Shown one piece after another: positions 1 to 64,000 of a stretch of DNA of 64,000 nucleotides. The position numbers and the translations under genes are program-made. The stretch spans positions 2,359,693-2,423,692 of the forward strand of contig NZ_SDHX01000001.1 of the NCBI RefSeq assembly GCF_004118375.1, written 5' to 3'. How positions within the stretch are numbered: the first letter of the stretch is position 1; each line of letters begins with the position of its first letter. The notes below the pieces were generated by a model. That model was not told where the DNA came from, did no database searches, and saw only the letters and a list, made by a program, of their open reading frames with translations. The stretch is from Oleiharenicola lentus (GTDB taxonomy: Bacteria > Verrucomicrobiota > Verrucomicrobiia > Opitutales > Opitutaceae).

Positions 1-1220
1 AACTCCTCGCCCGCCAGCGCGCCATCGGCTCCCGCGACCGCAAGCTTTACCGCGAACTGATCTACACCTGGCTGCGCTTCCTGCCGTGGACGGACCCGCT
101 GCTCGACCAAGATCCTGCATTGGCCGGCAAGGTCATCGCCTGGCTCGCCCCCGAGCTGAAAGCCACGTCGCACTACCGCGCCGCCCTCTGCGCCGACTGG
201 CCGGTCGCGCCGGCTTCGCTGGCCGAAAAGGCCGCGATGCTGACGGCACGGGTAGCTGGAGCGCAGCCTGCGGACGCGCCTTTTGCCGTCCCCAGGGCAG
301 AGCCAACCCGTCTGGAGGCCGGGTTCCAGCCAGATCCCTCTTCTCAGGTTTCAGGTCTCAGGATTCAGGTTTCCGATCTTCTCCCCGCCTGGTTCGCCGA
401 GCACTGCCCTGCCGCCTTCCAGCCGCCCCACCTCGACGCCATCAACTCGCGCGCCAACGTCTGGGTGCGCCTCCAGTGCAACGACCGGAACATCGTTCTC
501 GATGAGTTCCGCGCCAAGCAGTGGACCTGGGAAACCGCCGCTGATTTTCCTGACGCGCTCTGCCTGCCGCCCAATGCCGAGGTGGCCAATACCGACGCCT
601 ACCGCCGCGGCTTCGTCGAGATCCAGGACCTCGGCTCGCAGCTCGTGCTCGCCACCGCGCCCATCCCGCCCGGCGGGCGCTGGCTCGATGCCTGCGCGGG
701 CGCTGGCGGCAAGACCCTCCAACTCGCCCGCCTGCTCAGTGACGTCGGCCACGTTGACGCCACCGACATCCGTCCCGAGATCCTCGAGGAGCTCCGCGAC
801 CGCGCCCAGCGCGCCCGCCTGACCAATGTTCGTATTACGAACATTCCCGAGGCCGCCTACGACGGCATCCTCGTGGACGCTCCGTGCTCCGGCTCGGGCA
901 CCTGGCGCCGCCAGCCACACCTCAAGTGGTATGTGAAGCCCGAGACGATCTCTTCGTTTGCGAAGACCCAGCTGGCCATCCTCACCGCCCACGCCCCACG
1001 TGTGAAACCCGGCGGCGTCCTGATCTACGCCACCTGTTCGCTGAGCCATCACGAAAACCACGACGTCGTCGCCGCGTTTCTGCAGGCCCACCCGCAGTTC
1101 AAAGCCGTTCCCGCCGCCGATACCCATGGCGGCACCTTCGACGGCCTCGGCACCACCTTGCTCCCCGGCACACGCAACACCGACGGCTTCTACGTGGCAA
1201 CTTTGCGTGCCTCGGCCTGA
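1..1220 (+). CDS. 16S rRNA (cytosine-C5) methyltransferase, RsmB/NOL1-NOP2 family (5' end outside window)
   Basis: The reading frame is open from base 3, so the true start lies before the window; the TTG at 120 is only an internal codon. The protein is a SAM-dependent RNA m5C methyltransferase. The SAM-binding motif DACAGAGGKT is encoded near 690-715, and the two catalytic cysteines of the family are seen in DAPCSGSGTWRR (motif IV) and YATCSLSHHEN (motif VI). The N-terminal part, LLARQRAIGSRDRKLYREL, fits the helical RNA-binding region of the Sun/RsmB group. The linker between the N-terminal and catalytic parts contains a four- to five-unit heptanucleotide array at 345-379, translated as SQVSGLRIQVSDL, which looks like inserted repeat DNA kept in frame. 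Family is secure; the exact target base is not, so no symbol is given. Confidence 0.9.
   Translation, partial: LLARQRAIGSRDRKLYRELIYTWLRFLPWTDPLLDQDPALAGKVIAWLAPELKATSHYRAALCADWPVAPASLAEKAAMLTARVAGAQPADAPFAVPRAEPTRLEAGFQPDPSSQVSGLRIQVSDLLPAWFAEHCPAAFQPPHLDAINSRANVWVRLQCNDRNIVLDEFRAKQWTWETAADFPDALCLPPNAEVANTDAYRRGFVEIQDLGSQLVLATAPIPPGGRWLDACAGAGGKTLQLARLLSDVGHVDATDIRPEILEELRDRAQRARLTNVRITNIPEAAYDGILVDAPCSGSGTWRRQPHLKWYVKPETISSFAKTQLAILTAHAPRVKPGGVLIYATCSLSHHENHDVVAAFLQAHPQFKAVPAADTHGGTFDGLGTTLLPGTRNTDGFYVATLRASA
345..379 (+). repeat. heptanucleotide array inside the methyltransferase gene
   Basis: Five consecutive 7-base units read CAGGTTT, CAGGTCT, CAGGATT, CAGGTTT and the weaker CCGATCT. 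The period and the AGG core match the intergenic heptad arrays at 3602, 6114 and 50172. Here the array lies within an open reading frame. Confidence 0.75.
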
Positions 1221-1305
1221 CTGTGGTTCATCCCACTTTCGGGACACCTGCTTCCCGGCTTCGCTCTGCTGGCAAAGTCAGGGCTCTTTTCTGAATTTTG
1301 CTTAT

Positions 1306-1326
1306 GGCTAACAGCTAACAGCTTAA
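1306..1326. repeat. short heptanucleotide array
   Basis: Three 7-base units, GGCTAAC, AGCTAAC and AGCTTAA, lie 57 bases before the adaptor gene. The unit differs from the other arrays but the period is the same. Confidence 0.5.
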
Positions 1327-1382
1327 ACCTCTCCTCTGCACTTGGCACGCGCGGTGCAATTAGCGGGACAAACAAGCCCTGC

Positions 1383-2633
1383 ATGGACATCGCCCGCCCC
1401 AACGCCGCCAAGGAAAAACGCCGCAAACGCATCATCTACGCCACCATCGCTGGCGTCGTAGTTCTTGGCATCTCCATCTTCCTGTTCACCCTCAAACCCG
1501 CCGCGCCCACGATGGAGCGCAATCTTGTCTGGGTCGGCACCGTCAAGCGCGGCCCGATGCTCCGCCAGGTCCGCGGCCTCGGCACGCTCGTGCCTGAGGA
1601 GATCCGCTGGATCGCCGCCCGCACCCAGGGGCGCGTGGACAAGATCATCATCCGCCCCGGCGCGCCCGTCGAACCCGGCACCCTCATCCTCGAACTGAGC
1701 AACCCCGACGTCGTCTCCAACGCCGCCAACGCCAAGTCCCAGCTGCTCGCCGCCGAGGCCCAGCTCGCCAACCAGCGCGTGCAGCTCGAATCCCAGCTGC
1801 TCGCCGCCGAGGCCGCCGCCGCCCTGGCCCGCGATACCTTCGAACGCGCCAAGCTCCAGGCCGAGGTGGACGACGAACTCCTCAAGGACGGCCTCGTCTC
1901 GCCCGTGCAGCACAAGCTTTCCCAGGTCGCCGCCGAGACCGCCCGCACCCGCAACGACATCGAGCAAAAGCGATTCGCCTTCGCCAAGGAGTCCATCAAG
2001 CCCCAGCTCGCCGTGCAGGAAGCCGAGGTCGAGCGCCTTGCTTCGCTCTCCCGCCTGCGCAACGAGGAACTCGAGGCCCTGCAGGTCCGCGCCACGATGG
2101 TCGGCGTGCTTTCCGCCCTCCCTGTGGAGGTTGGCGCCCAGGTCCAGCCCGGCCAGAACATCGCCCGCGTCGCCGACCCGACCAAGCTCAAAGCCGAGGT
2201 GCGCATCGCCGAGACCCAGGCCAAGGACATCACCCACGGCCAGCTCGCCAGCATCGACACCCGCAACGGCATCGTCGCCGGTCGTGTCTCGCGCATCGAC
2301 CCCGCCGTGCAGAACGGCACCGTCACCGTGGATGTCACGATTTCCGATCAGCTGCCCAAGGGCGCCCGCCCCGACCTCTCCGTGGATGGCACCATCGAGC
2401 TCGAGCGCCTCGACGACGTGGTCTATGTGGACCGCCCGGCCTTCGGTCAGGAGCGCAGCACCATCTCGATCTTCAAGCTCGGCGAGGACGACATCGCCAC
2501 CCGCACGCAGGTCCAGCTCGGCCGCAGCTCCGTCAACACCATCGAGGTTATTGCCGGCCTCGTGCCCGGGGATCGCGTGATCCTCTCCGACATGTCCCAG
2601 CACGACTCCGCCCAGCGCGTGAAGCTCAACTAA
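1383..2633 (+). CDS. MacA/HlyD-type efflux periplasmic adaptor
   Basis: This 416-residue protein is a membrane-fusion adaptor that would link an inner-membrane ABC exporter to an outer-membrane channel. A single N-terminal membrane anchor (about residues 19-38, after a KRRKR stretch) is followed by a lipoyl-like half (RTQGRVDKIIIRPGAPVEPG), a long alanine- and glutamine-rich helical hairpin (about 105-215), the second lipoyl half (VGVLSALPVEVGAQVQPGQ) and a beta-barrel domain. The ABC ATPase at 2881 and the duplicated permeases at 3694 and 7670 lie downstream on the same strand, so a MacAB-like tripartite export system is the natural reading. The substrate cannot be told. The start is the ATG at 1383; no Shine-Dalgarno sequence is evident. 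Confidence 0.88.
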   Translation: MDIARPNAAKEKRRKRIIYATIAGVVVLGISIFLFTLKPAAPTMERNLVWVGTVKRGPMLRQVRGLGTLVPEEIRWIAARTQGRVDKIIIRPGAPVEPGTLILELSNPDVVSNAANAKSQLLAAEAQLANQRVQLESQLLAAEAAAALARDTFERAKLQAEVDDELLKDGLVSPVQHKLSQVAAETARTRNDIEQKRFAFAKESIKPQLAVQEAEVERLASLSRLRNEELEALQVRATMVGVLSALPVEVGAQVQPGQNIARVADPTKLKAEVRIAETQAKDITHGQLASIDTRNGIVAGRVSRIDPAVQNGTVTVDVTISDQLPKGARPDLSVDGTIELERLDDVVYVDRPAFGQERSTISIFKLGEDDIATRTQVQLGRSSVNTIEVIAGLVPGDRVILSDMSQHDSAQRVKLN

Positions 2634-2661
2634 TTTTCGTTTTGGATTCTCGATTTTCGAC
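2634..2661. repeat. heptanucleotide array directly after the adaptor stop codon
   Basis: Units TTTTCGT, TTTGGAT, TCTCGAT and TTTCGAC follow the stop codon (2631-2633) without a gap. They are the reverse complement in type (TCGATTT versus AAATCGA) of the two arrays at 2761 and 2844. Confidence 0.65.
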
Positions 2662-2674
2662 TCCCTGTCCCGCC

Positions 2675-2740
2675 ATGTTTATTCCCGTCCTCGTTCTCTC
2701 GCTCCTCACTCTTCTGGTCGCCACCGACGATCAGGCCTGA
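2675..2740 (+). CDS. possible 21-residue hydrophobic mini-protein
   Basis: A short frame reads MFIPVLVLSLLTLLVATDDQA and stops with TGA. It would be a single membrane-spanning segment with a short acidic tail, placed between the export adaptor and its ATPase. No Shine-Dalgarno sequence precedes it, and it lies between two heptad arrays, so it may be chance coding in spacer DNA. I do not recognise a family. Confidence 0.2.
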   Translation: MFIPVLVLSLLTLLVATDDQA

Positions 2741-2760
2741 GGCCCGCCTCCGCCGGGCTT

Positions 2761-2877
2761 AAATCCACAATCGTGAATCAAAAATCGAAAATTTCGTAAC
2801 CCCCGGCCTGCCGGCCGTGTTATCCCCCCACTCCCGCCCACCACAATCGAAAATCGAGAAACCAAAATCAAAATCTC
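2761..2877. repeat. pair of AAATCGA-type heptanucleotide arrays around a GC hairpin
   Basis: The first array (2761-2795) reads AAATCCA, CAATCGT, GAATCAA, AAATCGA, AAATTTC. The second (2844-2871, fading by 2877) reads CAATCGA, AAATCGA, GAAACCA, AAATCAA. Between them is a GC-rich self-complementary stretch, CCCCGGCCTGCCGGCCG. The second array ends right before the CTCCCC that touches the ATG of the ATPase gene. Confidence 0.65.
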
Positions 2878-2880
2878 CCC

Positions 2881-3594
2881 ATGAGCACCGACTCTCCCTC
2901 CCTCATCAAACTCGAAGGCGTCACCAAGGTCTTCCTCACCGACGAGGTCGAAACCCACGCCCTCTCCGGCATCCACATGGACATCCGCAAGGGCGAGTAC
3001 GTCTCCATCGCCGGCCCCTCGGGTTGCGGCAAGTCCACGCTCCTCTCGATTCTCGGCCTCCTCGACACGCCGACCGACGGCACCTACATCCTCAATGGCC
3101 GCCCCGTGCAGGGCCTCACGCTCCCGGAGCGCGCCCGCATCCGCAACCGCGAGATCGGTTTCATTTTCCAGTCCTTCAATCTCATCGGCGACCTCACGGT
3201 CTATGAAAACGTCGAGCTCCCGCTCACCTACCGCGGCATGCCCGCCAGCGAGCGCAAGACCCGCGTGACCGAGGCCCTCGAGAAGGTCGGCATGGGCCAC
3301 CGCGCCAAGCACCTGCCCTCCCAGCTCTCCGGCGGTCAACAGCAGCGCGTCGCCGTGGCCCGCGCCCTGGCCGGCTCGCCCGCCGTCCTCCTTGCGGACG
3401 AGCCCACCGGCAACCTCGATTCCAAGAACGGCGACGCCGTCATGGAGCTCCTCCGCAATCTCCACAAGAGCGGCTCCACGATCGTCATGGTCACCCACGA
3501 CGCCCGCTTCGCCCGCAACGCCGACCGCACCATCCACGTCTTCGACGGCCGCGTCGTCGAGGAGCAGATGGAGTCCGATCCGACCCGGGCGTAA
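2881..3594 (+). CDS. ABC transporter ATP-binding protein, MacB/LolD type
   Basis: This 237-residue protein is the ATPase that would energise the downstream permeases from the cytoplasmic side. It has a Walker A motif GPSGCGKST (about residues 44-52), a Q-loop in FIFQSFNLIG, the signature LSGGQQQR, a Walker B run VLLADEPTGNLD and the switch histidine in MVTHD. The length and motif wording are those of the LolD/MacB-N subfamily. The ATG at 2881 directly follows CTCCCC. The gene sits between an adaptor and two duplicated permeases, so it probably serves one or both of them; classical ADOP permeases are often found without an ATPase beside them, which makes this arrangement informative. Confidence 0.93.
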   Translation: MSTDSPSLIKLEGVTKVFLTDEVETHALSGIHMDIRKGEYVSIAGPSGCGKSTLLSILGLLDTPTDGTYILNGRPVQGLTLPERARIRNREIGFIFQSFNLIGDLTVYENVELPLTYRGMPASERKTRVTEALEKVGMGHRAKHLPSQLSGGQQQRVAVARALAGSPAVLLADEPTGNLDSKNGDAVMELLRNLHKSGSTIVMVTHDARFARNADRTIHVFDGRVVEEQMESDPTRA

Positions 3595-3601
3595 GCCCGG
3601 G

Positions 3602-3688
3602 AAGTATCAAGTAACAAGGATCAAGTATCAGGAATGACGCCTTCGGGCCTCCTCTTGATCCTTGTTACTTGATCCTTGGCACTTCTCC
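3602..3688. repeat. inverted pair of heptanucleotide arrays (CAAGTAT type)
   Basis: The left arm is AAGTATC, AAGTAAC, AAGGATC, AAGTATC, AGGAATG (3602-3636). The right arm is CTTGATC, CTTGTTA, CTTGATC, CTTGGCA, CTTCTCC (3654-3688), the same units in reverse complement. The two arms can fold into a long hairpin over a short GC-rich loop. The element lies between the ATPase stop and the permease ATG at 3694. Confidence 0.85.
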
Positions 3689-3693
3689 TTCCC

Positions 3694-6102
3694 ATGAAAT
3701 TCGCGCTCAGGTCATTGCTGAAGAGCCCGGGGTTTACGATTATCGCGCTGCTGACTCTGGCCCTCGGCATCGGCGTGAACACCTCGATGTTCAGCCTGAT
3801 CGACGCCCTGCTGTTCAAGGCCGCTCCGTTTCCCGAACCGGCCCGCCTGGTGATGCTCCAGCGCATCACGCCGCAGGATCAGGACAACGAGTTCTCCGCC
3901 ACCGAACTGCGCGACATTCAGGAAAAGAGCACCTCCTTCCAGGACAAGTTCGTCTTCACGCGCGACTTCTCCGCCGTGGCCGATGCCGGCCAACCGGCGG
4001 AGCGGCTCAACGGCATCTTCGCCGATGCCGGCATCTTCACCACGCTGGGCGTGCAACCGCAGATCGGCCGGCCCTTCACGATGGAGGAATGCCAGCCCGG
4101 CAAGGACCAGGTCGTGCTGCTGTCCTACAGCAACTGGCAGCAACGTTACGGCGGCGACCCGTCTGTCATTGGTCGCATGCTGCGCATTGACGGCGATCCC
4201 CACACGATCATCGGCGTGATGCCGGCGGACTTCGAATACCGTTTTCTCTGGGGCGAATCCTCCTTTTGGCGCCCTCTCGCTTACACTCCCCAGCAATCCA
4301 GCAATCGTGGCATCCGCATCTTTTCGTTGATCGGACGCCTCCAGACCGGGCGGACACCTGAACAGGCCGCCGCCGAACTCGGGCCCCTCGCTTCCGCGTG
4401 GCAGAAGGAGTTTCCCCAGGACTACTCCGGCATGCGTTTCGCCGCGCCGCTGCTCCACGAGGCGCTCATGGACGGTGAGAGCCGCAAGATCTCCTGGATG
4501 CTGCTCAGCCTCTCCGGCTTCGTCCTGCTGATCGCCTGCGCCAATCTCGCCAACCTGCAGCTGGCGCGGGCCACCGTTTCCGTGCGCGAGTTCGCCATCC
4601 GCGCCGCGCTGGGGGCCTCGCGTGCCCGTCTCATCGGGCAGCAGCTCACGGAAAGCCTGTTGCTGGCGGTGGTCGGCGGCGGCCTGGGTCTGTTGATTGC
4701 GCTCTGGGTCAACAGCCTCCTCGAGGCCAATGTCCGCATCGGCGAAAAGGCCGGCGGGCTCAAGCTGCCCATCGACGGCAGCGTGTTGCTCGCCACCATC
4801 GCCGCCTCCGTGCTCACGGGCGTGATTTTCGGGATCGTGCCGGCCTGGATCGCCTCGCGCACCGATGTCGTCGGCACGTTGAAATCCCAGGGCCGCGGCA
4901 CCACCTCGGGCCGCAGCCACCACCGGATGCGTCACATCCTCGTGGTCGCCGAGGTCACTCTCGCCCTCGTGCTGCTCGGCGGCGCCGGCATGATGCAACG
5001 CGGCTTCGCCCGGATTCTGGCGCTCGAAACCGGCTGGGACACCAAGCATGTCCTCACTGGCGTCCTGCCCATGCCGGAAAAGCGTTACGAGTCGTCCGAG
5101 AAGCGCCTCGAATTCTTCCGCAGCATCGAGAACCGCGTTGGCAGCCTGCCGGGCGTTCAGGGTGTGGCGCTGTCCACCTCGCTTCCGCTCTGGCACTACG
5201 GCAACGTCCGTCAGATCACCAGCGAAGCGCTCAGCGGGGCCGATCCGGCCACCCTGCCCCGGGCCAGCCAGGTGATGGTGACCTCCGGCTACTTTGACAC
5301 CCTTGGCATCAAGCTGGTCGAGGGACGCATCTTTCCGCCCGATGTGAAATCCGCCGATGCGGAGCAGGTCGTGATCAACGACGCCCTCGCCAAGCAATTC
5401 TGGCCCTCCGTCAGCCCCCTCGGCCAACGCCTCGGCCTCGTGAACAACGGCCAGACCAAGTGGGTCGAGGTTATCGGCGTGGTGCGCAGCGCGCAGTCAG
5501 CCGTCGCCTTCACCAATCCGCCGACCAGCTTCCAGGTTTATCGCTCCGTCGCGCACGAGCCCTGGACTTGGATCCGTTTTGCCGTGCGGAGCGAAAATCC
5601 CGCCGCCCAGATCGAGAGCGTGCGCCGCGCGGTCGCGGAGGTGGACCCCGATCTCCCCGCCGATCAACTGATGACGGTGGACCAGTTCGTGCAACGTCAG
5701 CAGCACAATCTGGTCATTGTCGCCCAGCTGCTCACGGGTTTTGCCGGCCTCGGCCTCGTGCTGGCCGCCGTCGGCCTCTACGGCGTGATTTCCAACATTG
5801 TCGCCCAGCGCACCGGCGAATTCGGCATCCGGCTCGCGCTCGGTGCGAAGCCTTCCGATGTGCTGAAGCTCGTGCTCGGGCGCGGGCTGTTGCTCACCGC
5901 AATCGGCCTGGGCCTGGGCCTGGCTGGCGCCTACGGCCTCGGCCTGTTTCTCGGATCCTTCATGCCCCGCATGATCGCCACCGACCCGGTCGCCCTCTCC
6001 GGCACCGCCGCCCTCCTCTTCGCCGTTGCCGCCCTCGCCTGCTGGCTCCCCGCCCGCCGCGCCACCAAGGTGGATCCGCTCGAGGCGTTGCGCGCTGAAT
6101 GA
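3694..6102 (+). CDS. ADOP-type duplicated ABC permease (FtsX/MacB fold)
   Basis: This protein of 802 residues belongs to the acidobacterial duplicated orphan permease type. It consists of two copies of a MacB-like permease: an N-terminal membrane helix (KSPGFTIIALLTLALGIGVN), a periplasmic MacB-core domain, a three-helix FtsX segment at about 265-400 with the REFAIRAALGASRARLI motif, then a second helix, a second periplasmic domain, and a second FtsX segment at about 680-795 with GEFGIRLALGAKPSDVL. The end LPARRATKVDPLEALRAE is typical. The ATG at 3694 is preferred over the upstream TTG at 3676 because the latter lies inside the repeat. It would act in the inner membrane with the ATPase at 2881. 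Confidence 0.9.
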   Translation: MKFALRSLLKSPGFTIIALLTLALGIGVNTSMFSLIDALLFKAAPFPEPARLVMLQRITPQDQDNEFSATELRDIQEKSTSFQDKFVFTRDFSAVADAGQPAERLNGIFADAGIFTTLGVQPQIGRPFTMEECQPGKDQVVLLSYSNWQQRYGGDPSVIGRMLRIDGDPHTIIGVMPADFEYRFLWGESSFWRPLAYTPQQSSNRGIRIFSLIGRLQTGRTPEQAAAELGPLASAWQKEFPQDYSGMRFAAPLLHEALMDGESRKISWMLLSLSGFVLLIACANLANLQLARATVSVREFAIRAALGASRARLIGQQLTESLLLAVVGGGLGLLIALWVNSLLEANVRIGEKAGGLKLPIDGSVLLATIAASVLTGVIFGIVPAWIASRTDVVGTLKSQGRGTTSGRSHHRMRHILVVAEVTLALVLLGGAGMMQRGFARILALETGWDTKHVLTGVLPMPEKRYESSEKRLEFFRSIENRVGSLPGVQGVALSTSLPLWHYGNVRQITSEALSGADPATLPRASQVMVTSGYFDTLGIKLVEGRIFPPDVKSADAEQVVINDALAKQFWPSVSPLGQRLGLVNNGQTKWVEVIGVVRSAQSAVAFTNPPTSFQVYRSVAHEPWTWIRFAVRSENPAAQIESVRRAVAEVDPDLPADQLMTVDQFVQRQQHNLVIVAQLLTGFAGLGLVLAAVGLYGVISNIVAQRTGEFGIRLALGAKPSDVLKLVLGRGLLLTAIGLGLGLAGAYGLGLFLGSFMPRMIATDPVALSGTAALLFAVAALACWLPARRATKVDPLEALRAE

Positions 6103-6113
6103 GGCGCATGGCG

Positions 6114-6203
6114 AAGTAACAAGTTTCAAGGATCAAGTAACAAGAGCAAAACCCAATACCCCCTGCATCTTGTTACCTGCCACTTGATACTTGTTACTTA
6201 ACT
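6114..6203. repeat. inverted pair of heptanucleotide arrays (CAAGTAT type)
   Basis: The left arm is AAGTAAC, AAGTTTC, AAGGATC, AAGTAAC, AAGAGCA (6114-6148). The right arm is CTTGTTA, CCTGCCA, CTTGATA, CTTGTTA, CTTAACT (6169-6203). It fills the gap between the permease stop and the next ATG at 6207. Confidence 0.85.
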
Positions 6204-6206
6204 CAA

Positions 6207-7472
6207 ATGCACCGCCTGCTCACGCTATTCCTGATCGGCGCCACTGCCCTCTCCGCCGCGCCCAAGCATGCGACCTTGCTCCGCGAGGCGGGCGCCGCCG
6301 CCAAGGCGGGTGACAACGCCACGGCTCTCGCGAAAATGGAGGAAGCCGCGCAGTTGCGGCCCGACTACCCGCGGGTGCAGATCAATCTCGCCCGTCTTTA
6401 CGCTGCTCAGCAACGCCCGGACGCCGCCCTCGCCGCCCTGCAGCGCCTCGCCGACATGGGCCTGCAGATGAACGTCGCCGCCGATCCCGGCCTCGCCGCG
6501 TTAAAGGAGCTGCCCCGGTTCCAGACTCTCGCCCAACAGCTTGCGGTTGGACCCGACGCGACAGCCGCGTCCGACGAAGCCTCCTTTGCACTCACCGACG
6601 TCACCGGCATCATCGAAAGCTGCCTCGTGGACCCGGAGACGCTCGTCTGGTATTTCGGTGACGTGCGCAACCGCTGCATCTGGGTGCGCGACGTCAGTTC
6701 CGGCACCGCCCAATTAAGGAAATTCACCCACGACGACGATGCCCTCGACGGCGTGTTCAAGATCGCGCTCTCTGCCGACCGCAAAACCCTCTGGGCCGCC
6801 ACGGCCACCGTCGGCGTAATGACCGGGTCCGACGCCGAGGACGGCAAGCGCACGGCCCTCGTCGCCATTGATTTCGCCACCGGCCGCGTGCGCGCCCGCT
6901 ATCCCGTGCCCGCCGACGGCCGCAATCATCTGCTGGGCGACTTTGTGATCGCTGCCGATGGCTCGCTCTACGCCACCGACTCCGTGTCCTCCGTCATCTG
7001 GCGGCTCCCCGCCGGGGGCACCGCGCTTGAACCCTGGCTAGAAAGCGACGAGTTCCTGAGCCTGCAGGGCATCGCTTTGGACTCGGCCGGTCAGCACCTC
7101 TGTGTCGCCGACTACGCCAACGGCATCTGGCGGATCGCCACCGATACCAAGACGCCCACGCTGCTGACCGCCCCGGCCAACGCCACGTTCTTCGGCATCG
7201 ACGGACTCTACGCTGTTCCTGGCGGCATCCTGGCCGTCCAGAACGGCGTGAACCCCCAGCGAGTGCTCCGGATCGATCTTCCCTCTGGAAAAAAACCGCT
7301 CGTCCGCGCCGTCGCCCAGGGCCGCCCCGCCATGACCGACCTCGCCCTCGGCCAGGTCTTCAACGGTCGCTTCCACTTCGTCGGCAACAGTGGCTGGGCG
7401 CTCTTCGACCCGCCGCCCACCACCCCGCCCGCCGCCCGCACGGTCACGATCCTGTCCACGGCCGTCGAGTAG
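6207..7472 (+). CDS. secreted TPR plus beta-propeller protein of unknown function
   Basis: This 421-residue protein has an N-terminal signal peptide (MHRLLTLFLIGATALSAA), a tetratricopeptide-like helical part at about 20-90 (KAGDNATALAKMEEAAQLRP), and a C-terminal part of repeated short beta-blade segments such as GDFVIAADGSLYATDSVS and LQGIALDSAGQHLCVADYAN, resembling SMP-30/NHL-type propellers. It is predicted to be exported. It lies between the two ADOP permeases in the same direction, so it may be a passenger or partner of the export cluster. I do not recognise a named family for the combination and assign no function. Confidence 0.75.
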   Translation: MHRLLTLFLIGATALSAAPKHATLLREAGAAAKAGDNATALAKMEEAAQLRPDYPRVQINLARLYAAQQRPDAALAALQRLADMGLQMNVAADPGLAALKELPRFQTLAQQLAVGPDATAASDEASFALTDVTGIIESCLVDPETLVWYFGDVRNRCIWVRDVSSGTAQLRKFTHDDDALDGVFKIALSADRKTLWAATATVGVMTGSDAEDGKRTALVAIDFATGRVRARYPVPADGRNHLLGDFVIAADGSLYATDSVSSVIWRLPAGGTALEPWLESDEFLSLQGIALDSAGQHLCVADYANGIWRIATDTKTPTLLTAPANATFFGIDGLYAVPGGILAVQNGVNPQRVLRIDLPSGKKPLVRAVAQGRPAMTDLALGQVFNGRFHFVGNSGWALFDPPPTTPPAARTVTILSTAVE

Positions 7473-7482
7473 CTCCCCTCGG

Positions 7483-7498
7483 CAGGAGCCTGCTCCTG
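7483..7498. terminator. hairpin after the TPR/propeller gene
   Basis: CAGGAGC and GCTCCTG form a 7-bp stem over CT, 11 bases after the stop codon. There is no T-run, so it is a weak or factor-dependent terminator at best. Confidence 0.35.
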
Positions 7499-7512
7499 AA
7501 TGCTGCGCCTCA

Positions 7513-7591
7513 AGGTGGAGCGACCTGCACCTCAGGGCGATTTGTCCGTTGCGGACATCCTCAGCGCGTTGTGGAGCAACGCGCTCCACCT
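7513..7591. repeat. GC-rich nested inverted repeat
   Basis: Outer arms AGGTGGAGC (7513-7521) and GCTCCACCT (7583-7591) are perfectly complementary. Inside lies a second stem GCGTTG/CAACGC. It occupies the spacer before the second ADOP permease. Confidence 0.55.
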
Positions 7592-7669
7592 AGACAGAGT
7601 CACAGGCTTAGTCGGTTTTTCCTGCAACTGCCGCCCTTTGCCCGTGTTTTGGAGGGAACCGCGCGCTGC

Positions 7670-10210
7670 ATGCACACCCTCCTGTCGGACCTGAAATTCT
7701 CCCTCCGTCTCCTCGCCAAAGCCCCCGGCTTCACGGTCGCCACTATCGGCGTGCTGGCCTTGGGCATCGGGCTGAACACGGGGATGTTCACCTTCATTTA
7801 CAACCTTGCGTTCAGCCCGCGCCCGCTGGCCGAGCCCGACCGCATCGTCCAGGTCTATACGCAGAACCGGAAGAACCCGGAGGAATACCGTCTGTTCTCC
7901 CACCCGCTCTGGCGCGAACTCACCGCCCGCCGCGACCTGTTCAGCGACGTGCTGGCCTTCAACCATACGCTCGTCGGCCACCAGGAGGGCACGGACACCC
8001 GCCGGGCCTTTGCGTCGATCATCAGCGCCAACTACTTCACCACCCTCGGGGTCCCGCTGGCGCGCGGACGCAGCTTCACGGCCGAGGAGGAGCGTCCGGG
8101 CGCGGCCCTGCCCGTGGTGATTGTCAGCCACACCCATTGGCGGAAAACCGGCTTCGCCGCCGACATCCTCGGCCGCACGCTCCGCATCAACGAGCGCACC
8201 TACACCATCGTGGGCGTCACGCCCGAGGGGTTCAGCGGCACGACGATGGTCTTCGGGCCGGAGTTCTACTTTCCGCTCGGGGTCTTTGAGACGCTGGAAA
8301 ACTTCACCGTCGGCGAGGAGCGCCGGCAGCTCAGCCAGCCCGATACCTACAAGTTGTTTCTCGTGGCGCGACTTGCGCCCGGCGTCGAGATCGCCTCCGC
8401 GCAGTCGGCGCTGGATGCCCTCGGCACCAATCTCGAACGGGCCTTCCCGGTGGAGTTCAAGGACCAGACCGTCACCGTCGCGCCGCTGCCGCGGCTCGGC
8501 ACGAGTTCCGCGCCGCAGGCGGAAAGCGCGGTCACCGTGTTCTGCCTCGTGCTGATGGGGCTGGCGGGCTCGGTGCTGCTGATCGTGTGCCTGAATCTCG
8601 CCGGTCTGCTGCTCGCGCGCGGGCAGACCCGGCGCAAGGAGTTCGCCATCCGCCTCGCCTTGGGCGGGAGCCGGAGCCAGCTCATCCGACAGCTGTGCCT
8701 GGAGGGCCTGTTGCTCGCCCTGGTCGGCGGCGGCCTCGGCCTGCTGGCGGCGCAGGCGAGCCTCGACCTGATCGCGGCGTCCCTCGAGTCGCGCCTGCCC
8801 GTGGGTCTGTTCAGCATCTCTGCCGGTTCGGGTCCGGTGCTGGCGGCCACAGCGGTGATCTGCCTCGGCGCTACGCTGGCGTTTTCCTTCGGACCGGCCC
8901 TGCGGCTTTCCCGCGGCGATGTGCTCACCGACCTCAAGCAGCAGGCCGGCGAGTCCGCCGCCGAACCCCGCCGCGCGTGGTGGCGTCCGCGTCACCTGCT
9001 GGTGGTGACGCAGGTCGCGCTTTCGTTGTGCCTGCTGATCGTCGCCGGCCTGTTCTTGCGCACGGCCGCCGACACATCCAACGCCGACCATGGTTTCGAC
9101 GCCGACAACACCGTTGTAGCCGAGGTGGACTCGGGTCTGGGTGGACTCGACGAGGCGCGCAGCCTCGATCTGTTCCGCGTTGCCCAGGAGCGCTTGGCCG
9201 CGCTGCCCGGCGTGCAAGCCGTCGCGATTGGCGCCATCGTGCCCTACGGGTTCGTCAGCAACGGCCGGATGGTCCGGCGCGACGGCCCGGCCCTGCCCGA
9301 CGACGCCAAACCCGTCACCGCCGCCGAGGGCCGCGCCTTCTCGGGCAGCTGGAACGCTGTCGGGGCGGATTACTTCACTGCGATGAACCTGCCCCTGAAA
9401 CGCGGCCGCGCCTTCAGCGTGACCGAGGCCACGCAGCCCGGGGCGCCGCGGGTCGTGATTCTCGACGAGGTGCTCGCGCGCCAGCTCTGGCCGGACGAGG
9501 ACGCCGTCGGCAAGTTCGTGCGCTTCACCGGGGAACGGCACGCGCAGGTGGGCGCCATGCAGGTCGTCGGCATCGCCGGCACGACCCAGGTTGACTATTT
9601 CTCGGACGACGTGGGCGGCGCCGTCTATGTGCCCTTCGCCCAAGGTTACGTTTCCAACGTCCATTTTCATGTCCGTCCCGCCGTGGACACCGAGGCCGCG
9701 GCCCTCGCGCTTGTGCCGGTGGTGCGCGAGACCCTCCGCGACGCCGCCAGCGGCGTGCCGGTTTTCAAGGTCCGCACCTTCAAGCAACACGCCGAGACCT
9801 CGATGGAGGTGTGGGCCGTCCAGCTCAGCTCCGCGCTGCTCATCACCTTCTCCGGCTTCGCCATGTTCGTCGCCGTGGTCGGCATCTACTCGGTAAAGTC
9901 CTACCAGGTCGCCCGCCGCACCCGCGAGATCGGCATCCGCATGGCCCTCGGCGCCCTGCCCGGCTCCGTGCAGGCGCTGATCCTGCGGGAGGGCCTGGCC
10001 ACCGCCGCGCTCGGCATCGCCGCCGGGCTCCTGCTCGGCGTGGGCGTCAACCGCCTGCTCAGCTCCGTGCTTGTCGGTGCCAAGGCCTTCGACCCCGTCG
10101 TGCTCTTGGTGGCCGCGGCCGCATTCTTTCTCGCCGCCGCCATCGCCTCTTGGCTCCCCGCCCGCCGCGCCACCCGCGTCAACCCGCTCGACGCCCTGCG
10201 CGCGGAGTAG
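7670..10210 (+). CDS. second ADOP-type duplicated ABC permease
   Basis: This 846-residue protein has the same two-copy design as the gene at 3694: N-terminal helix KAPGFTVATIGVLALGIGLN, a MacB-core periplasmic domain, an FtsX segment at about 290-430 with RKEFAIRLALGGSRSQLI, a second helix and periplasmic domain, and a terminal FtsX segment with TREIGIRMALGALPGSVQ and the end LPARRATRVNPLDALRAE. I chose the ATG at 7670 because the conserved MHTLLSDLKFSLRLL start follows it and GGAGGG lies at 7651-7656, a distant but possible ribosome site. The sequence is clearly diverged from the first permease, so this is an old paralogue pair, not a recent duplication. Confidence 0.9.
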   Translation: MHTLLSDLKFSLRLLAKAPGFTVATIGVLALGIGLNTGMFTFIYNLAFSPRPLAEPDRIVQVYTQNRKNPEEYRLFSHPLWRELTARRDLFSDVLAFNHTLVGHQEGTDTRRAFASIISANYFTTLGVPLARGRSFTAEEERPGAALPVVIVSHTHWRKTGFAADILGRTLRINERTYTIVGVTPEGFSGTTMVFGPEFYFPLGVFETLENFTVGEERRQLSQPDTYKLFLVARLAPGVEIASAQSALDALGTNLERAFPVEFKDQTVTVAPLPRLGTSSAPQAESAVTVFCLVLMGLAGSVLLIVCLNLAGLLLARGQTRRKEFAIRLALGGSRSQLIRQLCLEGLLLALVGGGLGLLAAQASLDLIAASLESRLPVGLFSISAGSGPVLAATAVICLGATLAFSFGPALRLSRGDVLTDLKQQAGESAAEPRRAWWRPRHLLVVTQVALSLCLLIVAGLFLRTAADTSNADHGFDADNTVVAEVDSGLGGLDEARSLDLFRVAQERLAALPGVQAVAIGAIVPYGFVSNGRMVRRDGPALPDDAKPVTAAEGRAFSGSWNAVGADYFTAMNLPLKRGRAFSVTEATQPGAPRVVILDEVLARQLWPDEDAVGKFVRFTGERHAQVGAMQVVGIAGTTQVDYFSDDVGGAVYVPFAQGYVSNVHFHVRPAVDTEAAALALVPVVRETLRDAASGVPVFKVRTFKQHAETSMEVWAVQLSSALLITFSGFAMFVAVVGIYSVKSYQVARRTREIGIRMALGALPGSVQALILREGLATAALGIAAGLLLGVGVNRLLSSVLVGAKAFDPVVLLVAAAAFFLAAAIASWLPARRATRVNPLDALRAE

Positions 10211-10230
10211 GCTTGTCTCTAAACTGTAGG

Positions 10231-10250
10231 GCGGGGTCACCGAACCCCGC
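10231..10250. repeat. hairpin after the second ADOP permease
   Basis: GCGGGGT and ACCCCGC form a 7-bp stem over CACCGA, 21 bases after the stop codon, without a T-run. Confidence 0.4.
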
Positions 10251-10398
10251 TTGGATCATGGCGGGATAAGCGATCCCGTGCTCCACACCGCCGATCGGAG
10301 GTTGAAAGCAAACACTCCGATCTCCTTCCTGTCCCTCGGCGGGCAAAGCCAGCGCAGGCTTTCTGTGCAACCTCTGTTCGCTGCTGTCCCTGTCGATC

Positions 10399-10899
10399 AT
10401 GAGAGACTACCGATATCAGACTATTGGCGCGCGCTTCGTAGCCAGTGTGATCGATTCACTCGTGTTCCTACCCTTCATATGGACGTGGTTTCTGGTCGGG
10501 AAGTCCGAGCTTCTGCTGTGGCTGTATGGGATTGCGATGTTTGGTGTGAGCACAGCCTACTTTGTAATTCTCCACGGACGCGATGGGCAGACGCTCGGCA
10601 AGCGGTTGATGAAAGTTCGGGTAGTCAGAGCCGATGATGAAAATCGTATATCCTATCGGCAGTCGATGTGGCGCGAGTCCCCCTGGATCACGATCAATGC
10701 AATACTTCTCATCATCGAAGCCGTAAGTGTCTTCCCGGGGCCGTATGTTCATTCCACAACGCTGGGCGCGATATACGATGCGATAAATGCTCTTTCTTAT
10801 GGCTGGATTATTTGTGATGCCGGGACAGCCATTTTTACCACCAAGCGGAGATCACTGCACGATCTCATTGGAGGGACTGTCGTGGTTCGGGAAACTTGA
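10399..10899 (+). CDS. RDD family membrane protein
   Basis: This 166-residue membrane protein shows the RDD-family layout: the first helix region starts with ARFVASVIDSLVF (Arg and Asp of the signature), followed by a second helix, GQTLGKRLMKVRVV, and the closing TTKRRSLHDLIGGTVVV. RDD proteins are small polytopic proteins of mostly unknown role, some linked to ion or sodium transport. Three 60-base lines in the gene have 32, 33 and 27 G+C, clearly below the neighbours, which suggests a different origin. It is convergent with the RND pump genes and stands alone. Confidence 0.85.
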   Translation: MRDYRYQTIGARFVASVIDSLVFLPFIWTWFLVGKSELLLWLYGIAMFGVSTAYFVILHGRDGQTLGKRLMKVRVVRADDENRISYRQSMWRESPWITINAILLIIEAVSVFPGPYVHSTTLGAIYDAINALSYGWIICDAGTAIFTTKRRSLHDLIGGTVVVRET

Positions 10900-10938
10900 A
10901 GGACCGCAAAAACCTGCGGATCACCGGCCATCTCGCCC

Positions 10939-13900
10939 TCAGGCTTCGACCGCCTTCGCCGCTTCCACCGGGTTGAGGCGGCCCAAGCGGGTCAGCACGC
11001 GCAGGCGCATCCGGTCGAGCCAGAGATAGACAACCGGCACAGTGTAGAGCGTCAGGAGCTGGCTCACGACGAGGCCGCCGACGATGGCGAGGCCGAGCGG
11101 ACGGCGCATCTCGACACCTTCGCCGGTGGACAGCACCAAGGGGAGCGCGCCAAGCAGCGCGGCGAGGTTGGTCATGAGGATCGGGCGCAGCCGCAGCTGC
11201 GCGGCCTCGAAGATGGCCTGGCGCGGCGAGAGCTGGTCTTGCCGCTCACGGACGAGCGCCACGTCGATCATGAGGATGGCGTTCTTCATCACGATGCCGA
11301 TGAGCAGGAACAGGCCGAGCAGCGCGATGAGCGAGAACTCCGTGCCAGTGAACCGCAGCGCGAGCAGCGCGCCGAGTCCGGCCGAGGGCAGCGTGGACAG
11401 GATCGTCAGCGGGTGCACCAGGCTCTCGTAGAGGATGCCGAGCACGAGATAGACCGCCACGAGCACGCCGAGCAGCAGCCAGTGCTGGTTTTCCAGCGCG
11501 CTCTGGAAATTGTGCGCCGAGCCCGCGAGCCGCGCCTGCACCTCCGTCGGGAGCATGATCTTCGCCATGGCCCGGTCGATGGCGGCCAGCGCCTCCTGCA
11601 GCGACACGCCGGGGGCGAGCGAAAAACCGACGTTCTCCGCCACGAACTGCTCGCGGTGGCGCACCCGGTCCTCGATCAGCGAATACTCGTAGCGCGTGAA
11701 GGCCGAGAGCGGCACGCGCGAGCCGTCGCGGGCGATCACCTCCACCTGGTCCAGCACCACGGGGTCCTCCGTGTATTGCGGCTCCAGTTCCATGATGACG
11801 CGGTATTGGTTGAGGCGGTCGTAGAGCGTCGCGACCTGGCGCTGGCTGAAGGAGTTGTTCAGCACCTGCGTGATCATGCGCATGTCCACGCCGAGCCGGC
11901 GCGCGGCCTCGCGGTCGATGGTGAGCATGACCTGCTTGGTGCCGCCGTCGTTGGGCGTGTCCACGTCGGTGATCTCGGGGATCTCCTGCATCGCGCGCGC
12001 GATCTTGGGCTGCCACTCGCGCAGGAGCGCCACGTCGTCGGTCAGCAGCGCGAGTTCGTAGGAGCCGGCGTCCGAGGTGCGCGGGGGCTGGATGTCCTGC
12101 GAGACGTTGAGCCAGAGCATGCCGCCCGGCACGGGCGGAGACTGGAGGCGCAGGCGGTTGATGACCTCGCGGGCGCTGGCGTCGCGCTCGCTGCGGGGTT
12201 TCAGGCGGATCATCAGCCGGCCGTTGCTGATGCCGGCCCAGCCGCCGCTGAAGCCCATCACGTCCTCCACCGCCGGATCGGCCATCACCAGTTTGCGGTA
12301 GGCCTCGATCTTCGGCTGCATGACCTGGAACGAGAACCCGTCGTCCCCGCGCACGAAGCCGTCGAGCTGGCCGCTGTCCTGCTCGGGCAGGAAGCCCTTC
12401 GGCGCGCTGTAGTAGAGCGAGATGTTCAGCGCGATGATGCCCGCGAGGATGAACAGCGTGAGCCCCGTGTGCCCGAGCACCCAGCCGAGCGAGCGGGCGT
12501 AGCCGGTTTTGACGGAATCAAAAAAACGCGAGCCCGCCTGCCGCAGGCGGCCGGGAGCGCTGGCGTGCTTCGGCTGCAGCCAGCGGGCGCAGAGTGACGG
12601 CGTCAAGGTGAGCGAGACGACCAGCGACACGAGCATGGCGGCGGCGAGCGTGATGGAAAACTCGCGGAACAGCCGCTCCACCAGCCCGCCCATGAAAAGG
12701 ATGGAGACGAACACCACGATGAGCGATAGGTTCATCGCCAGCAGCGTGAAACCGACCTCCCCCGCCCCGCGCACGGCGGCGTCGAGCGGCGCGACGCCCT
12801 GCTCGATGTGGCGCGAGATGTTTTCCAGCACCACGATGGCGTCGTCCACCACCAGCCCGGCGGCCACGATGAGCGCCATGAGCGAGAGGTTGTTCAGCGA
12901 GAAGCCGTAGAGGTACATCACGCCGAAGGTCCCGATGATGGACACCGGGATGGCGAGCGTCGGGATCAGCGCGGCGCGCGGGCTGCCGAGGAAGAGGAAC
13001 ACGACCAACATCACGAGCGCGGCCGCCAGAAACAGCGTGCGCTGCGACTCCTGCAGTGTGCCGCGGATCGAGGGTGAGCGGTCCATCACGACCTTCAGGT
13101 CGGCGTCGGCCGGCAGCAGCGCGCGCAGGGCGGGCAGCTGGGCGTTGATGGCGTCGATGGTCGCGATGATGTTGGCGCCCGGCTGGCGGCTCACCATGAC
13201 CAGCACGGCCGGCCGGTCGTTGTGGAAGCCGCTGCTGTGGCGGTTTTCGACGGAGTCGCTGACCTTCGCCACGTCGCCCAGCCGCACGGGCGCGCCGTCG
13301 CGGTAGCGGAGGATGATGGGCAGGTAGTCCTCGGCGCGCCGGAGCTGGTCGCTGGCCTGGACCTGCCATTGCCGGCCGCCGCCCTCGATGACGCCGCGCG
13401 GCTGGAGCGAGTTGGTCGCGCCGATGGCGGCGCGCACCTCGTCGAGCGCGATGCCGTGGTGCGCCAGCTGGTGCGGGTTGAGCTGCACGCGGATCGCGGG
13501 CAGCGAGCTGCCGCCGACGGTCACCTCGCCCACGCCGTTCATCTGGGAGATCTTCTGCGCGAGGATGGTGGAGGCAAAATCGTAGAGCTGGGCCGGCGAG
13601 AGGTTGGGCGAACTCAGCGCAAGCGCCATGATGGGCGCCGCCGAGGGGTTGATCTTCCGGTAGGACGGGTTGCCCGGCATGCCCGAAGGCAGCTGGCCGC
13701 GCGCGGCGTTGATCGCCGCCTGCACGTCGCGCGCCGCGTCGTCGATGTCCCGGTCCATGTCGAACTCGAGCATGATGCCCACGCTGCCCTGCCGGCTGTC
13801 GGAGGTGATGGCGGTCACGCCCGCGATGCTGCCGAGCGCACGCTCCAGCGGCGTGGCGACACTCGTGGCCACCGTCTCGGGACTGGCCCCGGGCAGCGAC

Positions 13901-14046
13901 GCGCCGACGCGGATCACGGGGAAATCCACTTCCGGCAGCGGTGCCACCGGCAGGAGCCCGTAGGCCAGGGCGCCCATCAGCACGAGCGCGATGGCGAACA
14001 TGCCGCTGGCCACCGGGCGGCGAACGAAGGGGCGCGCGAGGTTCAT
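10939..14046 (-). CDS. mdtC: RND multidrug efflux permease, MdtC-like
   Basis: This inner-membrane proton-driven drug exporter has 1035 residues, the usual RND length. It begins MNLARPFVRRPVASGMFAIA, has large periplasmic loops, and carries the TM4 proton-relay pair in AGLVVDDAIVVLENISRH. Wording such as LPVAPLPEVDFPVIRV, SVATPLERALGSIAGV and GGSSLPAIRVQLNPHQL follows MdtC of the MdtABC pump, in contrast to its neighbour at 14156, which follows MdtB. In MdtABC, B and C form a heterotrimer with the adaptor MdtA. No outer-membrane channel gene is in the window. Last gene of a three-gene operon on the minus strand. Confidence 0.88.
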   Translation of the reverse strand: MNLARPFVRRPVASGMFAIALVLMGALAYGLLPVAPLPEVDFPVIRVGASLPGASPETVATSVATPLERALGSIAGVTAITSDSRQGSVGIMLEFDMDRDIDDAARDVQAAINAARGQLPSGMPGNPSYRKINPSAAPIMALALSSPNLSPAQLYDFASTILAQKISQMNGVGEVTVGGSSLPAIRVQLNPHQLAHHGIALDEVRAAIGATNSLQPRGVIEGGGRQWQVQASDQLRRAEDYLPIILRYRDGAPVRLGDVAKVSDSVENRHSSGFHNDRPAVLVMVSRQPGANIIATIDAINAQLPALRALLPADADLKVVMDRSPSIRGTLQESQRTLFLAAALVMLVVFLFLGSPRAALIPTLAIPVSIIGTFGVMYLYGFSLNNLSLMALIVAAGLVVDDAIVVLENISRHIEQGVAPLDAAVRGAGEVGFTLLAMNLSLIVVFVSILFMGGLVERLFREFSITLAAAMLVSLVVSLTLTPSLCARWLQPKHASAPGRLRQAGSRFFDSVKTGYARSLGWVLGHTGLTLFILAGIIALNISLYYSAPKGFLPEQDSGQLDGFVRGDDGFSFQVMQPKIEAYRKLVMADPAVEDVMGFSGGWAGISNGRLMIRLKPRSERDASAREVINRLRLQSPPVPGGMLWLNVSQDIQPPRTSDAGSYELALLTDDVALLREWQPKIARAMQEIPEITDVDTPNDGGTKQVMLTIDREAARRLGVDMRMITQVLNNSFSQRQVATLYDRLNQYRVIMELEPQYTEDPVVLDQVEVIARDGSRVPLSAFTRYEYSLIEDRVRHREQFVAENVGFSLAPGVSLQEALAAIDRAMAKIMLPTEVQARLAGSAHNFQSALENQHWLLLGVLVAVYLVLGILYESLVHPLTILSTLPSAGLGALLALRFTGTEFSLIALLGLFLLIGIVMKNAILMIDVALVRERQDQLSPRQAIFEAAQLRLRPILMTNLAALLGALPLVLSTGEGVEMRRPLGLAIVGGLVVSQLLTLYTVPVVYLWLDRMRLRVLTRLGRLNPVEAAKAVEA

Positions 14047-14075
14047 GAAAATTCCTCCGCGCAGCTCCCTTGTGG

Positions 14076-14125
14076 GGTCGTCGCTTGCGACGACCTTGCG
14101 GCCGAGGTCGGCCCAAGGGCCGACC
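14076..14125. repeat. two adjacent 20-base hairpins between the RND permease genes
   Basis: GGTCGTCGC-TT-GCGACGACC (14076-14095) and GGTCGGCCC-AA-GGGCCGACC (14106-14125) are two perfect 9-bp stems with 2-base loops, 10 bases apart, both with GGTCG outer ends. They lie between two co-oriented genes of one operon. Confidence 0.7.
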
Positions 14126-14155
14126 CTACAGGAAGGGATCGCAGTCGTCTGTTCC

Positions 14156-17100
14156 TCATAACGACACCTTCTCCAATTCCGCCGCCACCGGGAATGGCGC
14201 CTGCGTGCCCTTGCCCTGCGAACGGCGGGCCAGGCGGTCGAAGAACAGATACACCACCGGCGTCGTGAAGAGCGTGAGCACCTGGCTGACCAGCAGGCCG
14301 CCCACCATGACGAGGCCGAGCGGCTGGCGAAGCTCGGCGCCCGAGCCGGTCGAGAACATGAGCGGCAACGCCCCGAACAGCGCGGCGAGCGTGGTCATGA
14401 GAATCGGCCGGAACCGCAGCAGCGCCGCCTGCCGGATCGCCTCGCGCGGCGAGAGACCCTCCCCGCGCTCGGCCTCGAGGGCGAAGTCCACCATCATGAT
14501 GCCGTTTTTCTTCACGAGGCCGATGAGCAGGATGATTCCGATGATCGCGATCATGTCCAGGGGCCGGCCGGTGATCCACAGTGCCAGCAGCGCGCCGACC
14601 GCCGCCGAGGGCAGCGTCGACAGGATGGTGATCGGGTGGATGGCGCTCTCGTAGAGCACGCCCAGCACGAGATACATGGTCACGATCGCCGCGAGGATGA
14701 GGAAGAGCGTGCTCGAGAGCGAATCACGGAAGGCGTGCGCCGCGCCCTGGAACCGCAGCTCGATCGCCGCGGGCAGCTCCAACTCGGCCGCCGCCGCCTC
14801 GATGGCCTCGACCGCCGCGCCGAGCGAGGCATCGGGCCCGAGGTTGAAGGAGATCGTCACGGCCGGGAACTGGCCGATCTGGTTGATGAGGAGCGTGGCG
14901 GAGCGCTCGCTCACCCGGGCCACGCTGGCCAGTGGCACGGCGGCGTTGCCGTTGCCGCGCACGTAGAGGCCCTCGAGGGCCTGCGGACCGGTGGCGAGCC
15001 GCGGGTCCATCTCCAGCACCACGCGATACTGGCTGGACTGCGTGAACAGCGTGGAAATCTGCCGTTGCCCGAAGGCGCTGTAGAGGGCGTCGTCGATCTC
15101 CGACACGGTTACGCCGAGGCGGCTGGCGGTGTCGCGGTCGATTTCGAGGAAGGCCTGGAGGCCGCGGTTCTGGAGATCGCTGGCGACGTCGGCCAGTTCG
15201 GGCCGCTCCTGCAGGTGGGCGACAAACTTCGGCGCCCACTCCTCGAGCAGGTCGGCGGCGGGCGAGGTCAGCGTGAACTGGAACTGCGTGCGGCTCACCC
15301 GGTCCTCGATGGTCAGCTCCTGCACGGGCTGCAGATAGAGCGTGATGCCCGGCACCGCGCGCGCGGCGGTGCGCAGACGGTCCACGATCTCCAGCGCCGA
15401 GGCATCGCGTTCGCCGTGGGACTTCAGGTTGATGAGCATGCGTCCGCTGTTGAGCGTGGAGTTGGTGCCGTCCACGCCGATGAACGACGAGAGACTGTGG
15501 ACCGCCGGGTCGGCCAGGATCACCCCGGCCAGCGCCTGCTGGCGCTCGGCCATCGTGCTGAACGACACGGATTGCGGCGCCTCGGTCACCGCCTGGATCG
15601 CGCCGGTGTCCTGCAACGGGAAAAAGCCCTTCGGCACGACGAGATAGAGCAGCGCGGTGAGCGCGACGGTTCCGACCATCACCCAGAGCATGGGCCGCTG
15701 GCGTTCCAGCACCCAGTCGAGCCACACGCCATAGCGGTCGATGACCCGGTCGAGAAACCCGCCCTGTCCGTGCGGATCGAGCGACGGCAGCATGCGGGCG
15801 CACATCATCGGCGTGAGCGTGAGCGAGACGACGAGCGAGATCAGGATCGAGACGGCCAGCGTGATGGCGAACTCGTGGAACAGCCGCCCCACCACCCCGC
15901 CCATGAAGAGCAGCGGGATGAGCACGGCCACGAGCGAGACCGTCAGCGATACCAGCGTGAAACCGATCTGCCCGGCGCCCTTGATCGCCGCCTCCATCGG
16001 GGAAAGGCCCTCCTCGCGGAAGCGCGCGATGTTTTCCAGCATCACGATGGCGTCATCCACCACGAAGCCCGTGGCGATGGTCAGCGCCATCAGCGTGAGG
16101 ATGTTGATCGAGTAGCCGGCGAGGTACATTACGCCGAAGGTGCCGATGAGCGAGAGCGGCACGGCGATGCTCGGGATGATCGTGGCGGCGGGCTTGCGGA
16201 GAAACATGAACGTCACGAGCACGACCAGCGCGATGGCGAACACCAGCTCGTGCTCCACGGCGCGCACGGAGGCGCGGATGCTCTGCGTGCGGTCGGTGAG
16301 CACGGCGAGTTCGACGGCGGCGGGCAAGCTGGCGCGGAGCTGCGGCAGAAGTTCCTGCACGCGGTCCACGACCTCGATGACGTTGGCGCCCGGCTGGCGC
16401 TGGACGTTGACCAGCACGGCCGGCAGGCGGTCGGCCCAGGCCGCGAGCCGGCGATCCTCGGTGGCCTGCTCGATGCGCGCGATGTCGCCCAGGCGCAGCG
16501 GCGCACCGTCGCGCCAGGTGATGATCAGATTGCGGAACTCCTCGACCGAACGGAGCTGGTCGTTGGCGTCCATGAGGATCGTGCGCACCGGGCCGTCGAA
16601 GCTGCCCTTCGGCGCGTTGACGCTGGCGGCGTTGATCGCGGAACGGATGTCGGCAAAGTTGAGCCCGCGCGCGGCCAGCTCCCCGGGGTTCACCTGCACG
16701 CGGATGGCCGGGCGCTGGCCGCCGGCGAGGCTCACCAGTCCGACGCCGGGCAGCTGCGCGATCTTCTGGGCGATGCGCGTGTCCACGAGGTCGTGCACCT
16801 CGGGCAGCGGCAGCGTGGCCGAAGTGACCGCGAGCGTGACGATCGGCGTGTCGGCGGGGTTGACCTTGCGATAGACGGGCGGCGCCGGGAGATCGTTGGG
16901 CAGGAGGTTGTCGGCGGCGTTGATGGCGGCCTGGACTTCCTGCTCGGCCACGGCCATCGGCAGATCGAGGGAGAACTGGAGGGTGATGACCGACGCTCCG
17001 GCCGAACTGGCCGACGACATCTGGTTGAGGCCGGGAATCTGGCCGAAGCGGCGCTCCAGCGGCGCAGTGATCGCGCTGGCCGTGACGGCCGGGCTCGCGC

Positions 17101-17257
17101 CGGGCTGGAAAGTGAAGACCTGGATGGTCGGAAAATCCACCTGCGGCAGCGCCGCTACCGGCAGAAGGCGGTAGGCCATGATGCCGCTCAGCAGCAGCGC
17201 CGCCATGAGCAGGCTCGTGGCGACCGGACGCAGGATAAAGGGGCGCGCGAGGTTCAT
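14156..17257 (-). CDS. mdtB: RND multidrug efflux permease, MdtB-like
   Basis: This 1033-residue protein is the MdtB-type partner. It begins [20 protein letters not shown], keeps the proton-relay pair in [18 protein letters not shown], and matches MdtB wording such as [39 protein letters not shown] and ANVNAPKGS-type loops. It lies directly after the adaptor and before the MdtC-like gene in transcription order, exactly the mdtABC order. The two permeases differ throughout, so they are specialised paralogues. It functions in the inner membrane with periplasmic docking to the adaptor. Confidence 0.88.
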
Positions 17258-17323
17258 GTGCTACGGGTCCGGCCGGAGAACGAATTTCGATGAGCGGACA
17301 TGGGAGCAATCATCCCGGAAGCG

Positions 17324-18547
17324 TTACTCCTTCCTTTTCTTTCCGGCGGGCGGCGGGCCCGGGGGCGGCGTGACGGCCACGCCGTCCTCGACGATCACCA
17401 CGTTGCGGCCCTCGCGCAGCCGGTCGATGCCCTCGAGCACGACCGGCTCGCCCGGCGTCAGGCCGCTCAGCACGACCTGTTCCTGGCCCTCGGCGGGCCC
17501 GAGCGTGATCTCCCGCACGGTGGACTGGTTTTTGTCGTTCACGACAAACACGTAGGTGCCGCGGGAGCCGAACTGCACGGCGGCCGCGGGGATCACCACC
17601 GCGTCGGCCAGCGTGCGCACGCGCAGGCGGACGTTGACGAACTGGTTCGGAAAAAGTCGCTCGTCGGCGTTGGCGAACTCGGCCTTCAGGCGGACGGTGC
17701 CGGTCGCGAGGTCAATCTGGTTGTCCACGGTGGTGAGCACGCCGGTGGCGAGGAGGTTCTGTTCGCTGCGGTCCCACGCCTCGGCGACGAGCTTCTCGCC
17801 TGCGCGCATCGGCTCGAGCACCTTGGCGAGATCCACCTCGGGCACGGTGAACATGACGGAGATCGGTTTGGTCTGCGTGATGACGACGAGGCCGTTGGTG
17901 TCGTTGGCACGGACGAGATTGCCGGCGTCCACCCGGCGCAGGCCAAGCCGGCCGGAGATGGGTGCCTCGATGCGGGTGTAGGTCAGCTCGAGTCGTGCGT
18001 CGTCCGCCGCAGCCTTGTCGGCGGCGAGAGCGCCCTCGCGCTGGCGGACCAGGGCTTGCTGCGCCTCCATCTGCTGGCTGGTGACGAGGCTTTTTTCGTA
18101 GAGCTGGCGGAAGCGCTCAAGGTCGGCGCGGGCGGTTTCGAGCTGGGCGATGTTCTGCTGCTGGCGGCCCTCGACCTGCGCCAGCGCGATGCGGTAGGGC
18201 TCCGGGTCGATCTCGGCCAGCAATTGTCCGGCCTCGACCTGTTGGCCTTCGTCGAACGCGACCTTCAGCAACTGGCCGTCCACGCGGCTGCGGACGGTGA
18301 CGGTGTTGAAGGGCGTGACCGTGCCGATGGCCTTGAGGTGAATGCCGAGGTTGCGGCGCTCGGCCTTGACGACCCGCACGGGCATGGCCGGGGAATTGGA
18401 CGTGCCGGCCCACGCCGGGTTCGGGCCCCAACGGTTCCCGGTCGGTTTTTCGCGGGAGCTGAAATGCCAGACGCCGGCAGCGATGACCAAAGCAATGACG
18501 ACGTAGAGGACCCAGCGGCGCCGGGATGACGGGTGTTTATCGGACAT
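17324..18547 (-). CDS. mdtA: RND efflux periplasmic adaptor, MdtA-like
   Basis: This 407-residue adaptor bridges the RND permeases and an outer-membrane channel. The N-terminus MSDKHPSSRRRWVLYVVIAL is a basic stretch followed by one membrane anchor. The lipoyl halves (RSRVDGQLLKVAFDEGQQVE and RIEAPISGRLGLRRVDAGNL) frame an alpha-hairpin of about 75 residues, then come the beta-barrel and membrane-proximal domains. The C-terminus is basic and proline-rich (PPPGPPPAGKKRKE). The ATG at 18547 is preferred to the upstream ATG at 18580. It is first in the mdtABC-like operon and divergent from the DUF4097 gene. Confidence 0.88.
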   Translation of the reverse strand: MSDKHPSSRRRWVLYVVIALVIAAGVWHFSSREKPTGNRWGPNPAWAGTSNSPAMPVRVVKAERRNLGIHLKAIGTVTPFNTVTVRSRVDGQLLKVAFDEGQQVEAGQLLAEIDPEPYRIALAQVEGRQQQNIAQLETARADLERFRQLYEKSLVTSQQMEAQQALVRQREGALAADKAAADDARLELTYTRIEAPISGRLGLRRVDAGNLVRANDTNGLVVITQTKPISVMFTVPEVDLAKVLEPMRAGEKLVAEAWDRSEQNLLATGVLTTVDNQIDLATGTVRLKAEFANADERLFPNQFVNVRLRVRTLADAVVIPAAAVQFGSRGTYVFVVNDKNQSTVREITLGPAEGQEQVVLSGLTPGEPVVLEGIDRLREGRNVVIVEDGVAVTPPPGPPPAGKKRKE

Positions 18548-18620
18548 GATGGGTGTGCGAGGGAGAGACGCCGGAGCCATCGCGACCGTTTCATCAGCAA
18601 CGACTTTTATCGTCTCAACC

Positions 18621-18650
18621 CCGGGCTGAAACCTAGAGGGTTCAGCCCGG
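18621..18650. repeat. hairpin in the divergent region between mdtA and the DUF4097 gene
   Basis: CCGGGCTGAAACC (18621-18633) and GGGTTCAGCCCGG (18638-18650) pair at 12 of 13 positions over TAGA. Confidence 0.55.
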
Positions 18651-18728
18651 TCGCCCTGTCAAATCGGACCTGTCGTTTGATGTTAAATTTCTGCGGCGAA
18701 GATCCGACGGCTGGGCGCAGGATCGCAC

Positions 18729-18747
18729 ATAAAGTTTGTAACTTTAT
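18729..18747. promoter_or_regulatory. operator-like AT-rich palindrome upstream of the DUF4097 gene
   Basis: ATAAAGTT-TGT-AACTTTAT is a perfect 8-bp inverted repeat with a 3-base centre, ending 23 bases before the ATG at 18771. Its AT content contrasts with the surroundings. It lies in the region shared with the divergent mdtABC-like operon. Which regulator binds is unknown. Confidence 0.5.
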
Positions 18748-18770
18748 CCCTTCCGCAGGGTTCTATCTCC

Positions 18771-19535
18771 ATGCTCATGAACACCACCCTGCTCCGTCCT
18801 GCCAGTCTGGCCCTCGCGTTGCTGCTCGGCGCCACCGATGCCTCCGCCAAGGTCACCGAAAAGTTTTCCCAGACCTACCCGCTCGACGCCACCGGCTCCA
18901 TCCACCTCGAAAACGTCAATGGCTCGGTCGAGATCGTAGCCTGGGACAAGAACGAGGTTGCCCTTGAGGCCGAAAAATCGGCCCGCACGGACGAAGGCCT
19001 CGCCCGCATTCAGCTGCGCATCGACTCCAACAACCGTCGTCTCACGGTGAAAACCGAGTTGGAGAAAAAGTGGAAGTTTTGGGACAACATGAACGCCCAA
19101 GTCCACTACAAGCTCATGGTCCCGGCCGGTGCATCGCTCGACAGGATCGAGGTTGTGAACGCCAACATCACGGTCACGGGCGTGAAGGGCTCCGTCGCAC
19201 TCGGGGCCGTCAACGGCGGCATCGAGGCCGAGGGGCTGAGCGGCGACGGCGAATTTGAGACCGTCAACGGCTCCATCCGCGTCGCCTACTCCACGCTGCC
19301 CGCCGCCGGCAAGCTCTCGCTCGATACGGTCAACGGCTCCTGCAAACTCACGCTGCCCAAGGACGCCGCGTTCGACCTCGACGCCGACACCGTCAACGGA
19401 CGCATCACCTGTGATTTCCCGATCACCCTCCAAAATTCCGGCAAGCGCGAACTGCGCGGCCCCGTGAACGGTGGCGGCGCGCGCGTCAACCTCGAGTCCG
19501 TCAACGGTGGCCTGACCGTGAGCAGCGCGAAATAA
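18771..19535 (+). CDS. exported DUF4097-type beta-helix protein
   Basis: This 254-residue protein has a signal peptide (about residues 1-26, ending TDASA) and then repeated beta strands marked by a recurring VNGS/VNGG/VNGR motif, seen in LENVNGSVEI, GAVNGGIEA, ETVNGSIRV, DTVNGSCKL, DTVNGRITC, GPVNGGGAR and ESVNGGLTV. This pattern is that of DUF4097 (YvlB-like) proteins, predicted right-handed beta-helices of unknown function, often found near envelope-stress or anti-sigma systems. The gene stands alone and is divergent from the RND pump. The start is ATG 18771, with a second ATG two codons later. Confidence 0.8.
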   Translation: MLMNTTLLRPASLALALLLGATDASAKVTEKFSQTYPLDATGSIHLENVNGSVEIVAWDKNEVALEAEKSARTDEGLARIQLRIDSNNRRLTVKTELEKKWKFWDNMNAQVHYKLMVPAGASLDRIEVVNANITVTGVKGSVALGAVNGGIEAEGLSGDGEFETVNGSIRVAYSTLPAAGKLSLDTVNGSCKLTLPKDAAFDLDADTVNGRITCDFPITLQNSGKRELRGPVNGGGARVNLESVNGGLTVSSAK

Positions 19536-19568
19536 AGTTTCTGCGCCTGGAAAAATGGAACCAAGGGC

Positions 19569-19649
19569 GCCTGCGTTCCGCAGGCCTAGCGAAGGCCGGC
19601 CCTCGCCCCGGAGTTGGTAAGTCCGGCCCGAGAGCGGGCCGGCTCCAAC
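19569..19649. repeat. two GC-rich hairpins between the DUF4097 gene and cysS
   Basis: GCCTGCG-TTC-CGCAGGC occupies 19569-19585. The second, 19613-19649, has an inner stem CCGGCCC/GGGCCGG over GAGAGC and an outer stem GTTGG/CCAAC. They may end transcription of the upstream gene, but no T-run follows. Confidence 0.5.
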
Positions 19650-19750
19650 ATCATCTGCCAACCGGCCGAGGCCGTCCCGGCTTCACCGCGCCACTCCGTG
19701 ATTGAAAACCTGCGGCTTTTTGCGCCTGTTGGGAATCCTTAGCCGCGCCC

Positions 19751-21121
<1,371 letters not shown>

Positions 21122-21195
21122 TCGGGCAGGCCCGCGTCCCTCCGGGCCGGGTGAGGAAATCGGCTCGCCGGGATGCGAGCCCTCCAGCCTCCGCC

Positions 21196-21756
21196 TCACC
21201 CCCACAGCCACCAAAATACCGCGGCGGTGCCGAGGGCGTAGAGCGCGGAATCGATCAGATACTTCGCGGTGGAAGACCACGGACGCAGCATCCAGATCGA
21301 CTCGGGCACCGCACCGAAACCATAACTGACAAAGCTGATCGTGCCCACAAGTTTGGCCGCCCGGAGGGCCTGCGACGGGTCCAGCCGCACAAACTTCACG
21401 GCCACGTAGGCCGCGACTGTTGATACCACAAGGGTCATCAGGAACCACAACCCGAGAGGCTTGCCCATGCTCGGCTGCCCGGGCGACCCGAGCGTGATAT
21501 GCCCGACCGGGCCTTCCTGGTATTTCCGCTGCATCGCCTCGCCGGCCATCTCCTTCATGTCCGTGCAATGCGGCACGACATACCGGCCGGGTGCGGGATT
21601 GCCCGCGTTGAGTGCGGCGCGAACGGCGTCCTCGTTGGGCAGGCGGTTGTAATCGGACGCGTGCCATTTGAGGACCATGTGCACGAGGGAACTGATAACG
21701 AACACGACCACTGCACTGAGCAGGATCGGCAACCACAGAGAGAGCAGAAGATTCAT
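21196..21756 (-). CDS. conserved-looking small membrane protein of unknown function
   Basis: This 186-residue protein has an N-terminal helix (MNLLLSLWLPILLSAVVVF), a soluble middle region with HASDYNRLPNEDAVRAALNA and PHCTDMKEMAGEAMQRKY, and about three more helices in the C-terminal half, ending YALGTAAVFWWLWG. The ATG at 21756 is chosen because the sequence upstream in the same frame is low-complexity and arginine-rich. The middle motif with a Cys and several acidic and histidine residues looks constrained, but I do not recognise the family. The gene lies between cysS and thrS on the opposite strand. Confidence 0.7.
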   Translation of the reverse strand: MNLLLSLWLPILLSAVVVFVISSLVHMVLKWHASDYNRLPNEDAVRAALNAGNPAPGRYVVPHCTDMKEMAGEAMQRKYQEGPVGHITLGSPGQPSMGKPLGLWFLMTLVVSTVAAYVAVKFVRLDPSQALRAAKLVGTISFVSYGFGAVPESIWMLRPWSSTAKYLIDSALYALGTAAVFWWLWG

Positions 21757-21943
21757 CGTGGGGCGGGGGTTGCCCGGGTTGATCGCAGAAATCTCGTCCC
21801 GGCGAAAGCCGGAAAACGCCCGGAGGGCGCACGCGGCCCCTCCCGCCACCGCCCCAACCTCCGCATTGACACCCGCCGCGCGGCCGCGCCAACCTGACCT
21901 TTCGGCCCTCCAATCGTAAGGGGGACCACAACCAACATACACC

Positions 21944-23884
21944 ATGTCGATGTCTCCGCTCGAAGAACTGCGCCACTCGTGCTCCCACGTTCTGGCCACC
22001 GCTGTCCTCCGTCTGTTTCCGGACGCCAAACTCGACATCGGTCCGCCCACGGACACCGGTTTTTACTACGACATCGACCTCGATCACAAGCTGACCACCG
22101 AGGATCTCGCCAAGCTCGAAGTCGAGATGAAGAAGATTGCGGACGAGAACCAGCCGTTCCTCCGCAAGGAAGTCCCCCGCGCCGAGGCCGAACAGATCAT
22201 CAAGTCCCGCGGGCAGGAGCGCTACAAGCTCGGACGCCTCGCCGACATCCCCGAGGGCGAAGCCATTTCGTTCTACCAGAACGGTGAGTTCATGGACCTG
22301 TGCGCCGGCACGCACGTCCGTTACACATCCAAGCTGAAGGCCTTCAAGCTGCTCTCCATCGCGGGCGCCTACCACCGCGGTGATGAGACCAACAAGCAGC
22401 TCCAGCGCATTTACGGCACCGCCTTCGCCACGAAGGAGGAACTCGCCGCCTACCTCACCCAAATGGAGCAGGCCAAGCTGCGCGACCACCGCAAGCTCGG
22501 CAAGGATCTCAAGCTGTTCCACATCGACGAGGACGTCGGCCAGGGCCTCATCCTCTGGACGCAGGCCGGCTCCATCATCCGCCAGGAGCTCCAGACCTTC
22601 ATCGCCAACGAGCTCCGCAAGCAGGGCTACTCACAGGTCTTCACGCCGCACATCGGCCGCCTCTCGCTCTACAAGACCTCGGGCCACTTTCCTTATTACA
22701 AGGAGTCGCAGTTCCCGCCCATCGTGGAGCGCGACTTCCTCGACCAACTCGTGAATTCCGGCTGCTCCTGCGCCGAGATGGCCAACCGCATCGAGGCCGT
22801 CTCCCAGAAGTTCGCCGACGACGTCAACGCCCGCACCGGCAAGGAAACGGTCACCAAGGACCGCATCCTCCCCGACGACCAGCTCATCGACGGCTTCCTG
22901 CTGAAGCCGATGAACTGCCCGCACCACATCAAGATCTTCGCCTCTCAGCCGCACAGCTACCGCGACCTGCCCGTGCGTCTCGCGGAGTTCGGCACCGTCT
23001 ATCGCTGGGAACAGTCCGGCGAACTCAACGGCATGACCCGCGTCCGCGGCTTCACCCAGGACGACGCGCACCTCTTCTGCACGCCCGACCAGGTCGCGCA
23101 GGAAGTGCTCGGCTGCCTCTCGCTCGTGAAGACCGTGCTCACCACGCTGGGCATGCAGGACTATCGTGTCCGCGTCGGCCTGCGCGATCCCGACGGCAAA
23201 AAGTTCGCCGGCGACCCCGAGAAGTGGGACCTCGCCGAAGCCGCGTGCCGCGAGGCCGCGAAGACCCTCGGCGTGCCCTTCACCGAGGAGCCCGGCGAGG
23301 CCGCCTTCTACGGCCCGAAGATCGACTTCGTCATCAAGGACGTCATCGGCCGCGAGTGGCAGCTCGGCACCGTTCAGGTGGACTACGTGCTGCCCGTGCG
23401 CTTCGGCCTGAGCTACATCGGCGCCGACAACACCGCGCACACGCCCGTCATGATCCACCGCGCGCCCTTCGGCTCGATGGAGCGTTTCTGCGGCGTGCTC
23501 ATCGAGCACTTCGCCGGCGACTTCCCGCTCTGGCTCGCGCCCGAGCAGGTGCGCCTCGTGCCCATCTCCGACAAGGTCATGGACTACGCCAAGGCCACGC
23601 TGAACGAGTTTCTCGCCGCCGACCTGCGCGTTACCCTCGACACCCACTCCGACAAGCTCGGTGCCAAGATCCGCCGCGCCGAGATCGACAAGGTGCCCTA
23701 CACCCTCGTGCTCGGCCAGAAGGAGGCCGAGGCCCTCAGCGCCTCGGTTCGCTCCCGCGCCAAGGGCGACGAAGGCGTGCACAAGGTCGCCGACATCATC
23801 GCCCGCTTCAAAACCGAGGTCGCCACCCGCGCCCTGCCCGAGAAGAAGGTCGTGGCCGCGACCCCGGCCCCCAAGGCAAACTGA
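21944..23884 (+). CDS. thrS: threonyl-tRNA synthetase without TGS domain and with an insertion
   Basis: This class II synthetase has 646 residues. The editing domain comes first: its zinc-type residues are in HSCSH (11-15) and CAGTH (120-124). The usual N-terminal TGS/N1 domain is absent. The catalytic core has motif 2 in RWEQSGELNG and MTRVRGFTQDDAHLFC (zinc His 376), the zinc Cys 325 in KPMNCPHH, and a C-terminal anticodon-binding domain. Between YYKESQF (251-257) and GFLLKPMNC there are about 50 more residues than in E. coli ThrS, including SGCSCAEM. The G of the usual PMNCPGH is H here. The ATG at 21944 follows ACACC; no Shine-Dalgarno at proper distance. Confidence 0.96.
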   Translation: MSMSPLEELRHSCSHVLATAVLRLFPDAKLDIGPPTDTGFYYDIDLDHKLTTEDLAKLEVEMKKIADENQPFLRKEVPRAEAEQIIKSRGQERYKLGRLADIPEGEAISFYQNGEFMDLCAGTHVRYTSKLKAFKLLSIAGAYHRGDETNKQLQRIYGTAFATKEELAAYLTQMEQAKLRDHRKLGKDLKLFHIDEDVGQGLILWTQAGSIIRQELQTFIANELRKQGYSQVFTPHIGRLSLYKTSGHFPYYKESQFPPIVERDFLDQLVNSGCSCAEMANRIEAVSQKFADDVNARTGKETVTKDRILPDDQLIDGFLLKPMNCPHHIKIFASQPHSYRDLPVRLAEFGTVYRWEQSGELNGMTRVRGFTQDDAHLFCTPDQVAQEVLGCLSLVKTVLTTLGMQDYRVRVGLRDPDGKKFAGDPEKWDLAEAACREAAKTLGVPFTEEPGEAAFYGPKIDFVIKDVIGREWQLGTVQVDYVLPVRFGLSYIGADNTAHTPVMIHRAPFGSMERFCGVLIEHFAGDFPLWLAPEQVRLVPISDKVMDYAKATLNEFLAADLRVTLDTHSDKLGAKIRRAEIDKVPYTLVLGQKEAEALSASVRSRAKGDEGVHKVADIIARFKTEVATRALPEKKVVAATPAPKAN

Positions 23885-23889
23885 CTCAT

Positions 23890-23941
23890 CACGAAGACAC
23901 GGGGACACCAGGGTCGCCTGCCCTGTCCCTGTGTCTTCGTG
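23890..23941. repeat. long hairpin of ACACGAAG type after thrS
   Basis: CACGAAGACACGGGGACA (23890-23907) and TGTCCCTGTGTCTTCGTG (23924-23941) are complementary at 17 of 18 positions. Both arms continue a 7-base phrasing (CGAAGAC, ACGGGGA; GTGTCTT, CGTGCCT, CGGTGGT). It begins five bases after the thrS stop and may end its transcript, though no T-run follows. Confidence 0.6.
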
Positions 23942-24215
23942 CCTCGGTGGTTCACAACCTCATACATTGCGCGAACTCCCGCGGAGGCTCGAGGCGGGGG
24001 AGTAGTGTCGGACACTAGGCTGCGGCGCTATTTCGCATGGGATTCTGAGTCCTTACCTCGCGCTTGGCGACGGTCCGCCCCAAGCCACGCCGAAAAATGC
24101 CCGGAGCGTTTCGTCGCGCCCTTTCCCAGAGATGCCACACCGCGTCCTAATCGGGTCCCAGCCTTGCCCTGGTGGGCTTTCCAACTCAGCATCCGGCGGT
24201 CATCAGCCCCACCCC
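23942..24215. other. intergenic region without a gene
   Basis: The spacer between thrS and the TPR gene totals 331 bases. Apart from the hairpin at 23890-23941 and the palindrome at 24003-24017, I see no reading frame with coding character and no RNA gene in it. Confidence 0.5.
24003..24017. promoter_or_regulatory. operator-like palindrome
   Basis: TAGTGTC-G-GACACTA is a perfect 7-bp inverted repeat about a central G, about 200 bases before the TPR gene. It could be a dimer binding site; no regulator is adjacent. Confidence 0.35.
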
Positions 24216-25406
24216 ATGCGCTATTTCTACACGCTGCTGCTTATCGCCGGTCTTGTTCTGCCTTCGCTCCGGGCCCAGACTCCCATCACCGATGCTGAGC
24301 GCGAAGAGTTCGGGCAGTTTCTGGCCGACTGCTTCAACGAGGGTGACATGGGCACCCTGGTCGCCCGGATGGACCAGAACGCCTACCTCGACCTGATTGT
24401 CGATGGCCTCGGCCTCTCGGCGGCGGAGCTGGTGGGATTTCGCGAAGGGGCGCTGAAAGGGCTGGCCACGACGATCGAGAAGCAGTTCGGCAACTTCACC
24501 GCCGGCCGGTTTCTGCGTTTGCAGGATTCCGACCGGGGCAAACGCATCCTGATCCGCGTGCTGTCCGACGACGGGGCGGTCAACTATTTCGGCTTCATCG
24601 CCGGCAAGTCGAAGAAAGGAGAGCTGGTGTGGCAGGACTGTTTCATCTTTCTCGCGGGCGAAACCATGGGCGAAACCTCGCGCCGGACGGTGCTTCCGCT
24701 GGTGAGCCAGATGCGCAAGGGTGCGCTCGGTTTTCTCAAGCCGAAGGAGGCCGAGTATGCCCAGGCGTTTCCGATGGTGCACAAGGCGTCGCTGCAGATG
24801 CAGGGCGGCCAGCTGATCCAGGCCTGGCACACGCTGGAGCCGCTGCCCGAGGCCGTGAAACTTGATCGCACCGTGATCATGCTCCGGCTGCGCATCGCGC
24901 AGGGGATTGACGAAGCCAAGTACCTGCGGGTCATGGAGGAGTGGGAGAAAACCTATCCCGGCGACCAGAGCCTCGACCTGATTTCCATCGACAGCGAATT
25001 GCTCCGCAAAAACTACGCCGGCTGCCTCCGCCGCATCGCGGCCGTGAACCAGCGGGTCGGCGGTGATCCCTACCTCCTGCTGCTGTCCGCCAACGTCTGC
25101 ATCGAAAGCGGCGATTATGAGACTGCACGCAAGAACGCCCGGCAGGTTCTGGCCGACGAACCGACCCTTTACGGCGCCTACGACACGCTCATGTCCATCG
25201 GACTGCGGAGCAAGAACCCGAAGGAAACGCTCGCCGTGCTCGACGAGTTCGGCGAACGCTTCCCCACGGTGGACGTGGACGCGCAGATCGTGCATGGCGA
25301 CGAGGCCTTCGCAGATTTTCGCCAGACCGACGAATACAAGGCCTGGGCCGAGGCCCGGAAGGCAAAGGCCGAGGCGACTGAAGCGCCCGCGGCGAAATCC
25401 GACTGA
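24216..25406 (+). CDS. secreted TPR-like protein of unknown function
   Basis: This 396-residue protein has a signal peptide (MRYFYTLLLIAGLVLPSLRA). The first half (about 25-170) is a mixed domain with FADCFNEGDMGTL-type wording near the start, reading LADCFNEGDMGTLVARMD. The second half (about 180-360) is helical with tetratricopeptide-like pairs, including SLQMQGGQLIQAWHTLEPL and CIESGDYETARKNARQVL. The tail is charged and alanine-rich. The ATG at 24216 is preceded by CCACCCC, a context repeated at several starts here. It is followed after six bases by the GNAT gene, so the two may be co-transcribed. Function unknown. Confidence 0.7.
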   Translation: MRYFYTLLLIAGLVLPSLRAQTPITDAEREEFGQFLADCFNEGDMGTLVARMDQNAYLDLIVDGLGLSAAELVGFREGALKGLATTIEKQFGNFTAGRFLRLQDSDRGKRILIRVLSDDGAVNYFGFIAGKSKKGELVWQDCFIFLAGETMGETSRRTVLPLVSQMRKGALGFLKPKEAEYAQAFPMVHKASLQMQGGQLIQAWHTLEPLPEAVKLDRTVIMLRLRIAQGIDEAKYLRVMEEWEKTYPGDQSLDLISIDSELLRKNYAGCLRRIAAVNQRVGGDPYLLLLSANVCIESGDYETARKNARQVLADEPTLYGAYDTLMSIGLRSKNPKETLAVLDEFGERFPTVDVDAQIVHGDEAFADFRQTDEYKAWAEARKAKAEATEAPAAKSD

Positions 25407-25412
25407 TCGCCG

Positions 25413-25946
25413 ATGAAAGCCGCACCCTGGGCGATCCGCCGGCTGACCGCGGTCAGCCCTTCCGAGTTGAACCAGTTGGCCGAGGTCCTCACCCGTTGCG
25501 TCGAGGGCGGCGCCTCGGTCAGCTTCATGCTGCCGCTCTCCCGTGAACGGGTCGCCGCCTTCTGGCAGCGCGTGGCCGACGATGTCGCCCGGGGCGCGCG
25601 CATCCTGATCGTGGCGGAGGACTCCGCCGGCATCTGTGGCACCGTGCAGCTGGTGCTCGACCTGCCGGAAAACCAGCCGCATCGCGCCGATCTCTGCAAA
25701 ATGCTGGTGCATCAACGGGCACGGAAACAGGGCCTCGGCGCCGCCCTGCTCGCCGCTGCCGAGGAGGCCGCCCGCGCCGCCAATCGCACCCTGCTGGTGC
25801 TCGACGCCGTTTCAGGGGCCGATGGCGCGCGCCTCTACGAGCGTGGTGGCTGGGTGCGCGTGGGCGAGATCCCCCGCTACGCGCTTTATCCGGCCGGCGG
25901 TTACTGCCCGACCACGTATTACTACAAGGATCTCGGCACGCGCTGA
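25413..25946 (+). CDS. GNAT family N-acetyltransferase
   Basis: This 177-residue protein is a likely acetyl-CoA-dependent acyltransferase. The acetyl-CoA-binding motif A is visible as VHQRARKQGLGAALLAAAEE (about residues 99-118), where RKQGLGAAL is the pyrophosphate loop. It is preceded by the strand ICGTVQLVLDLPENQPHRAD and followed by LLVLDAVSGADGARLYERGG. The end YCPTTYYYKDL is typical of a subgroup of small GNAT proteins. The acceptor is unknown. It starts six bases after the preceding TPR gene, suggesting co-transcription. Confidence 0.88.
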   Translation: MKAAPWAIRRLTAVSPSELNQLAEVLTRCVEGGASVSFMLPLSRERVAAFWQRVADDVARGARILIVAEDSAGICGTVQLVLDLPENQPHRADLCKMLVHQRARKQGLGAALLAAAEEAARAANRTLLVLDAVSGADGARLYERGGWVRVGEIPRYALYPAGGYCPTTYYYKDLGTR

Positions 25947-26046
25947 GTTCATCCCCCGGGGCGAGGCACCCCGGCTCCACTCCGATCCTCCCGACTGGTC
26001 GGCTTTCGCCGTTGCGGTATGGACGGACGCGGCAAAGCGTCACGGC

Positions 26047-26544
26047 ATGGATGCACCGACCGAACTGCCGCCTTGGAAGGAAGAACTCGACGCCATTGTC
26101 GGCGCCCGTGCGCACGGGCAGGCCGCGGCGATTCTGCCGCGCCTGCAGCAGCTCGACGCCCGCCATCCCAACGTCGCCGAGATCAACTACCAGCTTGCGT
26201 GGACCTGTGACGTGCTCGGGCGCGAGGCCGCCGCCCTGCCCTACTATGAAAAGGCCGTTGCCCTCGGTTTGCCCAGGAACGTACTTGCCGGCGCACTGCT
26301 GGGTCTGGGCTCGACGCTGCGTCACCTTGCCCAATTCGAGCGCTCCGCCTCCGTGTTGCGGTCGGCTCAGCTCCAATTTCCGGAGAACCGGGAGTTTGAT
26401 GTCTTTCTCGCGCTCACGCTCCACGCCGAGGGCAAATCCGGCGAAGCCCTCCGTCTGGCGCTCGAAGCTCTTTGCGACACGAGCGAGGACCCCGGCATCC
26501 GCGCCTACCAGCGCGCTCTGCGGCACGCCGCATCCCGGCTCTGA
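26047..26544 (+). CDS. tetratricopeptide repeat protein (TPR_5-like)
   Basis: This 165-residue protein consists of about four helical pairs. Typical wording is NYQLAWTCDVLGREAAALPY, ALLGLGSTLRHLAQFERSAS and FLALTLHAEGKSGEALRLAL, the pattern of small TPR group 5 proteins. It has no signal peptide and should be cytoplasmic, acting as a protein-interaction scaffold. The start is ATG 26047; the frame is open further upstream but that part overlaps the GNAT gene. It is convergent with the fused enzyme gene at 26645. Confidence 0.75.
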   Translation: MDAPTELPPWKEELDAIVGARAHGQAAAILPRLQQLDARHPNVAEINYQLAWTCDVLGREAAALPYYEKAVALGLPRNVLAGALLGLGSTLRHLAQFERSASVLRSAQLQFPENREFDVFLALTLHAEGKSGEALRLALEALCDTSEDPGIRAYQRALRHAASRL

Positions 26545-26644
26545 GTCTGGGGCTCCGGCGGGTAGCCCGTTCGCGGGCGCTTTTTCCCGGCACGCGCAAG
26601 CGCGCCGCCCACCCCCCACCGAGACGAACCGCAGTTGCCCGGGG

Positions 26645-28579
26645 TCACTTCGCCCACGGCAGCGGGCTGGGCGGATGAAAATCGCTGGTGAGGTGGATGG
26701 TCCGCCCTTCGCGGAGTGAGCGGTGCACGGACTCCATGACTTCGACGACATGCGCCGCGTGCGCACCGGTGGTCGGATGCGGCGTCTTGCTGCGCAGTCC
26801 CTCCCACAGCCCGACCACCCCCGCGGCCCAGTCCACAAACCAGCGTCCCGTGCCGGCCGGTTGGCGCAGAAGCGGCATGCGCCGGTAGGCGCCGCCGTTG
26901 CGGCAAAGCCGCACCGGAGCCGTGGCCGTAAACCATTCGGTGCTGAGCGACCCGTCGTCGCCGTGCAGATCCAGCGTGGCCTGCCATTGCGTGGCATTCA
27001 GCACGTAGAAATTGGCGGTCAGCCGCACCTGGAGGCCGTTGGCAAACTGCAGGATTGCGGCGGTCCAGTCCTCGGTGGTGATGGAAAATGGCCGTCCGTC
27101 CATGCCCCAGCGTTCCGGGAGCAGCAGCGCGCCGCCGGCCGTGACTTTGCGCACCGGTCCAAACCAGGCGGTGAGGAGCGAGATGGGGTAAACGGCCACA
27201 TCGAACACCGGACCCACGGCGTAGAAGGGTTTGGGATTGGGATGCCAGTTCTCGATGCGCCCCCAGTCCACCGCAACATAGGCCACACGCGGCGTGCCGA
27301 TCCGGTAATCCCGGATCAGTTTCCACGCCGTCTGCTGCGCTTCGCCCAGCCAGGTGACCGGCGCGCAGCTCAGGCGCAGTCCACGCGCGGTGGCCAGGTC
27401 CACGAGCTTCTTCGCGTCGGCGTAGGTCGGGGCCAGCGGCTTTTCGGAATGCACGTGTTTGCCCGCCTCGAGGCAGCGTGTGACGACCTCGACGTGGGCC
27501 TGCTGAATCGTGAGATTGATGACGGCCTCGACCTGCGGATCAGCCAGCACTTCGTCGATCGACGTGTAGGCATGGCCGCCGAACTTGTCCGTCCAACCCT
27601 GCGCCCGGGCCGGGTCGAGGTCCTGCGCCCCGAGAATCTTGATCTCCGGCGAGCGCTTCAACGCCTCGCCATACTGGCCCGCGATGTTGCCGCAGCCGAC
27701 CACCGCCACGCGCAGCGGCGGGACCGTTTCCCGGATCTGCATGTCGGACCACCACTGCTCCACCCGCTCCCGGCTTTCCAGGATCTCGTTGCTTGGATTG
27801 TAGGTTTCTGGCTCGTGCTCGATGCCGATCGAGCCGCGAAAGCCGAAGGTCTTCAGATAACCGACAATCGCGCGGATCGGCACGATGCCGTCGCCGAGGC
27901 GGCAGGTCTCGTGACCCATGTCCACAAATTCCAGGCCGGTGCGTGAGACCCGGCGCGGTTTCACATCCTTGAGATGGATGGCAAACATCCGCGGCGCCAG
28001 TTCCCGCACGGCGGCGAAGGCGTCCCATTGCGCGGTCCCGCACCAGCCGGTGTCGAGGGCGAGGCCGACGACTTCCTCGTCGCCGTCGCCCAAGCGGGCC
28101 AGCATTTCGGCCGAGGATTTTTCCGGATGGTTCTCGATCGCGTAGCCGACCCCGAACTCCCGCAGAATCGCGATCGCGGCGGCGCGGTTTTCAGCGAACA
28201 GCTGGCAGTGGCCGACGAAATACGGGATGTCCAACTCCGCGCAGAGCCGGCACGCCGCCCGCAGGTCGGCGGCTCCGCCCATCACCCACGCGGGATAGCT
28301 GCGGACGACCAGGCCGTGCTTGGCGAGCAGCTGCTTTGCCGTTTCCAGGTGATGGACCGTGGCCCAGCGCCAGTGCAGGTGGGCGCACCAAAGATCGATC
28401 GAAGCGAAGCCCAGCGCCTTGATCTCGGCCAGAAGCGCGTCGAAGCGCGCCTCGAAGGTTTCCAGCGGTGCAAACCAGTCGTTGGTGGCCTGATCGCCCT
28501 GCGCCCAACCCTTGGCCATGCGATAGCCCAGCGGACGCGCGACAAAGTTGGCGGTGACGAAAGAAGGGGCGGGTAACAT
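26645..28579 (-). CDS. fused xylose-isomerase-like TIM barrel and Gfo/Idh/MocA dehydrogenase
   Basis: This 644-residue protein joins two enzymes usually encoded separately. Residues 1-282 form a sugar phosphate isomerase/epimerase-type TIM barrel with metal-ligand candidates E149 (YAIEN), D176 (LALDTGWCG), H202 (AIHLKDV) and E254 (IGIEHEP). From about 289, a Rossmann domain begins with VAVVGCGNIAG (295-301 is the glycine motif), and the catalytic lysine lies in HSEKP (379-381). The rest is the Gfo/Idh substrate domain. Both activities act on sugars or inositols. The reading frame runs through the joint without interruption. It is divergent from the MFS transporter and shares its promoter region with it, so it belongs to the sugar locus. 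Substrate unknown. Confidence 0.9.
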   Translation of the reverse strand: MLPAPSFVTANFVARPLGYRMAKGWAQGDQATNDWFAPLETFEARFDALLAEIKALGFASIDLWCAHLHWRWATVHHLETAKQLLAKHGLVVRSYPAWVMGGAADLRAACRLCAELDIPYFVGHCQLFAENRAAAIAILREFGVGYAIENHPEKSSAEMLARLGDGDEEVVGLALDTGWCGTAQWDAFAAVRELAPRMFAIHLKDVKPRRVSRTGLEFVDMGHETCRLGDGIVPIRAIVGYLKTFGFRGSIGIEHEPETYNPSNEILESRERVEQWWSDMQIRETVPPLRVAVVGCGNIAGQYGEALKRSPEIKILGAQDLDPARAQGWTDKFGGHAYTSIDEVLADPQVEAVINLTIQQAHVEVVTRCLEAGKHVHSEKPLAPTYADAKKLVDLATARGLRLSCAPVTWLGEAQQTAWKLIRDYRIGTPRVAYVAVDWGRIENWHPNPKPFYAVGPVFDVAVYPISLLTAWFGPVRKVTAGGALLLPERWGMDGRPFSITTEDWTAAILQFANGLQVRLTANFYVLNATQWQATLDLHGDDGSLSTEWFTATAPVRLCRNGGAYRRMPLLRQPAGTGRWFVDWAAGVVGLWEGLRSKTPHPTTGAHAAHVVEVMESVHRSLREGRTIHLTSDFHPPSPLPWAK

Positions 28580-28710
28580 GGGGTGGGTGCGTGACCATGC
28601 TGGGTGGACGGCGCGCCGGACGCCAGCGAGTTTCCACCGGATTTGCAGCCCCGACCAGAGTGCGGTTCATGCTGCCCATCGGCTGCGCTCGATCCGCGGA
28701 GGCCGGTTTA

Positions 28711-28724
28711 AGTCAACGATGAGC
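28711..28724. promoter_or_regulatory. candidate LacI-family operator in the divergent region
   Basis: AGTCAACGATGAGC lies between the fused enzyme (minus, start 28579) and the MFS gene (plus, start 28834). It is identical to 34540-34553 before the TonB receptor. The core TCAACGATGA is a near-palindrome around CG, as in many LacI-family sites. The encoded LacI protein at 33483 is the obvious candidate ligand. Confidence 0.5.
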
Positions 28725-28833
28725 CCAATGGGCCCTTTGCCAGCAGGGAGTGGCGCGGCAGCATGCGAAAGCCCGACGTGAAACCGCCGGGCTTCACCCC
28801 ACCCCATCCGCAAGCGGCCCGCCTCCGTCCCGC

Positions 28834-30216
28834 ATGTCTTCCTCCCCTGCCAACGCTCCCTCCGCTGCCGGTCATTTGCGCTGGAGCATTTGCGGCCTGC
28901 TTTTCTTCTCCGTCGCCGTAAACTATATCCATCGGCTGACCATCGGCATCCTCAAGGACCCGTTGAGCCAGAGTCTCGGCTGGAGCGAGTCCGACTACGG
29001 CAACATCGCGGCCGCCTTTTCCTTCGCCTATGCTTTTGGCTATCTGCTCGGCGGGCGGATGCTCGACCGCTGGGGCGTGAAGCGCGGACTGCCGATCTTC
29101 GTCTTTCTCTGGAGCCTCGCCGCCACGGCCCACGGCCTGTGCGGTCTGCTCGATCCCGCGCAGCAGATCGAATTCCGCTATCCCTGGTTTTCCCTGACCC
29201 AGGGTGGGCTGGTCTGGGGCACCTTTGCCGCGCCGCTCACGGTGCTGGGCTTCATCGGGGCGCGCATCGCGCTCGGGCTCACGCAGGGCGGAAATTTCCC
29301 GGGCGCGATCAAGACGGTGGCGGAGTGGTTTCCGGTTCGCGAACGCGCACTCGCCACGGGCTGGTTCAACACCGGCTCCAACGTCGGCGCGGTGATCTGC
29401 CCGCTGGTTGTCCAATGGATGTATGGCCGCTGGGGCTGGCAGACGACCTTCTACGTCACGGGCCTGCTCGGCTTCGTCTGGGTGGCCGTGTGGCTGTGGC
29501 TCTACGAAAGTCCCGCCCGCCACCCGCGCCTCTCGCCGGCGGAACTTGCGGCCATCCGCGAGGATCAGCCCGCGCAGGAGGAACCCAAGGTCAGCGTGCC
29601 CTGGCTGACGCTGTTGCGCCATCGCGCCGTGTGGGCCTACGTGCTCGCCAGCATTTTTGCCGGCCCCGCCTGGGGTTTCTACCAGTTCTTTCTCCCGGAT
29701 TTCCTGAAGAAGGCCTTCCAGCTGAATCTTAGCGGTACCGCGGTCTGGACCAGCGTGTTTTTCTTTCTCGCCGCGGCCGGCGGCGTGACCGGCGGCTGGT
29801 TCGCCGGCAAATTGCTTGCGCGCGGCTGGAGCGTGAACTCTGCCCGCAAAACCGCTCTGCTGGCCTGCGCGCTCGCCGTCGTGCCGGTGTGTCTCGCGCC
29901 CTTTGCCGGCAGCCCGCTGCTCGCGGTGATCATCGTCGGCCTGGCGGGCTCCGCCCACCAGGGCTGGTCCGCCAATCTCTTCAGCGTCGTGTCCGACACC
30001 ATGCCGCGCCACGCCATCAGTTCCGTCGTCGGCCTCGGCGGCTTCATGGCCTACTTCACCGGCGGCTTCGTCAACGGCATCACTGGCCAGATTCTCCAAA
30101 AAACCGGCAGCTACGTCCCCGTGTTTCTCTATTTTTCCGGCATGTATCTGCTCTCGCTGCTGCTGATCCAGGTGCTCGTCCCCAGAATCGGACGCCCAGC
30201 CGCCCAACCGGCGTGA
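28834..30216 (+). CDS. MFS sugar-acid transporter, ExuT/anion:cation symporter type
   Basis: This 460-residue permease with about twelve membrane helices belongs to the major facilitator superfamily. The wording GLLFFSVAVNYIHRLTIGIL, RIALGLTQGGNFPGAIKTVA and WFNTGSNVGAVICP is that of the hexuronate/glucarate branch (anion:cation symporters), and the stretch GGFMAYFTGGFVNGITGQIL is characteristic there. It probably imports hexuronates or similar acids across the inner membrane. The adjacent GH28 pectinase fits galacturonate. The ATG at 28834 is chosen over the upstream in-frame ATG at 28750, which would prepend a non-membrane arginine-rich stretch. It is first in a run of four genes on the plus strand. 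Confidence 0.88.
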   Translation: MSSSPANAPSAAGHLRWSICGLLFFSVAVNYIHRLTIGILKDPLSQSLGWSESDYGNIAAAFSFAYAFGYLLGGRMLDRWGVKRGLPIFVFLWSLAATAHGLCGLLDPAQQIEFRYPWFSLTQGGLVWGTFAAPLTVLGFIGARIALGLTQGGNFPGAIKTVAEWFPVRERALATGWFNTGSNVGAVICPLVVQWMYGRWGWQTTFYVTGLLGFVWVAVWLWLYESPARHPRLSPAELAAIREDQPAQEEPKVSVPWLTLLRHRAVWAYVLASIFAGPAWGFYQFFLPDFLKKAFQLNLSGTAVWTSVFFFLAAAGGVTGGWFAGKLLARGWSVNSARKTALLACALAVVPVCLAPFAGSPLLAVIIVGLAGSAHQGWSANLFSVVSDTMPRHAISSVVGLGGFMAYFTGGFVNGITGQILQKTGSYVPVFLYFSGMYLLSLLLIQVLVPRIGRPAAQPA

Positions 30217-30256
30217 CCGCCGCCGCCTAATTTCACCGCCCTTGTATTCCTCCCCC

Positions 30257-31822
30257 ATGTCCTCCCCAGCCTGGCAACCCGATTGCGGCGACGGTAACTA
30301 CCGCAATCCCATTCTCCACGCGGATTACTCCGACCCGGACGCCGTGCGTGTGGGCGATGATTTCTATCTCGTTTCCTCGAGCTTCAACTCCGCTCCCGCG
30401 CTGCCGGTGCTGCACTCCCGCGACCTGGTCAACTGGCGGATCATCAACCATGCGCTGCCGCGGCTGGTGCCGGCGGATCATTTTTCCGTGCCCCGGCATG
30501 GACAGGGCGTGTGGGCACCCTCGATCCGGCATCATGCCGGAAAATTTTGGATCTATTATCCCGACCCGGATTTTGGCATCTATGTGATCACCGCCGAGGA
30601 TCCGGCCGGGCGCTGGAGCGACCCCGTGCTGGTCAAGGGGGGCAAGGGACTGATCGACCCCTGCCCGCTGTGGGACGAGGACGGCCGGGTGTGGCTCGTG
30701 CACGCCTGGGCCCGAAGCCGCGCCGGGATCAAGAACCGCATCACGCTGCTTCGTCTCAGCGCCGACGGCCTCGGGGTGGCCGAAGATTTGGGCGTGATCA
30801 TTGATGGGGCCAAAGTACCGGTGCCGGGCTTCGACACGCTTGAGGGTCCGAAACTCTACAAGCGCAACGGCTGGTACTATGTGTTCGGTCCGGCGGGCGG
30901 CGTCGCCACGGGCTGGCAGTCGGTGTTCCGGGCCCGCGACATCCGGGGGCCCTACGAACACCGTATCGTGCTCGCCCAGGGCAAGACCGCCATCAACGGC
31001 CCGCACCAAGGTGCCTTGGTGGACACGCCCGCGGGCGAGTCGTGGTTCCTGCATTTCCAGGACCTGAAGGCCTACGGCCGCATCGTGCATCTTCAGCCTG
31101 TCGTCTGGCGCGACGACTGGCCCGTGATGGGCAATGACGAAGACGGTGACGGCACCGGCGATCCGGTGCTGGTGCACCCGAAGCCGCGGGTGCCGGCCGC
31201 GCCCTTGGCCGTGCCGGCCTCGGGCGACGAATTCGATTCACCGTCGCTCGGACGGCAGTGGCAATGGCAGGCGAATCCGGGCGAGAACTGGCATTCGCTG
31301 AGCGCCCGGCCGGGCTGGCTCCGGCTCGCGGCCCAGCCCGAGCCGCAACCAGGCAACCTTTACCAGTCCCCGGCGTTGCTACTGCAAAAGTTTCCCGCCC
31401 TTTCTTTCCGCGTGACGGCGCGCGTCGAGTTCGCCCCGCAAACCGTGGGCGAATCCACCGGCCTGATCGTTTTCGGTTACGCCTACAGCTGGATAGGCCT
31501 GCGCGCCCGGGACAACGGCCTTGCCCTGGTCTGGGCCACTCGCCCGGAAGCCGCCAAGGGAGCACCGCAGGAGGAGCATCTGCTGATCGAGCGTCTGCAG
31601 AGCCCGGTGTGGCTCAGCGTGCTCGTCCATCCGGGTGCGCGCTGCCAGTTCGCCTTCAGCACCGACGGCACGACGTTCACCGACACCGGCCGGGAGTTCA
31701 CCGCCACGGAAGGCCATTGGGTGGGTGCCAAGATCGGGCTGTTTGCCGCCGCCCCGGCCGCTGCCGCCGCCACCGGGCACGCCGATTTTGACTGGTTCCG
31801 CGTGCAGCCTCTGCAAGCCTAA
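30257..31822 (+). CDS. glycoside hydrolase family 43 protein (beta-xylosidase/arabinofuranosidase type)
   Basis: This 521-residue protein has an N-terminal five-bladed GH43 domain (about 1-310) and a C-terminal beta-sandwich (about 325-515) starting DEFDSPSLGRQWQWQANP, as in two-domain GH43 beta-xylosidases. The three acidic catalytic residues are visible: the base Asp in ILHADYSDPDAVR, the pKa-modulating Asp in GLIDPCPLW and the acid Glu in DTLEGPKLYK. No signal peptide is evident, so it may act on imported oligosaccharides. The ATG at 30257 follows CTCCCCC. It is separated by four bases from the downstream GH28 gene, so the two are translationally close. Confidence 0.92.
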   Translation: MSSPAWQPDCGDGNYRNPILHADYSDPDAVRVGDDFYLVSSSFNSAPALPVLHSRDLVNWRIINHALPRLVPADHFSVPRHGQGVWAPSIRHHAGKFWIYYPDPDFGIYVITAEDPAGRWSDPVLVKGGKGLIDPCPLWDEDGRVWLVHAWARSRAGIKNRITLLRLSADGLGVAEDLGVIIDGAKVPVPGFDTLEGPKLYKRNGWYYVFGPAGGVATGWQSVFRARDIRGPYEHRIVLAQGKTAINGPHQGALVDTPAGESWFLHFQDLKAYGRIVHLQPVVWRDDWPVMGNDEDGDGTGDPVLVHPKPRVPAAPLAVPASGDEFDSPSLGRQWQWQANPGENWHSLSARPGWLRLAAQPEPQPGNLYQSPALLLQKFPALSFRVTARVEFAPQTVGESTGLIVFGYAYSWIGLRARDNGLALVWATRPEAAKGAPQEEHLLIERLQSPVWLSVLVHPGARCQFAFSTDGTTFTDTGREFTATEGHWVGAKIGLFAAAPAAAAATGHADFDWFRVQPLQA

Positions 31823-31826
31823 GCGC

Positions 31827-33329
31827 ATGAGCCCGACACGTCACCCCGGTCTGTTCGCGCTGCTCATGGGCTGCGCCCTGCTGCTCGCCTTCGTTTCCCG
31901 ATCAGAGGCCGCGCTCACGCAGCCGGTCGTGCCAACTCCGCCCGCCCGGCCGGTTATTCCCGCAACCAAGGTAAGCCTGGCCGATTTTAGTGCGGTGGCT
32001 GACGGGGAGACGCTCAATACCGCGGCCTTCGAACGCGCGTTGGCCGCTCTCGCCGAGCGCGGCGGCGGCACGCTCGTGGTCCCGTCCGGAGTCTGGCACA
32101 CCGGACCGATCCGGTTGCGCAGTCGCGTCAACCTGCACCTCGAGGCCGGCGCCATCATCCAGTTCTCGCGCGACCACGGCCTCTACCCGATGCGCGTCTT
32201 CGACCCTCGCGGCGAAAAGCAGGTCGATACCACCTCGCCGCTCTCGGGCGACCAGCTGGAAGACATCGCCATCACGGGCGCCGGGGTGATTGACGGCGGG
32301 GGCGACGCTTGGCGGCTCGTGAAACGCGCCAAAACCACCGAGCCTTTTTGGAAAGCGCTCGTGGCCTCCGGCGGTGTGCTCAACGCCCGCGGCGACGAAT
32401 GGTGGCCAAACCGGGCTGCGCTCGACGGCGCCGCGGCCGTGCAGAAACTGGAAGCCGTTGGTTCACTCAACCCGGCCGATTACGAGCCTTACCGCGTTTT
32501 CCTGCGTCCGCGCCTGCTCCGCCTGCTCGAATGCCGGCGCGTGCTGATCGAGGGCGTCACCTTCCGCAATGCACCCAACTGGACCCTCCATCCCTGGCTC
32601 TGCGAGGATGTCACCCTGCGCGACGTGAAGATCTTCAACGACCGCTGGGCGCAGAACAGCGATGCCCTCGACCTCGAGTCCTGCCGCCGCGTGCATGTGA
32701 CCGGCTGCATCGTGGACACGGGCGACGACGGTCTCTGCCTCAAGTCCGGCAAGGATGGCGTCGGCCGACGCATCGGCGTGCCTACCGAGGACGTGCTCAT
32801 CGAGGACTGCACCGTTTACGAGGGCCACGGCGGTTTCACCATCGGCAGCGAGATGTCCGGCGGCGTGCGCAATGTGCTCGTGCGCAACTGCACCTTCATC
32901 GGCACCGCACTCGGCCTGCGCTTCAAGACCGCCCGCGGCCGCGGCGGCGTCGTGGAGAACATTCACGTCCAGGGCATCCGGATGACAGGCATCGAGGGCA
33001 GTGCGATCGACTTCAATTTCTTCTATTTCAGCGAAGGCCAGGCCGGCGCGCCGGTTCCGCCGGTCACGGAAGAGACCCCGGTCTTCCGCAACATCCTCTT
33101 CGAGGACATTGTCTCGCGCGGATCGAAAGCCGCCTTCACCCTGCGGGGCCTGCCCGAGATGCCGCTCCGCGACATCACCTTCCGCGACGTCGCGCTCTCC
33201 GCCACTACCGGCGCCGATCTCGGCTACGGCGAACACATCGTCTTCGAGCGCGTGAGCATTCGCCCGCAGCAGGGCCCGCCGGTCCGGGCGACGGCCATGA
33301 CCGGCTCCCGCCTCGACCTCGTCCCCTGA
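31827..33329 (+). CDS. glycoside hydrolase family 28 (exo-polygalacturonase type)
   Basis: This 500-residue protein has a signal peptide (about residues 1-29, SRSEAA) and a right-handed beta-helix. The GH28 catalytic motifs are present: QNSDALDLES (NxD), DTGDDGLCLKSG (DD), GHGGFTIGSEMSGGV (G/QHG region) and GLRFKTARGRGG (RxK). The long helix with ADYEPYRVFLRPRLL and an early DVADG-like part reading FSAVADGETLNTAAFERAL is typical of exo-acting bacterial enzymes. It would release galacturonate or related units from pectin outside the cytoplasm. It starts four bases after GH43 and is followed by the regulator gene. Confidence 0.92.
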   Translation: MSPTRHPGLFALLMGCALLLAFVSRSEAALTQPVVPTPPARPVIPATKVSLADFSAVADGETLNTAAFERALAALAERGGGTLVVPSGVWHTGPIRLRSRVNLHLEAGAIIQFSRDHGLYPMRVFDPRGEKQVDTTSPLSGDQLEDIAITGAGVIDGGGDAWRLVKRAKTTEPFWKALVASGGVLNARGDEWWPNRAALDGAAAVQKLEAVGSLNPADYEPYRVFLRPRLLRLLECRRVLIEGVTFRNAPNWTLHPWLCEDVTLRDVKIFNDRWAQNSDALDLESCRRVHVTGCIVDTGDDGLCLKSGKDGVGRRIGVPTEDVLIEDCTVYEGHGGFTIGSEMSGGVRNVLVRNCTFIGTALGLRFKTARGRGGVVENIHVQGIRMTGIEGSAIDFNFFYFSEGQAGAPVPPVTEETPVFRNILFEDIVSRGSKAAFTLRGLPEMPLRDITFRDVALSATTGADLGYGEHIVFERVSIRPQQGPPVRATAMTGSRLDLVP

Positions 33330-33353
33330 ACAGCCTCGACTGTTTCGCGGCGG

Positions 33354-33374
33354 AGCCCGCGCTCCGCGCGGGCT
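33354..33374. terminator. hairpin after the GH28 gene
   Basis: AGCCCGCG-CTCCG-CGCGGGCT is a perfect 8-bp stem, 25 bases after the stop codon. It lacks a T-run and may reduce read-through into the regulator gene. Confidence 0.4.
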
Positions 33375-33482
33375 GGCGCAGGCACAACCAAAACAAGCCG
33401 GCGCGGGGTGCCGGTTCCACCACAGAGAACGATGCCCATTCCGCGTCCTTGACTGGTGGGTGGCGTTGACGAAGGTGAGACC

Positions 33483-34514
33483 ATGCCCCCGAAAGCCACC
33501 CTGCAGGATGTCGCCAACGAGTCGGGCGTGCATCGCACGACGGTCTCGCTGGCGTTGCGGGACCATCCGCGCATCCCGCAGGCAACGCGGGCCAAGGTGA
33601 AGGCCGTCGCCGCCCGCCTCGGCTACCAAATCAATCCCCTCGTCGCGGCCCTGATGCAGTCGCGCCGACTCGGAAAACCGGTGAAGCACATGACGCTCGC
33701 GTATGTGACCAACTACCCGACGCGTTACGGCTGGAAGCCGCTGCATCACGACCGCCCGGACTTCTTCCCCGGAGCCGTGGCCCGGGCGCGCGAGCTCGGC
33801 TACAATCTTGAGGACTTCTGGCTCGCCGAGCCGGGCATGACCCCGGCGCGCTTCTGCGACATTCTCGCCGCGCGCAACATCCACGGCCTCATCATCGGCC
33901 GCCTGCCGCCCGGCCAGCACTCGCTGCAGCTGGACTGGCCGCGCTTTTCGTGCGTGGCGCTCGGCATGACGCTGCGCTCGCCCGTGCTGCACCATGTGAC
34001 CGAAAACCATTATGAAACGGTCTGGCAGGCGATGCAGCGTTGCCTGGACCGCGGCTACCGCCGGGTCGGCTTTGTGTTTTCGGAAGCCAATGACAGTCCA
34101 CGCGTGGGCGACCGCTGGCTGGGGGCGTTCCTCCGTCAGCAGCTCGCCTTTCCGGTGAAGGACCGACTGCCGATCTGCCCTGCCATCCCCGCCGGGGAGG
34201 CGGACTTTGCCCGATGGTTTGAGCGTCACCGTCCCGACGCCATTTTCGCCACCCATGCCCGGCCGGTATTGGGTTGGCTGAAAAACATGGGGGTGAGGGT
34301 GCCCAGCGACGTGGGCTTGATCCACCTGGAAGGCCTGCCCGAGGGCGACTGCTCCGGCGTGCGCTACGATCCCGCGCAGATCGGGGCGTTGGCGGTCGAA
34401 ATGCTGATTGGTTTGCTGCACCGCAACGAGACCGGAGTGCCGAGCGCCAACCAGCACGAGGTGCTGCTCACCGGCGAGTGGTGCGAGGGCCGCACGCTGC
34501 CCCAGCGGCGCTGA
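33483..34514 (+). CDS. LacI-family transcriptional regulator
   Basis: This 343-residue DNA-binding protein has the LacI helix-turn-helix in ATLQDVANESGVHRTTVSLA (residues 5-24) and the hinge region NPLVAALMQSRR, followed by a periplasmic-binding-like effector domain. The recognition helix reads HRTTVSLAL. The hinge lacks the usual PNxxAR wording, so this is a divergent subgroup common in sugar loci. It is encoded between the GH28 gene and the TonB receptor. A 14-base sequence shared by both flanking promoter regions is its likely operator. The ATG at 33483 is preferred over the in-frame GTG upstream because HTH domains usually start within a few residues. Confidence 0.92.
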   Translation: MPPKATLQDVANESGVHRTTVSLALRDHPRIPQATRAKVKAVAARLGYQINPLVAALMQSRRLGKPVKHMTLAYVTNYPTRYGWKPLHHDRPDFFPGAVARARELGYNLEDFWLAEPGMTPARFCDILAARNIHGLIIGRLPPGQHSLQLDWPRFSCVALGMTLRSPVLHHVTENHYETVWQAMQRCLDRGYRRVGFVFSEANDSPRVGDRWLGAFLRQQLAFPVKDRLPICPAIPAGEADFARWFERHRPDAIFATHARPVLGWLKNMGVRVPSDVGLIHLEGLPEGDCSGVRYDPAQIGALAVEMLIGLLHRNETGVPSANQHEVLLTGEWCEGRTLPQRR

Positions 34515-34539
34515 ATGGTGACGCCCAGGCGGGCTTTTT

Positions 34540-34553
34540 AGTCAACGATGAGC
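34540..34553. promoter_or_regulatory. second copy of the candidate LacI-family operator
   Basis: AGTCAACGATGAGC, identical to 28711-28724, lies 26 bases after the lacI stop and 189 bases before the receptor start. Outside the 14 bases both copies have a T-run on the left and CA two bases to the right. Confidence 0.5.
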
Positions 34554-34642
34554 GCATAGCCCGGCTGGCGACCCGGCGCGGAGCATCCAGATTGGCAACA
34601 TGGCGCTTCCCCGCGCCATGCACCCCACACCCACCCCACCCC

Positions 34643-34678
34643 ATGATTTGTCCGCCGGAGTGCGCACACATCTCCTGA
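34643..34678 (+). other. possible 11-codon upstream reading frame in the receptor leader
   Basis: ATG at 34643 follows a C-rich tract containing CCCACCCCACCCC, the same context as several real starts here, and encodes MICPPECAHIS before TGA. It ends 50 bases before the receptor ATG. It could be a leader peptide or only a chance frame after a C-rich tract. Confidence 0.2.
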
Positions 34679-34728
34679 TTTGCCGGGCTGAGCCCTGTCT
34701 TTCCGCAAACACCAACCGCTAGCAATCC

Positions 34729-37700
34729 ATGAAACGACCCACCACCCCTGATATGTCGCGGCGCCACCGCTTGCTGGCCCCGCTCTGCCTGCTGCTCGGC
34801 ACCTCCCTCGCCATCGCGCAGACCACGCAGCCCGCGGGCCCTGACAAGGCCGCCGACGCGAAACCCGTCCCCGTCGAGGCCAAACCCGCCACGCCCCCGG
34901 CCGAGGACAAGGTTTTGGAGCTCTCCCCTTTCCAAGTCACCGCTGAGAACAACGGTTACTATCAGGGCAACACGATGTCCGGCACGCGCCTCAACTCGAA
35001 GATCGAGGACCTCGGCCAGTCGATCACCGTGATGACGAAGGAGCAGATGCTCGACTTTGCGATGCTCGACATCAACGACGTGTTCGACCACATGGCGAGC
35101 ACCGAGGGTACGGGCTCCTATTCCGAGTTCGTCACCGACCGCACCGGCGCCGTGGTGGACAATGTGAGCCTCAGCCCGAACACCGCCAACCGCGTGCGCG
35201 GCATCGGCAACGCGAACATCGCCTTCAACAACATCGAGATGACAGGCCGCGTGCCGGTTGATCCGCTCTGGATGGACTCCCTCGAACTGAGCCGCGGACC
35301 GAACGCCAACATCTTCGGCCTCGGCAACGCTTCCGGCACCGTCAACCAGGTGCCCGCCACGGCGAATGTGACCCGCGATTTCACCAAGGCCGAGCTTCGA
35401 GCTGACAGTTACGGCGGCTGGCGCGGCTCCGTGGACGTGAACCGCCAGGTCATCGAGGACAAGCTGGCCGTGCGCGCGAGCTATGCCTACCAGCATACCG
35501 CCTTCGTGCGCAAACCCTCCGGCGAGAACGCCCGCCGCCTGAGCCTCCAGCTCAAGTACCAGCCCTTCAAGAACACCACCCTCGCGGCTTCGTGGTATGG
35601 CTACAGGAACTCGTCCGTGCGGCCGAACTTCACCACTCCGCGCGACCACTACACGGATTGGGTCGACGCCGGGCGCCCCGGCTGGAATCCCGTGACCCGC
35701 CTGATCACCCTCGCCAACGGAAATGTTTACGGCAACGGCAACGTCCTCGGCTCCACCACGCCCTATTCGGGCACACCCGCACCCAACGCCAACCTGTTCC
35801 TGCCCAGCTGGGGCACGGAATCGCGTTCGCCCTTCCAGATCGGCGGCGCGGGGGATGCTCCCTATTGGACCATGGCCCGCTATACCAGCGGAACCCTGGC
35901 CACGTCCGACCCGTTTGGCGCCACCGCGACGGGCATCGGCCTGCTCGCCACCAATTCTTCGGACACCTACTCGGCCACGCAACAGCCTCTCTACAACTCC
36001 GTGGCCCGGCCCATCGCCGACAAGTCGCTCTACGACTGGGAGGAAATCAACCTCGCCGGCAACAGCAAGGCATGGGACGACGTTAACACCTACCTCGTCC
36101 AACTCGACCAGGTTTTCATCAGCAACGAGCGGCAGACCTTGGCGGCTCAAGTCACCTGGATGCGCGAGGATGTGAAGCGGTTGGAAAACCAGCCCATGGG
36201 CCCCGCCAGTGTGAACAGCAACGTCGGCCAGCTCCAGGTTGACGTGAACACCCATTATCTGGACGGCACGGTGAATCCCTATTTCGGCCGGCCTTATCTG
36301 CGCAGCAGCGAGCCCTACCTGCGCGACCGGCCCCAGCTTTGGGACACCACCCGCGGGCAGGCGGTTTATCGTCTCGATTTCAGCCGGAACGAGGGTCTGA
36401 GCAAATGGCTCGGCACCCAGCAGATCGTCGGCTACTATGAATACAAGAATCGGGAAAACCGGCAGTATCAGTATCGGCACACCGCGCGGGGCACGGACAA
36501 GGCATGGCAGCAAAAATACGCCACCACGCTGCTGGGCACTCAAACCTCGTCGAACATCAACCCGATCTATCTGATCAACGGCACTGGCATCCCCGGCAAC
36601 TACGCCCGCCTCAACGAGCAATATTACGTCGGCAGCACGCCCGGCGGCGGCATCGAATACGCCCCGAGCTACTTCCCGGAGGGCATCAGTCTTCCCTACG
36701 TGTGGGGCCCCAACGCCACCTCGATGATCAAGGACGTGTCGGTGGTCGGCTGGAGCCCGGCCCCCGGTGGCGGCCTTCACAACACCAACACCCGCGTCAA
36801 GACCACGGGTGGCCTGCTCCAGAGCACTCTGTTTGATGGCAAGCTGGTGGGCACCTTCGGCCTCCGCAATGACCAGGTGCTCGACCGCAACGCCCCGTTT
36901 GCGACGCTGACCTCCGACCTGCGGGAATACGACTTCGCCGCTTCAGCCGCCTGGAATCCGACCTGGCGCATGGCCGAAGGCAAGACGAAGAGCATGTCAG
37001 TCGTGGCCCGCCCCTTCCGGGACCTCCGCTTCCTCAAGTCCGAGGTTGACGGCGGCAGCGGCCTCAGCCGGTTCCTCGCCGAGGCGGTCAGCGGTCTCAG
37101 CCTCACCTACAACAAGTCGGACAACTTCATCGCCCAGGGGCCGGCCTACGATCTCTTCCTCAACCAGCTGCCCAACCAGACCGGCACGAGCAAGGACATC
37201 GGTTTCTGGCTGACCCTGCTGGATGGCAAGCTCTCCGTCCGCTACACCAAGTTCGACACCAAGCAGCTCAACCTGCGCAACGGCGACATCTCCACCATGG
37301 CCCAGCGTATCCTGCGCTATGAGGGCTTTGTCGCGAACGATGCCTGGAACCTGCGGACCCAGGCCGCCAACTGGTTGCGCGGCGTCAACGCCAACGGCGT
37401 CGCCACGAACGCCGAAATCGCCGCGGCCATCAAGATGCCCCTCGAGCAATACGAAGGGCTGGTCAAGATCGGCGCCAACGGCACTTATGCCGCGGTCAAC
37501 GACGCACAGTCCAAGGGCCATGAACTGGAGATCAACTACAACCCCACCCGGCACTGGACGGTCAGCGCCTCGGTTACCAAGACCCAGTCGATCAATACCG
37601 CGGCGGGCGCCGCCGTGGACGATTATATCGCCGCGCGCATGCCGGTTTGGACCTCCCTGGAGGATCCGCGTTACACCGCGACCACCGCGACCATCAATGG

Positions 37701-38328
37701 CGTGACCGTTCCGCTGGCCGCGCACACGATTCCCACCGGCGCCACCGGTCATCTGCTCTGGTGGAACATCCTGGGCGCGCAGTTCGGCACCGGGCCCGCG
37801 GGGGCTGGCTACAACAACACCAACTCCGCGGCCACGAACTTCGCGGGCAACGTCAACGCCCCGATGGCCGTCTTCCGCGCGCTGATCGGCCGCCCCCGGC
37901 CCCAGATTCGCGAATACTCGGCCAAGTTCAGCACGAAGTATAATCTGGCTGGCATTAGCGAGAACAAGGTCCTCAAGGCCATGAGCGTGGGCGGTTCCGT
38001 CCGCTACGCCAGCGAGGGATCCATCGGTTTCTATGGTAAGGGCTACACCGACGGCATGGACCTCACGCAGGCTGCGAACCGCATCCTCGAGCTCGATACC
38101 AACCGCCCGATCTACTCGCCCGAGGAGTACTACGTTGACCTCTTCGTGACTTACAACACGAAGCTCTTCAACGACAAGGTGCGCGCCAAGTTCCAGCTCA
38201 ACGTGAAGAACCTGCAGGAAAGTGGTGGCAACCTCCAGCCGACCGGCGCGTTCTTCGACGGCAAGACCCAAACCTACCGCATCGTCGATCCGCGTCAGTT
38301 CATCCTGAGCGCGACGTTTGATTTCTAA
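34729..38328 (+). CDS. TonB-dependent outer-membrane receptor
   Basis: This 1199-residue protein is an outer-membrane importer. A signal peptide (about residues 1-31, ending SLAIAQ) is followed by a proline/alanine-rich linker, the segment VLELSPFQVTAENNGYY that resembles a TonB-box and plug start in Opitutaceae receptors, a plug domain (about 75-230 with LGQSITVMTKEQMLDF and ELSRGPNANIFGLGN), and a long 22-strand barrel ending FILSATFDF with the terminal aromatic residue. No SusD-like partner lies beside it. Its position after the GH genes and the operator copy upstream suggest it imports oligosaccharides for this locus. A strong terminator follows. Confidence 0.92.
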   Translation: MKRPTTPDMSRRHRLLAPLCLLLGTSLAIAQTTQPAGPDKAADAKPVPVEAKPATPPAEDKVLELSPFQVTAENNGYYQGNTMSGTRLNSKIEDLGQSITVMTKEQMLDFAMLDINDVFDHMASTEGTGSYSEFVTDRTGAVVDNVSLSPNTANRVRGIGNANIAFNNIEMTGRVPVDPLWMDSLELSRGPNANIFGLGNASGTVNQVPATANVTRDFTKAELRADSYGGWRGSVDVNRQVIEDKLAVRASYAYQHTAFVRKPSGENARRLSLQLKYQPFKNTTLAASWYGYRNSSVRPNFTTPRDHYTDWVDAGRPGWNPVTRLITLANGNVYGNGNVLGSTTPYSGTPAPNANLFLPSWGTESRSPFQIGGAGDAPYWTMARYTSGTLATSDPFGATATGIGLLATNSSDTYSATQQPLYNSVARPIADKSLYDWEEINLAGNSKAWDDVNTYLVQLDQVFISNERQTLAAQVTWMREDVKRLENQPMGPASVNSNVGQLQVDVNTHYLDGTVNPYFGRPYLRSSEPYLRDRPQLWDTTRGQAVYRLDFSRNEGLSKWLGTQQIVGYYEYKNRENRQYQYRHTARGTDKAWQQKYATTLLGTQTSSNINPIYLINGTGIPGNYARLNEQYYVGSTPGGGIEYAPSYFPEGISLPYVWGPNATSMIKDVSVVGWSPAPGGGLHNTNTRVKTTGGLLQSTLFDGKLVGTFGLRNDQVLDRNAPFATLTSDLREYDFAASAAWNPTWRMAEGKTKSMSVVARPFRDLRFLKSEVDGGSGLSRFLAEAVSGLSLTYNKSDNFIAQGPAYDLFLNQLPNQTGTSKDIGFWLTLLDGKLSVRYTKFDTKQLNLRNGDISTMAQRILRYEGFVANDAWNLRTQAANWLRGVNANGVATNAEIAAAIKMPLEQYEGLVKIGANGTYAAVNDAQSKGHELEINYNPTRHWTVSASVTKTQSINTAAGAAVDDYIAARMPVWTSLEDPRYTATTATINGVTVPLAAHTIPTGATGHLLWWNILGAQFGTGPAGAGYNNTNSAATNFAGNVNAPMAVFRALIGRPRPQIREYSAKFSTKYNLAGISENKVLKAMSVGGSVRYASEGSIGFYGKGYTDGMDLTQAANRILELDTNRPIYSPEEYYVDLFVTYNTKLFNDKVRAKFQLNVKNLQESGGNLQPTGAFFDGKTQTYRIVDPRQFILSATFDF

Positions 38329-38346
38329 GTCAGGGGTAACACAAGA

Positions 38347-38381
38347 GTCCCGGCCGAGCTCTGTGCGGCCGGGACTTTTTT
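38347..38381 (+). terminator. rho-independent terminator of the TonB receptor gene
   Basis: GTCCCGGCCG (38347-38356) and CGGCCGGGAC (38366-38375) form a perfect 10-bp stem over nine bases, followed by six T. It starts 19 bases after the stop codon. Confidence 0.92.
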
Positions 38382-38427
38382 ATGCCCGGACTTCCCGTTC
38401 TTGCCGTCCGGGCCAGGTCATCCCGTA

Positions 38428-40350
38428 ATGCCTGAAACCATGCCCCGCCCCGTTCAGCCGCCATCATCCCCTGCTGCCTCGGTCGGATTACCGGTCGCGG
38501 TTTGGTTCGGGGTGATCCTGCTCGCCGTCCTTGTCGCCTACGGACCGGCGCTGCGCGGTGATTTCCTCTGGGACGACACCGGCCATGTCACCCACCCGGA
38601 GCTGAGTTCGCTGGGCGGCCTGTTCCGCATCTGGTTCGAGCCCGGGGCCACGCAGCAGTATTATCCGCTGCTGCATTCGGCATTCTGGCTGGAATACCAG
38701 ATTTGGGGCGAAGCCCCGGCCGGCTATCATCTGGTCAACGTGCTCTGGCATTCGCTGTCCGCTTGCCTGTTGATCGTGCTCCTTCGGCGGGTTTCAGTGC
38801 CCGGCGCGACGCTGGCCGGGCTGGTCTTCGCATTACACCCGGTCTGCGTCGAGTCCGTCGCCTGGATTTCCGAGCAGAAGAACACGCTCTCCACCGTTTT
38901 CTACCTCGCGGCGGCTCTGGCCTGGCTGCGCTTTGAGGACGACCGAAAACCGGCACGCTACGCCGTCACCACGCTCTGGTTTTCGGCCGCGCTGCTGACA
39001 AAAACGGTCACCGCCACCCTGCCCGCCGCCCTCCTCGTGCTCGCTTGGTGGCGTCGCGGACGCCTCTCCTGGCGCGGCGACGTGTTGCCGCTCCTGCCGT
39101 GGCTCGCGCTCGGGGTGGCCGCAGGACTTGGAACCGTATGGTTCGAGGCGAACCATATCGGCGCTCAGGGAGATGACTTTGCCCTGAGTGGCGTCGAACG
39201 CGGACTGCTCGCCGGCCGTGTCGTCTGGTTCTACCTTGGAAAACTGGTCTGGCCGGCCGGGCTCGCCTTCTTCTACCCGCGCTGGACCATCGATACCGGA
39301 GCCTGGTGGCAATGGCTGTTCCCGCTCTCCGCCCTCGGTGCGCTGGCCGCCGCCGTGTGGTGGAGCCGGCGCGACCGCGGACCGCTGGCCGCCGCGCTCC
39401 TCTACGGCGGCACTCTGTTCCCCGTCCTCGGATTCGTGAACGTCTATCCCTTCGTTTTCTCCTTTGTGGCGGACCACTTCCAGTATCTGGCGAGCCTGGG
39501 GATGATCGCGTTTCTCACCGCCGTCTCGGTCCGCGGCTTCGCGCTGCTGCGCGTTCCAAGCTGGAGCGGCCCGGTCGTCGCCGTTGGCCTGTTGCTGCTG
39601 CTCGGCGGCCTCACCTGGCGGCAAAGCGCCCACTACCGCGACGTGTTCGCGCTCTACGAAGCCACGCTCGCGCGCAACCCTGACAGCTGGGTGGCGCACC
39701 TCAACCTCGGCACCGCCTTGGACGATGCCGGCCGGCCCGAAGAAGCCCTGCCCCACCTGCAACGCGCGCTGGAGCTGAAGCCGAACTTCCCAGAAACGCT
39801 CAACAGCCTCGGCAACGTGCTCAACCAACTCGGCCGGCCCGCCGAAGCGCGTCCGCTGCTGGAGAAAGCCCTGCAACTCCAGCCGCGCTTCGCCACCGCG
39901 CACAACGCCCTTGGCGTCACGCTCATGGCCCTCGGGCAGAGCGACGCCGGAATTGCCGCCTTCGAGCAGGCGCTGGCGAACAACCCGGGGCTGACACCCG
40001 CCCGCGTGAATCTCGGCTGGGCCCTGGCCAACAACGGTCGCACCGATGCCGCGCTTGAGCAGTTCGCAATCGCGCGGCGCCAGCAGCCTGATTTCGCCGA
40101 TGCCGAGCTGAAGACCGGTCTGACATACGTCCTGACCCGGCGCCTGGCCGAAGCCCTCCCGCATGTACGCCGGGCCGTGGAGCTACAGCCGGACAACGCC
40201 GATATGCGCCACATCCTCGGCGTCATTCTGCTCGATCTCCGTCGCCCGGCTGAAGCTGCCGAGCAATTTGAAACCGCGCTGGAGCTGAATCCCGCCCACC
40301 CCGGCGCCCGCGCCGGACTCGAGCAGCTCTATCGTCTGCAGTCGCGCTGA
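38428..40350 (+). CDS. polytopic membrane protein with C-terminal TPRs (TMTC-like)
   Basis: This 640-residue protein has about ten membrane helices in residues 20-400 and about six tetratricopeptide repeats in 410-635. The membrane half has FLWDDTGHVTHPELSSLGG early on, YYPLLHSAFWLEYQIWG, FALHPVCVESVAWISEQKN and FYLGKLVWPAGLAFFYPRW, wording shared with TMTC-type/DUF1736 proteins of the GT-C glycosyltransferase fold. The repeats read NLGTALDDAGRPEEALPHLQ and similar. By family it may be a protein O-mannosyltransferase-like enzyme, but the bacterial members are unproven. The ATG at 38428 is chosen; further in-frame ATG is at 38440. The gene stands alone. Confidence 0.8.
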   Translation: MPETMPRPVQPPSSPAASVGLPVAVWFGVILLAVLVAYGPALRGDFLWDDTGHVTHPELSSLGGLFRIWFEPGATQQYYPLLHSAFWLEYQIWGEAPAGYHLVNVLWHSLSACLLIVLLRRVSVPGATLAGLVFALHPVCVESVAWISEQKNTLSTVFYLAAALAWLRFEDDRKPARYAVTTLWFSAALLTKTVTATLPAALLVLAWWRRGRLSWRGDVLPLLPWLALGVAAGLGTVWFEANHIGAQGDDFALSGVERGLLAGRVVWFYLGKLVWPAGLAFFYPRWTIDTGAWWQWLFPLSALGALAAAVWWSRRDRGPLAAALLYGGTLFPVLGFVNVYPFVFSFVADHFQYLASLGMIAFLTAVSVRGFALLRVPSWSGPVVAVGLLLLLGGLTWRQSAHYRDVFALYEATLARNPDSWVAHLNLGTALDDAGRPEEALPHLQRALELKPNFPETLNSLGNVLNQLGRPAEARPLLEKALQLQPRFATAHNALGVTLMALGQSDAGIAAFEQALANNPGLTPARVNLGWALANNGRTDAALEQFAIARRQQPDFADAELKTGLTYVLTRRLAEALPHVRRAVELQPDNADMRHILGVILLDLRRPAEAAEQFETALELNPAHPGARAGLEQLYRLQSR

Positions 40351-40465
40351 GCCGAATTTCTCACGCCTTGCAGGGCACGCCTCGTTCGCCGGCGAATGCA
40401 ATTGGGCACCCGTCGGGCGCGGACAAGCCGTGCCCCTACGGTTCATCTGCCCTGAAGCGTCCTGC

Positions 40466-40648
40466 CTACGCCGCAGGTCGCTTCCGCCGTGCAACCTTCA
40501 CAGCGAGCGCCACCAACCCGAGCATCAGCCCGATGCCGAGCAACGCGGCGCCTGGCGCATCGTCGGTGTCCCCGATGTAAATCCCCGCGGCCGCCAGCGC
40601 CACGCCCAACACCACGATTCCCGAGGCAACGACCAGATTCTTGTTCAT
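40466..40648 (-). CDS. small two-helix membrane protein
   Basis: This 60-residue protein starts MNKNLVVASGIVVLGVALAA, has one helix, a short GDTDDAPGA turn, a second helix (LLGIGLMLGLVALAVKV) and a basic end ARRKRPAA. Two hydrophobic helices with positive cytoplasmic ends and an acidic turn suggest a real inner-membrane protein. I do not recognise a named family. It lies 84 bases downstream of the hydroxyproline operon in the same direction. Confidence 0.55.
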   Translation of the reverse strand: MNKNLVVASGIVVLGVALAAAGIYIGDTDDAPGAALLGIGLMLGLVALAVKVARRKRPAA

Positions 40649-40732
40649 AGGAACCCAGTGTGAGCCCAAGGCATGAAACCTTGATGAACTCACGATGAAA
40701 TCCGCGTGAACCGGCCGCTGGGCGCAATTCGC

Positions 40733-42322
40733 TTACGCTACTGGCGTTTTGGTCAATTCGCCGTTCACAAGGCGCCAGACGCCGAGGGGGTTGGCGTTTT
40801 GCAGCTCCACGGGCAGCAGATCGTCAGAGAAGCCCTGGTAGCAGACCGGACGGGCCCAGCGTCCGATGGCCCGGGTGCCGACCGAGGTCGTGCGGCCGCC
40901 GTCGCTCGTCGAGGGATACGGACCGCCGTGCACGATGGCGTGGCTGACCTCGACGCCCGTGGGGTAGCCGTTGAGCACGAGGCGGCCGGCCTTGGTGGCA
41001 AGAATCTCGATCAACTCGCCATTGGCCTTCGCCTCGCCGGCACCCGCGTGGACCGTCGCCGTGAGCGAGCCTTCGACGCTGGCGGCCACGCGTCGCATCT
41101 CGGCGGCGTCCTTGCACCAGACGACTAGCGAGCTCGGCCCGAAGATTTCCTCCCCGAGTGCGTGGTTGCCGAGGAAGCTCATCGCATCCGCTTCAAACCA
41201 CACGGGCGCGGCTCCGCAGCCGCCGACGGCCTTGCCCTGCGCGACGACCTTCACGCCGGGCTGCTTCGCCCGCGCCGCGGTGTTGGTCGCATAAGTTTTG
41301 GCGATGCCGGCGGTCAGCATCACGCCTCCGGGCGTGCCGGACAGTTTTGTGGCCAGATCCTTCACGAACTGCTCCGCCTGCGGCGAACGCTGGAGCACGA
41401 TGAGGCCGGGGTTGGTGCAGAACTGGCCGACGCCGAGCGTGCTCGAGGCGTGCAGACCGTCCACCAGCGCCGAGGCCCGTTCCGCGATCGCACCGGGCAA
41501 GATGAACACGGGGTTAACACTGCCCATCTCCGCATAGACCGGGATCGGCTCCGGCCGCGCCGCGCCCAGATCGGCGAGCGCCCGGCCGCCCTTGACTGAA
41601 CCGGTGAAGCCCACCGCCTTGACCAGCGGGTGTTTCACCAGCGCCTGGCCAACCTCGAAACCCGCATCGAACAGCAGTGAGAACGTGCCCTCGGGCAGCC
41701 CGCAGTCGCGCACGGCGTGAAGAATCAGCCGGCCGGTGAGTTCGCTGGTGCCCGGGTGCGCGGGATGCGCTTTGACGATGACGGGGCAACCCGCGGCGAA
41801 GGCCGAGGCGGTGTCCCCGCCCGCGACCGAGTAGGCGAAGGGGAAATTGCTGGAACCGAATACCACCACCGGACCGAGCGGGCGGAGCAGCGAGCGATGG
41901 TCGGGCTTGGGCAGCGGCTTGCGCTCCGGCTGGGCCGTCTCGATGCGCGCGTCGAGCCAGCTGCCGGTCTCGGCCGCCTGGGCGTAAAGCCGGAGTTGCC
42001 CAACCGTGCGGGCGACTTCGCCCTTGAGGCGCATCTCGGGCAGGGCGGTTTCCAACATGGCGCGGGCCACGAGATCGTCGGCCTTGGCCTCAAGGTTGGC
42101 CGCGATGGCACGAAGAAACTTGCCGCGATCCGCTCCGGAAAGGCGGGCCAGGCCCGGGGCCGCACTGGCCGCCAGCTCGGCGGCCCGGTTCACGTCAGTC
42201 ACGGTGGCCGAGAGGAACGAGGGTTCGAGCGGCGTGTTTTTCGCCGGATCGAAGGCCTTGAAGGTGGCGCCGCCTGCGCCGCTGGAACCGAAGCCGATGA
42301 GGGAGCCGCCGTCTGGTTTCAT
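40733..42322 (-). CDS. 2,5-dioxovalerate (alpha-ketoglutarate semialdehyde) dehydrogenase
   Basis: This 529-residue aldehyde dehydrogenase belongs to the branch that oxidises 2-oxoglutarate semialdehyde. The catalytic cysteine is in GVGQFCTNPG, the activating glutamate in PVYAEMGSVNPVF, and the cofactor-binding region in VVVFGSSNFPFAYSVAGGD. The long form with ATVTDVNRAAELAASAA and the end GVWRLVNGELTKTPVA matches this class, which differs from betaine or succinate semialdehyde dehydrogenases. It would carry out the last step of hydroxyproline degradation, giving 2-oxoglutarate. It lies 18 bases downstream of the oxidase gene. The same enzyme also serves sugar acid pathways, so regulation by other substrates is possible. 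Confidence 0.88.
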   Translation of the reverse strand: MKPDGGSLIGFGSSGAGGATFKAFDPAKNTPLEPSFLSATVTDVNRAAELAASAAPGLARLSGADRGKFLRAIAANLEAKADDLVARAMLETALPEMRLKGEVARTVGQLRLYAQAAETGSWLDARIETAQPERKPLPKPDHRSLLRPLGPVVVFGSSNFPFAYSVAGGDTASAFAAGCPVIVKAHPAHPGTSELTGRLILHAVRDCGLPEGTFSLLFDAGFEVGQALVKHPLVKAVGFTGSVKGGRALADLGAARPEPIPVYAEMGSVNPVFILPGAIAERASALVDGLHASSTLGVGQFCTNPGLIVLQRSPQAEQFVKDLATKLSGTPGGVMLTAGIAKTYATNTAARAKQPGVKVVAQGKAVGGCGAAPVWFEADAMSFLGNHALGEEIFGPSSLVVWCKDAAEMRRVAASVEGSLTATVHAGAGEAKANGELIEILATKAGRLVLNGYPTGVEVSHAIVHGGPYPSTSDGGRTTSVGTRAIGRWARPVCYQGFSDDLLPVELQNANPLGVWRLVNGELTKTPVA

Positions 42323-42340
42323 AGGGTAAGAGTCGCAGAG

Positions 42341-43606
42341 TTATGCGTAACGATCCGGATTAAGCAAAGTCAGATCCACGGACGGTTTGCGTTCACAGAT
42401 GACCTCCGCGAGCAGGCGCCCTGCCCCGGGAGCGAGCGTGACGCCCAGCATGGCGTGCCCGCAGGCGGTGGCTAGGTTGCGGTATTGTCCGAACCTGCCG
42501 ATATAAGGCAACCCGTCAGGCGATACCGGGCGGTAGCCGAACCATGGCCGCACACCGGCAAAGTCGGCGGCGCTGAACTCCGGCAGGTAGGCGTTCACCG
42601 CGGCAATGATCTGCTCCACGCGCTCGGGGCGCACGCGGTCGTTGTGTCCGGCGATTTCCATCGTGCCGCCGAAGCGCAGCGTGTTGCCCATCGGCGTGAC
42701 GGCCACGCGCCGCTCCTTCAGGATGAAGGGCTTCGTGACACGGAAACGCGGAGCGGGCAGCGTGAGGCTGTAGCCCTTGCCTGCCTGCATCGGCAGGCGC
42801 AGACCGAGTCCGGCCGCCATGCCGCCGGACCATGAACCCCCCGTCAGCACAAACTCGTCGGCAATCAAGTCGCCTGAGGTGGTCTGGGCGGCGGAGACAC
42901 GCTGCCCCACCACGCGCCAGCCGAAGATCGTCGTGTTCCAACGGAACCGCACGCCCATCTCCGCGAGCAAACCGGAGAGTGCCGCGCAGAACTTCGCCGG
43001 TGTGAGATGGGCGTCGATCGGAAAATAGACCGAGCCCGCGATGTCGAGCTTCACGCCGAGGCCGAGTGCGGCGGTCTGCGTTGAGTTCAGCACCTGGGCC
43101 TCGACGCCCAGTTCATTGGCGACGCGCGCGAGGCCGTTCGCCTCGTCGTCGAGGCTCTCCTGGGTGCGGCAGAGATTGAGCAGCCCGTCCTTGCGGAACC
43201 CCGAGCGGTCGCCGGTGAGGTCGTCGAGTTCCTCGTAGAGCGCGCGGCTTTGCAGGCAAAGGTCGCGCAGGAGGGGTGCGGCGCGGGCCACATGCCGGCG
43301 GTTGCTGGCGCGCCAGAACAGCCAGCCCCAGCGCATCAGCTCCGTGTCGAGTCGCGGCTGGATGTAGAACGGGCTGCGCGAATCCATCATCCACTTCAGC
43401 CCCTTCCAGACCATGCCCGGCGCGGCCAGCGGGATAACGTGGCTCGGCGAGACGTAACCCGCGCTGCCCAGCGCGCAGTGATCATGCCCCGGACCGGACT
43501 GCCGTTCCACCACCGTGACGGCGAGCCCCTCCCGCGCCAAGTAATAGGCGGTGCAAAGGCCCACGATGCCGCCGCCGCAGATGATGGCCGATTTTGCGGT
43601 GCGCAT
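42341..43606 (-). CDS. FAD-dependent D-amino-acid dehydrogenase (D-hydroxyproline oxidase type)
   Basis: This 421-residue flavoprotein of the DadA type begins with the dinucleotide-binding motif SAIICGGGIVGLCTAYYLAR and ERQSGPG, which binds FAD. The substrate domain contains GYVSPSHVIPLAAPGM and the C-terminal FAD signature is RPVSPDGLPYIGRFG. Position between a hydroxyproline epimerase gene (three bases away) and the semialdehyde dehydrogenase makes cis-4-hydroxy-D-proline the likely substrate, giving pyrroline-4-hydroxy-2-carboxylate. Ordinary D-alanine dehydrogenase is the alternative that context argues against. Confidence 0.88.
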   Translation of the reverse strand: MRTAKSAIICGGGIVGLCTAYYLAREGLAVTVVERQSGPGHDHCALGSAGYVSPSHVIPLAAPGMVWKGLKWMMDSRSPFYIQPRLDTELMRWGWLFWRASNRRHVARAAPLLRDLCLQSRALYEELDDLTGDRSGFRKDGLLNLCRTQESLDDEANGLARVANELGVEAQVLNSTQTAALGLGVKLDIAGSVYFPIDAHLTPAKFCAALSGLLAEMGVRFRWNTTIFGWRVVGQRVSAAQTTSGDLIADEFVLTGGSWSGGMAAGLGLRLPMQAGKGYSLTLPAPRFRVTKPFILKERRVAVTPMGNTLRFGGTMEIAGHNDRVRPERVEQIIAAVNAYLPEFSAADFAGVRPWFGYRPVSPDGLPYIGRFGQYRNLATACGHAMLGVTLAPGAGRLLAEVICERKPSVDLTLLNPDRYA

Positions 43607-43609
43607 CGC

Positions 43610-44539
43610 TCAGCGCAGTCCCCACGCAAACGGATCGGCCGGATCGAGCAACAGTGTGGCGTCGGCCGTCACGTGCGCCGTGCCGGTGATGGTCGGCACC
43701 ACCTTGTCACCCTGCCGGCGGTATTTCGCCCGGAACGTGCTGCCCACGATGCTTTCCTGCACCCATTCGGTGCCGGGCGCCAGTTTGTTGTCGGCGGCGA
43801 GGCAGGCGAGTTTGGCGCTGGTGCCCGTGCCGCAGGGCGAACGATCGTAGGCTTGGCTAGGGCAAAGCACAAAATTCCGGCTGCTGGCCCCGGCCCGGAC
43901 CGCCGGGCCAAAAAGTGCGACGTGGTCGATCTCGGGGAATCCCGTATCCCGCACCGCCTGCCGGATGCGCGCGCAGTAGGAGGTCAGCTGCGTCAGGTTG
44001 TCGGTCTCGAGGCGCTGGTCGTGCTTTTCGATCAGGCAGAACCAGTTTCCGCCCCACGCGAGATCAGCCTGCACGTCGCCGACGCCGGGCAGGTAGAGCG
44101 TGAAGTCCTTTTCCTTCCGGTAGGCCGGCACGTTGTCGAAGGTCACTTCGCCATTCGGGCCGAGAATCGCCGCGATGTAACCGGCGGGCGTGTCGAGGCG
44201 CACGAGGCCCGGCTCGACCAGTCCGGCGTGCGCCAGGGCCACCACGGTGCCGATCACGCCATGCCCGCACATGCTGAGGGGACCGGAGACGTTGAAGAAA
44301 ACCACGCCGAAGTGGCAGGTCTGGTCGTGCGGCTCCACGAGCAGCGCCCCCACGAAGACATCGGAACCGCGCGGTTCGCCGATGACCGCCTGGCAGAAGG
44401 CCCGGTGCTTCTCCTGCAACCGCCTGGCCCGCTCCGCGAGCGGACCAGAGCCGAGATCGGGGCCGCCGTCGAGGACGAGGCGCGTCGGTTCCCCGCCCGT
44501 GTGGGTGTCGAGGACCTTGATTTGGGTGAAGGCGGCCAT
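43610..44539 (-). CDS. 4-hydroxyproline 2-epimerase / proline racemase family
   Basis: This 309-residue protein is a cofactor-independent racemase. Both catalytic cysteines are present, in SMCGHGVIG and SPCGTGTSA, so epimerisation rather than dehydration is expected. The start VLDTHTGGEPTRLV and the loop EPRGSDVFVGALLVEP are those of the hydroxyproline epimerase clade. The enzyme converts trans-4-hydroxy-L-proline into the cis-D form, which the adjacent oxidase uses. It is first in the minus-strand operon. I do not assign a symbol because proline racemase wording is shared. Confidence 0.88.
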   Translation of the reverse strand: MAAFTQIKVLDTHTGGEPTRLVLDGGPDLGSGPLAERARRLQEKHRAFCQAVIGEPRGSDVFVGALLVEPHDQTCHFGVVFFNVSGPLSMCGHGVIGTVVALAHAGLVEPGLVRLDTPAGYIAAILGPNGEVTFDNVPAYRKEKDFTLYLPGVGDVQADLAWGGNWFCLIEKHDQRLETDNLTQLTSYCARIRQAVRDTGFPEIDHVALFGPAVRAGASSRNFVLCPSQAYDRSPCGTGTSAKLACLAADNKLAPGTEWVQESIVGSTFRAKYRRQGDKVVPTITGTAHVTADATLLLDPADPFAWGLR

Positions 44540-44583
44540 GCGCGAATCGAAAATGAGACCTTCGCCGGTCCCATGAAAGCAAA

Positions 44584-44611
44584 AAGCCGGCCGTCGGGAG
44601 ACGGCCGGCTT
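44584..44611 (-). terminator. rho-independent terminator of the PII-AmtB operon
   Basis: AAGCCGGCCGTC and GACGGCCGGCTT form a perfect 12-bp stem over GGGA. On the minus strand, the stem ends in a T-run. It starts 24 bases after the stop of the PII gene. Confidence 0.9.
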
Positions 44612-44634
44612 GAAGAATCCCGAATCACCCCGGG

Positions 44635-44991
<357 letters not shown>

Positions 44992-46425
44992 TTAGCCGAT
45001 GTAGCCTTCTTCGCCGTGTTCGGCGACATCCAGACCGTTGGACTCGGTTTCGGCGCTGGGGCGCAGACCGATGACGGCCTTGACGATGAAGGCGATGACC
45101 GCGGTGGCCACCACGCTCCAGACGATGGTGAGGACGACGGCCTTGAGCTGGCTGGCCAGGAGGCCCTCCTTGAGGGGGCCGACCACGGAGTTGACCTTCT
45201 CGTCGGCGAAGACGCCGGTGAGGATGGCACCCATCGTGCCGCCCACGCCGTGAACGCCGAAGGTGTCGAGGGCGTCATCATAGCCGAGCCACTTCTTGAG
45301 GTAGGCCACGGCGAAGAACGGAACCGCACCGGCGAGCACGCCCATGATGACTGCGGAGGTCGCAGTGACGAAACCGGCGGCAGGAGTGATGACAACCAGG
45401 CCGGCCACGATGCCGGAGCAGAAGCCGAGGACGGAGGGCTTGCCGCGGAGCACCCACTCGATGCAACCCCACACGAAGCCGGCGATGGCCGCGGCGAGGG
45501 TCGTGGTGGTGAAGGCGTTGGAGGCGATGGCGTCGGCGCCGAGCGCGGAGCCGGCGTTGAAGCCATACCAGCCCACCCAGAGCATGCCGGTGCCGACCAT
45601 ACAGAGCACCATGGAGTGCGGGGGCATCGGCTCCTTGCCGAAGCCGTGGCGCTTGCCGAGGATGATGCAGAGCACCAGGGCGGACCAGCCCGAGGTCATG
45701 TGGACCACGGTGCCGCCGGCAAAGTCGATGGCCTTGATGCCGGCCTCGGGATTAAGCGGACCGCACATGAAACCGGTCGTGGACCAGACCATGTGGGCAA
45801 AGGGGAAATAGACCACGAACATCCACACGCCCACGAAGAGCATCACGGCCGAGAACTTCATTCGCTCGGCGATGGCGCCGACGATCAGCGCGGGGGTGAT
45901 GATGGCGAAGGTCAGCTGGAACATCGCCCACATCGAGTCGGAGATCCAGTAGTAGCCCGCGCCGACGGCGCCGGGGTTCACACCCTCGAAGAACTTGTAG
46001 GCCAGGTCACCAATGAAGGCGTTGCCCGCTCCGAACGAGAGACTGTAGCCGACGGCCCACCAGAGGATCGTCACCAGGCCGGCGATGCCAAGGCACTGGG
46101 CGAGCACGGAGAGCACGTTCTTCTTGCGGACGAGGCCGCCGTAGAAGAGCGCCAGACCGGGCAGCGTCATGAACAGCACCAGCGCGGTGCTCGTCATCTG
46201 CCAGGCGTTGTGACCGGGACCGGGACCGGCAATCTTCGAGGCCACGTCCGGCGTGCGCGCCGTGTTGTTAACGTAGGCCTCCAGATCGGCGAGGCGCTGC
46301 TCGACGGTCGGCTCAGCTGGAGCCGCCGCCTCTTCAGCGCGGAGGGAAAAGCCCCAGGCCGAGACGAGCATCGCGCCGGCCAGGGCAAGGAAGCGTGGGA
46401 GTTTGAGGGTGTGTAGTGGATTCAT
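44992..46425 (-). CDS. amtB: ammonium transporter
   Basis: This 477-residue protein of the Amt/Rh family forms a trimeric ammonium channel. A signal peptide (MNPLHTLKLPRFLALAGAML) and a periplasmic helical segment (residues about 30-75) precede the eleven-helix core, which contains the twin pore histidines in GGTVVHMTSGWSAL and FGVHGVGGTMGAIL. The first core helix reads TALVLFMTLPGLALFYGG. It lies between two PII genes. The ATG at 46425 gives a good signal peptide; the longer frame upstream does not. A sigma-54-like element lies directly before it. Confidence 0.95.
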   Translation of the reverse strand: MNPLHTLKLPRFLALAGAMLVSAWGFSLRAEEAAAPAEPTVEQRLADLEAYVNNTARTPDVASKIAGPGPGHNAWQMTSTALVLFMTLPGLALFYGGLVRKKNVLSVLAQCLGIAGLVTILWWAVGYSLSFGAGNAFIGDLAYKFFEGVNPGAVGAGYYWISDSMWAMFQLTFAIITPALIVGAIAERMKFSAVMLFVGVWMFVVYFPFAHMVWSTTGFMCGPLNPEAGIKAIDFAGGTVVHMTSGWSALVLCIILGKRHGFGKEPMPPHSMVLCMVGTGMLWVGWYGFNAGSALGADAIASNAFTTTTLAAAIAGFVWGCIEWVLRGKPSVLGFCSGIVAGLVVITPAAGFVTATSAVIMGVLAGAVPFFAVAYLKKWLGYDDALDTFGVHGVGGTMGAILTGVFADEKVNSVVGPLKEGLLASQLKAVVLTIVWSVVATAVIAFIVKAVIGLRPSAETESNGLDVAEHGEEGYIG

Positions 46426-46439
46426 GGACGAATCGCATG

Positions 46440-46455
46440 TGCAGCTCCCATGCCA
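46440..46455 (-). promoter_or_regulatory. sigma-54-like promoter element before amtB
   Basis: On the minus strand, TGGCATGGGAGCTGCA shows the GG-N10-GC spacing of -24/-12 promoters and differs at two positions from TGGCACG-N4-TTGCA. Transcription would start only about four bases before the ATG at 46425, which is unusual. Confidence 0.4.
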
Positions 46456-46544
46456 TGAATTCGCGTATTTATGTCCTACAAACGCATGAAGGCTGGTCAT
46501 GCGACCCGCCTTCAGGAGAAAAATGCTGAATACTAAATGCTTAC

Positions 46545-46940
<396 letters not shown>

Positions 46941-46988
46941 TTAGGCGGTCGCGGCGCATCCCGGACAAGAAATGAGCAGGCGAGCTGT

Positions 46989-48767
46989 TCAAGCCTGCGG
47001 GATGACGGTCTGGATGTGGAGCTCCTTGAGCTGCTTCGCGGTGACCGGCGTCGGGCTCTGGGCCATGAGGTCCTGCGCCTTCTGCGTCTTGGGGAACGCG
47101 ATGACGTCACGGATGCTCGTGGTGCCGCAGAGCAGCGCACACATGCGGTCGAGGCCGAAGGCGATGCCGCCGTGCGGGGGCGCGCCATACTTGAAGGCCT
47201 TGAGCATGTAGCCAAAGCGGCTCTCGACCGTCTCGGCGGGGATTTTCAACACGTCCTTGAACACCTTCTCCTGCACCGCGGGCTGGTGGATGCGGATCGA
47301 GCCACCGCCGAGTTCCATGCCGTTCAAAACGCAGTCGTAATGCTGGCCGCGCACCGCCTTGGGGTCGGTGTCGAGCAATGCGGTGTCTTCCGTCACCGGG
47401 GCGGTGAACGGGTGGTGTGTGGCCGCGTAGCTGCCCTTCTCCTCGTCGTAGGACATGAGCGGGAAATCGACGACCCACAGAAAATTCCACTGGTCGGCGG
47501 GGATGCTGAGCTTGCCGCGCTTCACGAGCAGTTGCGCCGCTTCGAGGCGGATGCGGCCCAGGATCGCGCAGGCGCGCTCCCACGGAGCGGCCGCGAAAAA
47601 CACGATGTCGCCGTCCTCGATGTTCAGCTTCTTGGTCAGCTCGGCCTTCTCGGCTTCGGAGAAGAACTTCACGATGGGCGACTTCCAGCCGCCGGCCTCG
47701 GCCTTGATGTAGGCGAGGCCTTTCGCGCCGAGGGTCTTGGCGATGTCCTCGAGCGCGCCGATCTCGCCCTGCGTGACATCGGCGAGGCCCTTCGCATTGA
47801 AGGCCTTGACCGAACCGTGCGCGGCAACGGTAGACTGGAAGACCTTGAAGCCGGAGGTCTTGAACGTCTCGGAAAAGTCCGCGATCTCCATCGCGAAGCG
47901 CGTGTCGGGCTTGTCCACGCCGTAGCGGTTCATCGCGTCCTTGTAGGCCATGCGCGGGAACGGCGTGGGCAGGTCGTGGTTGAGCACGTCCTTCCAGACC
48001 TTCTTCAGCATGCCCTCGAAGAGAGTGTAGATGCCCTCGCGGTCAATGAACGACACCTCGACGTCGATCTGCGTGAACTCCATCTGGCGGTCGGCGCGCA
48101 AGTCCTCGTCGCGGAAGCACCGGGCGATCTGGAAATATTTCTCCACGCCGGCGACCATGAGGATCTGCTTGAACTGCTGGGGCGACTGCGAGAGCGCGTA
48201 GAACTCGCCCGGATGGATGCGCGACGGCACGAGATACTCGCGGGCGCCTTCGGGCGTACTCTTAAAGAGCGCGGGCGTCTCAACCTCGTAGAAGCCCTGG
48301 GAGTCGAAATAGTCGCGCACGGACTTCGTGGCGCGATGGCGCACGGCGAGGTTCTTGCGCATCTTCGGACGGCGCAGGTCGAGGTAACGGTAGGTAAGGC
48401 GAAGGTCCTCGTTGACCTTGTCACCACCGGCGTCGGTCAGCGGGAACGGAGGTGTCTCGGAAAGGTTGTGGATGATCAGCTCGGTGGCATCGATCTCGAG
48501 CTCACCGGTCGGGAGGTTCTTGTTCACCATCGCCTCGGGGCGGTTCTCTACCTTGCCGGTGATGCCGATGACGGACTCGTCCTTGAGCTGCGCGGCTTGG
48601 GCGCGCAGCGCGGAGTCGAACTTCACCTGGGTCACGCCCTCGCGGTCGCGAAGGTCGACGAAGATAATGCCGCCGTGATCGCGGACGGAATCAACCCAGC
48701 CGGCAAGCGACACGGTCGCGCCGAGGTTGGACTTGGTGAGCTGGCCACAATGATGGGTGCGAAGCAT
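46989..48767 (-). CDS. aspS: aspartyl-tRNA synthetase
   Basis: This class II synthetase has 592 residues, the usual bacterial size, with the anticodon-binding OB domain first (LAGWVDSVRDHGGIIFVDLR), the catalytic domain with motif 2 in FQIARCFRDEDLRADRQMEF and motif 3 in GIAFGLDRMCALL, and the inserted GAD domain in between. His31 in RDHGG is the residue seen in non-discriminating enzymes, which charge both tRNA-Asp and tRNA-Asn, but the second marker site near residue 83 is not clear. The ATG at 48767 is chosen over the one at 48812. It is divergent from the MFS gene. Confidence 0.96.
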   Translation of the reverse strand: MLRTHHCGQLTKSNLGATVSLAGWVDSVRDHGGIIFVDLRDREGVTQVKFDSALRAQAAQLKDESVIGITGKVENRPEAMVNKNLPTGELEIDATELIIHNLSETPPFPLTDAGGDKVNEDLRLTYRYLDLRRPKMRKNLAVRHRATKSVRDYFDSQGFYEVETPALFKSTPEGAREYLVPSRIHPGEFYALSQSPQQFKQILMVAGVEKYFQIARCFRDEDLRADRQMEFTQIDVEVSFIDREGIYTLFEGMLKKVWKDVLNHDLPTPFPRMAYKDAMNRYGVDKPDTRFAMEIADFSETFKTSGFKVFQSTVAAHGSVKAFNAKGLADVTQGEIGALEDIAKTLGAKGLAYIKAEAGGWKSPIVKFFSEAEKAELTKKLNIEDGDIVFFAAAPWERACAILGRIRLEAAQLLVKRGKLSIPADQWNFLWVVDFPLMSYDEEKGSYAATHHPFTAPVTEDTALLDTDPKAVRGQHYDCVLNGMELGGGSIRIHQPAVQEKVFKDVLKIPAETVESRFGYMLKAFKYGAPPHGGIAFGLDRMCALLCGTTSIRDVIAFPKTQKAQDLMAQSPTPVTAKQLKELHIQTVIPQA

Positions 48768-48953
48768 AGGGACGGAACGACGAACAAAACGACCCGCACC
48801 GTCGGGGAGCAATCAGAATTTCCTGCTGTATGACAGGGCAAAACCATCGTTGCGCCCGGTCCCTTGGACGGTGAGCTTGCTCACGCCACGAGCGACTTAC
48901 GGCGTTTGTGGCGCCAGCAAGCTGGCCGGCCACCCCAACAGCCCCTCCACCCC

Positions 48954-50177
48954 ATGAAATCCGCGATCAATGCCAAGCTGTCCGTTCTGATGTTCCTCCA
49001 GTTCTTCATCTGGGGGGCATGGTATACCTCGATCGCGGTTTATATGACCGCACAGGGCATGGGCAGCCTCACTCACTGGCCGTTCACGGTGAATCCCGTC
49101 GCGGCCATCGTCGCACCGTTCTTCCTCGGGCTCGTGGCCGACCGATTCTTCGCCACCGAAAAGGTGCTCGCGGTGCTCCATCTGCTGGGTAGCGCCGTAC
49201 TGCTGGCTGTGCCTTCACTAGCCGCCCAGCCGACGGCCTTCATTCTCGGGCTGCTGGTCTACAACCTCTGCTACATGCCAACCCTTGGCTTGGCCAACTC
49301 GCTCGCCTTCCATCACCTCGACGACCAGGAAAAACAATTCCCGCGCATCCGGGTATTCGGCACGCTGGGCTGGATCGTGGCGGGCCTGGCTGTGTCCTTC
49401 GTGCTCGACAAACTCGTCGGCACCACTGCCGAGGGAACATCCGCGCCGCTCCTGACCGCGGGCGTCGCCTCTCTCCTGCTCGGCTTCTTCTGCTTCACCC
49501 TGCCCCACACGCCGCCCTCGGCCAAGGGCAGGCAGGTTTCCTTCGGCTCGATCCTTGGCCTCGATGCGTTTCGCCAGCTCGGCAGCGGGCCGTTTTATGT
49601 ATTTCTGCTCAGCTCCTTCCTCATCTGCATCCCGCTCGCGGCCTACTACAACTTCACGCAACTCTTCCTCGGCGCGGTCGGCCTGACCAGCGTGGCCGCC
49701 ACGCAAACGCTCGGACAGGTTTCAGAGGTCGGCTTCATGCTGCTGATGCCGGTCTTCTTTGCCCGGCTCGGCGTGAAGTGGATGCTGGTGGTCGGCATGG
49801 GCGCCTGGGTGCTGCGCTACGCGCTCTTTGCCCTTGGCGCCCCGGACCAGGTGCAATGGATGGTGTTCGCCGGCATCGCGCTGCACGGCATCTGCTACGA
49901 CTTCTTCTTCGTCACCGGTCAGATCTACGTGGACAAGAAATCCTCACCGGCCGTGCGGGGACAGGCGCAGGGCATGCTGGTGTTGGTGACCTACGGCGCA
50001 GGCATGCTGATCGGTGCGCAGATCGCCGGCCGGGTTTACAACGGATTCCTCGGCTCCGCCACCGCGCTCACCCTCGCCCAATGGCAGTCGTTCTGGTGGA
50101 TTCCCGCCGCCTTTGCCCTCGGCGTGTTGGGCCTCTTCGCCGCGCTGTTCCGGGACAAGTCGGTGGATGGAAAGTAA
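48954..50177 (+). CDS. MFS nucleoside:H+ symporter-like transporter
   Basis: This 407-residue protein has twelve membrane helices. The first, LSVLMFLQFFIWGAWYTSIA, and the stretches YMPTLGLANSLAFHHLDDQE and IRVFGTLGWIVAGLAVSF match the NupG/XapB nucleoside symporter family. The ATG at 48954 follows CCACCCC and is preferred over the in-frame ATG at 48864. Its stop codon is supplied by the first unit of the heptad array that follows (AAG-TAA-C). In this phylum, such proteins often accompany sugar isomerase genes, so the substrate may be a sugar or nucleoside; the convergent TIM-barrel gene fits either. Confidence 0.85.
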   Translation: MKSAINAKLSVLMFLQFFIWGAWYTSIAVYMTAQGMGSLTHWPFTVNPVAAIVAPFFLGLVADRFFATEKVLAVLHLLGSAVLLAVPSLAAQPTAFILGLLVYNLCYMPTLGLANSLAFHHLDDQEKQFPRIRVFGTLGWIVAGLAVSFVLDKLVGTTAEGTSAPLLTAGVASLLLGFFCFTLPHTPPSAKGRQVSFGSILGLDAFRQLGSGPFYVFLLSSFLICIPLAAYYNFTQLFLGAVGLTSVAATQTLGQVSEVGFMLLMPVFFARLGVKWMLVVGMGAWVLRYALFALGAPDQVQWMVFAGIALHGICYDFFFVTGQIYVDKKSSPAVRGQAQGMLVLVTYGAGMLIGAQIAGRVYNGFLGSATALTLAQWQSFWWIPAAFALGVLGLFAALFRDKSVDGK

Positions 50178-50246
50178 CAGGTTTCAGGTAACAAGTATCA
50201 AGGTTTACGGCTCCGCTACTTGATACTTGGTCCTTGTTACTTGTGT
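50172..50246. repeat. inverted pair of heptanucleotide arrays filling a convergent gene gap
   Basis: The left arm reads AAGTAAC, AGGTTTC, AGGTAAC, AAGTATC, AAGGTTT (50172-50206). The right arm reads CTTGATA, CTTGGTC, CTTGTTA, CTTGTGT (50219-50246). The array starts within the stop of the MFS gene and ends one base before the stop of the convergent gene. Confidence 0.85.
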
Positions 50247-50247
50247 C

Positions 50248-51165
50248 TCAAGGAATCCAAGTCCGCAGAAACTTTCTGGCGTCAGTGAGTGACCGCTTCC
50301 GGTCCTCCAGACTCCCTTCGTAATCCTTGTCTTCGACTTCGACGACGACCGGCCCCGTCCAGCCGATCTCGCGCAAGGCTTTGAAATACGCGTCCCAGTC
50401 GATGTCACCCCGACCGGGGAGCTTTGGCGTGTGAAATGTCAGAGGGTTGGCGAGGATACCATTCTCGTCCAATCGATCCCGATGAACGTGCGCATCCTTC
50501 AGGTGCAGGTGGTGCAGGCGTGACGTGAACTCGCGCAACGGTTTCAGGTGGTCCATCTGCATCCAGAGCAGGTGCGAGGGATCGTAGTTCAGGCCGAAGT
50601 TCGCATCGGGTATGATTTCATACAGCTTCCGCCACAGCGCCGGCGAATACGCCAGATTCTGCCCCTTCGGCCACTCGTCGTAGGTGAAATACATCGGGCA
50701 ATTTTCGATGCCGATGTTCACGCCGTGTTCCGCGGCAAGCTTCACTAACGGCGGCCAGACCTCCGCAAAGAGCTTCAGGTTCTCGACCTCATTGAGCTGC
50801 TGATTGCGACCGACGAATGTGTTCACGTTGCGCAGACCGAGCTTATGCGCGGCGACGATCACCTTCTTGAGGTGCTCGCGAAAGAAAGCCGCGCGCTCGG
50901 CGTCGGCCTCCATCGGGTTGGGATAGTAACCGAGCCCGGAGAGAAACACGCCCTGTTCTTTCAAAAACGCCTTCACCTCCGCCGCGCGGGCATCCGTCAG
51001 GGTGGCAACATCGAGATGCGTGACTCCCGCATAGCGCCGCTCCGCCTTGCCCACCGGCCAGCAGCAGAGCTCGACGCACTGGTAATCGGCCTGCTTCGCG
51101 AACCGGATGACATCCTCAAAGCCGAGGTCAGGCAGGATCGCGGAAACGAAACCGACGGGAGTCAT
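50248..51165 (-). CDS. sugar phosphate isomerase/epimerase, TIM barrel
   Basis: This 305-residue protein has the xylose isomerase-like TIM-barrel fold. Metal-binding candidates are E (GIENCPMYF), D (LNYDPSHLLW), H (HLKDAHVHRDRL) and a late E (VVVEVEDKDYEG), the order seen in this superfamily. The start MTPVGFVSAILPDLGFEDVI and the CVELCCWPVGKAERRY stretch match a subgroup near sugar and inositol catabolism. The substrate is unknown. It is followed 13 bases upstream on the genomic map by the zeta-type gene in the same direction, whose stop lies just before this start. Confidence 0.88.
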   Translation of the reverse strand: MTPVGFVSAILPDLGFEDVIRFAKQADYQCVELCCWPVGKAERRYAGVTHLDVATLTDARAAEVKAFLKEQGVFLSGLGYYPNPMEADAERAAFFREHLKKVIVAAHKLGLRNVNTFVGRNQQLNEVENLKLFAEVWPPLVKLAAEHGVNIGIENCPMYFTYDEWPKGQNLAYSPALWRKLYEIIPDANFGLNYDPSHLLWMQMDHLKPLREFTSRLHHLHLKDAHVHRDRLDENGILANPLTFHTPKLPGRGDIDWDAYFKALREIGWTGPVVVEVEDKDYEGSLEDRKRSLTDARKFLRTWIP

Positions 51166-51178
51166 GCGCAGCGCGGGC

Positions 51179-52033
51179 TCAGATCTTCACGTGCGCGAGC
51201 AGCGCCCGCTCCTCTTCCGGAGGCAGCGGCTCGCCGTTGGTCTCGAGAATGCGCCGCGCCAGCGGTTCGAGCTGCTCGGCCGGCACCTCCACGACCCCGA
51301 TGCCGTCGCGCCACTGGATGACGGGCAGACCCCAGGCGAGGTTTTCGAGAATGACATCGGCGTAAGCCTTGCGCATGGCCCGCATGGAGGCGCGGGTTTC
51401 CCAATCGTAGTCGGCTGTCTGCGGTTCCTCCACCCGGTCGGTCGGCTTATCCGTCATGATCGGGATGTTAGCTGCCGCCTCGATCATCACAAGTCGGGAA
51501 ATATCCGAGACCCTCAGCTTACCGTCCTTTTCAGAAACGATCAGGTGGGGATTTTGACCGGTGTTGTCGTAAATCCGCCAGTCATTCACTAGCGGCCGGT
51601 AATGCTCCAGCAGGAGCCGCACCCCCTTGCCAAACCGCCTTTGCTGCACCTCGTCCGGAATGTCGTGTCCGCCTTTCCGAACGCGCTGCTTCACCCGGTT
51701 GCGCGTGATGTCCAGATTCGGAATCCACAGGTAATCCAAGCGTATGCGATAACCCGCCTCCTTCATCTCCCGCAACAGGTGGGTGTAACCGTAGCCCGTG
51801 AGCGTGGTCTCGAACGAGAAACTCTGACGCGATTCAAAAAGCTCCCGCAGCCTGTTCAGCATGATCCGGCGGGCTTGAAACGAGACCGCATCAGGAGCGA
51901 AAGGCGACAGCCCGGCCGCGATCAAATCCGCGTTCACGAACTCCCGGCAGCGCATTTCCTCGGGCAGGAAGCGCTTCACATAGGTGGATTTTCCCGCCCC
52001 GTTCGGCCCGGCGATGATGAAGAGGTCCGGCAT
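51179..52033 (-). CDS. zeta toxin-type kinase with C-terminal partner-like tail
   Basis: This 284-residue P-loop kinase has Walker A GPNGAGKST (residues 9-17) and the zeta-family region with DYLWIPNLDITRNRV, RVRKGGHDIPDEVQQRRF and YRPLVNDWRIYDN (about 100-156). Zeta proteins phosphorylate UDP-N-acetylglucosamine or related substrates. The C-terminal 70 residues (211-284) contain MRAMRKAYADVILENLAWG and VIQWRDGIGVVEVPAE, resembling the small separate proteins often encoded beside such kinases. No separate antitoxin is visible. One 60-base line in the middle has only 29 G+C, so this gene is AT-richer than its neighbours. Confidence 0.8.
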   Translation of the reverse strand: MPDLFIIAGPNGAGKSTYVKRFLPEEMRCREFVNADLIAAGLSPFAPDAVSFQARRIMLNRLRELFESRQSFSFETTLTGYGYTHLLREMKEAGYRIRLDYLWIPNLDITRNRVKQRVRKGGHDIPDEVQQRRFGKGVRLLLEHYRPLVNDWRIYDNTGQNPHLIVSEKDGKLRVSDISRLVMIEAAANIPIMTDKPTDRVEEPQTADYDWETRASMRAMRKAYADVILENLAWGLPVIQWRDGIGVVEVPAEQLEPLARRILETNGEPLPPEEERALLAHVKI

Positions 52034-52078
52034 CGCGTGAATCTGACGCGATGCCGGTGAAAACGTCAACCGACCCGC

Positions 52079-53659
52079 TCAGCCTGAAATCAGGCTCTCG
52101 CCGGTCATCTCCGCCGGCTTAGGCAGGCCCATGAGGTGGAGCACGGTCGGCGCGATGTCGGCGAGACGGCCGCCGCTGCGCATCTTGGTCTTCCCGGCGG
52201 CAAGCCCCTCGCCCACCGCAAACACCTCGACGAGATTCAGCGTGTGCGCGGTGTGCGGGCCGTTGACGGTCGGATCCCACATCTGTTCGGCGTTGCCGTG
52301 GTCGGCACAGACGACCGCCTTGCCGTTCTTCGTCGCAAGGGCGGCGAGCAGTTCGCCCACCCCGGCATCGGTGGCCTCGACGGCCTTGATGGTCGCGGGC
52401 AGCGAACCGGAGTGACCGACCATGTCGGGATTGGCGTAGTTGACGACGATCAGGCCGTATTTGCCGGAGAGAATCGCCTCCTTGGCGAACTTCGTCACCT
52501 CGGCGGCGGACATTTCCGGTTGCAGGTCGTAGGTCGGCACCTTGGGACTCGCCGGGCAGGCCCGCTCTTCGCCGGGGAAAGGGTCCTTGCGGTAATTGTT
52601 GAAGAAGAAAGTCACGTGCGGGTTCTTCTCGGTCTCGGCGCAGCGGAACTGCGCGATCCCGGCGGCGGCCACCACCTCGCCGAGAATGTTTTTCAGCTTC
52701 TCGGGCTTCGGCGACACGACGTGCACCGGCAGGCCGGACTCGTATTCGGTCATCGTCGCGTAGTAGAGGTCCAGCTTCGGGCCGCGATCGAAGTCCTTGA
52801 AGCCGTCGAGCACGAAGGCCTTGGTGATCTCCCGCGGGCGGTCGCCGCGATAGTTGTAGAAGAGCACGGCGTCGCTGTTCGCGATGGTGGCGACCGGCTT
52901 GCCCTCGGCTCCAACAATCCACGTCGCGGGCACAAACTCGTCGCCGACCTGGGTCGGGCTCATCGGTTTGTCGTAGTAGGCCTGCACGGCCGCCTCGGCA
53001 CTCGGCGCCTGGGCCGCGGCCTTGCCGACCAGCATGTCGTAGGCCTTTTGCACGCGCTCCCAGCGGTTGTCGCGGTCCATGGCCCAGAAGCGGCCGCAGA
53101 CCGTGGCGATCCGGCCCACGCCGATGGCCTTCATCTGGGCTTCCACCTGCTTGATGTAGCCGAGTCCGCTCGACGGCGGCGTGTCGCGACCGTCGGTGAA
53201 GGCATGCAGGTAAACCTGCGTGAGGCCGTCTTCCTTGGCCTGGCGGAGGATGCCGTAGAGATGCTCCAGCATGCCGTGGACGCCGGCATCGGACACGATG
53301 CCGAACAGGTGCAGCTTGCCGCCACCCGACTTGACGCGGGCAACGAGATTTTTCCATACTGCGTTCGTGGCGAGACGCTTTTCGGAAAAAAGCTTGTTCA
53401 GACGGACGAGTTCCTGGTCCACGATGCGACCGGCGCCGATGTTTTCGTGGCCGACCTCGCTGTTGCCCATCACCCCGTCGGGCAGACCGACATCGAGTCC
53501 CGAGGCCCGCACCAGGGCATGCGGGTATTGGGCATGGAGCGCGTCGTCGCAGGCCTTCTTGGCCAGGGCCACGGCGTTGGTGACATCCTGCTTGGGATCG
53601 GGATTCTTGCCCCAGCCATCACGGATGACCAGGAGGACGGGCGGACGGGCTGAACTCAT
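52079..53659 (-). CDS. gpmI: 2,3-bisphosphoglycerate-independent phosphoglycerate mutase
   Basis: This 526-residue enzyme interconverts 3- and 2-phosphoglycerate in glycolysis. The first metal site is in LLVIRDGWGKN, the catalytic serine in VMGNSEVGHENIGAG, and the second metal site in VVCADHGNAEQM, all typical of the alkaline-phosphatase superfamily mutases. The phosphatase-like and transferase domains alternate as expected (transferase part about 85-310 with HAFTDGRDTPPSSG). The length fits the family. It is divergent from the small orphan gene at 53769. Confidence 0.95.
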   Translation of the reverse strand: MSSARPPVLLVIRDGWGKNPDPKQDVTNAVALAKKACDDALHAQYPHALVRASGLDVGLPDGVMGNSEVGHENIGAGRIVDQELVRLNKLFSEKRLATNAVWKNLVARVKSGGGKLHLFGIVSDAGVHGMLEHLYGILRQAKEDGLTQVYLHAFTDGRDTPPSSGLGYIKQVEAQMKAIGVGRIATVCGRFWAMDRDNRWERVQKAYDMLVGKAAAQAPSAEAAVQAYYDKPMSPTQVGDEFVPATWIVGAEGKPVATIANSDAVLFYNYRGDRPREITKAFVLDGFKDFDRGPKLDLYYATMTEYESGLPVHVVSPKPEKLKNILGEVVAAAGIAQFRCAETEKNPHVTFFFNNYRKDPFPGEERACPASPKVPTYDLQPEMSAAEVTKFAKEAILSGKYGLIVVNYANPDMVGHSGSLPATIKAVEATDAGVGELLAALATKNGKAVVCADHGNAEQMWDPTVNGPHTAHTLNLVEVFAVGEGLAAGKTKMRSGGRLADIAPTVLHLMGLPKPAEMTGESLISG

Positions 53660-53768
53660 ATGAATTTGTGACGATTAGGAAAGGCCAGTGAACCATCCAT
53701 GAACCACTAATCCAGAGAAAACCACCTCAGGCCAAAGACGGCACATTTTCTGCAAAAGGGATTTTGCC

Positions 53769-54077
53769 ATGACACTCATCATCCGTGACCAGCTCACCTG
53801 TCCGCCGACGTGGTTCGCCTCCTACCGGGATCTCACCCTCTACTGCGCCGTGATGCTCAAGATGGATATCGTCATCGAGTCCGCCGACGCCGACACCTAT
53901 TACCGATGGATCAAGCCGCGCGGCGGCATGGATTTCGTGGAGGACATCGTGCGCCCCGGCTCGGAACCCGGTGTGCATCTCGACATCGAGCGCCAGTTTC
54001 CCTCCACGATCATCACCGACCGGATTGCGCCGGAAAACGTCCATCGGCTGATTGCGGCCATCCGCTCGGCCGCCTGA
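53769..54077 (+). CDS. small hypothetical protein
   Basis: This 102-residue protein reads MTLIIRDQLTCPPTWFASYR at the start and ends RIAPENVHRLIAAIRSAA. It has no membrane segment and no motif I recognise, though the balanced composition, a plausible AAGGG ribosome site about 10 bases upstream and separation from the kinase gene (convergent, stop 8 bases away) support real coding. Function unknown. Confidence 0.6.
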   Translation: MTLIIRDQLTCPPTWFASYRDLTLYCAVMLKMDIVIESADADTYYRWIKPRGGMDFVEDIVRPGSEPGVHLDIERQFPSTIITDRIAPENVHRLIAAIRSAA

Positions 54078-54084
54078 GCCCTGA

Positions 54085-57000
54085 TCAGCCGGCGGGCAAC
54101 AATTCGCGCAAGACGCGGGCCACTTCGCCCACCTCATAGGGTTTGGCCATGACGGCGCTGAAGCCGTGCTGCCGGTAGTTGGCCAGCACGGGATCGCTTG
54201 AGTAACCGCTGGAGACAACCGCCTTCACCTGCGGGTCCAGTTCCCGCAGCTTGCCCAGGGCAGCCAGCCCGCCCATGCCGCCCGGGACGGTCAGATCAGT
54301 GATCACCAGGTCGTAGGCCCGGCCTGTCTGCAGGGCCGACTGGTATTTGGCGACCGCCTCCGCCCCGTCCGCGGCGCAATCCACCTTCAGACCGAACCGC
54401 TCGAGCAAGGAGGTGGCCATGTCGCGGATGATCTGTTCGTCGTCCATGAACAACACGCGCCCGGCAAACTGATGGGTCTTCGTGGTGGCCCAGGGGGTGT
54501 TCGTGTCCGGCTTGGCCACCGCGCAGTTGAGCGCCGGCAGCCAGAAGCGGAAGGTTGTGCCCTGGCCGACCTGGGACTCCACCTCAATGTGGCCGCGATG
54601 CTTGCGGATGATCGAATACACGGCCGCCAAACCCAGCCCGGTACCGGTTTGCTTTGTGGTGAAATAGGGATCGAAGATGCGCGAAAGATTCTCCGGATTG
54701 ATGCCGGCACCGCTGTCGGAGATGGCGATCTGGATATAATCCCCGGCAGCCAGGCCGGGGTGGGCCAGGTGCGCCTGCGGGTCGTTGCGTGCCGAGATTC
54801 TCAGGCTGCCGCCCTTGGGCATGGCCTGCACCGAGTTGATGACGAGATTCTGCACCACGCGACCGATCTGCCCCTTGTCGGCATCGGCGGCCCAGAGGTC
54901 GGGGGCGAGGTCGTAACTGGCCTTGATGGATGAGCCGTGCAGGGCGAATCCAGCCATCTCCCGCACCACGGTTTCGAGCTGAATGGCCGCGCGAACCGGA
55001 TCGCCGCCCTTGGCAAAAGTCAGGAGCTGCTGCGTGAGATCGCGCGCGCGCAGAGCCGCCTTTTCCGCCGATCGCAGGCTCGCCATGGCCGGACTGCCGG
55101 GCGCGATATCCAGCTGGGCCAGGGCCAGGTTGCCCATGACCGCGGTGAGGATATTGTTGAAATCATGGGCGATGCCCCCGGCGAGCACACCCACCGATTC
55201 GAGCCGGGTGGCGCGGATGAGTTCCTGCTCGAGGCGGTCCTGTTCCGTAACGTCGCGCATCACCAACACCGTGCCGGTGACCTGGCTGTCGGCTGAACGG
55301 ATCGGCGCGCAGCAGCCCTCGATCAGGCGACGGCGACCATCCGCCCCGACCAGGCGGGTCTGCCCGGGTAGGTCGGCGATCAGGTCGCCCTGCGCCACCC
55401 GGGCGATCGGGAGCAATACTCGCGCACCGTCGCGGACATTCTCCAGGGTGCATACCTCCTGCACCGGACGCCCCACGCAATCCGTCCCGGCGCGTCCGAC
55501 GAGGTTGAGCGCCGCCGGATTGGCAAACTGGACAACCCCGGCACCGTCGGTCGTGAATACCGCCTCGTTCATCGCCCGCAAGGTGACCGCAAGCCGCTCC
55601 TTCTCATTGGCCAGCGCCGCTTCGGCGCCGCGTTGGGCCGTGATGTCCACCGCCACCCCCACCAGCGAAAAGCGGTTAACGTCCAGTTTCCTGATGGTCA
55701 CATTCTCGCGGATCCACACCGCTGCTCCATCCGGCTGGATGATGTGAAACACCTGCTCATAGCCGGGCAGGCCCTGCTCCAGCGCCTGCCGGCACCGCGC
55801 ATTCATCTCCTGCCACTCGGGAATGGTGAACTCCCGCCAGAGCCCGCGAGCCGAGGCAGGCCGCCCGGAGCCGTAAAGCCGATCGCCCAACAGCGAGGGT
55901 TGGATGTTGAATTCCCACTTCCAGCTGTCCTTTTCCAGCATGGTTGTGGCTTCCCAGAGCAGACAGTCCGCGCGGGTCAGAATCTCGAGCAGTCGTTGCT
56001 CGCTCGCTTGCAGGGCGAGTTCGGAGGTCCGCTGCGCCGTGATGTCCACCGCCACCCCCACCAGCCAAAACCGATTCTCGCCCAGCCGGTTCACGGTCAC
56101 GTTTTCGCTGATCCACGTGGTGGCACCTTCACGGCTGACGAAACGGAAAACCTGATCGTAGCCGAGTGAACCGCCCAGAATCGCGTCCCGGCAACGCCGG
56201 TCCATTTCCGGTCTCTCCGGAACCCGCTCCACCGGCCACATGGAAGCACCGGCCAGCGGCTCCGGTGCACCGGTGAGCCGCTGATAAAACAGCGAAGGCT
56301 GGATGGTATGTTCCCACTGCCAGCCGTCAGGCAGCAGGGAGACAGTGGATTCCCAGAGAAGGCAGTTGGCGCGCCCCAGAAGCTCGCTCAGTCGTTTCTC
56401 GCTGGCTTGCCGGGCCTGTTGCAATTCCCGTTGGGCGGTGATGTTGGCGATTATGCCGGTCAGCTCCCAATGATCCGGTCCCAGCGACTTGATGCTGACG
56501 TTTTCCTGCAGCCAGATGTCGCCTGCAGGATGCAGGCAATGGAAGACCTGCTCGTAGGCGGTCCGACCCTCCAGCATGGCCCGCCGCGAGCGGTCACGCA
56601 TCTCCCAAAACTCCGGCACCTGTTCTGGTGTCCAGGCAAAATGACACTCGCCGACGGGCTCCGTGCCGAAGATGCGCCGGTAGAGTTGCGAACGCGGGGT
56701 GAAGACCTGCCAGTTAAAATCGTCCGGGCCCATTCTGCGGCACTGCCCCTGCCAGATCATGCAGTCGGCCCCGTCCAACAACACCGCGAGCTGCACCTCG
56801 CTGGCCCGGTGGGCCTCCTCGGCCCGCCGCTGGGCGGTGATGTCGGTGATCACACCCGCCATGCGGAATCGGTTCACGCCATCCCGCTGGATGGAGACGG
56901 TCTCCCGCAGCCAGATGTCCCCGGATGTGCGCACCACGCGAAATTCCTGGGTGTAGCCGGGTGCGCCAGCCTTGAGGGCCGCCAGGGTTCGCGTGACCAT

Positions 57001-58515
57001 GTCCGGATATTCCGGGATCTGCAGTTCCGACCAGTGCAGCTGCAACGGAGCATCTCCGGTTTCGCCAAATATCCGGCGGTAAAGCGCGGAAGGAGGGATG
57101 TATTGGTCCCAGGTCAGCGTGTCGTCGGCCTGGAGGAGCACCGATGCCTCCCACAGCATGCACTCGGCGACATTCAGGAGATTGCCCAGACGTTCCTGGC
57201 TGCTGCGCCAGGCCTCTTCCACGCGGTGCCGGTCGCTGATGTCGGTGATGATGCCGACCAGTTCCCACTCGTTGGGGCCCGCTGGCGATATGGTGACCGT
57301 TTCGGTGAGCCAGATCGGGCGATCACTCCGGGGCACGTGAAACACCTGCTCGTAACCGGGTGCGGATTCGGTGATGGCGCGATAGGAGCGGGCCTCCATC
57401 TCCTGAACTTCCGGCACGCCCATCTCGCCCCACGAAAAGCCCCGGTCCCCGTCGGGATCGTGGCCGAAAATCTTTCGGAAGAGCTGCGAGGCAGGCACGA
57501 ACAGTTTCCAGTCAAGCCGGCCATCCGGCTGGCGCTGGATCCGGCCCTGCCAGATCATCGAGTCGGCGCGCTCCAACAAGTGGGCCAGCGTCGTCTCGGT
57601 GCGCTTCTGCGCGACCTCCGCCTCGATCTGCGGTGTGATGTCGGTGACGACGCCAACAAGACTCCAGGTCCCGGTTTTCTCAGGCGTGATGGAGACCCGC
57701 TCGTGCAGATGGAAGGTCGCACCCGCAGGCGTGACGACGCGGAAAACCTGCTCGTAACCCGGGGCATTGCCGTGAATCGCCCGGCTGCTGTGCGCATCCA
57801 TCTTCGCCTGATCCGGCATGGCCAGGCCATCCCAGAAACCCCGCTCAGGATTGAACTGCCGGTGCGCCCCAAAGAGGCGCTCGGACAGCCGGGAGCGTGG
57901 CACATCGAAATGCGGCCAGAGCAACTTGCCTTTCTCTTCGGTCACCATGGCCCGCCACAGCATGCATTGGGCGTTGGCGAGGATGCGCTCCAGGCCCTGC
58001 TCACTCTGCCGCCTGGCCATCTCCGCCTCGCGCTGCGCGGTCAGATCCGTGATCAGGCCCACCAGACGGTAGTGATCCAGCCCGAGGCGGGTAATGGAGA
58101 CGGTCTCCTGGAGCCAGTAGGTCCGTCCGTCCCGAATCGCCTTGAACTCCTGTTGATAGCCGGCGTGCCCGCGCTGCAAGGCCTCCCGCGCGCGCAGGTC
58201 CATCTGCTCCCGGGTGTCGATTTGGAACTGATCCCAGAAATTGGCCGGACCGACGGTGAGTTCGGGCCCGAACAGTTGCCGGCAAAACGCCGACGGATGC
58301 AGCTTGATTTGCCAGGTCCAATCGTCGGTCTCGACCTGCACATCCGCTTCCCAGAGCGCACACTGGGCCTGTTCGATGAGTTCCGACCTCTGCCGGACCC
58401 GCTGTTCCGCCTCGGTTTCCGCCCGCCGCCGCTGCCGGCGATGCAGCCACCAAGCCGCACCGGCCACGACCAAGGCTGTGGTAGCCATGGACAGAACTGT
58501 CGCGACGGAGAACAT
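54085..58515 (-). CDS. hybrid histidine kinase with seven tandem PAS-like repeats
   Basis: This 1476-residue kinase has an N-terminal membrane helix (about 3-23) and then seven repeats of about 133 residues in 45-963. Each has a C-x-[LI]-W signature (Cys at 52, 184, 452, 585, 718 and 851; Ser 319 in the third), a W-rich strand, an S..xR.LFG-like turn, and a PAC-like end with GYEQVF, IWLxExVSI and LVGVxTDITAQ. A canonical PAS follows (about 970-1090). The HisKA domain has the phospho-accepting His 1117 in AGGIAHDFNNIL, then an ATPase with DSGAGI and GTGLGL, and a receiver with Asp 1407. The stop is 8 bases from the convergent gene. The ATG at 58515 gives a clean membrane anchor. Signal and target unknown. 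Confidence 0.9.
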   Translation of the reverse strand: MFSVATVLSMATTALVVAGAAWWLHRRQRRRAETEAEQRVRQRSELIEQAQCALWEADVQVETDDWTWQIKLHPSAFCRQLFGPELTVGPANFWDQFQIDTREQMDLRAREALQRGHAGYQQEFKAIRDGRTYWLQETVSITRLGLDHYRLVGLITDLTAQREAEMARRQSEQGLERILANAQCMLWRAMVTEEKGKLLWPHFDVPRSRLSERLFGAHRQFNPERGFWDGLAMPDQAKMDAHSSRAIHGNAPGYEQVFRVVTPAGATFHLHERVSITPEKTGTWSLVGVVTDITPQIEAEVAQKRTETTLAHLLERADSMIWQGRIQRQPDGRLDWKLFVPASQLFRKIFGHDPDGDRGFSWGEMGVPEVQEMEARSYRAITESAPGYEQVFHVPRSDRPIWLTETVTISPAGPNEWELVGIITDISDRHRVEEAWRSSQERLGNLLNVAECMLWEASVLLQADDTLTWDQYIPPSALYRRIFGETGDAPLQLHWSELQIPEYPDMVTRTLAALKAGAPGYTQEFRVVRTSGDIWLRETVSIQRDGVNRFRMAGVITDITAQRRAEEAHRASEVQLAVLLDGADCMIWQGQCRRMGPDDFNWQVFTPRSQLYRRIFGTEPVGECHFAWTPEQVPEFWEMRDRSRRAMLEGRTAYEQVFHCLHPAGDIWLQENVSIKSLGPDHWELTGIIANITAQRELQQARQASEKRLSELLGRANCLLWESTVSLLPDGWQWEHTIQPSLFYQRLTGAPEPLAGASMWPVERVPERPEMDRRCRDAILGGSLGYDQVFRFVSREGATTWISENVTVNRLGENRFWLVGVAVDITAQRTSELALQASEQRLLEILTRADCLLWEATTMLEKDSWKWEFNIQPSLLGDRLYGSGRPASARGLWREFTIPEWQEMNARCRQALEQGLPGYEQVFHIIQPDGAAVWIRENVTIRKLDVNRFSLVGVAVDITAQRGAEAALANEKERLAVTLRAMNEAVFTTDGAGVVQFANPAALNLVGRAGTDCVGRPVQEVCTLENVRDGARVLLPIARVAQGDLIADLPGQTRLVGADGRRRLIEGCCAPIRSADSQVTGTVLVMRDVTEQDRLEQELIRATRLESVGVLAGGIAHDFNNILTAVMGNLALAQLDIAPGSPAMASLRSAEKAALRARDLTQQLLTFAKGGDPVRAAIQLETVVREMAGFALHGSSIKASYDLAPDLWAADADKGQIGRVVQNLVINSVQAMPKGGSLRISARNDPQAHLAHPGLAAGDYIQIAISDSGAGINPENLSRIFDPYFTTKQTGTGLGLAAVYSIIRKHRGHIEVESQVGQGTTFRFWLPALNCAVAKPDTNTPWATTKTHQFAGRVLFMDDEQIIRDMATSLLERFGLKVDCAADGAEAVAKYQSALQTGRAYDLVITDLTVPGGMGGLAALGKLRELDPQVKAVVSSGYSSDPVLANYRQHGFSAVMAKPYEVGEVARVLRELLPAG
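55627..58383 (-). repeat. coding repeat: seven tandem PAS-like units in the histidine kinase
   Basis: The seven units occupy residues 45-963. Signature cysteines (one serine) are spaced 132, 135, 133, 133, 133 and 133 residues, so each unit is nearly 400 bases. The units are diverged copies, not exact DNA repeats. Confidence 0.85.
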
Positions 58516-58616
58516 GAGTGGGGTTGGGGCCTGACGCGTCAGCACTTGGTCAGAACACGTCCCGCCCAAACTAGGGACAAAAGCCCCACCCTGCCCAGCC
58601 CAGAGTGCGGACGGGA

Positions 58617-59498
58617 TCAGCGCGCCCCCGGCCCGCTGGCGGCGAGGAAATCCAGCAGCGCCTGGGCGGTCCCGGCCAGCGGCCGGCCCGAGCGATGAAC
58701 CACCCCGACCGACCGGGTCATCCCGGCCAGTGCGCGGCAAACCACCGCTTTATCCCGGTCGCGCCGGGCCATGGCGGGAATGATCGACACCCCGCGCCCC
58801 TCGGCCACGAAGGCCAGCACGGTTTCCAACTGCGCGCTGCGAAAACTCACCTGCGGTGCAAAGCCGTTCAGCCGGCAGAACTGCAACGCCTGTCCCGCAA
58901 GGCAATGGCCCTCCTGCATGAGGATGAACGGCTCCTGCTCCAGGTCGTCGAGGGTCAGTCTCCGCTTGGCCGCCAGCCGGTGCCGCGCCGGCAGGGCCAC
59001 CAGCAGCGGCTCATCGAAAAATTCCCTGGCCTGCAACCCGGCCCGCTCCACCGGAAGACTGAGGAGCGCCAGATCCACCTCCTTGCCCAGCACGGCTGCC
59101 ACCAACCGGTTGGTCGTGTCCTCGTGCACCACGACCTCGATGCCGGGAAACTTCTCGGCAAACGCGCGCAGTCGTGCCGGCAGGAAATAGGGCGCCACGG
59201 TCGGTAGCGCCCCCAGCACGACCCGGCCGCGCACCAACCCGCGCACTTCGCGCACCTTCTCCCGGGCCGCCTCCACTTCCTCCAGGGCCCGTTCCGCATG
59301 GCCGCGAAAGACCTCTCCGGCCGGAGTCAGGGCCACCTCGCGCTTGGTGCGTTCGAACAGCCGCTCGTCCAGCTCCTCCTCCAGCTTTTTGATCTGCTGG
59401 CTGAGCGAAGGTTGCGCCACATGGCACTGCTCGGCCGCACGGCTGAAGTTGCGCGTGCGGGCGACGGCGAGGAAGTAGCGAAGTTGATGCAGCTCCAT
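58617..59498 (-). CDS. oxyR: LysR-type regulator, OxyR
   Basis: This 293-residue regulator has the LysR helix-turn-helix in the first 60 residues (FLAVARTRNFSRAAEQCHVA and QPSLSQQIKKLEEEL). The redox pair of OxyR is conserved at C199 and C208 in GHCLAGQALQFC, the same numbers as in E. coli OxyR, so hydrogen peroxide sensing through a disulfide is expected. It is divergent from hemH, with a palindrome between the two starts. In E. coli, hemH belongs to the OxyR regulon, which agrees with the location. Confidence 0.88.
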   Translation of the reverse strand: MELHQLRYFLAVARTRNFSRAAEQCHVAQPSLSQQIKKLEEELDERLFERTKREVALTPAGEVFRGHAERALEEVEAAREKVREVRGLVRGRVVLGALPTVAPYFLPARLRAFAEKFPGIEVVVHEDTTNRLVAAVLGKEVDLALLSLPVERAGLQAREFFDEPLLVALPARHRLAAKRRLTLDDLEQEPFILMQEGHCLAGQALQFCRLNGFAPQVSFRSAQLETVLAFVAEGRGVSIIPAMARRDRDKAVVCRALAGMTRSVGVVHRSGRPLAGTAQALLDFLAASGPGAR

Positions 59499-59540
59499 AG
59501 ATGGTGCCTATCATCGTAAGCGGAATCCAATATTTCCCGA

Positions 59541-59559
59541 CTATCAAGCGCCTTGATAG
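59541..59559. promoter_or_regulatory. LysR-type palindrome between oxyR and hemH
   Basis: CTATCAAG-CGC-CTTGATAG is a perfect 8-bp inverted repeat containing the T-N11-A and ATC-N9-GAT pattern of LysR-type binding sites. Its centre is 52 bases before the oxyR start and about 177 bases before the hemH start. Confidence 0.65.
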
Positions 59560-59726
59560 GATGCAGCCATGAAGTCCAACGCCCTTGATCGGGAAATTCG
59601 GCCTTGGCCGGCCAGTTCGCTGGCGCCGGTTCAGCCCCGTTGGTTTGCAGCCGCGGCATCGACCGGCCCGTTTCCCCGCTCCGGTTGACTTTGCCCGCCG
59701 TTCCGCCACCTCTCTTGCCCAACACC

Positions 59727-60767
59727 ATGTCCAAGTCCGCCGTCCTGCTGCTCAACCTCGGTTCACCCGATTCGACCTCCGTCCCGGATGTCCGTCGCTA
59801 CCTGGAGGAATTTCTCGGTGATGAACGCGTGATCGACAAGCCGGCCATCGGCTTCCTGCGCTCGCTGCTGGTCAAGCAGATCATCTGCCGCTTCCGCGCG
59901 CCCAAGTCCGCGCACGCCTACGAAAGCATTTGGACGCCCGAGGGTTCGCCGCTGATCCTCACCAGCAAGCAAGTGCAAGCCAAGCTGCAGACGCGCACCA
60001 CCCTGCCGGTTGAACTGGCCATGAACTACGGCAATCCCTCCATCCCCGACGTGTTGCGCCGTCTCGTCAACCAGGGCGTGGACCGCCTGCTCCTCTTCCC
60101 GCAATACCCGCACTACGCCATGTCGAGTTGGGAGACCGTGGTGGTGAAGGTGCAGCGCGAGGCCGCGGTGATCGCGCCCGGTCTGAAGATCGAATGCGTG
60201 CAGCCCTACTACGGCGATGCCGATTACATCGAGGCCCTCGTCGCCAGCGCGAAACCCTACCTCGCCCAGCCGCACGATCACCTGCTTTTCAGCTACCACG
60301 GCATTCCGGTGCGCCACCTGACCAAGGCCGACAGTTCGCACGCGCATTGCCAGGTCGTCCCCGATTGCTGCACCACCTGCTCGCCGGCGCACGCCACCTG
60401 TTACAAGGCCCAAGTCACGCGCACCACGCAGCTTTTCGCGGAGAAAGCGGGCCTCAAACCCGGATCTTGGTCGATCACTTTCCAGTCGCGCCTTGTCGGC
60501 GAACCCTGGCTCTCGCCGTACACCGATCACGCATTTGAGGAAATGCCCGGTCGCGGCATCAAGCGCCTGCTCGTCATCACGCCAGCCTTCGTCACCGACT
60601 GCCTCGAGACCCTTGAGGAAATCCGCGTCGAGGGCGCCGAGGATTACAAGAAGGCCGGCGGTGAGGATTTCACCCACATTCCGTGCCTCAATGACCAGCC
60701 GGTGTGGATCGATTTTCTCGATAAGCGCATCCGGGCTTGGCAGGAAACGGGCGCCGTCTCGGCCTGA
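59727..60767 (+). CDS. hemH: ferrochelatase with cysteine-rich insertion
   Basis: This 346-residue enzyme inserts iron into protoporphyrin in haem synthesis. The catalytic histidine is H191 in LLFSYHGIPVRHL, and the family glutamate is E294 in DCLETLEEI. The usual DPYPC segment is replaced by AHCQVVPDCCTTCSPAHATC, with five cysteines at 208, 214, 215, 218 and 225, probably ligands of a [2Fe-2S] cluster as in a known class of ferrochelatases with internal clusters. The ATG at 59727 (MSKSAVLLLNLGSPDS) is chosen over the in-frame TTG at 59604. The gene is divergent from oxyR and convergent with mpl. Confidence 0.94.
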   Translation: MSKSAVLLLNLGSPDSTSVPDVRRYLEEFLGDERVIDKPAIGFLRSLLVKQIICRFRAPKSAHAYESIWTPEGSPLILTSKQVQAKLQTRTTLPVELAMNYGNPSIPDVLRRLVNQGVDRLLLFPQYPHYAMSSWETVVVKVQREAAVIAPGLKIECVQPYYGDADYIEALVASAKPYLAQPHDHLLFSYHGIPVRHLTKADSSHAHCQVVPDCCTTCSPAHATCYKAQVTRTTQLFAEKAGLKPGSWSITFQSRLVGEPWLSPYTDHAFEEMPGRGIKRLLVITPAFVTDCLETLEEIRVEGAEDYKKAGGEDFTHIPCLNDQPVWIDFLDKRIRAWQETGAVSA

Positions 60768-60812
60768 AGCAGAGCCCAGCCGGAGAACCAGACTCCGTCG
60801 TTTTCGTGGCCC

Positions 60813-62231
60813 TCAGCCCTTCGTGCCACTTACAAAACGGCCGATAATTCCGTCGAAGGAGCCGTTGGTGAAGAATACCACCAGTTGCGGTTCCCTGGCG
60901 GTGGAGGTGTTGGCCAGGAGTTTATCGAGCAAAGCGGCGTTGGTGTCGGCCGTGTAGGCGTGGACCCCCTGCACGTCGAGGTGCTGGATGACAGCCTCGA
61001 CGTCGAAGCGGTCACCCTCCTTCAGCTTGTCGGCCCGGTTGACCGCGCCGATGTAAACCTCGTCGGCCAGCCCGAGTGCCCGGGTGAAACTGGCCTGCAG
61101 CACCTTGGTGCGGGCGGTGTTGCTGCGTGGCTCGAAGACCGCGTTGACCGTCAGGCCGGGATGCCGCGCGCGCAGCGACTGGAGCGTCTCGGCCAGCGCC
61201 GTCGGATGGTGACCAAAATCCTCGATCACCTTCAGCGCCGGCGTGTCCACCAATAGTTCCTGCCGGCGCTTCACGCCGCGGAAGCGCGCGAGGGCATCCA
61301 GTTTGAGCTGCGTCGGGTCGTCGGGGAAAAGGGCCAGCGCCGCGGAGACCGCGGCCATGGCGGCATTGCGGGCGTTGAAGATGCCGGGCTGGCTCCAACG
61401 CACGACCTGCGGATCCTCGCCGCGCCACGTCAGGGTGAACTCCACGCCGGCGGGTGACTCGGCAAAGTGCGTAATCCGGACATCGTTCCCCTCGCCCGTG
61501 CCAACCTTGACGGTGCGGGTCCAGGAGAACATCCCAAGCGTGCGCAGGTTGTCGTCGTCGCCGTTCAGCACGATCCAGCCGTTGCGCGGCACGATGCGGG
61601 CGAGGTGCAGGAAGGTGCGCTGGACGTCGGCGAGATCGCGGAAGATGTCGGCGTGGTCGAATTCGAGGTTGTTCATCACCGCAATGTGCGGCGCGTAGTG
61701 GATGAACTTGCTGCGCTTGTCGAAGAAGGCGCTGTCGTATTCGTCGCCCTCGATCACGAAGGGATCGGCCGCCGTGCCGAGGTGGTTGCCCACCGGCGGA
61801 TCCTGCGGCACGCCGCCGATCAGGAAGCCGGGGTCGCGGCCGTTCTCACGCAGGAGGAAAGCCGTCAGCGCCGTGGTGGTCGTCTTGCCGTGCGTGCCGG
61901 CGATGACGATGTTCTTGCGGCCCTTCAGCACGAAATCGGCCAGCAGCGCCGGGAGCGAGGTGAAGGCGATGGCGCGCGTGTCGAGCAGCCACTCGACCTC
62001 GGGGTTGCCGCGCGACATGGCATTGCCGATGACGACGAGGTCGGGCGCGAGCCGGGCGAGCCGGGCCGGATCGTAGCCTTCGTGCAAGGTGATGCCGGCC
62101 GAAGCCAACACCGTGCTCATGGGCGGATAAACCCCGGCGTCGGCCCCGAGCACCTCGTGCCCTGCCGCGCGTGCCAGCAGTGCCGCATTGCCCATCGCCG
62201 TGCCGCAAATGCCCATGAAGTAGATTTTCAT
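60813..62231 (-). CDS. mpl: UDP-N-acetylmuramate:L-alanyl-gamma-D-glutamyl-meso-DAP ligase
   Basis: This 472-residue Mur-type ligase recycles the murein tripeptide by attaching it to UDP-MurNAc. The ATP-binding motif is IAGTHGKTTTTALT, and the Mpl-type wording is FVIEGDEYDSAFFDKRSKF, PHIAVMNNLEFDHADIF and EDFGHHPTALAETL. The start KIYFMGICGTAMGNAALL separates it from MurC, which begins HFVGIGG-type. It implies peptidoglycan with meso-diaminopimelate. The ATG at 62231 is preferred over the one at 62288. It is convergent with hemH. Confidence 0.93.
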   Translation of the reverse strand: MKIYFMGICGTAMGNAALLARAAGHEVLGADAGVYPPMSTVLASAGITLHEGYDPARLARLAPDLVVIGNAMSRGNPEVEWLLDTRAIAFTSLPALLADFVLKGRKNIVIAGTHGKTTTTALTAFLLRENGRDPGFLIGGVPQDPPVGNHLGTAADPFVIEGDEYDSAFFDKRSKFIHYAPHIAVMNNLEFDHADIFRDLADVQRTFLHLARIVPRNGWIVLNGDDDNLRTLGMFSWTRTVKVGTGEGNDVRITHFAESPAGVEFTLTWRGEDPQVVRWSQPGIFNARNAAMAAVSAALALFPDDPTQLKLDALARFRGVKRRQELLVDTPALKVIEDFGHHPTALAETLQSLRARHPGLTVNAVFEPRSNTARTKVLQASFTRALGLADEVYIGAVNRADKLKEGDRFDVEAVIQHLDVQGVHAYTADTNAALLDKLLANTSTAREPQLVVFFTNGSFDGIIGRFVSGTKG

Positions 62232-62293
62232 CGAAAGCCTTGCCCACACATGAACACGGAATGGCCCAGTTAAAGACCAAATTACCATAACCT

Positions 62294-62374
62294 GTCACCC
62301 TGGACGGAGTGAAGGATCCAGCCACATGCACGCTGTGCCCATGACTCTGGATTCTTCGCTTCGCTCAGAATGAC
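62294..62374. repeat. imperfect 28-base inverted repeat upstream of mpl
   Basis: Arm one (62294-62321, GTCACCCTGGACGG... ending GGATCCAG) and the reverse complement of arm two (62347-62374) agree at 21 of 28 positions, and all seven differences are transitions. The second arm contains TTCTTCGCTTCGCTCAGAAT, a motif I recall from intergenic repeats of other bacteria. It lies between the mpl start and the priA end. Confidence 0.65.
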
Positions 62375-62416
62375 AAACCTAGGGTGAGCAATCCGCCTTC
62401 ATCCATGGCGCTCTCC

Positions 62417-64000
62417 TCACATCAGGCTCATCGGATCAACGTCGAGGACCTGGAATACGTCCTCCGGCCACTTGACCGTGGCCTGCAGCTTCACGAGTGC
62501 GGGCACGACCTTGGCGGCCGAGGCGCAGAAATACCAGATTTGGTAGCGATACTCGTCCTTCACCTTCTCGATGGGCGAAGGCGTGGGGCCGCGTAGCTCG
62601 ACGGTGTTGCCGAGCGCCTTCTCCACCTCCTTGGCCCAATGTTCGGCGAAAAACTTGATCTTCTCCGGGTTCGGTCCGCGGAAGAGGTGGTGGATCAGGT
62701 GCCGGTAGGGCGGATACTGGAACCGGTGGCGCACATGCAGCTCGGCCTCGGCGAAGCCGTTAAAATCCGCGTTCTTCGCAAACTGCACGGCGTCGGCCTT
62801 CGGCGTGAAGGTCTGCACCACCACCTCGCCCGCGCGGTCGCCGCGGCCGGCGCGGCCGGCCACCTGCACGAGGAGCTGGAAGGTGCGTTCGTTGGCCCGG
62901 AAGTCCGGCACGTGCATCGAGAGGTCGGCGTCCACGAGGCCGACCAGCGTGACGTTGGGGAAATCGAGTCCCTTGCCGATCATCTGCGTGCCGATGAGCA
63001 CGTCGATCTTGCCGGTGCGGAAGTCGGACAGGATCTCGCGAAAGCGGTGTCGCTTGGCCATCGTGTCGGTGTCCACGCGCTCCAGCCGCGCGCGTGGCAG
63101 CACGCGCCGCACTGCTTCCTCCACGCGTTGTGTGCCGAGGCCGCGCCAGCGGATGTCCGGCGCCGCGCAGCTCGGGCACACGGCGGGCGCGCCGCGCTCG
63201 TGCCCGCAGAGATGGCATTTCAGCGTTTCGTCGGCGCGGTGGTAGGTCATCGCCACGCTGCAATGCGGACATTCCTCCACGTGCCCGCACTTGCGGCACT
63301 GCATGCTCGACGAATAGCCGCGACGGTTGATGAAAAGGATCGTCTGCTCCTTCCGTTCGAATCGCGCCTGCATGTGGTTCACAAGCAGGCGAGACAGCGT
63401 CACCAGTCCACGCGTGCGCATGACCTCGATGCGCATGTCCACGATCTGGAAGTCCGGGAGCTGCTTGTCGTCCACGCGCTTCGTGAGCACGTCGAGGCGG
63501 TAACGCCCGTTGCGCACGTTGGAGAACGACTCCAGCGAAGGGGTGGCCGAGCCGAGCAAGCAGGTGGCGTTGGCCAGTTTCGCCCGATAAACCGCCACGT
63601 CACGGCCGTGGTAGCGCGGGGTTTCGTCCTGCTTGTAGGCGGGCTCGTGTTCCTCGTCCACGACGATGAGCCGCAGGTCACGCACCGGGGCGAACACCGC
63701 CGAGCGCGCTCCGACCACCACCCTCGCCTGCCCCGAGGCCAGCGCCGTCCAGCCGTCGAGCCGCTCGCCCTCGCTCAGGTGGCTGTGCCAGACCACCGTC
63801 CGGTGGCCCGCCGCCTCGAATCGCCCGCGCAGGCGCGCCACGGTCTGCGGCGTGAGCGCCACTTCGGGCACGAGATAAATCGCGCTGCCGCCGGCCGCCA
63901 GTACCCGCTCGACGGCGTGCAGATAGACCTCGGTCTTGCCGGACCCGGTGACGCCGTGCAGCAGGTGCACCGCGAACTTGCCCTTGTCGAGGCTCGCGCC
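62417..64000 (-). CDS. priA: primosomal replication restart helicase PriA (N-terminus outside window)
   Basis: The frame is open to the last base, so the start lies beyond the window; the visible 527 residues are the helicase and zinc-binding parts. Walker A is [12 protein letters not shown], the DEAH-like box is [13 protein letters not shown], and zinc-binding cysteines lie in [13 protein letters not shown] and [17 protein letters not shown]. The helicase motifs VI region reads [18 protein letters not shown]. PriA restarts stalled replication forks. The C-terminus ends DPMSLM. Confidence 0.95.

What the first reader, a model, noticed from the sequence alone, without database searches (positions are those of the whole stretch)
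54085..58515. Histidine kinase with seven near-equal PAS-like sensor units each starting with a Cys-x-[Leu/Ile]-Trp motif
Seven units with signature residues at 52, 184, 319, 452, 585, 718 and 851 (spacing 132-135) precede a canonical PAS domain. The N-terminal C-x-L/I-W, the second tryptophan about 14-17 residues later and the GYEQVF / IWLxExVSI end are shared, whereas ordinary PAS repeats are diverse. The third unit has Ser in place of Cys. The regular array suggests a cooperative or avidity sensor, perhaps binding a cofactor through the cysteines. This is inference from the pattern. It may be a lineage-specific PAS_3 subfamily that expanded by internal duplication.
Basis: partly seen in the sequence, partly recalled or inferred. 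Interest (0 to 1): 0.75.

Follow-up and report, generated by a model that had tools for sequence, protein, structure and literature searches.

The report
Kinase with seven-unit PAS sensor array
A bacterial sensor protein has a sensing half built from seven copies of one unusual sensor domain; the chain is real and its length differs between relatives, but what it senses is unknown and the conserved cysteine looks more like a hinge residue than a cofactor holder.

Summary
In detail: seven units of 132-135 aa, motifs exactly at residues 52, 184, 319, 452, 585, 718 and 851. They form a rather sharply bounded PAS subfamily that Pfam covers poorly. In the own genome the profile finds the seven units plus one in another kinase (152-195 bits), then drops to 25 bits. 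The family is patchy in one bacterial family (24 of 150 genomes; by named records Opitutaceae), with remote members in Poribacteria. Over 142 units two tryptophans (141 and 142) and a glutamate (141) are near-invariant; the cysteine is in 111. Eight loci carry the kinase beside ferrochelatase with 2 to 7 units (one cut by its contig); in 11 of 19 other ferrochelatase loci that enzyme lies near phosphoglycerate mutase without the kinase between, so the linkage is background gene order. AlphaFold2 gives each unit a PAS fold in which the Cys (Ser in unit 3) is the first residue of strand A-beta, next to the incoming helix. Heme, FAD and LOV determinants were not found. Likely role: a cytoplasmic multi-PAS column with an aromatic/acidic pocket per unit and a hinge thiol. 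Cofactor binding through the cysteines is not supported. Moderate interest.

The parts
54085..58515 (-). hybrid histidine kinase, 1476 aa: TM helix, seven family PAS units, one ordinary PAS, HisKA, HATPase_c, receiver
58444..58515 (-). N-terminal hydrophobic helix (aa 1-24), then RRQRRR: probable single membrane anchor with the array in the cytoplasm
   Evidence: Kyte-Doolittle maximum 1.79; helix 2-49 at low confidence; topology inferred
58009..58404 (-). PAS unit 1 (aa 38-169), Cys52
57604..58008 (-). PAS unit 2 (aa 170-304), Cys184
57205..57603 (-). PAS unit 3 (aa 305-437), Ser319 in place of Cys; the congener G113 has Ser at its matching unit
56806..57204 (-). PAS unit 4 (aa 438-570), Cys452
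56407..56805 (-). PAS unit 5 (aa 571-703), Cys585
56008..56406 (-). PAS unit 6 (aa 704-836), Cys718
55609..56007 (-). PAS unit 7 (aa 837-969), Cys851
55237..55596 (-). ordinary PAS domain (aa 974-1093; PAS_9/PAS_4/PAS), 17-26% identical to the seven units
55006..55185 (-). HisKA (aa 1111-1170; 26.2 bits, just under the Pfam cut-off 26.9), with HDFNN
   Evidence: motif read
54532..54879 (-). HATPase_c (aa 1213-1328)
54118..54456 (-). receiver domain (aa 1354-1466)
58617..59498 (-). LysR-type regulator upstream of the kinase on the same strand; also present in the ortholog locus L103 (89% identical)
59604..60767 (+). ferrochelatase (hemH), neighbour by background synteny
53769..54077 (+). conserved 102-aa protein without a Pfam match, between kinase and iPGM
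52079..53659 (-). phosphoglycerate mutase (iPGM) on the other side of the kinase

Best explanation
A membrane-anchored, CckA-like hybrid histidine kinase with a cytoplasmic column of seven PAS domains of one distinct family, joined end to end by helices, followed by an ordinary PAS and the kinase-receiver core. Shown: family, order, fold by prediction, conservation, unit-number variation. Inferred: the kinase is a dimer; each unit has a pocket lined by W18, W32, Y84, Q86, F88 and E101 on the core face of the sheet; ligand state shifts the sheet and is passed through the D-I-T end of I-beta and the linking helix to the next unit and finally to HisKA. The Cys at the helix/A-beta junction most likely tunes this hinge, by packing or as a thiol, and does not hold a cofactor. 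Units gained or lost along one locus change the length and the number of inputs of the column.
For: Domain scan. Family boundary in the own genome: 152-195 bits, then 25 bits; in 387 genomes of the phylum with the wider profile: members at 113 bits or more, the next match 69, then 55 and less, and 25 of those 32 lower matches begin at profile position 19 or later. Conservation over 142 units: W18 141, W32 142, E101 141, Y84 138, Cys15 111. AF2 pair model pLDDT 93.1, pTM 0.74, helix 123-146 running into the next unit. In the array model every A-beta begins at the Cys/Ser residue (52, 184, 319, 452, 585, 718, 851) and five of six inter-unit links are helices of 23-24 residues. Alternating hydrophobic/polar pattern puts W18, A20, V22, W32, Y84, Q86, F88, L99, E101, V103 and I105 on one face. 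Best PDB folds are PAS domains: FixL, LOV-HK, 3mr0. Three orthologs scanned share the C-terminal PAS-HisKA-HATPase-receiver part; orthologs have 2-7 units at one site.
Against: No coordinates could be read, so the pocket face and the position of the Cys side chain rest on strand parity. The array model is weak as a whole (pLDDT 73.9, pTM 0.32) and the link between units 3 and 4 is broken and low in confidence, so the column is not shown. The family edge is not perfectly clean: the 69-bit match (L197, G034) aligns end to end, keeps W32, but lacks the Cys, W18 and the Glu. No ligand, partner regulator or regulon is known. A Cys kept in 111 of 142 units, also by distant relatives (21 of 27), may do more than tune a hinge. 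In Poribacteria-type units further Cys residues occur (C90 in 20 and C119 in 15 of 27), which could favour a redox role there.
Confidence: 0.55

Rival explanations
1. Redox array: the Cys residues at the helix/sheet junctions form disulfides across the dimer or react with quinones, as cysteines of the ArcB PAS do, so the kinase reads redox state with several thiols in series.
For: Cys kept in 21 of 27 distant units and in 61 of 67 non-first array units. Junction position. Interprotomer disulfides of PAS cysteines in ArcB, as stated in passages of PMC8174306.
Against: Natural Ser, Ile, Val, Ala or Phe at the site; unit 3 of this very kinase has Ser; the first listed unit of arrays lacks Cys in 18 of 28. 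At the three positions examined (15, 90, 119) 89 of 115 near units have Cys at 15 only. Cross-dimer proximity is not shown.
Confidence: 0.2
2. The array is mainly a spacer or oligomerisation rod (length and dimer stability) and only the last units or the ordinary PAS sense.
For: Unit number at the hemH/iPGM site varies 2, 2, 4, 5, 6, 7, 7 between relatives, as expected if single units are dispensable. Linking helices.
Against: The putative pocket residues W18, W32 and E101 stay near-invariant across units, single-unit kinases included; a pure spacer would not need an invariant Glu on a hydrophobic face.
Confidence: 0.15
3. Cofactor array: each unit binds a heme, flavin or metal through its Cys.
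For: Conserved Cys beside Trp.
Against: No conserved His or Trp in F-alpha, which PMC10468136 names as heme and FAD determinants (passages); the Cys is at the start of A-beta, at the helix junction, and is replaced in 31 of 142 units; linkage to ferrochelatase is background synteny.
Confidence: 0.07

Closest known systems
CckA (tandem-PAS hybrid histidine kinase of Caulobacter)
   Same: tandem PAS before a HisKA-HATPase-receiver core; the C-terminal half matches the NCBIfam CckA model HisKinCckABruc at 260.6 bits; different PAS domains carry different inputs in CckA (PMC4853435, passages)
   Different: far below the model's cut-off of 1000 bits; seven units of one PAS family plus one ordinary PAS instead of two PAS domains; no link to a CtrA pathway was examined
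Pfam PAS_3 (PF08447)
   Same: C-terminal half of the unit; the whole protein scores 86 bits
   Different: only 28 of 50 units are listed as matching it at E up to 10 (HMMER's filters drop weak ones); the PAS_3 profile lacks A-beta and B-beta (PMC10468136, passage), where the Cys and both Trps lie
3mr0, PAS of a Burkholderia thailandensis sensory box kinase
   Different: the sequence match covers profile positions 56-132 only
FixL tandem PAS (8js5, 8js6)
   Different: no conserved His in F-alpha here
Histidine kinases with very many PAS domains (up to 19 in cyanobacteria, PMC10468136, passage)
   Same: large PAS number in one kinase
   Different: whether those PAS domains form one family was not examined

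Membership tests
PAS fold superfamily | A'alpha - A-beta - B-beta - C/F helices - G-H-I-beta order | tested here: met
   (DSSP order in all seven units of the models)
Pfam PAS_3 | unit scores above the Pfam gathering score | tested here: inconclusive
   unit 4 reaches 28.1 bits against 25.6; 28 of 50 units listed at E<=10; scores of the other members were not listed
Heme PAS (FixL/DosP type) | His in F-alpha | tested here: not met
   His at unit positions 59-81: at most 10 of 115 near and 4 of 27 far units; the commonest His column anywhere (position 100, H-beta) is 40%; determinant from PMC10468136 (passages)
FAD PAS (NifL/MmoS/Aer type) | Trp in F-alpha | tested here: not met
   Trp at positions 59-81 in at most 9 of 115 near and 2 of 27 far units
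LOV | conserved flavin-reactive Cys (its place in the helical region is recalled) | tested here: not met
   the commonest Cys columns are 15, 90, 119, 73 (7%), 24, 42, so none conserved in the helical region; the family Cys is the first residue of A-beta
hybrid histidine kinase | HisKA, HATPase_c and receiver domains | tested here: met
   HATPase 88.7 bits, receiver 55.8 bits, HisKA 26.2 bits (just under 26.9)
CckA equivalog | NCBIfam CckA model above its cut-off | tested here: not met
   260.6 against 1000 bits
ArcB-like thiol PAS | redox-active Cys forming interprotomer disulfides | not testable with these tools
   needs biochemistry

The most novel reading that the evidence does not exclude
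A PAS family not captured by Pfam models, with a Trp-Trp-Tyr-Gln-Glu pocket for an unknown small (perhaps cationic or aromatic) ligand and a thiol at each inter-unit hinge, used in Opitutaceae as a homogeneous array whose unit number is evolutionarily adjustable at one locus: a sensor whose gain is set by copy number and by thiol state.
Probability: 0.2. Interest if true: 0.7.

Novelty: new variant of a known kind. Interest (0 to 1): 0.42.

Why it matters
Many PAS domains have no known input. A family with two near-invariant Trps and a near-invariant Glu on one inferred face, occurring both singly and in arrays of 2-7 at an orthologous locus, is a natural series for asking what the number of like sensors does to a kinase. 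It also shows that a Pfam model lacking the first two strands can hide a real family signature.

Tried and rejected
Heme sensing because of the ferrochelatase neighbour: rejected as evidence. Of the 20 ferrochelatase loci fetched, L190 is an array locus. In 11 of the other 19, ferrochelatase and phosphoglycerate mutase lie within 1.8 kb of each other without the kinase between them; two more are 3-5 kb apart; six show no nearby iPGM match. In one of the six (L184, G029) an array kinase lies about 12 kb away; two loci are from one genome (G071).

Cys loss in the first unit of arrays: 18 of 28 first listed units lack Cys against 6 of 67 later ones (Fisher p 7e-8). In L077, L078 and L108 the first listed unit follows a partial or weak unit that had been dropped, so it is not the true first; L107 counts as single because its masked unit was left out. 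The rows are related; on the tree the fewest changes are 9 and the independent-pairs test is not significant. A lead only.

Spacing alone: another kinase of the genome has a regular PAS array of similar identity, so regularity alone was not used as evidence.

Edge of the family: L197 (69 bits) keeps W32 but not Cys, W18 or Glu; L198 (54 bits) reads GIVW, without Cys and W32. I did not count either as a member.

Plasmid collection with a Poribacteria unit: no match. Literature: no held paper has both 'Opitutaceae' and 'PAS domain'; the searches on PAS arrays (4 papers), copy number (5), pocket (3), tandem PAS (175, 20 listed), redox Cys (11) and DIT/N-cap (16, 12 listed) were read as listings with abstract starts only, apart from the passages cited. 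That does not prove the family undescribed; the clusters of PMC10468136 may contain it.

Limits: in large genomes genome search scored only the first 10 to 49 candidates, by call, so counts are lower bounds. Positions are those of window unit 4. Dropped before counting: units under 80 bits; matches under 40 bits, pieces under 110 aa and identical sequences; from the tree, pieces under 125 aa and the masked L107 unit 1. A first count of Cys in A-beta of ordinary PAS domains (1 of 30) used a misplaced window and is replaced by 3 of 30.

Full report
Observation. The minus-strand ORF 54085-58515 encodes 1476 aa. Pfam finds PAS_3-like stretches, an ordinary PAS (974-1093), HisKA, HATPase_c and a receiver. 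The units are 27-53% identical; units 6 and 7 (53%) and 3 and 5 (44%) are closest.

A bounded family. A profile of the seven units finds in the own genome these seven and one unit in a 1744-aa kinase (152 bits), then falls to 24.8 bits. In the bacterial family 24 of 150 genomes, own included, have members at E<=1e-15. With a 50-unit profile: order 9 of 273 (two outside the family), phylum 9 of 387 (two of them remote). A scan of named records gave 17 loci: 16 labelled Opitutia, Opitutae, Opitutaceae, Opitutus or Verrucomicrobia/Verrucomicrobiota, and one Candidatus Poribacteria. The Poribacteria genome has 12 matches; with a wider profile 7 of 84 genomes of its phylum, itself included, have members. 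With that profile the Verrucomicrobiota matches separate into 113 bits or more and 69 bits or less; 25 of the 32 lower ones begin at profile position 19 or later, that is, in the part shared with other PAS domains. The 69-bit match keeps W32 but not the Cys, W18 or the Glu. Other phyla were not sampled.

Signature. In 100 units of the first survey (7 window, 93 from 40 loci) W18, W32 and E101 are in 100 of 100, Cys15 in 76. Over 115 near and 27 far units: W18 115+26, W32 115+27, E101 115+26, Cys15 90+21. Kinases with one listed unit have Cys in 19 of 20, later array units in 61 of 67, first listed array units in 10 of 28; the six later exceptions, window unit 3 among them, are three pairs at matching positions in two genomes each. 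None of 30 ordinary PAS domains of the genome has the motif.

Evolution. In a tree of 118 units, units at matching positions in different genomes often group together: unit 1 with unit 1 of G113 and L103 (100/99), unit 2 likewise (99/89), unit 3 with unit 3 of G113 (99/73), unit 4 with unit 2 of L108 (99/96), unit 7 with units of L108 and G113 (99/94), unit 6 beside them (99/90). Many duplications are therefore older than these species (inference); 37 of 115 inner branches are drawn open. The kinase lies at one site, beside ferrochelatase and, where the contig shows it, phosphoglycerate mutase, in the window (7 units), G113 (4), G003 (7), G052 (6), G020 (2), G064 (2), L104 (5) and L103 (at least 3; contig end). 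In 11 of 19 other ferrochelatase loci the two enzymes are close neighbours without it, so the kinase was inserted there or lost several times; either reading is open.

Function. Heme, FAD and LOV determinants (as given in PMC10468136, passages) were not found. Redox thiols as in ArcB (passages of PMC8174306) remain possible. The best reading is a cytoplasmic multi-PAS column on a membrane anchor (topology from the hydrophobic N-terminus and RRQRRR), working like CckA and other multi-PAS kinases in that several PAS inputs act on one kinase-receiver core (PMC4853435, passages). Ligand and output are unknown.

Novelty. Multi-PAS kinases with up to 19 PAS domains are known (PMC10468136, passage). 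New here, as far as these searches reach, is the bounded family with its signature and the homogeneous arrays of variable length at one locus.

Noticed in passing
window 53769-54077 (+): 102-aa protein without a Pfam match, 64-83% identical near phosphoglycerate mutase or ferrochelatase in 12 of the 36 loci compared (L190 repeats the G064 locus of L060), with and without the array: a conserved unknown.
   Followed up: partly
L171, L173-L181, L183, L185-L189: A stretch 32-51% identical to part of the window kinase lies within a few kb of ferrochelatase in 16 of the 19 other ferrochelatase loci: another kinase linked to hemH, not identified further.
   Followed up: no
L039 (G000:C2:1224000-1239000): Second kinase of the genome with one family unit: CHASE3, several ordinary PAS, HisKA, HATPase, receiver, Hpt.
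   Followed up: partly
window 51179-52069 (-): Zeta-toxin/AAA_33-like P-loop protein next to iPGM; also beside iPGM in L104 (71% identical).
   Followed up: no
L086, L087, L112-L139 (Verrucomicrobiota family f53 and Poribacteria): Far units carry two further frequent Cys (C90 in 20, C119 in 15 of 27), 12 of 27 with all three: a possible thiol cluster.
   Followed up: partly
L043, L055, L058, L062, L063, L065, L071-L076: First-unit class with [ND]-[IV]-[LF]-x-W-W in place of D-C-L-L-W-Q.
   Followed up: partly
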